DNA of 34,354 bases, from assembly GCA_019242155.1 (NCBI GenBank), contig JAFAWA010000182.1, positions 1 through 34,354 of the forward strand, read 5' to 3'. The DNA comes from Terriglobia bacterium. Lineage in GTDB: Bacteria > Acidobacteriota > Terriglobia > Bryobacterales > Bryobacteraceae. Positions 1 to 34,354 of the stretch are shown here, piece after piece. Position 1 is the stretch's first letter; the number at the start of each line of letters is the position of its first letter. The notes under the pieces are model-generated. The model was not told where the DNA came from and searched no databases. It worked only from the letters and a program-made list of their open reading frames with translations. Both the position numbers and the translations under genes were made by a program.

Positions 1-46
1 GAAAAGCCCGGATCTGCTCCAGGCTTATGGCTTCCGAATCGTCCAT
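1..46 (-). CDS. Transposase, N-terminal fragment cut by window edge
   Basis: Only 15 codons are visible, beginning at the ATG at 46 and reading MDDSEAISLEQIRAF. The SLEQIRAF segment resembles the N-terminus of integrase-core (rve/DDE) transposases that carry a SLEQI.AFL motif before their helix-turn-helix. The adjoining IS-like end at 140 supports this. So short a fragment cannot give the family with confidence, and it may belong to an intact gene or a remnant. Confidence 0.45.
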   Translation of the reverse strand, partial: MDDSEAISLEQIRAF

Positions 47-81
47 GCTGATAATCAATTCCCAGCATCCCGATCTTTCCC

Positions 82-138
82 TTCAGGCTCATCTTGCGTG
101 AGAATCCGGCCCCTAGTTCAGGCTCATCTTGCGTGAGA
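82..138. repeat. Two 22-bp direct repeats in IS end
   Basis: Positions 82-103 and 117-138 are identical 22-mers (core AGGCTCATCTTGCGTGAGA), set 35 bp apart. The outer copy runs into the proposed terminus at 140. Repeated boxes of this kind serve as transposase binding sites in multi-repeat IS ends; that role is inferred from position. Confidence 0.7.
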
Positions 139-184
139 CAAGAGTCCAAGACCGTCCGCGTTTCTGCTGGGCGATGATTAGCCT

Positions 185-445
185 ATGAAGCGTCGCGAAC
201 TGTTTTGCTTGGCGGCCACCCTTGCGGTTCCGAGCGCGCCGAGCTTAGAAGCCCTTCGGGCCGATGTTGATGCCGCGCTCAATGCATACCTAGCCAATCC
301 GTTCAGCGCGCTCGCCGCATGGCGGGTAAGGCGTGCGGCAGCCCGTGCGAGGCGGGCGATGGAAACTCACGGGGTCACGCCGGACGTGCAAAACGAATAC
401 GAGATGGTCTGCGGGCTGCGATTGGTGGAGGCGTTTAACCGCTAA
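185..445 (+). CDS. Small hypothetical protein (86 aa)
   Basis: An 86-residue alanine- and arginine-rich protein starting at the ATG at 185. The N-terminus (MKRRELFCLAATLAVPSAPS) resembles a short twin-arginine-less signal or membrane anchor, and the rest is probably helical. No convincing ribosome binding site precedes it and I recognise no family. It lies 45 bp right of the IS end and 24 bp before the next gene in the same direction, so the two may share a transcript. It could be a chance frame. Confidence 0.4.
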   Translation: MKRRELFCLAATLAVPSAPSLEALRADVDAALNAYLANPFSALAAWRVRRAAARARRAMETHGVTPDVQNEYEMVCGLRLVEAFNR

Positions 446-468
446 CTCCCGCGTCAGCGCAGTTCTTC

Positions 469-1008
469 ATGCCATCATCAAGCATGAACGCCAAGCCCTT
501 AACAGTTGCGCCGGGCCTGATGCTCTCGGCGCTCTTATGTCTATTTCTGCCCTTCGCGCAGCAGCGCGAACAGCCCAACAGCCCCGCCGAGATGCTTACC
601 GCGCTTGACTTCATGCGCGACCCCGTCCTGCACGGCTTTTACCATCAAAGCTTCAACCCCAGCCCGAACGTCTTTGCGACGGTTGCGGTCCTCTGCACCA
701 TCGCGGGGTTTGTGATTGCGCTGTACCCCGGAAGCAAGAATCAGACCGCCAGCAGCATCCTTGCGGCCATCGCGTGCGGCGGTCTTGTGTATCTTCCACA
801 AGACATCGATGCCGCAACGTCAGGGGTACATCTCTGGCAGTGGTTCACGGGAATCGAATACCAGCCTGCCTTTTACGTGTTGCTCTGTTCCCTGACGGTG
901 ACGGCGCTGTCAGCCTTCCGGTTCGCTACACTGGCGCGAGTCTTGCGTCCCAGACTGAGCAGCATACCGGGCATGACGTTCCGGCGCGTATTTCCAGAGA
1001 ACGAATAG
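469..1008 (+). CDS. Hypothetical four-helix membrane protein
   Basis: A 179-residue protein with hydrophobic stretches at about residues 13-30, 68-87, 94-110 and 133-155, which suggests an integral inner-membrane protein. The start could be the ATG at 469 or the one at 484; neither has a clear ribosome binding site. The charged C-terminal tail (about 157-179) would be cytoplasmic or periplasmic. No motif links it to a known family. It follows the 185-445 gene closely and lies in the accessory region next to the IS, so it may be cargo. Confidence 0.55.
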   Translation: MPSSSMNAKPLTVAPGLMLSALLCLFLPFAQQREQPNSPAEMLTALDFMRDPVLHGFYHQSFNPSPNVFATVAVLCTIAGFVIALYPGSKNQTASSILAAIACGGLVYLPQDIDAATSGVHLWQWFTGIEYQPAFYVLLCSLTVTALSAFRFATLARVLRPRLSSIPGMTFRRVFPENE

Positions 1009-1098
1009 CGCGGATACAACCGCAGCGGTCGCAAGAGGTTTACACGTGAAGACGCCCCGACCCCGTCTGTTCCAGCGGTGTAAAATTGAAACCGCGCG

Positions 1099-2503
1099 AT
1101 GCGTCACCGCCCTTACTCTGGTCAACCGTATGTCGCCGCAATGGCTCTGGCCGTATTCGTACTAAACGGAAAGGGTGCAGATGCTCAAGAGTATCGAAAA
1201 GATATCCCCGCCAATAACGGCGAGTGGACCGATACGGGGTTTCGGGTTCTGGCGGGCCAGACCTACGAAATCGATGCCTCAGGCACAATCATTTGGCACG
1301 TCCGGCTGCCGTCACTTCGACCATTGTCGTGCTACACCCGGGGGTCGTAGCTGTCTTCCCGTGGTGCCGGGTTACAGGTACAAGGATGACCATCTCCCTT
1401 GCTTTTCACTGATAGGAAGAATTGATGACTGCAAGGGACCCGGCATTTGCAGTGGCAACAAGGGTGAGGCATTCCTTGTAGGAAGTCACCTGACAATAAC
1501 CCCGCGCGTATCCGGCAGGTTGTTCTTGATTCTTAATGACAACTTTTTCGCAGACAATCGGGATGCATGGCATGTAACCATTCACTCGTTAGCCGCTGCT
1601 TCCTCACCTTGCTCCATTGCATCCCAAACGCTCGTGAGCGTTCCTGGACAACCGGATACCCGCAAAACCGTCGGCGTGGGCGAATGGGTGAAGCTAACGA
1701 CCGATGTGTCGGTAACTTGGGCGATCGCATCGGGCGGCGGCACTATCACACATTTAGTGTCCGACAAACACGGTCCAAAATGTTCGACGGCCATAGTTGG
1801 CAGTCCGCCCGTGGACGGGATGGAAGCGTGTTTCACTGCGCCTAATTGGAACGGAAATTCAGTAGTCTCAGCTTCTTTGGCAAATGGCGCTATCTGTTCA
1901 ACCCCGTTCACGACCAAACAGCCGACCGGGTTGATTTTCCAGAGATTGGAAAAGCCTGGCTACAATGTCTCGCTAGCGCCGGATAACAACTTTTCGGTGC
2001 ACATGGTCAGTGCGGTCTTTCTTACGCCTGGTGATGTTTCCTTCGCTAACGTTGGAATATCGGAGTTGGATACACCAACTCCTTCTCTTACCTTGGCTCA
2101 CGGTACACCTTTGCTTTTCACTGTCGCCAAAACGCAAGCGTGGTTCCTAGGTTGCGACGATGATCTCGACGGCCACAACGGGAAAGCCCCCTTGTCAAAG
2201 AAGAGCTATTGGACTTACGTAAACATAGACAATGATGAAACACGGTTTTCACTTGTGGAAACAAAGAAGACGCGTTTCTCCTGGTCTGACGATTATCACT
2301 ATTCGAAAGGGCAGATCGAAGCATTATCGCCCAACGGGGCGTTCGTGCCTGATTTAGGACCTGCGGCTACTCTGAGTGCTTCCGCTGCGTTGGCTGCGGC
2401 GAAATTACTGTACAATTTTGTCGATTTCCCAAGCGGCGCGATGTGTGAGTCAGAGGTCAAGGACCAGTTCCCAGATTTTCATGCGGTACTACCCAGCCGA
2501 TGA
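1099..2503 (+). pseudogene. Secreted LecA-like-domain protein, frameshifted
   Basis: Two overlapping frames encode halves of one protein. The first (1099-1350) has a signal-like N-terminus ending ADAQ and then NNGEWTDTGFRVLAGQTY and IDASGTIIW, typical of the opening strands of PA-IL/LecA-like carbohydrate-binding sandwiches. The second frame, open to 2503, supplies the matching close (LIGRIDDCKG, FLVGSHLTITP, SGRLFLILNDNFFADN). It continues for about 300 residues with an Ig-like segment and no recognised catalytic motif. The break is a net +1 shift at about 1295-1345. Base composition is visibly more AT-rich than the rest of the window, which fits transfer. Sequence error is the alternative to a true pseudogene. 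Confidence 0.6.
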
Positions 2504-3081
2504 AGTGCACGAATAATCCAGGATGCCCCACATGACGTATGCACATTTCATACGTATTCGTGTTTCGCTCAGCGGATTGTTTAGCGGTTGATTCATCGAA
2601 AAGACTGCTGTAGGAATAAGCTTCATTGAAGTTTAATCCCCACCCAGAGTAGCGATTGAATCCCCGAAGAGCGTAACCGTTCGGAGCTGCGCGGGACGCA
2701 TCAATAGTGAGGCTGTCCAATTCTGGGACGTTGATGACAGTCCTTGATAATGGAACCGAGTCCGTTCCAGGAAGTACGTCAAACAAGTACGGCATTTCGC
2801 GAACTGCGTTGTACGGAATTTGGCAATATGTAAATAGAGGGTCTGTCCCAAGCGTACCCCTCATTCCATTTCCCGGTGAAAATGACTCTTGCTTTCTGAT
2901 TTTGGACGCGAACCACCAATCCGAATGTACTTAGAGCAGCATAAGGCGATCCATTGTAGTCTGTTGAAAAAAGTAAGTCGTACTGCGGTCTTGCGGTTGC
3001 TGTGATAACCATTGTCCAGGCGAACTTATAGATACACAACAGCGCGAACGATGCCAGCGCGAAGAAAACTGGAGACCGCAT
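2457..3081 (-). pseudogene. Hypothetical membrane-anchored protein, frameshifted
   Basis: The start at 3081 reads MRSPVFFALASFALLCIYKF, a signal anchor. That frame continues to about 2865, after which a second frame carries on (IPYNAVREMPYLFDVLPGTDS and onward) to a stop at 2457. Joining them needs one net +1 shift near 2865-2880 and gives roughly 205 residues with no known domain. The end overlaps the end of the convergent 1099-2503 gene by 47 bp. Composition is AT-rich like that neighbour, so the two probably arrived together. The join is inferred from continuity of both frames only. Confidence 0.45.
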
Positions 3082-3182
3082 TGATTACCGCCGTCGGTTA
3101 TAGCGCCTTCAAAAGAGACCCCTGAAGCCGCAACCTACCTGCCGCCGTGCACCCGCGCAAGCACAAAGAAACCGTCATCTTC

Positions 3183-3262
3183 TGCATAATTCACGATTTA
3201 TGCACAGAAACGAATGCGGCTGTCTGATTGGCCTTGCGTTGTGCGTAATATATGTGCATAAT
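3183..3262. promoter_or_regulatory. Resolvase promoter and res-like boxes
   Basis: An inverted pair TGCATAA (3183-3189) and TTATGCA (3198-3204) is followed by two direct variants, TGCGTAAT (3242-3249) and TGCATAAT (3255-3262), all just upstream of the resolvase gene. A promoter fits in the same stretch: TTGCGT (3234-3239), a 17-bp spacer and CATAAT (3257-3262). Serine resolvases normally bind repeated sites beside their own gene, which doubles as autoregulation. The assignment as res is inference. Confidence 0.45.
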
Positions 3263-3293
3263 TTCCCACTAAAACAATTAGGCCGGGGACGCA

Positions 3294-3841
3294 GTGAAAT
3301 ACGGCTACGCGCGAGTCTCGACTGATGGTCAAAGCGTTGCCGCTCAGGTGGATGAACTGACCCGCGCCGGAGCCCAAGAGATTTTGAAGGAGAAGGTAAG
3401 CGGCCGATCACCGAACGTCGGCAACTCAGCCGCGTGTTGGATGCACTCGATGAAGGCGACGTGCTGTTAGTGACGCGGCTTGACCGCCTCGCCCGAAGTA
3501 CCCGTGACTTGCTCAATACGCTCGCACTCATTGCGGACAAGAGAGCGGGCTTTCGCTCCCTTGGCGACACATGGGCCGACACGACGACAGCCCACGGCCG
3601 GTTAATGCTCACGGTGCTTGCCGGGCTGGCCGAGTTCGAGCGCGAGCTGATCCGCGCACGCACCGGAGAAGGCCGTGCAAGAGCAAAGGCCCGAGGCGTG
3701 AAGCTCGGGCGGAAATTCAAACTGACGCCGCACCAACGCAAGGAAGCAATGGCCCGTAGGGAGAGCGGAAAGGAATCGCAGACCGAGATCGCCCGCAGCT
3801 ATAACGTCAGCCACAGCACCATTTCGAGGCTCTCCATATGA
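3294..3841 (+). pseudogene. Serine resolvase/invertase, frameshifted
   Basis: The protein starts at GTG 3294 (MKYGYARVSTDGQSVAAQVD), with the YxRVST motif holding the catalytic serine at residue 9. The frame is lost after EILKEKVSG (about 3400) and resumes one base out of phase as TERRQLSRVLDALDEGDVLL, then VTRLDRLARS, GLAEFERELIRART and a C-terminal DNA-binding helix-turn-helix (ARSYNVSHSTISRL). Length would be about 182 residues, normal for Tn3/Hin-type small serine recombinases. One base appears missing near 3405. Upstream TGCATAA boxes are candidate binding sites, and the WGR gene overlaps its stop. Confidence 0.8.
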
Positions 3842-4065
3842 CCGCTATCGTCCTCTATCAAGTCGATGCCAGCAAACACATGTACCGTTATTGCCGCTTG
3901 GACGTGCAGCCAGACCTCTTCGGGCAATGGTGCCTCATGCGAGAATGGGGACGCATCGGCAACACCGGCCAGACGCGCGCTGTGCCTTTTCCTACCCAAG
4001 ACGAGGCCATAGCCGCCCTCAACAAACAGCGGCGCGCGAAGGAGCGCAGGAGATATTCATCGTGA
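3838..4065 (+). CDS. WGR-domain protein
   Basis: A 75-residue protein that is almost entirely one WGR domain: YQVDASKHMYRYCRLDVQPD, then FGQWCLMREWGRIGNTGQTR and a basic tail (RRAKERRRYSS). WGR domains are thought to bind nucleic acid and occur in PARPs, in some polyA polymerases and as stand-alone bacterial proteins. Its ATG overlaps the resolvase stop (ATGA), implying translational coupling. Stand-alone WGR genes are frequent plasmid and integrative-element passengers of unknown role. The gene is intact although its upstream partner is not. Confidence 0.75.
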   Translation: MTAIVLYQVDASKHMYRYCRLDVQPDLFGQWCLMREWGRIGNTGQTRAVPFPTQDEAIAALNKQRRAKERRRYSS

Positions 4066-4221
4066 ACGTGGACAGATTAGCCTATATTAAGGGCTTAAAT
4101 TCGTTCGCCGCAGGGGTGTCGGTGGTGCGTGAAGCCGTGTAAAGTATCAGGTCGCCGCGATTCTCGCGCCGACCCAATTCCCTCTCCACTTGGCCTCTCG
4201 AAAGCTGTTATTCTTCCTGAA

Positions 4222-5013
4222 ATGGATCTTGAGATTGAGAACACTATCGACATCGAACGTCGGGAGTGGATGTCACAGCTCGGTCTGGCTTTCCGCGAGC
4301 GTGATGATGCGTGGCATGCTCAGGCTTCGCTCGCACGCGAAGCCGCGATCAAGAATTTAGAGCGGTCGCAACGGCCACAGAGCGACTATAAATTACTCAA
4401 CTATCAAGCCCTGAGAAAAATTGTGGACGCCCGTTTGCAGCTGCGCGAAGAGTACGGAAAATTTAGACGTGATCTGCTAGGCGACGAACAGCTATCGGCT
4501 CTTCGGAATGAGCTTAAAGATTATATTATGAGCCTCGCCGAAACCGATATCCCATCTATTCCCGCTAGAGATGATCTTGTGGCATACCTGCAAACACAAA
4601 CTGATAAGTTGGCATTAAAAAGAAAACGGTGGCTCATGACGGATGAGGCAAAAAACATTAGCGTCACCCTCAATAATAGTGGGGGTGCTGTGGTCAACAT
4701 CGACAGCATTATCGGACAAATCCACACGAACGTCCGCTCTATTGCAATGGCAGGCGACTCGCAGTTTGCTGACGCAGTTACGAAACTTTCTGAAGCTATT
4801 AAGACCTCCGAAGGCCTTGGCGAGGAACGCGGTGAAACTTTACAAACCGTTGAGGCTCTCAGCAAAGAAGCCGCCAAGTCACCTGCGGAGCGTTCCATGG
4901 GAGTTACTAAGTCTCTTTATCTCGGGCTTGCCAGCGGTGTCAAGGTTGCCAACGATTTGGCTACCGCATGGCATACTTACGGTCCAGTTATCGCAGCTCA
5001 TCTTGGGATTTAG
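4222..5013 (+). CDS. Hypothetical coiled-coil protein (263 aa)
   Basis: The frame is open from a GTG at 4129, but residues before the ATG at 4222 (MDLEIENTIDIERREW) look non-coding, so I prefer 4222 (263 aa). The first 170 residues are charged and helical. The segment ISVTLNNSGGAVVNIDSIIG resembles the short beta-rich element of small phage and plasmid proteins of unknown function, followed by an amphipathic helix and a more hydrophobic C-terminus (YLGLASGVKVANDLATAWHT), possibly membrane-associated. Composition is more AT-rich than the neighbours. No function is assigned, and no clear ribosome binding site was found. Confidence 0.55.
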   Translation: MDLEIENTIDIERREWMSQLGLAFRERDDAWHAQASLAREAAIKNLERSQRPQSDYKLLNYQALRKIVDARLQLREEYGKFRRDLLGDEQLSALRNELKDYIMSLAETDIPSIPARDDLVAYLQTQTDKLALKRKRWLMTDEAKNISVTLNNSGGAVVNIDSIIGQIHTNVRSIAMAGDSQFADAVTKLSEAIKTSEGLGEERGETLQTVEALSKEAAKSPAERSMGVTKSLYLGLASGVKVANDLATAWHTYGPVIAAHLGI

Positions 5014-5076
5014 CAGTTAGCTCCTTATTGTCGGCTGCCTTCGTAGCACCGGAGTTGCATCGAGTAGCACGGGACC

Positions 5077-5096
5077 ATGATAATGTCCTTTATCAT
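5077..5096. repeat. Inverted repeat ATGATAA/TTATCAT
   Basis: Perfect 7-bp arms with a 6-nt spacer (ATGATAA-TGTCCT-TTATCAT) lie between the 4222-5013 gene and the small broken gene at 5135. No T-run follows, so it is a poor terminator; it could be an operator. Confidence 0.35.
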
Positions 5097-5134
5097 AGAG
5101 TCGAAACAGAAGACAGCGGAATTGTTTTATACTG

Positions 5135-5378
5135 ATGGCTGGAAAACGCGTCCATGATGAACGTAAAACGGCACCCTCTACCTGAACCAGCTCACCGACG
5201 CGCAAGTGGCAAAATTGTATGAATACAAGGCCGGCCACGAAGGCAGCTTCAACATAGTTACCAACCCAAACCAGCAGTATGCCGCGCGACGAATTCAACC
5301 GCACTGCAATTGCAATTGTCTTCGCCTGATTCCTTGGACCTCATCAACTCGCTGGTTAAAGAGCTTTTGAAGACCTAA
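5135..5378 (+). pseudogene. Small hypothetical protein remnant, two frameshifts
   Basis: Three consecutive frames give a plausible protein of about 80 residues: MAGKRVHDERK from ATG 5135, then NGTLYLNQLTDAQVAKLYEY with GSFNIVTNPNQQYAAR after a shift near 5165, then STALQLQLSSPDSLDLINS and VKELLKT to TAA 5376-5378 after a shift near 5287. I do not recognise the family. The reading is based on protein-like sequence only and none of the frames is long, so confidence is low. The opposite strand at 5295-5486 is also open but looks like a mixture of shadow and unassigned sequence. Confidence 0.3.
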
Positions 5379-5520
5379 AGAGCCACCGGGCATCTTGCTC
5401 AGCCGCCCCGCTCCGCTTTTGCGCAGCGTGGCCGTGGACGTGGCGAGACTGCGTAGCTCTCCATCGTTCAGTGCTTCAGGAGCCACGAACCGACGGAAAT
5501 GCGTGCGGTCTGCGGCTAGC

Positions 5521-6259
5521 TTACTTGAGAATCCCGGACTTGTGCAGCAGTTCCTCGACCAACGCCCGGTACGCGTCGATCTTCTCTCGAATGTATTCGC
5601 GCCTGCACTGGTAGGTAATTTTGTGGGCCGAATAGTTTCCCAGGGCGCGGAACGTGTCGATCCATTCCCGCCCGTTGCGGGAAAGGTTCAGTTTGGCATT
5701 GCCCTGTGCGTTTTTCACGACGCCTTCCAGCATCAAATAGTTGCCGCTCTTCGCGTCTTTGATTTCGGCCTCGATGCCAACATGCTCATAGGACAGGATC
5801 AGCAGTACCTCTTCCAGACGGCGCATCAACACGGCGCAGCCATCGAAGATGTTGTGCTCGTATGAGGAGTTGATCTGTTTTGCGAGGCTGACGATGTAAC
5901 CGCGTCCCGTCTTTTCGTACAGAACTGGCGGCAGAATTGTTCCGTCGTCAGCTACCTCCTGCGACCTCTCCGCAAAGCTGAGGAAATTTGCCATCCAGTT
6001 CGTTGATCAGGTTATGATGCAGCCGGAATACCCCGGCCTTACTCCCCCGCACTGTCTCCCGGCTGCTTTTCAGCCTTGCCGCCAGACGCGACACGTTGGG
6101 ATTACCCATCCGGTTTTCCCGAATCCACTTCGCGCCGTCCCCGGCCGTGAATTCCTCCACCGCGCTTCTTCGCAAGTAAAAGAAAGCAAATCGAATCACC
6201 TTTTCGGTTTCATCCAAATCGGCAACCCCTGCGTCTTTGATGAACTTTTCGAAGGTCAT
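5521..6259 (-). pseudogene. HEPN/DUF4145-like protein, frameshifted
   Basis: The N-terminal half starts at ATG 6259 (MTFEKFIKDAGVADL) and includes a helix-turn-helix-like stretch (NPNVSRLAARLKSSRETVRG). The C-terminal half, in another frame from about 5965, reads YIVSLAKQINSSYEHNIFDG, CAVLMRRLEEVLLILSYE and WIDTFRALGNYSAHKI, the pattern of DUF4145/HEPN helical bundles. HEPN proteins are often toxins or RNases of defence loci, but the usual RxxxxH pair is not obvious here. The join needs a net +1 shift near 5965. The gene is divergent from the zinc-ribbon gene, with about 100 bp between them that includes TATTATACT, a possible -10 region. Confidence 0.6.
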
Positions 6260-6358
6260 CCCCAAGCCGCCTCAAACATTTCCGGCTGTCCATGTATTAT
6301 ACTGTGACTGAAGTATTCCCGTTAGATTCCTTACGTTTGATTGAAAGCAGAAACGGCG

Positions 6359-7226
6359 ATGGATTGCCCGAATTGCAGTCAGGCGCTCTCGGAGCGTGGT
6401 AGTTTTTGCAAAAATTGCGGTGCGCAGGCGCGCTGTCTTCAGTGCAAGGAGCTACTGGAGCCAGCCGCCAAAGCCTGTGTGGAATGCGGAACCCTCGTTG
6501 GTCACGGCAACCCTGCCGCCAGCGTAAACGGCACGAGCCACACTGATCTGCCGCAGGAAATGCCTGCCAACCGGAATACCATAACCTACCGCGAGGACCG
6601 CAATAGCAGGGATTTCCAAGCTTCATTGACCGACACGTCCATGCAGAGCGTCGGCACCGTGCTCGCCGAGGTCTTCGCGCAGCGCGGCGTCGGACGCGTC
6701 ACTCCGCATAGCCAGCATACGTTCAGCAAGGAATCACCCGTAATTGATGCGCTGAAGGGCATTGCGGCACCGGAGCATACCGGGGAGCAGACTCCGCCCA
6801 ATACCCATGAAACTCCGCCTCCGGCCCCCGAACTTACAAATATCGCGCGCCTTTTCCGTGCCACTGGCGACACCCTGGAATAAGATTGAACACCGCCTCA
6901 AAGCAAAGAGTGGCATGGAGTATGTGCGCCGCTTGACCTATCTTTTCCTGTACGCGTATGAGCTTCACGGTCGAGCGTGGGTCCCGCAGACACAGGTTTT
7001 TGCCATCCTTAAAGAGGGCAAAGTTCTGGATGCCAATGCCCGTTTCTGGCTGAAGAAAAAGAACGGATGCCGTATTGATGGCGAGGATCGCTTCCAGCTT
7101 CTGGAGGCCGGGCGGGAAGAGGCCAAGAAAGCTCTCGCAGACGCCATCGACGCCAATGTTCCAGACGACTGGAACCCGGATAAAAAGACGGCGCAGAAGC
7201 GCGGCCCACGAAAGAAAAAGGCCTAA
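6359..7226 (+). pseudogene. Zinc-ribbon protein with basic C-terminus, frameshifted
   Basis: From ATG 6359 the protein opens with a double zinc ribbon: CPNC and CKNCG (residues about 3-21), then CLQC and CVECG (about 31-50). A low-complexity linker leads to TNIARLFRATGDTLE, where the frame ends. One base out of phase it continues as KIEHRLKAKSGMEYVRRLTY, LFLYAYELHGR and a basic tail (KRGPRKKKA) to 7226. The break is a net +1 shift at about 6875-6882. Full length would be about 289 residues. The C-terminal part is not a family I recognise. The gene lies 52 bp before the methyltransferase on the same strand, so the two probably form an operon. Confidence 0.6.
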
Positions 7227-7278
7227 TCAGCGCCGTTTCCGAGGGTAGGCGGTTCGCCGCATAGGCGACTTGGCGTAA

Positions 7279-8407
7279 ATGGAACGACATAAAGCGAAAG
7301 ACACCGCGAGCAATCACCTCTACTACGGCGATAATCTCCGGGTACTGCGAGACTCCATTGCAGATCAAAGCGTGGACCTTGTATACCTCGATCCGCCGTT
7401 TAATTCGAACGGCAACTACAATGTCCTTTTCCGTAGTCCCAGCGGGGAGCGCTCGCACGCTCAGATCGAAGCCTTCGGCGATACGTGGCACTGGACCGAT
7501 GAAGCCGAGCGGGCCTTCGATGATGTAATGCGTTGCGGCAATTGCGAAGCGGCCGAAGTTCTGAGGGCGCTACGCGCTTTCCTCAAAGAAAATGACATGA
7601 TGGCCTATCTCGCCATGATGTGCGTCCGGTTGATCAAACTACGGCGGATTCTGAAGGAGACCGGAGCCTCTATCTGCATTGCGATCCGACGGCCAGTCAC
7701 TATTCAAAAATCATTCTCGATGCGGTTTTCGGCGCGCGCTTTTATCGGAACGAGATCGTCTGGAAGCGCACAAGCTCTCACAATGACGCCGCGAGGGACT
7801 CACCCGATACGGTAAGACGCACGATTTAATCCTGTTTTACTCGCGCTCCGATACCCCAACGTGGAACCAACTTTTCGTGCCTTACGATGACGATTACATC
7901 AAGTCCCACTATGGGCAGGTCGAGCCCGGCACCGACAAGCGTTTCACGACTTCTGACCTGACGGCGGCGAAGACGGGCGGCGATACGTCATACGAGTGGC
8001 AAGGAGTTACGCCGCGGAAAGGCAGGTATTAAGCGTATTCACGCGCGAACATGGAGAAGTTTGAGGCCGAAGGCAGGCTCGTGTATGGCAGAACCGGGGT
8101 TCCACGGCTGAAGAACTTTCTTGACGACATGCCCGGCGTCGTCCTCGGATCAGTCTGGAACGACATACCGCCGATCAATTCGCAGGCGCAGGAGCGCCTC
8201 GGGTACGCCACACAGAAGCGTACCGCGTTGCTCGAGCGGATCATCACTGCCAGCACCCATGAGGGGGATATGGTCCTCGACCCGTTCTGCGGCTGCGGAA
8301 CTACGATCCACGCCTCGCAGAAGCTACGCCGCAACTGGACCGGGATAGATATTACACACTTGGCGCTCATCGAAAAGCGCCTTAACGACGCTTTCGCGCG
8401 CATAGAA
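7279..8407 (+). pseudogene. Beta-class DNA methyltransferase, multiply broken
   Basis: An SAM-dependent DNA amino-methyltransferase with the motifs in beta order: LYYGDNLRVLRD, catalytic motif IV VYLDPPFNSNGNYN, then SAM-binding motif I DPFCGCGTTIHASQKLRRNW. It is badly damaged. Single-base losses lie near 7663 (ETG to SLYLHCDPTASHY) and near 7800 (to RYGKTHDLILFYS). A TAA at 8030-8032 sits where relatives have tryptophan (GRY-stop-AYSRANMEKFEAEG). The C-terminus ends abruptly after LIEKRLNDAFARI at about 8400, where the primase gene begins. It probably belonged with the zinc-ribbon gene upstream. Target sequence unknown. Confidence 0.75.
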
Positions 8408-8420
8408 CCACGGCGAGGCG

Positions 8421-9277
8421 ATGGAACACCATACCGGCAGTACGGCACCTTTGGAAGCGCAACGCATGCTCGATGCCTTCGCCAGTGTCGGCGTGCAGCA
8501 ATTCGACATCGCCCACACCAACATCGAACAGGAGAGAAGGGGCTACCGAAGAGCGCAGACCTTTCGCCAGGCCAAAACCTCCATGCCCTACCTCTTGGAT
8601 TCAGCCCCGCGCCGCCAACAAATGTCATTATCCGGCCGCATCATCCCCCCGCCGTTGTTCTCGTTCAATTGGACGACTTGAAGCAGGAACAGCTTGAGTG
8701 TGTCCGGCCCGCCGCGTTTCTGGTTCTGCAAACCAGCCCTGGCAACCATCAAGCCTGGATAGCCGTCGAGAACGGCAACCGGGAGTTTGCCAGCCGCCTG
8801 AAGAAAGGCACGGGAGCGGACCTTACGGCCAGCGGCTCGGTGCGGGTGGCGGGAACCTTCAACTTCAAGCGCAAGTACGCGCCCAACTTCCCCTTGGTGA
8901 CGATTGAAGAGGCACACCCCGGCCGCATAGTTACCCGTACCGAGCTGGAGGGCAGGGGCCTGGTAGCACTGGCCCCGCCGAAACCGGAAGCGCCAGCTTC
9001 CCCCCTTCGATGTTCCGACCGGCCGCGCCGACTGGCATGGCCCGACTATGAGCGCTGCCTGGACAAGGCGATAAACCGGGGGAGAAAGCGCAGCAGCGCC
9101 GATTTCACGTGGTGCTGCATCGCCCTTGACCATTTCAAGCGCACGCCGGAGGAAACCGCCGCGAGGCTCTTGGAGGTGTCGAGCAAAGCGCGGGAAAACG
9201 GGGAGGCGTATGCGCTGGACCAGGCTATGAACGCCGCCGCGAAAGTGGCGGCGAATCCCCGCAGCCCGGCCAGATAG
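8421..9277 (+). pseudogene. RepB-type DNA primase, frameshifted
   Basis: Plasmid-type primase of about 285 residues. ATG 8421 opens MEHHTGSTAPLEAQRMLDAF, ASVGVQQFDIAHTNIEQE. The frame shifts by a one-base loss near 8620 into TNVIIRPHHPPAVVLVQLDD, LQTSPGNHQAWIAV, FASRLKKGTGADLTASGSVR and VAGTFNFKRKYAPNFP, the conserved core of RepB-primase-domain proteins. The end (SSADFTWCCIALDHFKRTPE, ETAARLLEVSSKARENGEAY) also fits. Such primases start replication of broad-host-range plasmids and act during establishment of mobile elements. Because of the shift, a false open frame from 8051 to 9277 fuses methyltransferase tail to primase core. Confidence 0.75.
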
Positions 9278-9342
9278 CAGCGCGACGGGATTTGACCGAG
9301 TTGGTTCGACAGCGTATCTTGAGCAAGAATTAAGGAAAGGCC

Positions 9343-9594
9343 ATGGCGATTCAACTGAATTCCGAACAGGAACACCGCGTAGCGGAGGCGCTACGCTCCG
9401 GCGCTTACAGCAGCTCCCCGGACGTGATCGACCGCGCCCTTGAAGTGCTGCATGAGAATGACGAATGGCTGACGGCCAACCGCGAGGCGAACGACGCGAA
9501 GATTCGCACCGGCATTGCAGAACTGGAACGCGGCGCGGGGATTCCCGAAGACGAGCTGGACGCCTGTCTGGCGCGGTGGAAAGCCGCCCGCTAG
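9343..9594 (+). CDS. ParD-like antitoxin without adjacent toxin
   Basis: An 83-residue acidic protein. The N-terminus MAIQLNSEQEHRVAEALRSG AYSSSPDVIDRALEVL is a ribbon-helix-helix of ParD/CopG type, which dimerises to bind operator DNA. The C-terminal half (ELERGAGIPEDELDACLARW) resembles the flexible toxin-binding tail. A good ribosome site (AAGGAAAGG) precedes the ATG. ParD antitoxins are normally followed immediately by ParE. Here the next gene, 78 bp on, is a second ParD-like antitoxin, so this one looks orphaned or serves the same toxin. Confidence 0.75.
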   Translation: MAIQLNSEQEHRVAEALRSGAYSSSPDVIDRALEVLHENDEWLTANREANDAKIRTGIAELERGAGIPEDELDACLARWKAAR

Positions 9595-9672
9595 ACCAAT
9601 TCAGGCTATTGGCAATCTTTGCCAATCCTGCTAAGATGAGATCGAAATTACCTCACGGGAAGGAGCGCCGCC

Positions 9673-9927
9673 ATGCCTACACGCAACGTGAATTTAACCG
9701 ACGAGCTTGACCGTTTTGTGCTGTCTAAGGTGGAGAGCGGGCGCTACGAGAACGCCAGCGAAGTAGTGCGCGATGCGCTGCGAACGCTGGAGCGCGAGGA
9801 ACAGCAATACGAAGCCAAACTTGCCGGGTTGCGCGCGGCCATCGATGAAGGCGACGCCAGCGGCATCGCCGAGGATAATGTATTCGCACGCGTCCGTGAG
9901 GCGTTGCATCAGCCCGCCCCACGGTAG
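9673..9927 (+). CDS. parD: ParD-family antitoxin
   Basis: An 84-residue ribbon-helix-helix protein: MPTRNVNLTDELDRFVLSKV, then SGRYENASEVVRDALRTLER, the classic ParD DNA-binding segment, and an acidic tail for toxin binding (GDASGIAEDNVFARVREALH). A strong ribosome site (AAGGAG) lies 8 bp before the ATG. It ends 3 bp before the ParE toxin gene, the usual antitoxin-first order. ParD binds and neutralises ParE, and the complex represses its own promoter. The gene is intact, as expected for a pair under selection even in a decaying region. Confidence 0.85.
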   Translation: MPTRNVNLTDELDRFVLSKVESGRYENASEVVRDALRTLEREEQQYEAKLAGLRAAIDEGDASGIAEDNVFARVREALHQPAPR

Positions 9928-9930
9928 GTT

Positions 9931-10245
9931 GTGGGCAAATTTCGTTTTTCCCGTCTTGCAGAATCCGACTTGTTGAGCATCGGCCGCTATACGCTGCGCA
10001 CGTGGGGCGAGGCTCAAACTTTCCGCTACCTTGGCGAGTTGGAAGCCTGCTGCCAGCAGCTTGCCGACAATCCCGCGTCAGGCCGTCCGTGCGACGACAT
10101 CCGCCTAGGCCTTTATCGCAAAGAGCAAGGCAAGCATGTGATTTTCTTCCGGCGCGAGTCGGGGGGAATTCTTGTTTCCCGAATTCTGCATGAGCGCATG
10201 CTGCCGGTAAGGCATGCTTTCAGCGACGATGATAATGCCCACTGA
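9931..10245 (+). CDS. parE: ParE-family toxin
   Basis: A 104-residue RelE/ParE-fold protein starting at GTG 9931: KFRFSRLAESDLLSIGRYTL, RTWGEAQTFRYLGELEACCQ, LADNPASGRPCDDIRLGLYR and VIFFRRESGGILVSRILHER follow the ParE pattern, with the conserved RILHERM ending. ParE toxins poison DNA gyrase. It has little ribosome site of its own and starts 3 bp after the antitoxin stop, so it probably depends on coupled translation. Its end lies about 130 bp from the tRNA-Gly attachment fragment, so the pair may stabilise an integrated element. Confidence 0.85.
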   Translation: MGKFRFSRLAESDLLSIGRYTLRTWGEAQTFRYLGELEACCQQLADNPASGRPCDDIRLGLYRKEQGKHVIFFRRESGGILVSRILHERMLPVRHAFSDDDNAH

Positions 10246-10255
10246 CGGATTAGGC

Positions 10256-10275
10256 TGTGCTCCGTTTGTGCTCCG
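10256..10275. repeat. Tandem TGTGCTCCG boxes, 11-bp period
   Basis: TGTGCTCCG occurs at 10256-10264 and 10267-10275, 11 bp apart and so on one face of the helix, about 100 bp from the tRNA-Gly fragment. Integrase arm sites and excisionase sites often have this geometry. That use is speculative. The rest of 10246-10375 shows no gene. Confidence 0.35.
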
Positions 10276-10375
10276 ATCAGAGCCGCACGGAGGCGCAGGG
10301 CGAAAACAGGCTAATCTGTATCGCCAGAACGAGATGCCGGAAACGCAATATTCTTTGTTTCCAATTGACTTACGG

Positions 10376-10420
10376 TTCCCAAGCTGGACGTCGCGGGTTC
10401 GAGCCCCGTCTCCCGCTCCA
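10376..10420 (+). other. Attachment site: 3' fragment of tRNA-Gly(CCC)
   Basis: This 45-nt block matches positions 32-76 of a glycine tRNA: anticodon loop TTCCCAA, anticodon 3' stem GCTGG, variable ACGTC, T-stem GCGGG, loop TTCGAGC, T-stem CCCGT, acceptor strand CTCCCGC, discriminator T and CCA. The T-stem pairs fully (one G-U). The sequence upstream (ACTTACGG) does not form the 5' half, so it is a fragment, not a working tRNA. Tyrosine integrases commonly target tRNA 3' ends and leave such copies. The integrase gene ends 55 bp to the right. Confidence 0.8.
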
Positions 10421-10474
10421 TCTTTTCAAAGACTTGAGAATCATCAGCAACTTCTTCCACTCCATTCCACTCCG

Positions 10475-11689
10475 TTAAGCCGCTACGGAGCGGTTTTCCT
10501 CTGTTTCGCGCTCCCTCGCAGCCGTCTCCGGCTGCTCTCCGGACAGAATCGCGTTCGCCAGCATCTCGGCGGCTGCCCGCCGTGCTTCGATGCTGGATTG
10601 GGTGTAAACGTCGAGCGCCACGCCGATGCCGTGGCCGCGTTGATCCGCAGCTACCTTCGGGTCCACCTTGATGTCGTGGCCGAGGCTGGCATGCGTCCGC
10701 CGCAGCACTTGAAAGTTGGCCCATTCATGCCCGACCGTTTCCAGTTTGGGCTTCATGTGCCGATACCAGACGTTATCGCGCCAGAGAGGCTTTTCGGCAT
10801 TCTCCGATGCGAATACCCAGGCTTCCGGCTTGCGATCCACCAACTCCATCCACTCGTGAAGCACGGCGGCGGTGGGTGAGGGGATGCCGACTTTCCTCTT
10901 GGAGAGGGCCGTCTTGGGATCGTCAATGTCGCCGCGATATAAGCGCTGCTCGATGATCAGCTCGCTGCAATCTTCCGCAACGTGCTTTCGCTGAAGCGCC
11001 AGTATCTCGCCGGGCCGCATCCCGGCAAAGAGCGCCAGGTGATCGATGACGCGCTCGCGCAGTGGCAGCGCATTGATATGTTGCTGTGCCTCCTTTCGGT
11101 TCATGACGCGCTTGGTCCCGACCTTCGCCTCTTTCGGGGTGAAGAGGGCAGGGGTCGGGTCGCGCTGGATATAGCCTTCCGCCTGAGCGAGCCGGAACAC
11201 GGCCCGCAAATCCCACCGCAGATGCGCCACGACGCTTTTGGAGAGCGTCGTTGCCTTCGCTGTCAGAAACGCCTGGAGCCTCTGTACTCCGAGACTGGTG
11301 AGCTTCTCCGGCCCGAATTCCCCCAGCAGGTGATGACCAATGCGGTTTTCCGTGTCCCTGGTGGAGCGCTTCCACTTGGACCGCAGAGACGGCAAGGCAA
11401 CGCCTTCGAGAAAATCCCCGAAGGTGATGTGAGGATCGGGAGTGCTCGCAGCCCTGGCGTTCACTTCCTTCATGAACTCCGCCTGTGCCTGCTGCGCGTC
11501 GCTCTTGCTCATCTTCGAATACAGGCCGATGGTGTGGTACTTCTTGCTGCCACCGTCCCGATATTGAAGAATCCACATTTTGCGCTTGCCGTGGGTTGAA
11601 ACGACTTGCAAACTGCCGTTTTGATATCGCTTTCGCCGCACAATTTCCTTTCGTGCGTTCCCGGCGATCAACTCAGTTGATCGGATCAT
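10475..11689 (-). CDS. int: Tyrosine site-specific integrase
   Basis: A 404-residue tyrosine recombinase of the phage-integrase type that would integrate and, with excisionase, excise the element. An N-terminal arm-binding region (about 20-60) and SAM-like core-binding domain (about 88-180) precede the catalytic domain. Active-site candidates are R225 (FAGMRPGEIL), K259 or K264, R330 (FQVLRRTHAS), H353 (DQRGHG) and nucleophile Y362 (DVYTQ). The usual histidine of HxxR is Q327, a variant I recall from related element integrases. The stop lies 55 bp from the tRNA-Gly fragment, typical int-att geometry. The ATG is 16 bp after the excisionase stop. A palindrome covers codons 3-8. The gene is intact. 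Confidence 0.9.
   Translation of the reverse strand: MIRSTELIAGNARKEIVRRKRYQNGSLQVVSTHGKRKMWILQYRDGGSKKYHTIGLYSKMSKSDAQQAQAEFMKEVNARAASTPDPHITFGDFLEGVALPSLRSKWKRSTRDTENRIGHHLLGEFGPEKLTSLGVQRLQAFLTAKATTLSKSVVAHLRWDLRAVFRLAQAEGYIQRDPTPALFTPKEAKVGTKRVMNRKEAQQHINALPLRERVIDHLALFAGMRPGEILALQRKHVAEDCSELIIEQRLYRGDIDDPKTALSKRKVGIPSPTAAVLHEWMELVDRKPEAWVFASENAEKPLWRDNVWYRHMKPKLETVGHEWANFQVLRRTHASLGHDIKVDPKVAADQRGHGIGVALDVYTQSSIEARRAAAEMLANAILSGEQPETAARERETEENRSVAA
10480..10497 (+). terminator. Possible terminator hairpin facing integrase end
   Basis: CCGCT-ACGG-AGCGG followed by TTTT could stop rightward transcripts arriving from the toxin-antitoxin operon. It lies inside the last codons of the oppositely oriented integrase gene and the stem is only 5 bp, so the call is weak. 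Confidence 0.3.
11666..11682. promoter_or_regulatory. 17-bp palindrome at integrase start
   Basis: GATCAACT-C-AGTTGATC is a perfect palindrome with 8-bp arms and a 1-nt centre, lying within codons 3-8 of the integrase gene. A repressor or excisionase bound there could limit integrase expression. It could also be codon coincidence, although chance 8-bp arms are uncommon. Confidence 0.4.
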
Positions 11690-11705
11690 AGCATCGCTTT
11701 CGATA

Positions 11706-11978
11706 TCAGCGGTACAGGCCGGTAAGCCTCTGTGCTTCGATTTCTCGGGCCTCGACGGTGAGCATCCAAGCCTTCAGTCCTTCATGGCGGATAAGCACGC
11801 GCCTGCCGATGCGCAGGACGGGGAGGGGCGGAAGGTCCGGCACTTTGCCGTGAATGATGTTGTGGACATGCGCTTTCGAGCAACGCAGCTCGCGCGCGAC
11901 TTCCGCGACGGTCAGGACATTGCCGTCTTCGGAGAATGTCGGCGGCGCATAGTCGTGTGCGCGTAGAGGCCGGTTCAT
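11706..11978 (-). CDS. Excisionase-like helix-turn-helix protein
   Basis: A 90-residue MerR/excisionase-type winged helix: VLTVAEVARELRCSKAHVHN (about 21-40), then GKVPDLPPLPVLRIGRRVLI and RHEGLKAWMLTVEA. Proteins of this fold act as recombination directionality factors that bend attachment-site DNA. Its ATG overlaps the methyltransferase stop (ATGA at 11975-11978) and it ends 16 bp before the integrase, so all three are probably co-transcribed leftwards. A plain transcriptional regulator is the alternative, but the position favours excisionase. Confidence 0.8.
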   Translation of the reverse strand: MNRPLRAHDYAPPTFSEDGNVLTVAEVARELRCSKAHVHNIIHGKVPDLPPLPVLRIGRRVLIRHEGLKAWMLTVEAREIEAQRLTGLYR

Positions 11979-12683
11979 AAGAGCGGCTCCCGAATATACG
12001 TGGGCGCGAAAAGATCACGCTGCGCGTGCGCGGCTTCCATCCGGGCGCGCGCGGTGTTGAAATAGTCCTCGCGCCTCTCGATGCCGATGAAACTGCGGCC
12101 AAGCTTCAGGCAGGCAACGCCGGTCGTGCCCGATCCCATGAAGGGATCAAGTACGGTGTCTCCCTCGTCGGTGAATTTCTTTACCCAATCCAGCAGCAAG
12201 GGCAGGGGCTTCTGGGTGGGGTGGTCGCCGCGCTCGGGATTGCATATCCACACCGCGTGATGGCCTCCGCCATTCCAATGCTTCTTGCCTTCGCCGTGAA
12301 GGATGACGATAGCTTCCCATCCGGTGCCTGGGCGGTCACCGGAGAAATTAGGCGCACCGTTGGGCTTCAGCCAAATGCCGAACCGTACGAGCGGCAGGCC
12401 TGCGTTTTCCAGCTCGGCGACGTAGCGCCATTCGGACGACATGATTACCCACCGCTTTGCCAGTTGAACTGCATGGGTACAGAATGCGATGAACTGCTCC
12501 TCGGTGGTGCTGTCGAAATCCACGAGAGGCGAAAGGCTGCCCTTTCAGGGTCATAGCTCTTTCGTGAGTCAAGGATCCGTAGGGTGGGTCGGTGATGATG
12601 CTATCGACTTCGCCCAAGATCGGCATGATGTCGAAGGCGTCGGCCAGGTAGAGCGTGGCCGCGCCGATGTGCTCTTTATGCAT
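11975..12683 (-). pseudogene. DNA methyltransferase in excision operon, frameshifted
   Basis: A second beta-class DNA methyltransferase. From ATG 12683 it reads LYLADAFDIMPILGEVDSII then TDPPYGSLTHERAM, with catalytic DPPY. After one net +1 shift near 12530 it continues DFDSTTEEQFIAFCTHAVQL, GHHAVWICNPERGDHPTQKP and SAM-binding DPFMGSGTTGVACLKLGRSF. The joined protein is about 236 residues, like phage Dam-type or orphan methyltransferases. The missing phase makes the gene non-functional as written. It could protect entering DNA or tune expression of the overlapping excisionase gene. It starts 10 bp after the preceding membrane-protein stop. Confidence 0.75.
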
Positions 12684-12692
12684 GGCATGGCC

Positions 12693-13330
12693 TCATCTTC
12701 CGTTTTTGTTAAGGATCAACTGCGTGCCCCGGCATTTGCCCTCGCGCCATTCGACGGCCACCTGGTTGGTGCCGAACGGCGTCACGTTAAATCCGTGGTT
12801 TCGCAGTCGTCGTTGGGGGCCACCACGGTCTTATCCAGCGTGAAATGCAGCGAGCCGTCCTCCGGCACGCCGGTTAAGACCATTGCGACGGGATTGAGGT
12901 TCTCGCGCTGCTGCCGGGGCAATACGCGGCCACCGCGAAGGGAGCCGAGCCCTGCGGGCGGCATGCAGTTAAGCCGCGCATAGCCCTTGTAATCCTCCGG
13001 CTTCTGTGGCAGGGAGCGCATTTCAAGCCTTAACGTACACATGCCGTTCTGATTCAGGAGGCGTTGCCCCATCCACGCGCCCGAAAGGTTCGACAGGTCG
13101 GTGAGCACGACGGCGGGGATTTTGCCTTGCTTGGGCGTTTTGGGAGCGGGTGGCGGTGTGTTCGCCCTGGCCCGCTGCTGCGCCGCGCGGATCGCCTGCT
13201 CCCGGTAGTAAGCCGCCCGTTGCGCCGCGTTGTTCATGAAGCGGACGACAAACCACAGCACGACGATTGCGCCGCAAAAGATATAGAAATTCCGTTGCTT
13301 GGTTGTGAGATTACTCATTGGATTGTTCAT
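12693..13330 (-). pseudogene. Membrane-anchored element protein, late frameshift
   Basis: The start at 13330 has a good ribosome site (GAGGTGA). Residues about 12-32 (FYIFCGAIVVLWFVVRFMNN) form one membrane anchor, followed by a basic, proline-rich linker (RANTPPPAPKTPKQGK) and a soluble domain with cysteines (GMCTLRLEMRSLPQ, ARLNCMPPAG). The current frame ends at 12782. One missing base near 12795 would extend it as GFNVTPFGTNQVAVEWREGK then CRGTQLILNKNGR to TGA at 12693, which looks like the original end. The family is unknown. It is oriented periplasm-outward in the excision operon, an unusual place for a membrane protein. Confidence 0.6.
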
Positions 13331-13392
13331 GGATCACCTCGCATCATTGAATGGGCGCGTGAAGCCATCAAGAGCCCGCGCGCCCTGGATGA

Positions 13393-13851
13393 CTATTTGG
13401 CCGCTAGCGTCGGCGTGGCCGGTGCCGCAGGAGGGCAGGGCTTGCCTTGCGCGTCCTTCAAGACCTGGCCGGGTGCCTTGGAATCGAGATCGACGCCGGT
13501 CTTGCCTCCGAGTTGCTTGGCCTGTTTGTCGAGCGCGTCCTGCACCGCTTTCGGAAGATGAAAACGCGGTTTCTTTGCGGGAGTCGCAGCGCATCCGGGC
13601 TGCGTGGGCGGAACGGCTGCTCCCTGCTTAGCGCCCGGATTCGCTCCGTTTTTCTGTTCCTCGGCAAATGCTTTGTCGAGGTTCTGCATCGCGCGCCGGA
13701 CAAACTCCTGCTGGTCAGGCGAAAGACGCTTGAACTGCGGATCGTCCTCCATGCTGGCTTTGGGCGGCGGAGCTGGTGGGTTGGTCTGCGCCCTGGCTGC
13801 GAATGGCACAAGCAGGACGGAAAAAAGAAGGAAAAGGGTTTTGCGTTTCAT
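13393..13851 (-). CDS. Secreted hypothetical element protein
   Basis: I start the gene at ATG 13851, because MKRKTLFLLFSVLLVPFAAR then AQ is a textbook signal peptide; an upstream TTG at 13884 would bury it. The mature protein (about 130 residues) is proline/alanine-rich with a helical segment (FKRLSPDQQEFVRRAMQNLD) and conserved-looking KKPRFHLPKAVQDALDKQAK. No family is recognised. It is the first gene of the leftward operon ending in excisionase and integrase, and shares a divergent control region with the winged-helix/TPR regulator. It could be a surface or mating-related factor. The stop codon is TAG. Confidence 0.65.
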   Translation of the reverse strand: MKRKTLFLLFSVLLVPFAARAQTNPPAPPPKASMEDDPQFKRLSPDQQEFVRRAMQNLDKAFAEEQKNGANPGAKQGAAVPPTQPGCAATPAKKPRFHLPKAVQDALDKQAKQLGGKTGVDLDSKAPGQVLKDAQGKPCPPAAPATPTLAAK

Positions 13852-13874
13852 GGCTCCATGCTGGAGCGCGGCGG

Positions 13875-13900
13875 GACTTTTCAAAAGTCAAACGATGTCA
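13875..13900. promoter_or_regulatory. Candidate operator, copy 1, with palindrome
   Basis: Positions 13883-13900 read AAAAGTCAAACGATGTCA, identical to the reverse complement of 15761-15778. It overlaps a palindrome, GACTTTT-C-AAAAGTC (13875-13889). The site lies between the start of the leftward excision operon (13851) and the regulator start (13958), so a bound protein could control both. Confidence 0.6.
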
Positions 13901-13957
13901 GATGGCGCTCAATGGCGGAATACTGGCGTCAGGCGGGATAATGCAGGTTCCGGCGCT

Positions 13958-15331
13958 ATGAGTACCGGCAACGCCATCCCGACACGTGAGGAAAAGGAGG
14001 ACCAGCTTGCGCGCATCCTCGCAAGCTCGACCTTGGCGAAGAACCAAACGCTGCAACAGCTATTGGAAAGGCTCGTCATCGACCACCTCGATGGGAAACC
14101 CGTCAACGAAGACACCCTTGGCCGGGAAGTCTATGGCAAGCCCAAAGGGTGGGTTCCGATGCAGGAAGCGGTGGTCCGCGAGGGCATGCGCAATCTGCGC
14201 AAGCGGCTGAATCTCTACTATCGCGCTGAAGGCCACGACGACCGTCTAATCGTCGATTTCCCAAAGCGAACGGGCTACACGCCGCGATTCTCCTACAATG
14301 CAGCGGCCGATGCGGAAGAGACCGTGCGTCGTTTCGAGAGCGATTTCGGGCCACGCGTTCCCCGACCTGATGCGCTGCGGGAAGATTGTCACGGAGCTGG
14401 AGGCCTGGATTGCCTTGCATTCCTCCTATGCTCCCGCCTACGCGCTTCTCGGCGAGGCAATCCTGATGTGCGTTCTGTGCGACGAGGCCTCCGCGTTCCC
14501 TAAGCCCGGTGCGCTCCTGCGCGCGGAAGCGGCGTTGAGGACCGGCATGGAGCTGCATCCCGAGCTATGGCGGCTGCACGTGGCGGCCGGTGCCGTGCAT
14601 TGCTGCCGCTTTGCCTGGGACAAGGCGGAGCGGGCGTTTACGACCGCACTGCGTCTTGCGCCGGAGGAGACCCGCGCGCATTTCTGGTAGCGGCGTTTCT
14701 GCTCGCGGTGGGAAGGACCGAGGAAGCTAAGCAGAGCGTCACATTCCGCGAGAACACTACGCCGAAGGCGCGATTCACTTCCTATCTCCGCCCCGTGTTT
14801 CTGTATGTGCTGCGCGAGCCAAAGGCGGCATACGACAATCTCACACTGCAGTCGCCTTTTTTCTTCGATATCGTAAGCCGGTTCGAGTATGTTTGCGGCG
14901 ATGAAATCGTGCCGTTTGACGATTGGCCTGTCGAAATCCTCATGGCGCTACTGTGCCTCGCGCTGGATCAGGTAAAGGCCGGAATGCGATACGCACAAGC
15001 GTTTAACGGCCTGGTGGTGACGACGCGCTGGGCGGTGGGGAATGTTTACAAGGATGCAAGAGAGGCTGCTCTGTCGTTTCTGGCGCGACTGGAAACGGAA
15101 ACGCGCTGGCAAAGCCCGGTGTCGCTGGCGCTGGCCTATATGGCCGTGGAAAGAACGGAAGAGGCAGTTGCCAAGCTGAAAGAGGCCTGCGAGATCGGGA
15201 ATCCACTGATGGTCTGGCTGCATCTCTGGCCAGTATTCGATTCCCTGCGGGATCATAAAGGCTTCAGGACCCTCATTCGCCGAATGAAACTACCGAAGGC
15301 GGGACTTGCCGCCCGCATCCCCTCCGCGTAA
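13958..15331 (+). pseudogene. Winged-helix/TPR regulator of the element, two frameshifts
   Basis: Residues 1-110 from ATG 13958 form a winged helix of the kind common in Acidobacteria: LARILASSTLAKNQTLQQLL, TLGREVYGKPKGWVPMQEAV, VREGMRNLRKRLNLYYRAEG, VDFPKRTGYTPRFSY. The C-terminal two thirds consist of TPR-like helices (YAPAYALLGEAILM, WDKAERAFTTALRLAPEETR, SLALAYMAVERTEEAVAKLK), a likely sensing or oligomerisation region. Two shifts, +1 near 14350 and -1 near 14680, split the frame. Intact length would be about 457 residues. It is divergent from the excision operon across the 18-bp operator, so it is probably the regulator of excision and transfer. Its end overlaps 15290-15670. Confidence 0.75.
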
Positions 15332-15670
15332 CCGGCGCGTATGCTCCGCGTCCTCTCGCGGAGTGGTGAATGGGCCTGCTGCTTTGTCAATATCCGCCAG
15401 GATTTGCTCGTCGGGACGTCCCTCCCATGCTATGGCTCCTGGAAGAGCTTCGCCCCAACGATGGTGGTAACGCGAGTGCAGTTCGTCGGCTTTGTCGGGC
15501 GTAATTCCGCCGGCGGTGTAGGCGCTCTCGATTTCTGACAGCTCCTTGACGCGCAGTTCAAGCGCTTTCCTGGCGTTCCTGATCTCACGTTCGGTCCAGT
15601 GCTGGATTTCTGTGGGCGTGAGGAAATCCTTAGAGTCCTCGTTCCCGCCTGCCTGCGTTCTCTTCGCCAT
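15290..15670 (-). CDS. Hypothetical coiled-coil protein
   Basis: I prefer the ATG at 15670, which has GGGGAG upstream, over the longer frame from 15766. The 126-residue protein is charged and helical, with a probable coiled coil in TEREIRNARKALELRVKELS, and later GGITPDKADELHSRYHHRWG. No family is recognised. It faces the regulator and overlaps its last 42 bases. Its upstream region is shared with the coupling-protein gene and holds the second 18-bp operator copy. It is intact while both neighbours are broken. The stop codon is TAG. Confidence 0.55.
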   Translation of the reverse strand: MAKRTQAGGNEDSKDFLTPTEIQHWTEREIRNARKALELRVKELSEIESAYTAGGITPDKADELHSRYHHRWGEALPGAIAWEGRPDEQILADIDKAAGPFTTPREDAEHTRRLRGGDAGGKSRLR

Positions 15671-15760
15671 TGCGCGACTCCCCGGCAATTGAAACGGCCA
15701 AAGCGTAGTGGCGGCGCGCATGGCGGTCAACCGCGATTCATGGCGGACACCGTAGGCATT

Positions 15761-15778
15761 TGACATCGTTTGACTTTT
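15761..15778. promoter_or_regulatory. Candidate operator, copy 2
   Basis: TGACATCGTTTGACTTTT is the exact inverted copy of 13883-13900. It lies 44 bp before the coupling-protein ATG and 91 bp before the leftward 15670 gene. TTGACA is present at 15760-15765, but no -10 is at normal spacing. The remainder of 15671-15822 shows no gene. Confidence 0.6.
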
Positions 15779-15822
15779 ATAGAGTGCACCGCTCGCCCAA
15801 AACCGGCTTCAGGTGAACCGAA

Positions 15823-17344
15823 ATGGGACTGCTTGATTTCTTCCGGCGCGACAACTCGACACCCCGCGATACTTCTTTGGGCGCGATGCTCACGGGGAAA
15901 GACCCGTGGAACCTCGATGCGCCGCTGTTCATGTGGTCGCCCTGCGACGCCTTCACTCTGCGCAATGCGGTGGAATCCGTTTGTATATTCGGCGAGCTGG
16001 GCGCGGCCAAGACGACCGGCTCGGCGGCGTAGATTCTCCTTAAATACCTCGAACTCGGCATGGGCGGCCTGGTCTGCTGCGTAAAGCCCGGCGACCGGGA
16101 ATTAATCGAGGCCTATGCGCGCTTCACCGGGCGATCGGAGTCGCTTGTGGTCGTGTCCCCGAAGAACGCCTGGCGCTGCAATCTTGTTCGCTATGCCCTG
16201 ATGCGGCCCGGTATCGTCGGCAGCCGCGTGGAAACGATTGTCTCGCTGCTCATGACCATCGTCGAGGCGGCGGAGCGCAGCGACAAGGGCGGGGGCCAGC
16301 AGGATAAATTCTGGCAGCGCTCGCTCCGCCAAATACTTCGCAACGGTATCGAGGTCTGCATTGCCGCCAAGGGCGAAATCACGATGAAGATGCTTCACGA
16401 CGTGATTACCTCGGCTCCCCGCTCGCACGCAGAGGTGCATGACAAGGAATGGCAGGCCTCGTCCATTTGCTACCGGCTGATTGAGGAAGCCGAGGCGCGC
16501 GAAAAATCCGAGCGGGCGCAAAGCGATTTCGAGCTGGCCGCGCGGTATTTCCTGCGGGAATTTCCCGACATGCCGAACGATACGCGCGGCTCCATTCTCG
16601 CCGCCTACGGCGTGATGGGCGACGTGCTCCTGCGCGGCCACATGGCTGATTTGTTCGACGGGGAGACGACATTCCTTCCCGATCTGACTTTCGATGGGGC
16701 GATCATCGTCCTCGATCTGCCGACGAAGGTGTACGGCCAAGCCGGTGTCCTGGTGCAATCGGCCTTTACTTACCTCTGGCAAACGGCCTGCGAGCAGCGC
16801 AACGTCAAGGCCAATCCCCCGGCCCGTGTTCTGGTTCGTGGATGAAGCGCACGAGCTGGTGTCCAATTACACGCCGGAATTCCTGGCGACCGCGCGCAGC
16901 TCGCGCGTGGCCTCGGTGCTGATTTCCCAGAACAAGCCCAATTACCTGGCCGCGATGGGCGGCGAAGCCGGACGCCCGCGCGTCGATGCCTTTCTCGGCA
17001 ATACCGGCACGAAGATATTTTACGCGAACGGCGATCCCGAAACCAATCGCTGGGCCTCCGACACGATCTCCGAAGCAATCCAGACACGCGCCAACTGGCA
17101 CGGCTCGGGAGAGGCCGGACAGGGCAGGGGCGGCGGGTCGGAAGCGCCTGGACACAAGGTGCTCGCCTCCGAGTTCACCGCCCTTAAAAAGGGCGGGCCG
17201 CAAACCGGCTTCATGACCGACTGCATCGTGTACCAGACGGGTGCCAGCTTCGCGGCCAATGGCGGCGAGCCGTGGATGCGCACGACTTTTCGCCAGCAGA
17301 TACCGGGCGTCACGATTCCCGAGCGGGGCGCGGACAAGCGGTAA
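15823..17344 (+). pseudogene. VirD4/TrwB-like coupling protein, amber and frameshift
   Basis: A type IV coupling ATPase that would link the relaxosome to a secretion channel; about 507 residues if restored. Residues 1-69 end at TAG 16030-16032 (CIFGELGAAKTTGSAA-stop), and the same frame resumes ILLKYLELGMGGLVCCVKPG. A second break is one extra C in a C5 run at about 16817, after which VFWFVDEAHELV (Walker B) and SSRVASVLISQNKPNYLAAM follow. Walker A has GAAKT where GxGKT is expected, so the P-loop glycine is lost. No transmembrane anchor is evident, although the 17418 membrane protein might replace it. It heads the transfer operon behind operator copy 2. Restored function looks unlikely. Confidence 0.8.
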
Positions 17345-17417
17345 AGACTCGCGCACAGAAGCACGGGCGGGGGCTGAAGTAGCAAAGGATTTTCACGCTC
17401 GAAGGAGGGCGTGCGTA

Positions 17418-18164
17418 ATGAAGCTATACAAAGAAACGCGAGAGCTGCTCAAGGGCACCGAGTCCTGGCGGGTATACGAAATGATGCTGGCGATTATCAG
17501 CCTTGTCAGCGGCTGCTTCGCCATCAGCGTCGTGCCCTTCATCCGGAAGGATTTCGGCGAGCGTTACCTGAGCTGGCTGAATCTGTCTTTCGGCTACACG
17601 GTCGTCGCCTGCTTCATGTTTTTCGGCGGGCTGCTGTCGTTCCTCACCCGCTGGGGAGGACAGCAGTTCATGACGCTGTTCTTTCTCGCATTTATCGCCA
17701 TGAGCGTGTACCGGCGCTGGGAAATTGATCGGCGCAACAATGCCGGTGTTCCCTGGCACAGCATGTACATGGGAACGTCCATGCTGCCGCTGCCTTTCAG
17801 CGACGAAAAGGTCTATAAATTTTTCGAGCCCGCGCTGGTCTTCGGTGCCGGAAATCTGCTCTACGCATTGTCCGGCCAGGTGGGGCTATGGCTGATGATC
17901 AGCGCCGTCGCCCTGTTCATCAATAACCACATCGTCTACTACAACGAGCGCCGCACCATGCTCGACATGCGCGACGCGGAAATCGAAGCGAAGTATCTAA
18001 CCGCCGCCCTCTCCGGCAAGCCCGTGGCGGAAACGGCGGGCTTCGTCGTCGCCGAATCCAGCATCAAGCTCATGGGACAGGACGCGAGACTGAACGCCAA
18101 CCTCTCCCCCGAACTTCGGGAGGTGCTTACTCCCGAGAGCGCAACTGCGCCGGAATCGAGGTGA
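17418..18164 (+). CDS. Conjugal-region membrane protein
   Basis: A 248-residue protein starting at ATG 17418 with a near-perfect ribosome site (GAAGGAGG). Hydrophobic segments at about 22-40, 54-76, 82-97 and 150-175 suggest four or five membrane helices, and a charged C-terminal region (about 183-248) would be cytoplasmic. I recognise no family. The place between the coupling protein and small transfer genes suggests it is a membrane partner for the anchorless coupling protein or part of DNA export. The next gene starts 6 bp downstream. Intact. Confidence 0.65.
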   Translation: MKLYKETRELLKGTESWRVYEMMLAIISLVSGCFAISVVPFIRKDFGERYLSWLNLSFGYTVVACFMFFGGLLSFLTRWGGQQFMTLFFLAFIAMSVYRRWEIDRRNNAGVPWHSMYMGTSMLPLPFSDEKVYKFFEPALVFGAGNLLYALSGQVGLWLMISAVALFINNHIVYYNERRTMLDMRDAEIEAKYLTAALSGKPVAETAGFVVAESSIKLMGQDARLNANLSPELREVLTPESATAPESR

Positions 18165-18170
18165 TATGCC

Positions 18171-18368
18171 ATGTCCGCAGCGGAAAAATACGGCAGGGTC
18201 GATTCCATGCCTTCCCAGGCGCTTTCACAGGCACGGGAGGCGGGACAGACGCTCGCCGATAAAGGCGTGACCCACAGCTCCGGGCCGTCACAGACGCCCG
18301 CCTCCAGGTACGCCACGCCCGCGACCAATCACATGCAGAAATCGCTCTCGCAGGGGAGGTCCATGTGA
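18171..18368 (+). CDS. Small hypothetical transfer-region protein (65 aa)
   Basis: A 65-residue hydrophilic protein rich in serine, glutamine and alanine (MSAAEKYGRVDSMPSQALSQ), probably disordered. The ribosome site GAGGTGA overlaps the stop of the membrane-protein gene, 6 bp before, which implies co-translation. No motif is recognised. Its arrangement in the transfer operon argues that it is a real gene. Confidence 0.5.
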   Translation: MSAAEKYGRVDSMPSQALSQAREAGQTLADKGVTHSSGPSQTPASRYATPATNHMQKSLSQGRSM

Positions 18369-18443
18369 CAGGCTCGCCTGTGAGCGGCGAATCGCAGGCA
18401 AGAGGGGCGCAGGCACGAAGCCCCGTCCCAAACGGAGTACGCC

Positions 18444-18926
18444 ATGAATAAATCGCAAAATTCTCCGCCGCCTGTCTTGAAGCTTTGGGAATCAAGGGCA
18501 ATGGAGGTGCATTTCCCCGACACCGTGAAGACGGAGAGCCTGACCCTCGGAGCTATCGGGAGGCTCGGGCAAAGCCCGGACGGATTTCATTACCGCGTGG
18601 ATCTCTATGAGCAATACGAATGGCCTCCGGGCTCGCTGGTAAAGCACGACGGCGAATGGAGCGCCGCCCTGCGAACGAAAACGGAGGCGTCGCGGGCGAT
18701 GAAATCCGAGATGGTGACGCATCACCAGCGATGGGCGCGGAATGCGGGTGAAGCTACCCCGTGCGGCACGCAAAGCTATCGCGCGGTGCATGAAGCGGCC
18801 ACGGATGGCTACCGCTACAGTCCACGCAAGGAAGCTCGGCAAGAATCAATCGCCGCGCGCAAATACGGGGCTAGAGCGTGTGGCGAAATCGGTCAATTGG
18901 CTCCGCCTTCGAGGTCGCTGCGATGA
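18444..18926 (+). CDS. Hypothetical transfer-region protein (160 aa)
   Basis: A 160-residue protein with a GGAG site before ATG 18444. The first half looks folded (MEVHFPDTVKTESLTLGAIG, FHYRVDLYEQYEWPPGSLVK); the C-terminal third is basic and low-complexity (YRYSPRKEARQESIAARKYG), as in DNA-binding accessory proteins. The second half may have drifted in frame, because another open phase runs from 18742. No family is recognised. The stop overlaps the next ATG (ATGA). Placed upstream of the predicted oriT, it could be a relaxosome accessory factor. That is inference. Confidence 0.5.
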   Translation: MNKSQNSPPPVLKLWESRAMEVHFPDTVKTESLTLGAIGRLGQSPDGFHYRVDLYEQYEWPPGSLVKHDGEWSAALRTKTEASRAMKSEMVTHHQRWARNAGEATPCGTQSYRAVHEAATDGYRYSPRKEARQESIAARKYGARACGEIGQLAPPSRSLR

Positions 18927-19048
18927 GATTTCTGGAATCGATTTACGGCGGACCGGGGAGGGTGTCCCACTCGCGGAAGGCTCTGCAACCGGACGCGATT
19001 TTCGCGCGTGTCGAGCGTAATTTTTCGGGGCAAGGATCGCGGCTGTGA
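18923..19048 (+). CDS. Small basic protein upstream of oriT (41 aa)
   Basis: A 41-codon frame, MRFLESIYGGPGRVSHSRKA then LQPDAIFARVERNFSGQGSR and L, starting in an ATGA overlap with the preceding stop. Coupling and a basic, protein-like sequence favour a real gene; short length and lack of a ribosome site argue against. It ends just before the oriT candidate. Confidence 0.35.
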   Translation: MRFLESIYGGPGRVSHSRKALQPDAIFARVERNFSGQGSRL

Positions 19049-19105
19049 CATTTATGACTCGTCGCCTGTGGCGCGCGAATCACGCCGCGCCGACACAAGA
19101 AAAAG

Positions 19106-19162
19106 AAGCGCGGCCAAGCGCTTGTCGGCTCCCTATGCATCGCATAGGAGACACGTCTATAG
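19106..19162 (+). other. Predicted oriT with MobF-type nic site
   Basis: The 209-bp stretch from 19049 to the relaxase gene holds two inverted repeats: AAGCGC-GGCCAA-GCGCTT (19106-19123) and CCTATGC-ATC-GCATAGG (19132-19148). Ten bases after the second is GTCTATAG (19155-19162). The R388 origin has a hairpin followed a few bases later by GTCT/ATAG, where TrwC cuts. By analogy the nick would fall between 19158 and 19159. The neighbouring relaxase is MobF, the same class as TrwC. The prediction is by eye, but it is specific. Confidence 0.7.
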
Positions 19163-19257
19163 GTTTGCTTGGTTCTTGCTTTTCTCTACCTATTGGTGTA
19201 CCGGATTGCGTATACCCGCTACATCTTGTGCGTGAACGCCTGAAGGCATGAACGGCC

Positions 19258-22107
19258 ATGTTGTTTGTTAATCACCAGTCGAACGCCCGCAAAGACTATT
19301 TCACCGAGCATCTGTCGAAATCCGACTACTACATGAAGGACGCCCAGGAGGTCGTGGGCGACTGGCATGGACGCGGCGCGGAGCTGCTCGGGCTGTCGGG
19401 ACAGGTGGACAAGGACAGCTACTTCCGGCTCTGCGAAAACGTCAATCCCGAGAGCGGCGAGCAACTCACTCCGCGCACCAAAGCGGAGCGGCGGGTGCTC
19501 TACGATTTCACCTTCGACGCCCCCAAGTCGGTCACGCTCGCTTACGAGCTGGGCGGGGACGACCGCATCATGAACGCCTTCCGCGATTCCGTCAAAGAAA
19601 CGATGGGCGAAATGGAGGACGCCATGCGCGTGCGCGTTCGCAAGAACGGCGCGCGCGAGGACCGGTAGACCGCCAACATGATCTGGGGCGAACTCATCCA
19701 CCGCACTACCCGGCCCTTCGATGGAATTCCCGATCCGCAACTGCACTGTCACGCCGTCGCATTTAACGCCACTTACGATCCGGTGGAGGATCGCTGGAAG
19801 GCCGGGGAGTTCGAGCCTCTGGTGCGCGACAAGGGCTATTATCAGGCGGCATTTCATTCGCGTCTCGCCGAAAAGCTCGATGCGCTGGGCTACGGTATCG
19901 AGCGCGACGGAAACAGCTTCCGGCTGGCCGGTATCGACCGGGACACCTGCGACGAATTCTCGCGGCGCACGGCCCGTATCGAAGCCGAGGCCCGCCGTTT
20001 GGGAATCACCGATCCCAAGGCGCTGCGCGAGCTGGGACGCAAGACGCGCGAGGCCAAGCCGGAAAAGCAGATGAGCATGAGCGAGTTGCGGACGGAATGG
20101 ATTAACCGCCTGAAGGACGGAACGTTTAACGCGATCAAGGGCGCGCGGGACAGCTGGAAAACCCAGGCGCTCGACGCGGACCAGGCGGTGGATTACGCCC
20201 TGGCGCATTGCTTCGAGCGCTCCTCGGCGGTGACGAAAAAGAAGCTGCTGGAAACCGCCCTTATTCAGGGTTTCGGAAAGGCGAGCGTCAAGGACGTTCG
20301 CAACGCGGCCAATCGCGATTCCATCCTGCACAACGACAAAAACGGACGCCGCTACGTCACCACCCGCGACGTGCTGCGGGAAGAACAAGACATGATCGAT
20401 TTCGCCCGCGACGGTCGCGCCACCCGCGAGAAGCTGGGCGGCTACCGGGATTTCGATCTCGATCCCGAATTAAGCCCCGATCAGCGCAACGCAGCACTCA
20501 CGATTCTGAATTCCCGCGACAAAGTGACCGGGCTTTCCGGCAAGGCCGGGACGGGTAAGACCAGAATGGCGAAAGCCACCCTGACGGTAATTAGAAGCTC
20601 CGGCAAAGAGGTCTTTGCCTTTTCGTCCTCCGCCGAAGCGGTGGACGTGCTAAGGAACGAAGGCTTCCCCAATGCCGAGACGGTGGCCCGGCTGCTCGTC
20701 GATAGGGAAATGCAGAAGCGCGTCAAAAACTGCGTGCTCTGGATCGATGAGGCGGGAATGCTTTCCGTGAAAACGATGAAGGCGGTGTTCGATGTTGCGA
20801 AGGAACAAAATGCCCGCATGGTTGCCGTGGGCGATTCCGGCCAGCACAATTCCGTGGAGCGCGGCGACGCCATGCGGGTGCTGGAGAACAATGAGGCGAT
20901 GAAATTCGCCTCGCTCACGGAGATCCGCCGACAGACGGACGAAAACTACCGCGAGGCGATTGCGGCTATCAGCCAGGGCGACAAGGTAGGCAAGGACGGC
21001 AGGACGAAGCTGCAGGCCGGTATGGCCGCGCTCGACAATATGGGCTCCATTATCGAAGTGCAAGGCCCGGAGCGATACAAGCGCATCGCCGAGGATTATG
21101 CGGATGTCATTTCCCAGCGGAAATGGAATCCGCGCGCAAGGAATGGGAGAACAAAACCTCCCTCGTCGTCTCCCACCCATGCCGAAATCCGCCATGTCAC
21201 GGCCGCGATACGCGAGACGCTTAAAAGCCAGGGCAAGCTCGGCGCGAAGGAGCGCGAATTCGTTTCCCTGCGCTCGCGCAACCTCACGGAGGCCGAGCGC
21301 ACGGACGCACAATCCTACCAGGCGGGCGACGCGATCCAGTTCCACCAGAACGCCAAGGGCTTCAAGCGCGGCAAGCGTGTGACGGTAGTGAGCGCCGGCG
21401 CGAGAAACACGGGCAGGGGGATGACGGGAATTACGGTGATCCGCGCGGACGGAAACAAGGCGCTGCTGCCGTTTAGCGAAGCGAAGAAATTCCAGGTGTA
21501 CGAGCCGCAGAAGGTCGCCCTGGCCGAAGGCGACAAGCTGCGCCTGACGATGAACGGATATGTGGGAGAAGAACGGCGGGGGGCGCTGGGAGTGAAGGGT
21601 AAAGACCGGCTCAATAACGGCACGCTTTGCGAGGTGGACGGCTTCACCCGCCAAGGCGGTATCCGGCTCACGAATGGCGTTGTCATTCCCAAGGACTACG
21701 GCGGATTTACGCACGGGTATGTCGTCACTTCCCACGCCTCGCAGGGAAAGACTGTTGATGTGCCGCTGGTGGCCTTGGGCTCCGAATCCTTTGCCGCCGC
21801 GAACCGCGAACAGCTTTACGTGTCCCTCTCGCGCGGGCGCGAGGCCGTCCGGCTCTATACCGACGACAAGGCCGCGATGATGGAGGCCGTGCAAAGCTCC
21901 GGGGCGCGCATGTCGGCCACGGAATTAATGGGCGTCGATGCGGGCCGGAAAGCCGCCGAGAAGCAACGCAAGCACACGCTGCTGGAGCGATTCCACCGGC
22001 ACGCCCGCAAAGTCTATTACAAGCTCCGCGAGCGGCTCGCCGCGCACGATTACGTCCAGGCGTATATCGCCCACCATCAACGAAAGGGAATCGGCCATGA
22101 AAGATAG
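19258..22107 (+). pseudogene. MobF (TrwC/TraI-type) relaxase-helicase, internal amber
   Basis: A conjugative relaxase fused to a helicase. It would nick oriT, bind the 5' end through tyrosine and unwind the strand; about 949 residues if codon 137 is read. N-terminal tyrosines (KDYF, SDYYMKD, Y14/Y24/Y25) and the metal histidines DPQLHCH (about 160-165) mark the HUH domain. The helicase has Walker A GKAGTGKT (about 427-434), Walker B WIDEAGM (about 495-501), GYVVTSHASQGKT and LYVSLSRGRE. TAG at 19666-19668 separates tyrosines from histidines: EDR-stop-TANMIWGE, same frame both sides. A restart at ATG 19678 would give helicase without tyrosines. The end overlaps the next gene by 11 bp. The own stop is also TAG. 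Confidence 0.88.
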
Positions 22108-22521
22108 CGACGCGCATGCAAGGCACCCAGCTCCCGGCTCGAACGTCCAGAGATTCCTCAAGGCTCAGCCGCCGCGCCATGAGCCAACCGAGGAAGAGGC
22201 GATGGAGTCGTATCAGGAAGCGCGAGCGCAAAGCCGCGAAGCGCTCATGCTCGATATAAAACTGGCGAGTGGGCGCATTGTGAGCCTGCCCTATTCCTCG
22301 CTGGAGATGGTCGATTATCTTCCCGATGGCACGCTCCTGCTGGATTTCGGCAGACGCCGGGTCGTAACCGAAGGCCGCAACATGCTGGGGTGCGCGAGCT
22401 GATAACCGAGCACAGGGCGAGATTTATTCAGGAGGGCTTGGACATTCAGCGCGGGCCGAAAGACGCGGACGCGGTGCATTTTGAGCGGATCGAAGTCACG
22501 GAAGTTAAGGAGGAATTATGA
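22097..22521 (+). pseudogene. Small relaxase-linked protein, late frameshift
   Basis: Starts at ATG 22097, 11 bp inside the relaxase gene. MKDSDAHARHPAPGSNVQRF precedes a compact domain: LMLDIKLASGRIVSLPYSSL, EMVDYLPDGTLLLDFGRRRV. The present frame stops at 22402. One missing base in the G4 run at 22387-22390 would extend it as VRELITEHRARFIQEGLDIQ, RGPKDADAVHFERIEVTEVK to TGA 22519-22521, overlapping the next ATG (ATGA). The joined product has about 141 residues, resembling small DNA-binding-like proteins often found beside MobF relaxases. The name and role are unknown. Confidence 0.55.
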
Positions 22522-23360
22522 CGCAGGAAACGGTACGGGCGCTGTCGGATGCCGATCTCTCGCAGGTCGTCGCCTGGGCGCCAGCGGAAACCAAGGCGCG
22601 CGCGGAAAATTTAGCGCGGTTCTTCGATGCGCTCGAAATTAACACCTCATTCTACGGGCCGCCCCGCGCCTCCTCATCCGCGAAGTGGGTTGAAGCGACT
22701 TCGCACAACCCGAACTTTCGCTTTACGGCGAAGCTCTATCGCGCCTTCACCCATGAGCGTAATGCGACTGCAAAGGACGAACAACTCTTCAAGGAGGGAA
22801 TGGAGCCGATTGCGGCCGCCGGCCGGCTCGGCGCGATTCTCCTGCAATTTCCGATCTCTTTCAAGAACACTCCCGACGAACTCGCCTATCTGCTGCGGTT
22901 GTGCGGGCGATTCCGCGAATATCCACTGGTCATGGAGGTCCGTCACAGCAGTTGGGACGACGCGGCTGTGCTCGACATGCTGGCCGAACGCGAAATCGGT
23001 GTCTGCAACATCGATCAGCCGTTGCTGGGTCGTGCCCTTAGACCGGCCGCTCACTGGACCGGACCCGTAGGCTATGTGCGCCTCCACGGGCGCAATTACC
23101 GGGCGTGGTTCGCTGAAAACAAAACGGTAAATGAGCGTTACGACTACTTGTACAGCGTCGCCGAGCTGGAGCCTTGGATTGAACGCATCAGAGAGATTGG
23201 AAAGCGTACCGAAGACACTTACGCCATGTCGAACAACCACCATCTCGGGAAGGCCGTGGTCAACGGCTTGGAATTGACGGCGATTCTGAAAGGCAAACCG
23301 ATCACCGCGCCTGAAACGCTTGTTTCCGAATATCCCGAATTGAAGGAGTACGGCGCCTGA
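22518..23360 (+). CDS. DUF72 (YecE-like) protein with substituted N-terminus
   Basis: From about residue 21 this is a DUF72 protein: ENLARFFDALEINTSFYGPP, FRFTAKLYRAFTHER, GRLGAILLQFPISFKNTP, EYPLVMEVRHSSWDD, WTGPVGYVRLHGRNYRAW and AMSNNHHLGKAVVNGLEL fit the TIM-barrel family of unknown function. The normal opening strand (a GTSGW..PDW segment) is absent. Residues 1-20 (MTQETVRALSDADLSQVVAW) resemble the start of a different small protein and are preceded by a perfect AAGGAGG site and an ATGA overlap with the element gene. The frame is therefore a chimera joined near 22577, and loss of the first beta strand probably inactivates it. Confidence 0.8.
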   Translation: MTQETVRALSDADLSQVVAWAPAETKARAENLARFFDALEINTSFYGPPRASSSAKWVEATSHNPNFRFTAKLYRAFTHERNATAKDEQLFKEGMEPIAAAGRLGAILLQFPISFKNTPDELAYLLRLCGRFREYPLVMEVRHSSWDDAAVLDMLAEREIGVCNIDQPLLGRALRPAAHWTGPVGYVRLHGRNYRAWFAENKTVNERYDYLYSVAELEPWIERIREIGKRTEDTYAMSNNHHLGKAVVNGLELTAILKGKPITAPETLVSEYPELKEYGA

Positions 23361-23427
23361 AGGCCGCGGTTTGATGAAAGTAGGGCCGTGCTGCCACATC
23401 CAAATGCCCTTAGATACTCGACTCCCT

Positions 23428-23877
23428 TCAATCCCGCTTCAGAAGCGAGATCGGTTTGGGCTCGGAGCCAGCGAGAAAGCAGCCGAATACCAGGCTACCG
23501 AAAAGCAAGCCATCGGTCGCCGCGGTAGCTGCCAGTGAGTTCCAATATTCGGGGCTGCGCCAAGCATCTGCGGCCAACTGCAATAGCCATGGCACATTGA
23601 GGATCAGCAGGGGCTGCAGGTCGGCCACGCTCAAAGAGGCAGCGAACACCCACAGGGCCAACCAGGCTCCGGACCGCTGCGTCCGGCCAATGATCCATCC
23701 AGCCAGGAACAGAGCGCCGCAGTCCAGGCCCACCCGGAGGGTCGGCAGCCACGAATAGCCCAACAGCCGCGCCGTCAGAATCAAGAACAGCCGCTCTATT
23801 ACAAAACTTGAGACCAGCAGCGCGGCCCAGCCTGACAGGACCGAGCGCACCGTAATCCATACGGGACGAAGCGGCAT
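23428..23877 (-). CDS. Hypothetical multi-helix membrane protein
   Basis: The frame extends to 24111, but that part overlaps the divergent 23947 gene and reads like shadow. I place the start at ATG 23877 (MPLRPVWITVRSVLSGWAAL). The 149-residue protein has hydrophobic stretches at about 14-36, 48-62, 69-86 and 120-140, so it is probably a small integral membrane protein. No family is recognised. It faces the DUF72 gene and is divergent from the spermidine-synthase-like gene, with about 70 bp for two promoters. Confidence 0.6.
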   Translation of the reverse strand: MPLRPVWITVRSVLSGWAALLVSSFVIERLFLILTARLLGYSWLPTLRVGLDCGALFLAGWIIGRTQRSGAWLALWVFAASLSVADLQPLLILNVPWLLQLAADAWRSPEYWNSLAATAATDGLLFGSLVFGCFLAGSEPKPISLLKRD

Positions 23878-23946
23878 CGTTGTCAGTGTATCGACCGCCC
23901 CGGTGTTGTTGCCGTGAAGCGCTAAGCCCGTGTAGTCTAGGACCGA

Positions 23947-26460
23947 ATGTCCCGAAGGTCTACGGCAATTCGTAAGGACCCGGCAAGCGCCGAGCCGGTC
24001 GTAATCGAACCTGCCATCACCCCGGCCGGCTCCCGCTATCTCATCCCTTGGTTGTTGCTCTTCGCGGCGAGCGGCTGTGCGGCTCTCATATACGAAATCG
24101 TCTGGTTCCAAATGCTGCAGTTAGTAATCGGCTCGTCTGCTATCTCGCTAGGCTTACTGTTAGCCGCTTACATGGGGGGTCTCGGTCTGGGCAGTGCCTT
24201 GCTGCCGCGGCTGGTTTCCTTGAAGCACCACCCTATGCGCGTCTACGCTCTGCTGGAGCTTGGGATAGGCGCGTTCGGAATGATTGCGCTATTTGCCGTC
24301 CCTCTGATCGGGCGGATCTATTTCTCAAGTGCGATCAGTGGCGTGGCCGGTCTAGTGCTGCGGGGCGTGATCGCTGCGTTATGTCTGCTGCCGCCCACGC
24401 TCTTGATGGGTGGTTCGCTGCCCGCGATGGCACGATGGGCTGAAACCACGCCCATCGGGGTTTCGCGCTTGGGCCTGCTCTATAGCGCCAATATCGCAGG
24501 CGCGGTGTTGGGTTGCTTGTTGGCCGGGTTCTACCTCCTGCGGGTCTACGATCTTGCGGTGGCGACCTATTCGGCGGCCGCAATTAATCTCGCCGTGGCC
24601 TTGGGCGCCTTGGCGATCGCGGCCCGCTCACAAAAGTGGCGCGCTCGTGAGCCGGAAGAGCAAGAACCGGTCAGGCGCTCTCCGGGTGCTCCGTTGATCT
24701 ACGTCGTGGTTGCGATATCCGGACTGAGCGCGCTCGGCGCAGAAGTGGTCTGGACGCGGCTGCTCTCGCTCTTACTCGGCGCCACAGTCTACACGTTTTC
24801 CATCATCTTGGCCGTATTCTTGTCGGGACTATGGGTGGGAAGCAGCGTGGGATCATTTCTAGTGCGCAAGGTGTCGAACCCGCGGGTCACGCTGGCTGCC
24901 TGTCAACTGTTGCTCGCTCTAGCCATTGCTTGGACTGCGTTCCATCTCGCATTCTTGCTGCCCTATTGGCCCGTGGATCCGTGGCTCTCGCTTAGTCCAT
25001 GGTTCAATTTCGACCTCGACCTCACGCGCTGCTTGCGCGCGATCTTCCCCGCAACATTATTTTGGGGCGCAAGCTTTCCGCTGGCCCTTGCGAGCGCCGC
25101 CGCCCCCGGCGAGGACCCGGCGCGGCTTTCCGGACAGGTTTATGCAGCCAATACCGCAGGTTCTATCGTGGGCGCCCTGGCATTCAGCCTGCTGCTCATT
25201 CCCGCCTTAGGTACGCGGGGCTCACAGCAGTTACTGGTTTGGCTTGCCGCCGCCGGTGCGCTGGCCGCGCTTGCTGCCGCAGGCCTCGTGCCAGGTCGAC
25301 GTATCCCCGCCGTCAAGTTCGGCTCAGCGGTCGCAGCGCTGCTCGTGATTGCCCTGGGCCTGAGTGCGGGCGTAGGAGAGGTCCCCTGGCAGATGATTGC
25401 CTATGGCCGGCGGATCGCACCAATTTTGCGCGGCCTGAATAATGCCACTGACGCCCAGACCGAACCCTTGTTCGTAGGTGAGGGTATCAACTCCTCGGTC
25501 GTGATTTCGCAGCGCGCCGACCAGCGCTTCTTTTATGTGAGCGGCAAATCGGAGGCTTCGTCATCCCCGCTCGATATGCGTCTGCAACGCATGATGGGCC
25601 ATCTGCCCGCCCTCTTTCACACGGCCCCGCACAACGTGTTGGTTGTCGGGTTCGGCGCGGGCGTCACGGCCGGATCTTTCGTTCCCTACCCTGAGGTGCG
25701 CGCCATCACGATTTGTGAGTTGGAACGAATGATTCCGCCTGCTTCCGACCAGTATTTCGGAAAAGAGAATTATCACGTGCTGCGCGACCGCCGCACGCGA
25801 TTGATCTACGATGACGCGCGCCATTTCGTCTCCACCACCCCGGAAAAATTCGATGTCATCACTACGGATCCGATTCATCCGTGGGTGAAGGGCACATCGA
25901 CTTTGTACTCGAAAGAATATTACGAATCCGTGCGGCTTCATTTGAATCCGGGTGGAGTCGCCGCTCAGTGGCTGCCTATTTACGAAAGCGACGAAGAGAC
26001 TGTTAAGACCGAGTTGGCAACCTTCTTCGACGTGTTCCCTAATGCCACCGTTTGGAGCAACTACTCGAAGGGCGATGGATACGATCTAGTTTTGATCGGG
26101 CGCCCGGATAGCGGGCCCATAAACATCGACGAGATGCAGGCCCGCCTGGATCGATCGGCCTACGCTGCGGTGGCCGCATCGCTCGCCGATGCCGGATTTC
26201 ATTCCGCGGTGGACGTGGCCGCAAGCTACGCCGGCAGCGCTTTGGATCTGGCTCCGATGGTTGTGGGCGTGGAGGTTAACAATGACCTGAACCTTCGACT
26301 GCAATATCTCGCGGGAATGGGCTTAAACTCCACTGTGGCGCCGCGAATTTATAGCGAGATCCTCCAGTACCGCAAATCGCCGGAGGCGTTCCTGACCGGT
26401 TCCGGCGACCGGATCAACGAACTGCGAACGCTGCTCGGACGGCCGCACCGAACCTTTTGA
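23947..26460 (+). CDS. Membrane-fused spermidine synthase-like protein
   Basis: An 837-residue fusion. Residues about 25-490 contain a dozen or so membrane helices in two related halves (YEIVWFQMLQLVIGSSAISL GLLLAAYMGG; AEVVWTRLLSLLLGATVYTF SIILAVFLSG), the repeated E(V/I)VWxR/Q signature of membrane spermidine-synthase-like proteins. The C-terminal part (about 505-760) is a Rossmann SAM-type domain: VLVVGFGAGVTAGS (about 563-576), CELER, IYDDARHFVS and ITTDPIHPW. Polyamine synthesis is not shown; relatives are mostly uncharacterised and may act on lipids or small amines. It ends 4 bp before the metalloprotease-like gene, which suggests co-transcription. Intact. Confidence 0.85.
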   Translation: MSRRSTAIRKDPASAEPVVIEPAITPAGSRYLIPWLLLFAASGCAALIYEIVWFQMLQLVIGSSAISLGLLLAAYMGGLGLGSALLPRLVSLKHHPMRVYALLELGIGAFGMIALFAVPLIGRIYFSSAISGVAGLVLRGVIAALCLLPPTLLMGGSLPAMARWAETTPIGVSRLGLLYSANIAGAVLGCLLAGFYLLRVYDLAVATYSAAAINLAVALGALAIAARSQKWRAREPEEQEPVRRSPGAPLIYVVVAISGLSALGAEVVWTRLLSLLLGATVYTFSIILAVFLSGLWVGSSVGSFLVRKVSNPRVTLAACQLLLALAIAWTAFHLAFLLPYWPVDPWLSLSPWFNFDLDLTRCLRAIFPATLFWGASFPLALASAAAPGEDPARLSGQVYAANTAGSIVGALAFSLLLIPALGTRGSQQLLVWLAAAGALAALAAAGLVPGRRIPAVKFGSAVAALLVIALGLSAGVGEVPWQMIAYGRRIAPILRGLNNATDAQTEPLFVGEGINSSVVISQRADQRFFYVSGKSEASSSPLDMRLQRMMGHLPALFHTAPHNVLVVGFGAGVTAGSFVPYPEVRAITICELERMIPPASDQYFGKENYHVLRDRRTRLIYDDARHFVSTTPEKFDVITTDPIHPWVKGTSTLYSKEYYESVRLHLNPGGVAAQWLPIYESDEETVKTELATFFDVFPNATVWSNYSKGDGYDLVLIGRPDSGPINIDEMQARLDRSAYAAVAASLADAGFHSAVDVAASYAGSALDLAPMVVGVEVNNDLNLRLQYLAGMGLNSTVAPRIYSEILQYRKSPEAFLTGSGDRINELRTLLGRPHRTF

Positions 26461-26464
26461 CGCC

Positions 26465-27082
26465 ATGGCGAAAATGTATCTGCTGACTTCGGCGCTGTTT
26501 CTGCCCGCGGCCGCGGCTGCCCAGTTAGTATGTGCCATGGGGCCGGGCGCGTCCGCTTACAAGGCCGGTTCCGACCAGCGTCCTACGGCGGATGCTATGC
26601 AACTGGCGAATCGCGTAAATGCAGCAGCTAAGACCGTTTGTGCATCCCACTGCCCCGAATTGGCTCTGTTTCGTAACTCCACCGCCCCAAATGCCATGCT
26701 GCTGGTGGACAGCAGTCAGGCGAAGGTAGTGTATTCCCCCCAGTTTTTTGCAGCCGCCTACGACAGTCTGGGCGATGCCGCCATCCTCGCGGTTGTGGCT
26801 CACGAGCTAGGCCACGCATTGGACGATACGTTAGGCGCAGCCTGGATCAAAACCGGCTGGCATCCCGAACTGCGTGCGGATGCTTGGGGAGCTTGCCTGC
26901 TGGCGAGAATGGATCTGAGCGCCCACGAGTTGAACGCGGGCCTCACCGCATTGGCGACGTATCCGCCGCCCGCCGCTCCAGCTTGGAACTCGCGCCTGCC
27001 GGTCATCCGAACCGGATATACACAATGCGGCGGCAACGGGGCCGCCTTTGACCGTGAGGCCAACGCCGCTAAACGAAAGTAG
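26465..27082 (+). CDS. Secreted zinc metalloprotease-like protein
   Basis: A 205-residue protein with a signal peptide (MAKMYLLTSALFLPAAAAAQ) and an HExxH zinc motif in VVAHELGHALDD (about 109-120). A downstream ELRADAWGACLLA (about 136-148) could give the third ligand, as in M48-like ExxxD gluzincins. Four cysteines (VCAM, VCASHCPE, TQCGG) suggest disulphides in the periplasm. It lacks the C-terminal region of typical M48 enzymes, so family placement is provisional. It starts 4 bp after the membrane spermidine-synthase-like gene and faces the M13 peptidase gene, with only 3 bp between stops. Confidence 0.7.
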   Translation: MAKMYLLTSALFLPAAAAAQLVCAMGPGASAYKAGSDQRPTADAMQLANRVNAAAKTVCASHCPELALFRNSTAPNAMLLVDSSQAKVVYSPQFFAAAYDSLGDAAILAVVAHELGHALDDTLGAAWIKTGWHPELRADAWGACLLARMDLSAHELNAGLTALATYPPPAAPAWNSRLPVIRTGYTQCGGNGAAFDREANAAKRK

Positions 27083-27085
27083 CGG

Positions 27086-29119
27086 CTACCAGACCCGGCA
27101 TGCCTCCGCCCGCACCATCGGCTGGCCCGCTTTACAGGCGAAGGCCTTCTGAAACTCGGGCATATTCGAGACGACACCGTTGATCCGGTCTTCGAGCGGC
27201 GAGTGTGGATTGGTGATGGCGCTGACACGCTTGCTCTCCGGCCGCTCGTCCCCGCAGGCCCACTGTGCCATGCCGATAAAGAAGCGCTGATCCGGAGTAA
27301 ATCCGTCGATGGGCTTCAGTTCCAGCGCGCGCGTGGCATTCTTCCAGGCGATGTAGGCCAAGAGCGTCCCGCCAAGGTCGGCAACGTCTTCTCCCTCGGT
27401 CAACTTACTATTCAGCTTGACATCGTCCACCACCGTGAACTGCCCGTATTCCTTCACCACACAGGCCGCGCGCTCCTCGAACCGCTTGGCGTCTTCGGGC
27501 GTCCACCAGTCTTTGAGGTTGCCGTGAGCATCGAATTGGCGTCCTTCGTCGTCGAAGCCGTGGGTGAGTTCGTGACCTATGGTTGCGCCCGTATTCCCGT
27601 AATTGGGGGCGTCATCCATGCGGGCATCGAATAACGGCGGCTGCAGCACACCGGCGGGGAAGTTGATGTCATTCATTTGCGGATCGTAGTAGGCGTTGAC
27701 TGTCGGCGGCGTGATCTCCCACTCGGTGCGATCCACCGGTTTACCGATCTTATTCAGTTGCCTTCGCGATTCGAAGATGATAGCGCGGTCTACGTCCTCT
27801 AGAAACTCCCCGGGCCGAATCGTAAGTGAGCTGTAATCTCGCCACCGCTCGGGGTACCCGATCTTATTAACCGTGGCATGCAACTTAGCGAGCGCCTGCT
27901 TCTTAGTGTCTGGACTCATCCACGTAAGCTGCTCCAGATCCCCTTGCATAGCCTCTTCGATCTCTCTCGTCATAGCCAGAGCCCGGCCTTTGGTATCGGC
28001 GGTAAAAGTCTTCTCTACGAAAACCTCGCCCAGGGCCTCGCCCAGATCGCGATCCACGAATCGCACGCAACGCTTCCAGCGAGGCTGTAACTCGCTCACA
28101 CCGCGAAGATATTTGTTGTAGAAGTCGAAATCGGCATTGACGAAGGCAGAGGAAAGATACCGGGACTGTTCGCGCGTCAGATGCCAGCGCAGGTACGTCT
28201 TCCAGTCGGCAATGCTGCGCGTTTTCAGTTGGCGCTCAACCTCTTCGAAAAACTTCGGTTCTGTGACGTTAACGACCGCCTGCGCCGGAATGCCCAGCGC
28301 GCGGAAGTATGCAGACCAATTAAAGGAAGGAGTAAGTTTGGCTAACCTGGCAGAGGTCAACTTATGAAACATTTTGTAAGGGTCGCGCTTATCGACGCGC
28401 GTAAGGGACGCCCTGGCCAGAGCAGTCTCGATGTCCATTACGGTCTGCGCTTCGCTTTGTGCGGTAGCCGCGGAGTCGCCAGTTAACTCAAAGGTTTTGA
28501 CGATGTGCTCTAGATAGCGGGCGCGGGTCTCCTGAGATTTAGCGTCGGTGTTGACGTAGTAATCGCGATCCGGCAGCCCAAGTCCGCTAGCGAACGCGAA
28601 GGCGATTACGTGTGAAGAATCGGCATAGTCCTGTGAGGAACTGAAGGCGAAGAGCGGCGCACGGTCGTCGGCGGCAAGGTGAAGATGCGCGAGTACCACA
28701 GGGAGATCGGAGACGCGCGCAAGCTTCCCGATTTCTGCTAACCGGGGCGCTAGGGGCGTCGTTCCTGCCCTTTCGACGGCCTGCTGATCCATGCACGCGC
28801 TGAAATAATCACCGATCTTCTGCTGATTCGATGTGCGCCCTGCCGTAGCTACGGCTGCCTCCTCGAGGATTCCCCACAGGAAACGCAGATTTTCTGTTTC
28901 CAGTTTGCCATAGACATCCCAGCGCGCCTGATCAGGCGGAATCGGATTCTGTTTATTCCAAGTGCCGCAGGCGAACCGATAAAAATCCTGGCAAGGATCG
29001 ACGGCACGATCGATGAAGGAAACGTCGAGGCTGGGTGTGTAAGGCAGGGAGGTCAGCGGACGATCCTGGGCTGAAATCAGCAGAGGCGCGGCAAGGGCGC
29101 ACAGATAAACGCGGCGCAT
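27086..29119 (-). CDS. M13-family (neprilysin-like) zinc endopeptidase
   Basis: A 677-residue peptidase of normal family length with a signal peptide (MRRVYLCALAAPLLISAQ), hence exported. The N-terminal M13 domain includes DPCQDFYRFACGTWNK (about 40-56) and the catalytic domain NAYYDPQMNDINFPAGVLQP, GATIGHELTHGFDDEGRQFD (HExxH, about 510-520), then GEDVADLGG with the third ligand (about 572-580), and ends in the conserved CRVW. Such enzymes cut small oligopeptides and are numerous in Acidobacteriota. Divergent from the TPR gene, with 43 bp between starts. The stop is TAG, a point against genome-wide TAG recoding. Confidence 0.95.
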   Translation of the reverse strand: MRRVYLCALAAPLLISAQDRPLTSLPYTPSLDVSFIDRAVDPCQDFYRFACGTWNKQNPIPPDQARWDVYGKLETENLRFLWGILEEAAVATAGRTSNQQKIGDYFSACMDQQAVERAGTTPLAPRLAEIGKLARVSDLPVVLAHLHLAADDRAPLFAFSSSQDYADSSHVIAFAFASGLGLPDRDYYVNTDAKSQETRARYLEHIVKTFELTGDSAATAQSEAQTVMDIETALARASLTRVDKRDPYKMFHKLTSARLAKLTPSFNWSAYFRALGIPAQAVVNVTEPKFFEEVERQLKTRSIADWKTYLRWHLTREQSRYLSSAFVNADFDFYNKYLRGVSELQPRWKRCVRFVDRDLGEALGEVFVEKTFTADTKGRALAMTREIEEAMQGDLEQLTWMSPDTKKQALAKLHATVNKIGYPERWRDYSSLTIRPGEFLEDVDRAIIFESRRQLNKIGKPVDRTEWEITPPTVNAYYDPQMNDINFPAGVLQPPLFDARMDDAPNYGNTGATIGHELTHGFDDEGRQFDAHGNLKDWWTPEDAKRFEERAACVVKEYGQFTVVDDVKLNSKLTEGEDVADLGGTLLAYIAWKNATRALELKPIDGFTPDQRFFIGMAQWACGDERPESKRVSAITNPHSPLEDRINGVVSNMPEFQKAFACKAGQPMVRAEACRVW

Positions 29120-29162
29120 GCCTGTAGCTTACACCGGAAGCGGAGACATAAAATGAGCTTAG

Positions 29163-30134
29163 ATGTTGCGGCATCTTCTGCGCCCGCCGGCGGTCTTTTT
29201 GGCGCTGGTTTGGAGCGCGTGGGCGGCCGACCTGCCGGCCTACGAACTTTCGGGTTCCATCACACCGCCGTTCGGCGGGCGAGTGTCCCTGTTTAGCGCG
29301 AGCGAACCCTATTCCGCGTCTACACTGGCCGATGTTTCCGGCCATTTCCATTTCAAGCAGGTTCGTCCGGGGATCTACACCATTTCCATTTTGAGCCGGA
29401 GGCGTGGCGAGGCGCGCAGGACGGTGGACGTAACTCCCGGGCTTGCCGATCGCAAGGGGCGCATTCCTTTAAAGCTCAACCTAAGCGACTCGGATTTTTC
29501 TTTCGCCGCGGTTATGAGCCGCCAGTTAGTGTCGAAGAGGCAATTAGGTATTCCGGAATCCGCGCGCCGCGATTATGAGCGAGCACAGAACGAACTTTCG
29601 CGGCGCCGCGTAGATGCGGCAGTAGCTCATTTGCAGCGTGCCGTAGAACGCGCCCCCGCTTTCGCGCCGGCCTGGAACACTCTCGGAGTGATCGCCTATC
29701 AGACGCGTAGTTTCGATCGCGCCGAAGAGTGCTTTCGTAAAGCCGTAGGCGCCGATCCTGACTCGTTTGAATCGCTCGTGAACCTTGGGGGTGTGATGGT
29801 CACCGAGCACAAGCTCGATGAAGCCATGCAGTACAACTTGAAGGCCGTGTTGCGACGCCCCAACGACGCCCTGGCTAACGCGCAGCTCGGAGTGACGTAT
29901 TACTTGCTGGCTCAATATGAGTTGGCGACCAAGTATCTCGAAAAGACCCGGCAACTCGACCCTGCCAGTTTCACTTATCCGCAATTGATGTTGTTCGAGA
30001 TTCACTACCGCAATGGGGATCGCGAACGCGCGGCTTCAGATCTCGAGGAGTTTCTGAGACACCATCCGGATTGGCCGCAAGCCCCGGCAATGCGGCAGAC
30101 GATCGCAAGTTTCCGGAAGGTCCCGAGCCGGTAA
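29163..30134 (+). CDS. Secreted carboxypeptidase-regulatory-like/TPR protein
   Basis: A 323-residue protein with a signal peptide (LLRPPAVFLALVWSAWAADL), then a beta-sandwich segment (YELSGSITPPFGGRVSLFSA, GHFHFKQVRPGIYTISILSR) of carboxypeptidase-regulatory type, then four or so TPR units (AWNTLGVIAYQTRSFDRAEE, SLVNLGGVMVTEHKLDEAMQ, LGVTYYLLAQYELATKYLEK). This is a frequent acidobacterial design, probably a periplasmic protein-interaction module. No enzyme motif. The ATG at 29163 follows the divergent M13 start by 43 bp, so promoters overlap. Intact. Confidence 0.8.
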   Translation: MLRHLLRPPAVFLALVWSAWAADLPAYELSGSITPPFGGRVSLFSASEPYSASTLADVSGHFHFKQVRPGIYTISILSRRRGEARRTVDVTPGLADRKGRIPLKLNLSDSDFSFAAVMSRQLVSKRQLGIPESARRDYERAQNELSRRRVDAAVAHLQRAVERAPAFAPAWNTLGVIAYQTRSFDRAEECFRKAVGADPDSFESLVNLGGVMVTEHKLDEAMQYNLKAVLRRPNDALANAQLGVTYYLLAQYELATKYLEKTRQLDPASFTYPQLMLFEIHYRNGDRERAASDLEEFLRHHPDWPQAPAMRQTIASFRKVPSR

Positions 30135-30143
30135 TCCCAAATA

Positions 30144-30914
30144 CTAAGACGTCTTCTTCACCAGGCGAATCTCAAAAAGCTTGCTCCAAAGCTTGCCCGT
30201 CACGAACAGCCGGTCACTTTTGGCGTCGTAGGCGATGCCGTTGAGCACGTCTTCATTGCCGTTGCGATTCGCCGGGCTCAGGATTCCGGTCAGATCAATC
30301 CAACCTTTGATCTTTCCAGAGGCCGGATCGATGCGGGCTATCCGATCGGTTTGATACACATTGGCGTACACCTCGCCGCGCACCCATTCGAGCTCGTTCA
30401 GTTGATCCACCGCGCGGCCTTCATCAGTAATTGTAATGCGCCCCAGTTCGCGCAAGGACTCGGGGTCCCAAAACCGCAGTTGGGCGCTCCCGTCACTCAT
30501 GATGATCCGCTTGCCGTCCTGAGTTAGCCCCCATCCTTCGCCCGGATAGGAGAACTGGTTCCTCAACGAAAAGTTTGTCAGATCGTAGATAAACCCGGTT
30601 TGCGAGCGCCATGTGATCTCGAGCAGCCGGTCTTTCCAGTTAATGATTCCTTCCCCGAAGTATTGCTCCGGTACGTCCCGCTTTTCGAGGATCTCGCCCG
30701 TTTCCAATCGAACCTTCCGGATGGAGGAGCGGCCGTTCAACCCGGTGCTCTCGTAGAGATAGCCGTTCAGGTAAAAGAGTCCCTGCGTGTAAGCGAGCGA
30801 ATCGTGAGGATAGGTATGAATTACCTCGTAGCCATATTCGGGAATGCCGCCGGCTTGAGAAACGGGGCCGCAAGCGCAAGCCGCCAAAGCGGCCGCTACA
30901 ATCACAATGCGCAT
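30144..30914 (-). CDS. Glutaminyl-peptide cyclotransferase, propeller type
   Basis: A 256-residue enzyme of the plant/bacterial glutaminyl cyclase family, a five-bladed beta-propeller that converts N-terminal glutamine to pyroglutamate. Family signatures appear in order: HDSLAYTQGLFY, YESTGLNGRSSIRKV, QYFGEGIINW, EITWRSQTGFIYD, GEGWGLTQDGKRIIMSDGSA, DQLNELEWV, NEDVLNGIAYD and LFVTGKLWSKLFEI. The N-terminus (RIVIVAAALAACACGP) looks like a lipoprotein signal with a lipobox ending at cysteine, so it is probably membrane-tethered in the periplasm. It converges on the TPR gene with 9 bp between. Confidence 0.9.
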   Translation of the reverse strand: MRIVIVAAALAACACGPVSQAGGIPEYGYEVIHTYPHDSLAYTQGLFYLNGYLYESTGLNGRSSIRKVRLETGEILEKRDVPEQYFGEGIINWKDRLLEITWRSQTGFIYDLTNFSLRNQFSYPGEGWGLTQDGKRIIMSDGSAQLRFWDPESLRELGRITITDEGRAVDQLNELEWVRGEVYANVYQTDRIARIDPASGKIKGWIDLTGILSPANRNGNEDVLNGIAYDAKSDRLFVTGKLWSKLFEIRLVKKTS

Positions 30915-30958
30915 ACTACGAACAAGCGTACCGCATCGCGGAGCGCTCGCTTCAGGCT

Positions 30959-31852
30959 TTAGAACAGCAAGTCTCTGCTACTCATCGCCTGCTGGTACAC
31001 GCCGCCCTTGGCTAAGTACCGATACGGGTTTACGGGCGCGCCCCCGATGCGCACTTCGTAATGTAGGTGGGGCGCGGTGACTCGCCCCGTGCTGCCCACC
31101 TCTCCTACTGCTTCACCGCGGCGCAGTTCCTGTCCTGTCTGCACAAAGAATTTGGAAAGGTGCGCATAATAAGTCTGGACGCCGCTACCATGATCCACGA
31201 CTACCAGGCGTCCATAACCGCCACTCCATTCCGCGCGAACTACGATGCCGTTCGCGGTCACGTGTACGGGAGTACCGGTGGCCGCGCTGATGTCCACGCC
31301 CGTGTGGAACTCGGAACCTTCGCTCGAGAACGGGTCGGTACGCTGGCCGAACGGCCCCAGTAACCGTCCATCCACGGGCCAAAGACTCGGCTGCGCGACT
31401 TCCCGTATTCTGGCCGCATAGCGGCTTTGTAAAGAGAGGGAACGGGCGCTGCGGAGAAAATTGTAGTCCTCAACAGACTCCGCAAACGTCGGCACCAGTT
31501 TGCCTTCCGCGGAAATGTCGGATGGACCCTCCAGCTTCTGTTTGATGCCGTACGCGATCGAGATTTCGCGCGCGTATAACTGCAAACTCGCCAGCCGCTG
31601 GTTGGTCTGACTTACCTGTTTTTGGAGAGACTGATACCGCGAACGGAGCACATCGGCTTCGTGCTTCAGCGCGTTATAATTCTCCACCTTCCATGCCATG
31701 CGGGCATAACTTGCGACGCACCCGAAGAGAAAAAAGCAGCCGATCAGGGCCAAGACCATGACCAGGTACAGTGACTGCTGAGGGATATGGATCCGGCGGA
31801 GTTTGCCGCGCAGCGAATGAGCCAATACGACAACAAAATATTCGTGTCTCAT
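30959..31852 (-). CDS. M23-family peptidoglycan peptidase
   Basis: A 297-residue LytM-type zinc endopeptidase. The N-terminus has one membrane anchor (LYLVMVLALIGCFFLFGCVA, about 27-46) and a coiled coil (YQSLQKQVSQTNQRLASLQL). The catalytic domain reads FGQRTDPFSSEGSEFHTGVD (HxxxD), GRLVVVDHGSGVQTYYAHL, and HLHYEVRIGGAPVNPY (HxH). It would cut cross-link peptides of the wall or activate amidases in the periplasm. All metal ligands are present. It lies 44 bp upstream of the glutaminyl cyclase gene on the same strand. A short hydrophobic frame overlaps its start (ATGA). Confidence 0.9.
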   Translation of the reverse strand: MRHEYFVVVLAHSLRGKLRRIHIPQQSLYLVMVLALIGCFFLFGCVASYARMAWKVENYNALKHEADVLRSRYQSLQKQVSQTNQRLASLQLYAREISIAYGIKQKLEGPSDISAEGKLVPTFAESVEDYNFLRSARSLSLQSRYAARIREVAQPSLWPVDGRLLGPFGQRTDPFSSEGSEFHTGVDISAATGTPVHVTANGIVVRAEWSGGYGRLVVVDHGSGVQTYYAHLSKFFVQTGQELRRGEAVGEVGSTGRVTAPHLHYEVRIGGAPVNPYRYLAKGGVYQQAMSSRDLLF

Positions 31853-31956
31853 AGGGGTACGAAAACCGGGCCGGTGTTGCGCAGCACCCCGATCCCGAAG
31901 CTGCCGACTACGTCATATCCAACAACTGACGCAAGCAAGAATGTAGCAATTCCCAT
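31849..31956 (-). CDS. Possible small hydrophobic leader protein (35 aa)
   Basis: ATG 31956 opens MGIATFLLASVVGYDVVGSF then GIGVLRNTGPVFVPL, whose stop overlaps the M23 start as ATGA. A hydrophobic helix and coupled position favour a real small membrane protein or leader peptide. Short length, an unclear ribosome site and lack of homologues known to me leave it uncertain. The rest of 31957-32009 shows no gene. Confidence 0.3.
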   Translation of the reverse strand: MGIATFLLASVVGYDVVGSFGIGVLRNTGPVFVPL

Positions 31957-32009
31957 CACATCTGTCAATCCGTTCAAGTGCTTGATAGAATTGAAATTAA
32001 CTAAATCCG

Positions 32010-32822
32010 ATGGCCAAACGGATTCCGGGAAGATTATTCGTTCGAAATCTCGTCCAGAAGAGAGGTCTGGTGGCACAACTCGTCCGCCGCGATTTCGAGC
32101 AACGCTTCGTCGGTTCCGCCATGGGCTGGCTCTGGGGATTGATTCATCCGCTCGCACAACTGCTTAGTTGGACCTTCCTGTTTCAGTTTGTGATGCACGT
32201 GCGTGTGCCGGCGGGCGAGCCGACTCGCAGCTATCCTCTATTTCTGTTCGCGGGAATGCTTCCCTGGTTTCTCTTCAGCGACACGGTGCAGCGCTCGGCG
32301 TCGAGCATTTTGGACCAAGCGAACGTGATTACCAAAACAGTTTTTCCTGCGGAGATTGTGCCCATCTCTGTATTTCTTTCATGCCTTGTCAGTCATGTCC
32401 TTGCAATAGTGCTCCTGATCGCAGCCGCGGGCGTGTTCTTGAATCAGATCAGCATTTTTCTGGTGCTGCTACCCGCCTACATCCTGGTGCTTGGGATGTT
32501 CGCGGTGGGCCTCGGTTGGGTGGTTGCGAGCCTCCAGGTATTCCTTCGCGACACCGCGCAGGCATTGACGATCCTGCTCACGTTCTGGTTTTTCGCAACG
32601 CCCGTGATGCTCGCAGAAAGCCAATATCCGAAATGGGCGGGGGCGTTGCTAGCGGTTAATCCGTTGACGTACCTGGTGCGCGCATACCGCGACGTCATGC
32701 TGAGCTCGCGCATGCCCGATCTGTCGGATCTCTTTGTTGCCGCCGCTTACGGCGCGGTCAGCCTGATCGTGGGCGGCCTGTTTTTCCGGCGTGTGAAGCG
32801 AGGTTTCGCCGATGTGCTGTGA
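32010..32822 (+). CDS. ABC-2 polysaccharide export permease (Wzm/TagG-like)
   Basis: A 270-residue inner-membrane permease with about six helices (LSWTFLFQFVMHV, PLFLFAGMLPWFLFSDTVQR, VFLSCLVSHVLAIVLLIAAA, FLVLLPAYILVLGMFAVGLG, TILLTFWFFATPVMLAE, LFVAAAYGAVSLIVGGLFF). The amphipathic start RDFEQRFVGSAMGWLWGLIH and LNPLTYLV-like VNPLTYLVRAYRD are hallmarks of Wzm/TagG exporters for O-antigen or capsule. Its ATPase partner (Wzt) usually follows directly but does not here; the next gene is on the opposite strand. The partner may lie elsewhere. Intact. Confidence 0.88.
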   Translation: MAKRIPGRLFVRNLVQKRGLVAQLVRRDFEQRFVGSAMGWLWGLIHPLAQLLSWTFLFQFVMHVRVPAGEPTRSYPLFLFAGMLPWFLFSDTVQRSASSILDQANVITKTVFPAEIVPISVFLSCLVSHVLAIVLLIAAAGVFLNQISIFLVLLPAYILVLGMFAVGLGWVVASLQVFLRDTAQALTILLTFWFFATPVMLAESQYPKWAGALLAVNPLTYLVRAYRDVMLSSRMPDLSDLFVAAAYGAVSLIVGGLFFRRVKRGFADVL

Positions 32823-32826
32823 GGGT

Positions 32827-34266
32827 TCACAGCAACAACATAAATGCGTTTGTCGGACGCGGTGCGACCGATTCTAACGCCATCTCAAGGGCAATCACGG
32901 AGTCGTTTGCGCGCCGCACGTCTTCGGCCGCGCGCCCAAATGCGCCCGGATCCATACCGATCCGCCCGGCCAGTTGAGTTACAGGCAAGTACCAATCGAG
33001 CTGGTTTTCCGCAGGCAATCGGTTTTGTAACAGGAACTCTGACAGGGACCGCAGCACAAAGTCGCGTGTATCTCCCACGGGAACTACGGCTAAAAGATCG
33101 TTGTACGCCTGAACCTTCTCGCGAAAGTAATCGACCGGCGCTGCGCCGGAACTCTGCTGCCAGGCGGCCAAGGACGATAAAAAATCGCGCGCCCGGGTCT
33201 GCCAGTCGAATTGGGCTCTGTCGCCCTCCTGGACGGCCCCTTCATTACCTTTCGAAACCAGGGTTCGATACTGCTCTCGGATGCCGCGGCACTCCGGACT
33301 CTCGCAACTGGCAAGGCCCTGCGCTTTGCCTTCTACCTTGGAGGCGATGGTCTCCGTCTCGCCCAGAAGCGGCACCGCGGCAATGTGAAGTCTCTCGTTA
33401 AAATAGTCCACCGGTTGCGTGCTGTTCCCGGAACTTACCGACTCTTCGCACCTTTTTCCGCCGAGATGGTTCACCAGGAAGGAGCGATAGGCCCCGATCA
33501 CAACCGCCGGAGATAGCTGCCGTTGCCGGGACAGTTCCGCAAGAACACGTATCGATTCGCCGGTGTCTTCGGCTGCAAAGGTGAAGGAGCGGTCGTCGCC
33601 TGCAATACGGGTCAGAGCGCTCGCGAATGCGGTTGTGAGTACCTGAAAGCCTGCATCCGCTACCGGCGCAGTGGTCAGCAGCCGGGCTACGGGTCCGACT
33701 TGAGCCGGTGAGGAGATGACGCCGATATATCTCGCCAGGAACTTAACCGGCTCGCCCTCCTTAGCTTCTTTCGCCGTAAAGGAAGAGGCGGCTACTTCGC
33801 CCAGCACCTCATAAAACCGGTGGACGTCATAGACCAAAAACTCTTCACACGTCACCGACGGAAGCTGAATCGCAGAGATGTCTTCAAAGCGCTGGCGTGC
33901 CTTCCTGGGATCGAGAGAGAGCAGGCCTTCTACCGCGCGCGCCTGCAACGATAGCGTGTCAATTTCGAGAGAGTAGGCGCGATCCGCGTAACCGGCAGGT
34001 CCTCGGGCGGACCCGAGCGCGGAACGTCTTCGGTAAGGATGGGAGGAAGCAGTAGCCAGGCGGAAAGCCTGTTCCAGCAGCTCGATTCTACGGCCGCTCG
34101 GTAACTCGGTCCGCTCCGCAACGCGAATCAGGGCGTCGGCGGCAAGCTCCGGTGATGCGCCTCGCGCCAGATCTACCACCGTCTCCAGAGATTCTTTGGT
34201 TACGGTGCAGGTAGCGGATGTCGCGCAGACGAACGATGTTCCCAGCAGGAAGAGGAGAAGACGCAT
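32827..34266 (-). CDS. Secreted hypothetical helical-repeat protein
   Basis: A 479-residue protein with a signal peptide (MRLLLFLLGTSFVCATSATC). The rest is mostly helical with repeats of alanine-rich amphipathic helices (LVDLARGASPELAADALIRV-like), suggesting an alpha-solenoid. Cysteines are sparse and no catalytic motif is visible. I recognise no named family; similar long exported helical proteins are common in Acidobacteriota. It ends 4 bp from the convergent permease stop. The function is unknown. Confidence 0.65.
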   Translation of the reverse strand: MRLLLFLLGTSFVCATSATCTVTKESLETVVDLARGASPELAADALIRVAERTELPSGRRIELLEQAFRLATASSHPYRRRSALGSARGPAGYADRAYSLEIDTLSLQARAVEGLLSLDPRKARQRFEDISAIQLPSVTCEEFLVYDVHRFYEVLGEVAASSFTAKEAKEGEPVKFLARYIGVISSPAQVGPVARLLTTAPVADAGFQVLTTAFASALTRIAGDDRSFTFAAEDTGESIRVLAELSRQRQLSPAVVIGAYRSFLVNHLGGKRCEESVSSGNSTQPVDYFNERLHIAAVPLLGETETIASKVEGKAQGLASCESPECRGIREQYRTLVSKGNEGAVQEGDRAQFDWQTRARDFLSSLAAWQQSSGAAPVDYFREKVQAYNDLLAVVPVGDTRDFVLRSLSEFLLQNRLPAENQLDWYLPVTQLAGRIGMDPGAFGRAAEDVRRANDSVIALEMALESVAPRPTNAFMLLL

Positions 34267-34354
34267 CCAGAAGCAATTTTAGTATTTCGCATGCCTCTCG
34301 ACGCGATCGAACTTAAAATAGATCGGTTCTGATGGGCCAGCACCCGCCGTCCTG
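34267..34354. other. Window end, no supported gene
   Basis: This holds the upstream region of the leftward 34266 gene. A 13-codon frame (MPLDAIELKIDRF, from 34290) and an ATG at 34332 open rightwards. Both are too short to support, although the second could be the start of a gene cut by the edge. Confidence 0.3.

Follow-up and report, generated by a model that had tools for sequence, protein, structure and literature searches.

Switches that co-ordinate the excision of a mobile element with the transfer of its DNA are known in few cases. In the IncA/C plasmids and the SGI1-type islands, one activator, AcaCD, acts through the same motif placed before the excision factor and the mobilization genes (PMC4605294, PMC4207636). 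In ICEMlSymR7A, the excisionase RdfS binds attP without a consensus motif, and its gene heads an operon with transfer genes (PMC11963761). As regards operators built of direct repeats, the OmpR-type regulator PhoP recognizes 7-bp motifs that are repeated in the same direction and separated by 4 bp (PMC4832192). In this work, we analyzed a stretch of 34,354 nucleotides from a Terriglobia bacterium (contig JAFAWA010000182.1 of assembly GCA_019242155.1; hereafter, the window), in which an integrated element carries the same 18-bp sequence in its two divergent control regions. The position of the copies and the comparison with related elements give good support to a common operator linking excision with transfer, and we lean towards the fuller reading in which this operator, co-ordinating both processes, is probably bound by the product of the neighboring winged-helix (wHTH) gene as the candidate regulator.

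The element has an integrase with a tRNA att remnant, a relaxase and a coupling protein, and it is thus an integrative conjugative or mobilizable element (Table 1). The att remnant was recognized as such because intact tRNA-Gly genes at other places in the host genome terminate in a near-identical 30-mer. The left unit comprises, in this order, the genes for a secreted protein, mem182, an N6/N4 methyltransferase, an HTH_17 excisionase (xis) and a tyrosine integrase; the right unit comprises those for a TraD/VirD4-type coupling protein (T4CP), mem248 and a MOBF relaxase. There is no VirB4-sized open frame in 10.4-22.6 kb of the element, whose right end is truncated. The first 31 amino acids of a DUF72 gene (22518-22610) match sequence 3' of the relaxase in L072 and L076, and the right end therefore seems to be fused into this truncated chromosomal gene. 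To the left of the att remnant, the region 3434-9277 contains part of a serine recombinase as well as methylase-like frames, which may be left over from another element, and a 22-bp exact direct repeat is present at 82-103 and 117-138.

Table 1. Coordinates of the two sites and of the element features in the window.
Feature	Position	Strand	Remarks
att remnant, 3' end of tRNA-Gly	10391..10420	+	just beyond the integrase gene
Tyrosine integrase	10475..11689	-	open frame, 404 aa
Excisionase-like HTH_17 protein (xis)	11706..11978	-	90 aa
N6/N4 DNA methyltransferase	11975..12683	-	frameshift, split over two frames
mem182, membrane-anchored	12782..13330	-	homologues adjoin xis in L129, L152, L154
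Small protein, signal peptide-like start	13393..13851	-	heads the leftward operon
Site 1, 29-nt block with 18-mer 13883-13900	13876..13904	-	reads TCTGACATCGTTTGACTTTT toward the secreted-protein/xis/int operon
wHTH/TPR-like regulator, pseudogene	13960..15331	+	two frameshifts (about 14350-14380, about 14685)
orf158	15290..15670	-	likely start ATG 15670; homologues adjoin the control region in L073, L080
Site 2, 29-nt block with 18-mer 15761-15778	15757..15785	+	reads TTTGACATCGTTTGACTTTT toward the coupling-protein gene
TraD/VirD4-type coupling protein (T4CP)	15823..17344	+	in-frame TAG 16030-16032, frameshift near 16820
mem248, membrane protein	17418..18164	+	3' of the coupling protein; 30-81% identical in L074, L076
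MOBF (TrwC/TraI-type) relaxase	19258..22107	+	in-frame TAG 19666-19668

The preliminary description had reported two identical, mutually inverted 18-bp sites, both intergenic and located at the two control regions of the element, and in this it was correct. The sequence AAAAGTCAAACGATGTCA occurs exactly at 13883-13900 (plus strand) and, inverted, at 15761-15778 (minus strand), and the similarity around the pair extends over 29 nt at 86% (13876-13904 / 15757-15785). Site 1 lies within the 108-bp divergent region 13852-13959, between the secreted-protein gene (ATG 13851, minus strand) and the regulator gene (ATG 13960, plus strand), and site 2 within the 152-bp divergent region 15671-15822, between orf158 (likely ATG 15670, minus strand) and the coupling-protein gene (ATG 15823, plus strand); the two regions jointly account for less than 1% of the window. 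The copies appear inverted because their two operons point opposite ways, and both have the same orientation relative to the downstream mobility genes. Read toward these genes, both contain the 10-bp direct repeat TTTGAC-N4-TTTGAC (the first half-site of site 1 being TCTGAC), with half-sites exactly 10 bp apart in each copy. No third site with up to three mismatches was found in the window (shuffles expect 0.02) or in the whole host genome (5.77 Mb), and the exact 18-mer was met in other collections only in two unrelated genomes and one viral contig, which is the chance level. A motif scan found no copy near the att remnant (10391-10475), which speaks against att-arm or Xis sites. An Rfam scan gave no matches.

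A chance 18-bp match had been judged very unlikely, which holds for these positions and in view of the related sites but not for the repeat alone: 19 of 150 order-3 Markov windows contained an exact 18-bp repeat somewhere, and any such repeat in a window of this kind is less rare than had been thought. What makes a chance origin of the pair unlikely is its position, with the copies in two divergent control regions and equivalent sites in related elements. The simulated frequency, together with the resemblance of TTGACA to a -35 box, would also suit a promoter core element, or the leftover of a duplicated promoter, working without a dedicated regulator. We consider this origin quite unlikely, however, since (i) a -10 box at a fitting distance was not found, (ii) the identity is limited to the core, the flanks having diverged, and (iii) equivalent tandem half-sites are present in the corresponding regions of other elements. 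No sigma-70-like promoter was detected at the sites or elsewhere in 13300-16200.

The clearest counterpart is L073, whose integrase, xis and relaxase are 67%, 67% and 52% identical to those of the window element. Here the wHTH gene is divergent from the coupling-protein gene and the orf158 homologue is divergent from xis. A repeat search performed without the window motif yielded an inverted 25-nt pair in these two divergent regions, reading TTTGACCCCTCTTGTCTTTC toward the coupling protein and CTTGACGGGTCTTGTCTTTA toward xis, and a third tandem, TTTAACCCCTTTTGAC, is present in the xis-side region. L111, which belongs to the same genus (integrase 77%), has the gene order wHTH/TPR - xis - methyltransferase - integrase and carries TTTGACGGTGTTTAAC in the 70 bp between the regulator and xis. 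With a motif derived only from the window and with regions delimited by the ends of genes, the observed scores were matched by 23/2000 and 7/2000 dinucleotide shuffles for the L073 regions and by 1/2000 for that of L111 (p about 0.0005), these p-values being somewhat optimistic as the L111 and L073 sites had already been seen before the regions were chosen. The matches in L154 (110/2000, opposite direction) and L115 (240/2000) were not significant, and the motif at 10-bp spacing was absent from the control regions of L074, L152 and L153 and from those of L080, which has a wHTH gene and a distantly related coupling protein. In the G320 and G002 assemblies, the contigs break off within the control region. 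The search in related elements thus succeeded for the control regions of L073 and L111, the only two other elements with clear sites, and failed for L074, L080, L152 and L153. In the three elements taken together, the six well-matched sites all point toward xis or the T4CP unit, and for this reason activation is the favored sign of control.

A scan of 237 family genomes with the joint consensus TTGACNNNNYTTGWCTTT, which was built partly from L073 and is therefore not independent (and partly circular for L073), gave 18 matches. Two matches in one genome were found only in G306, the source of L073, both of them in control regions, and the 15 matches outside G306 and the host genome of the window (G000) include none near element genes. 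These counts show that sites of this type are rare. In L152, upstream of a secreted-protein-like gene (3535-4308, minus strand), two head-to-tail 20-bp copies of TTTAACCCACCGCCGCTTCA are followed by TTAACCCA, two helical turns apart; this array is possibly a variant operator.

The arrangement of the operons also varies among these elements. The host genome harbors a second, related element, L154 (G000:C262), whose single operon for the secreted protein, T4CP, mem, mem182, xis and methyltransferase has a wHTH gene divergent from it, and the gene order of L152 is the same; the first gene of the L154 operon encodes a homologue (34%) of the small secreted protein of the window. In the window, the L154-type gene set is split into two operons pointing apart, each preceded by a copy of the site, while in L073 the four kinds of transcription unit (xis side, regulator, orf158 family and T4CP) are paired differently, with a site in both divergent regions. 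Among the bacterial families searched, close integrase relatives are confined to one, and a sample of the phylum contained none outside it. Searches of viral contigs with T4CP and integrase gave no matches, the integrase search of plasmids gave weak matches only, and the T4CP profile search retrieved two distant elements, both without a wHTH gene.

As xis is conserved in all these elements, its HTH_17 product might itself bind the sites and, like RdfS, combine the role of a recombination directionality factor with transcriptional control of excision and transfer. RdfS binds promoters in addition to attP and is needed for excision and transfer, and BldC-like wHTH proteins can bind 9-bp direct repeats (PMC11963761). 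Binding by the excisionase is nevertheless unlikely in our opinion: the surroundings of att, where an excisionase must bind, lack the motif, the sites are 3-5 kb away from att, and RdfS itself has no consensus motif.

The more probable binder, we infer, is the wHTH protein. A profile search, whose training set did not include L080, L111 and L154, located a wHTH gene adjoining the control region in seven elements (the window, L073, L074, L080, L111, L115 and L154). TPR similarity is weak in the window regulator, TPR-type matches are present in L074, and the wHTH protein of L073 (223 aa) gave no TPR match; what the regulators have in common is therefore the wHTH domain rather than the TPR. Hence, of the proposal that a winged-helix/TPR protein acts as master switch, the recurrent wHTH gene stands, whereas conservation does not extend to the TPR part, the motif is missing from the more distant elements L074 and L080, which do carry the wHTH gene, and the regulator of the window is frameshifted. 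The wHTH paralogue family is large, with 8 matches in the host genome and up to 17 in relatives; in the window, the domain spans 13961-14341.

The window domain was recognized by no Pfam or NCBIfam model and had no match to PF00486 (Trans_reg_C) above the Pfam cut-off. PF00486 matched 4 of 21 wHTH family members, weakly (best E 0.0041), and the alignment of the wHTH profile with the OmpR-type Trans_reg_C domains of the same genome gave an hhalign E of 5.5e-5 for a single comparison, with a probability of 66%. A profile search of PDB returned no meaningful match; the single-sequence structure model of the domain was poor (pLDDT 63), and Foldseek gave no useful match with it. The profile comparisons suggest that the domain is remotely OmpR/PhoB-like, a class whose members bind direct repeats in tandem, and a 6-bp half-site with a 4-bp spacer would be compatible with a PhoP-type binding mode. 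Another binder, namely an orf158-family protein or a host regulator, could be envisaged, as orf158 homologues also flank control regions (Table 1) and the host has OmpR-type regulators (17 PF00486 matches in its genome). It strikes us as rather improbable: orf158 has no DNA-binding domain recognized by Pfam, and the absence of the pair from the rest of the host genome speaks against a host regulon that uses exactly this site.

The copy of the element in the window is decayed, its regulator, methyltransferase, coupling protein and relaxase being broken. The in-frame TAG of the coupling protein (16030-16032) corresponds to Trp in L153 and that of the relaxase (19666-19668) to Gln in L076, each one base away; we took both as decay because frameshifts occur nearby, and a general sequencing error is unlikely because the large flanking chromosomal genes are open. 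The frameshifted regulator is probably inactive and, given the decay of the copy, the circuit is probably no longer active here. The idea that one regulator synchronizes excision with transfer is supported by the shared site, its equivalents in two elements and the wHTH gene in seven, but not by the state of the window copy, in which regulator, coupling protein and relaxase are all disrupted.

Altogether, we propose that the 18-mer would be the core of a duplicated operator in a mobilizable or conjugative element integrated at tRNA-Gly. Each copy would consist of two half-sites one helical turn apart and would be aimed at one mobility unit, site 1 at secreted protein-mem182-methyltransferase-xis-int and site 2 at coupling protein-mem248-relaxase. 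A DNA-binding protein, most likely the OmpR/PhoB-like wHTH regulator as a head-to-tail dimer, would act at both promoters, and excision and DNA transfer would thereby be switched together. More tentatively, and with somewhat greater doubt than confidence, it may be speculated that the element family is run by a one-component OmpR-like wHTH regulator, TPR-fused in several members, which binds TTTRAC tandem sites before the excision and transfer units, and that an ancestral single operon was split here with duplication of the operator, so that the coupling was kept. If this were true, a new type of regulator would join the few known switches of this kind, and the large wHTH family, with its many copies per genome, would have its first predicted DNA target. 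The split of an operon into two units with the same operator would also be a testable case of coupling surviving rearrangement.

The principle of co-regulation is already known from AcaCD/SGI1 and RdfS. On the basis of a narrow literature search, which found nothing on wHTH/TPR regulators in Acidobacteria, the element family and the type of candidate regulator appear new to a role in excision and transfer. With OmpR/PhoB regulators (PF00486; PhoP, PMC4832192), the system shares a remote profile similarity and a direct-repeat operator with about one helical turn between repeats, whereas in the present proteins the domain occupies the N-terminus, with TPR-like or other regions after it and no receiver domain before it, and that of the window lacks a Pfam match to PF00486. 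As in ICEMlSymR7A, where a wHTH protein of the element controls excision and transfer, L154 and L152 have xis and the coupling-protein gene in one operon; in contrast to RdfS, there is a separate wHTH gene and a clear motif that is absent near att. Finally, AcaCD is a complex of the FlhDC family that a helper plasmid provides, whereas the wHTH candidate is encoded within the element; the likeness to AcaCD/SGI1 lies in the same motif standing before the excision unit and the transfer unit, which is seen in both the window and L073.
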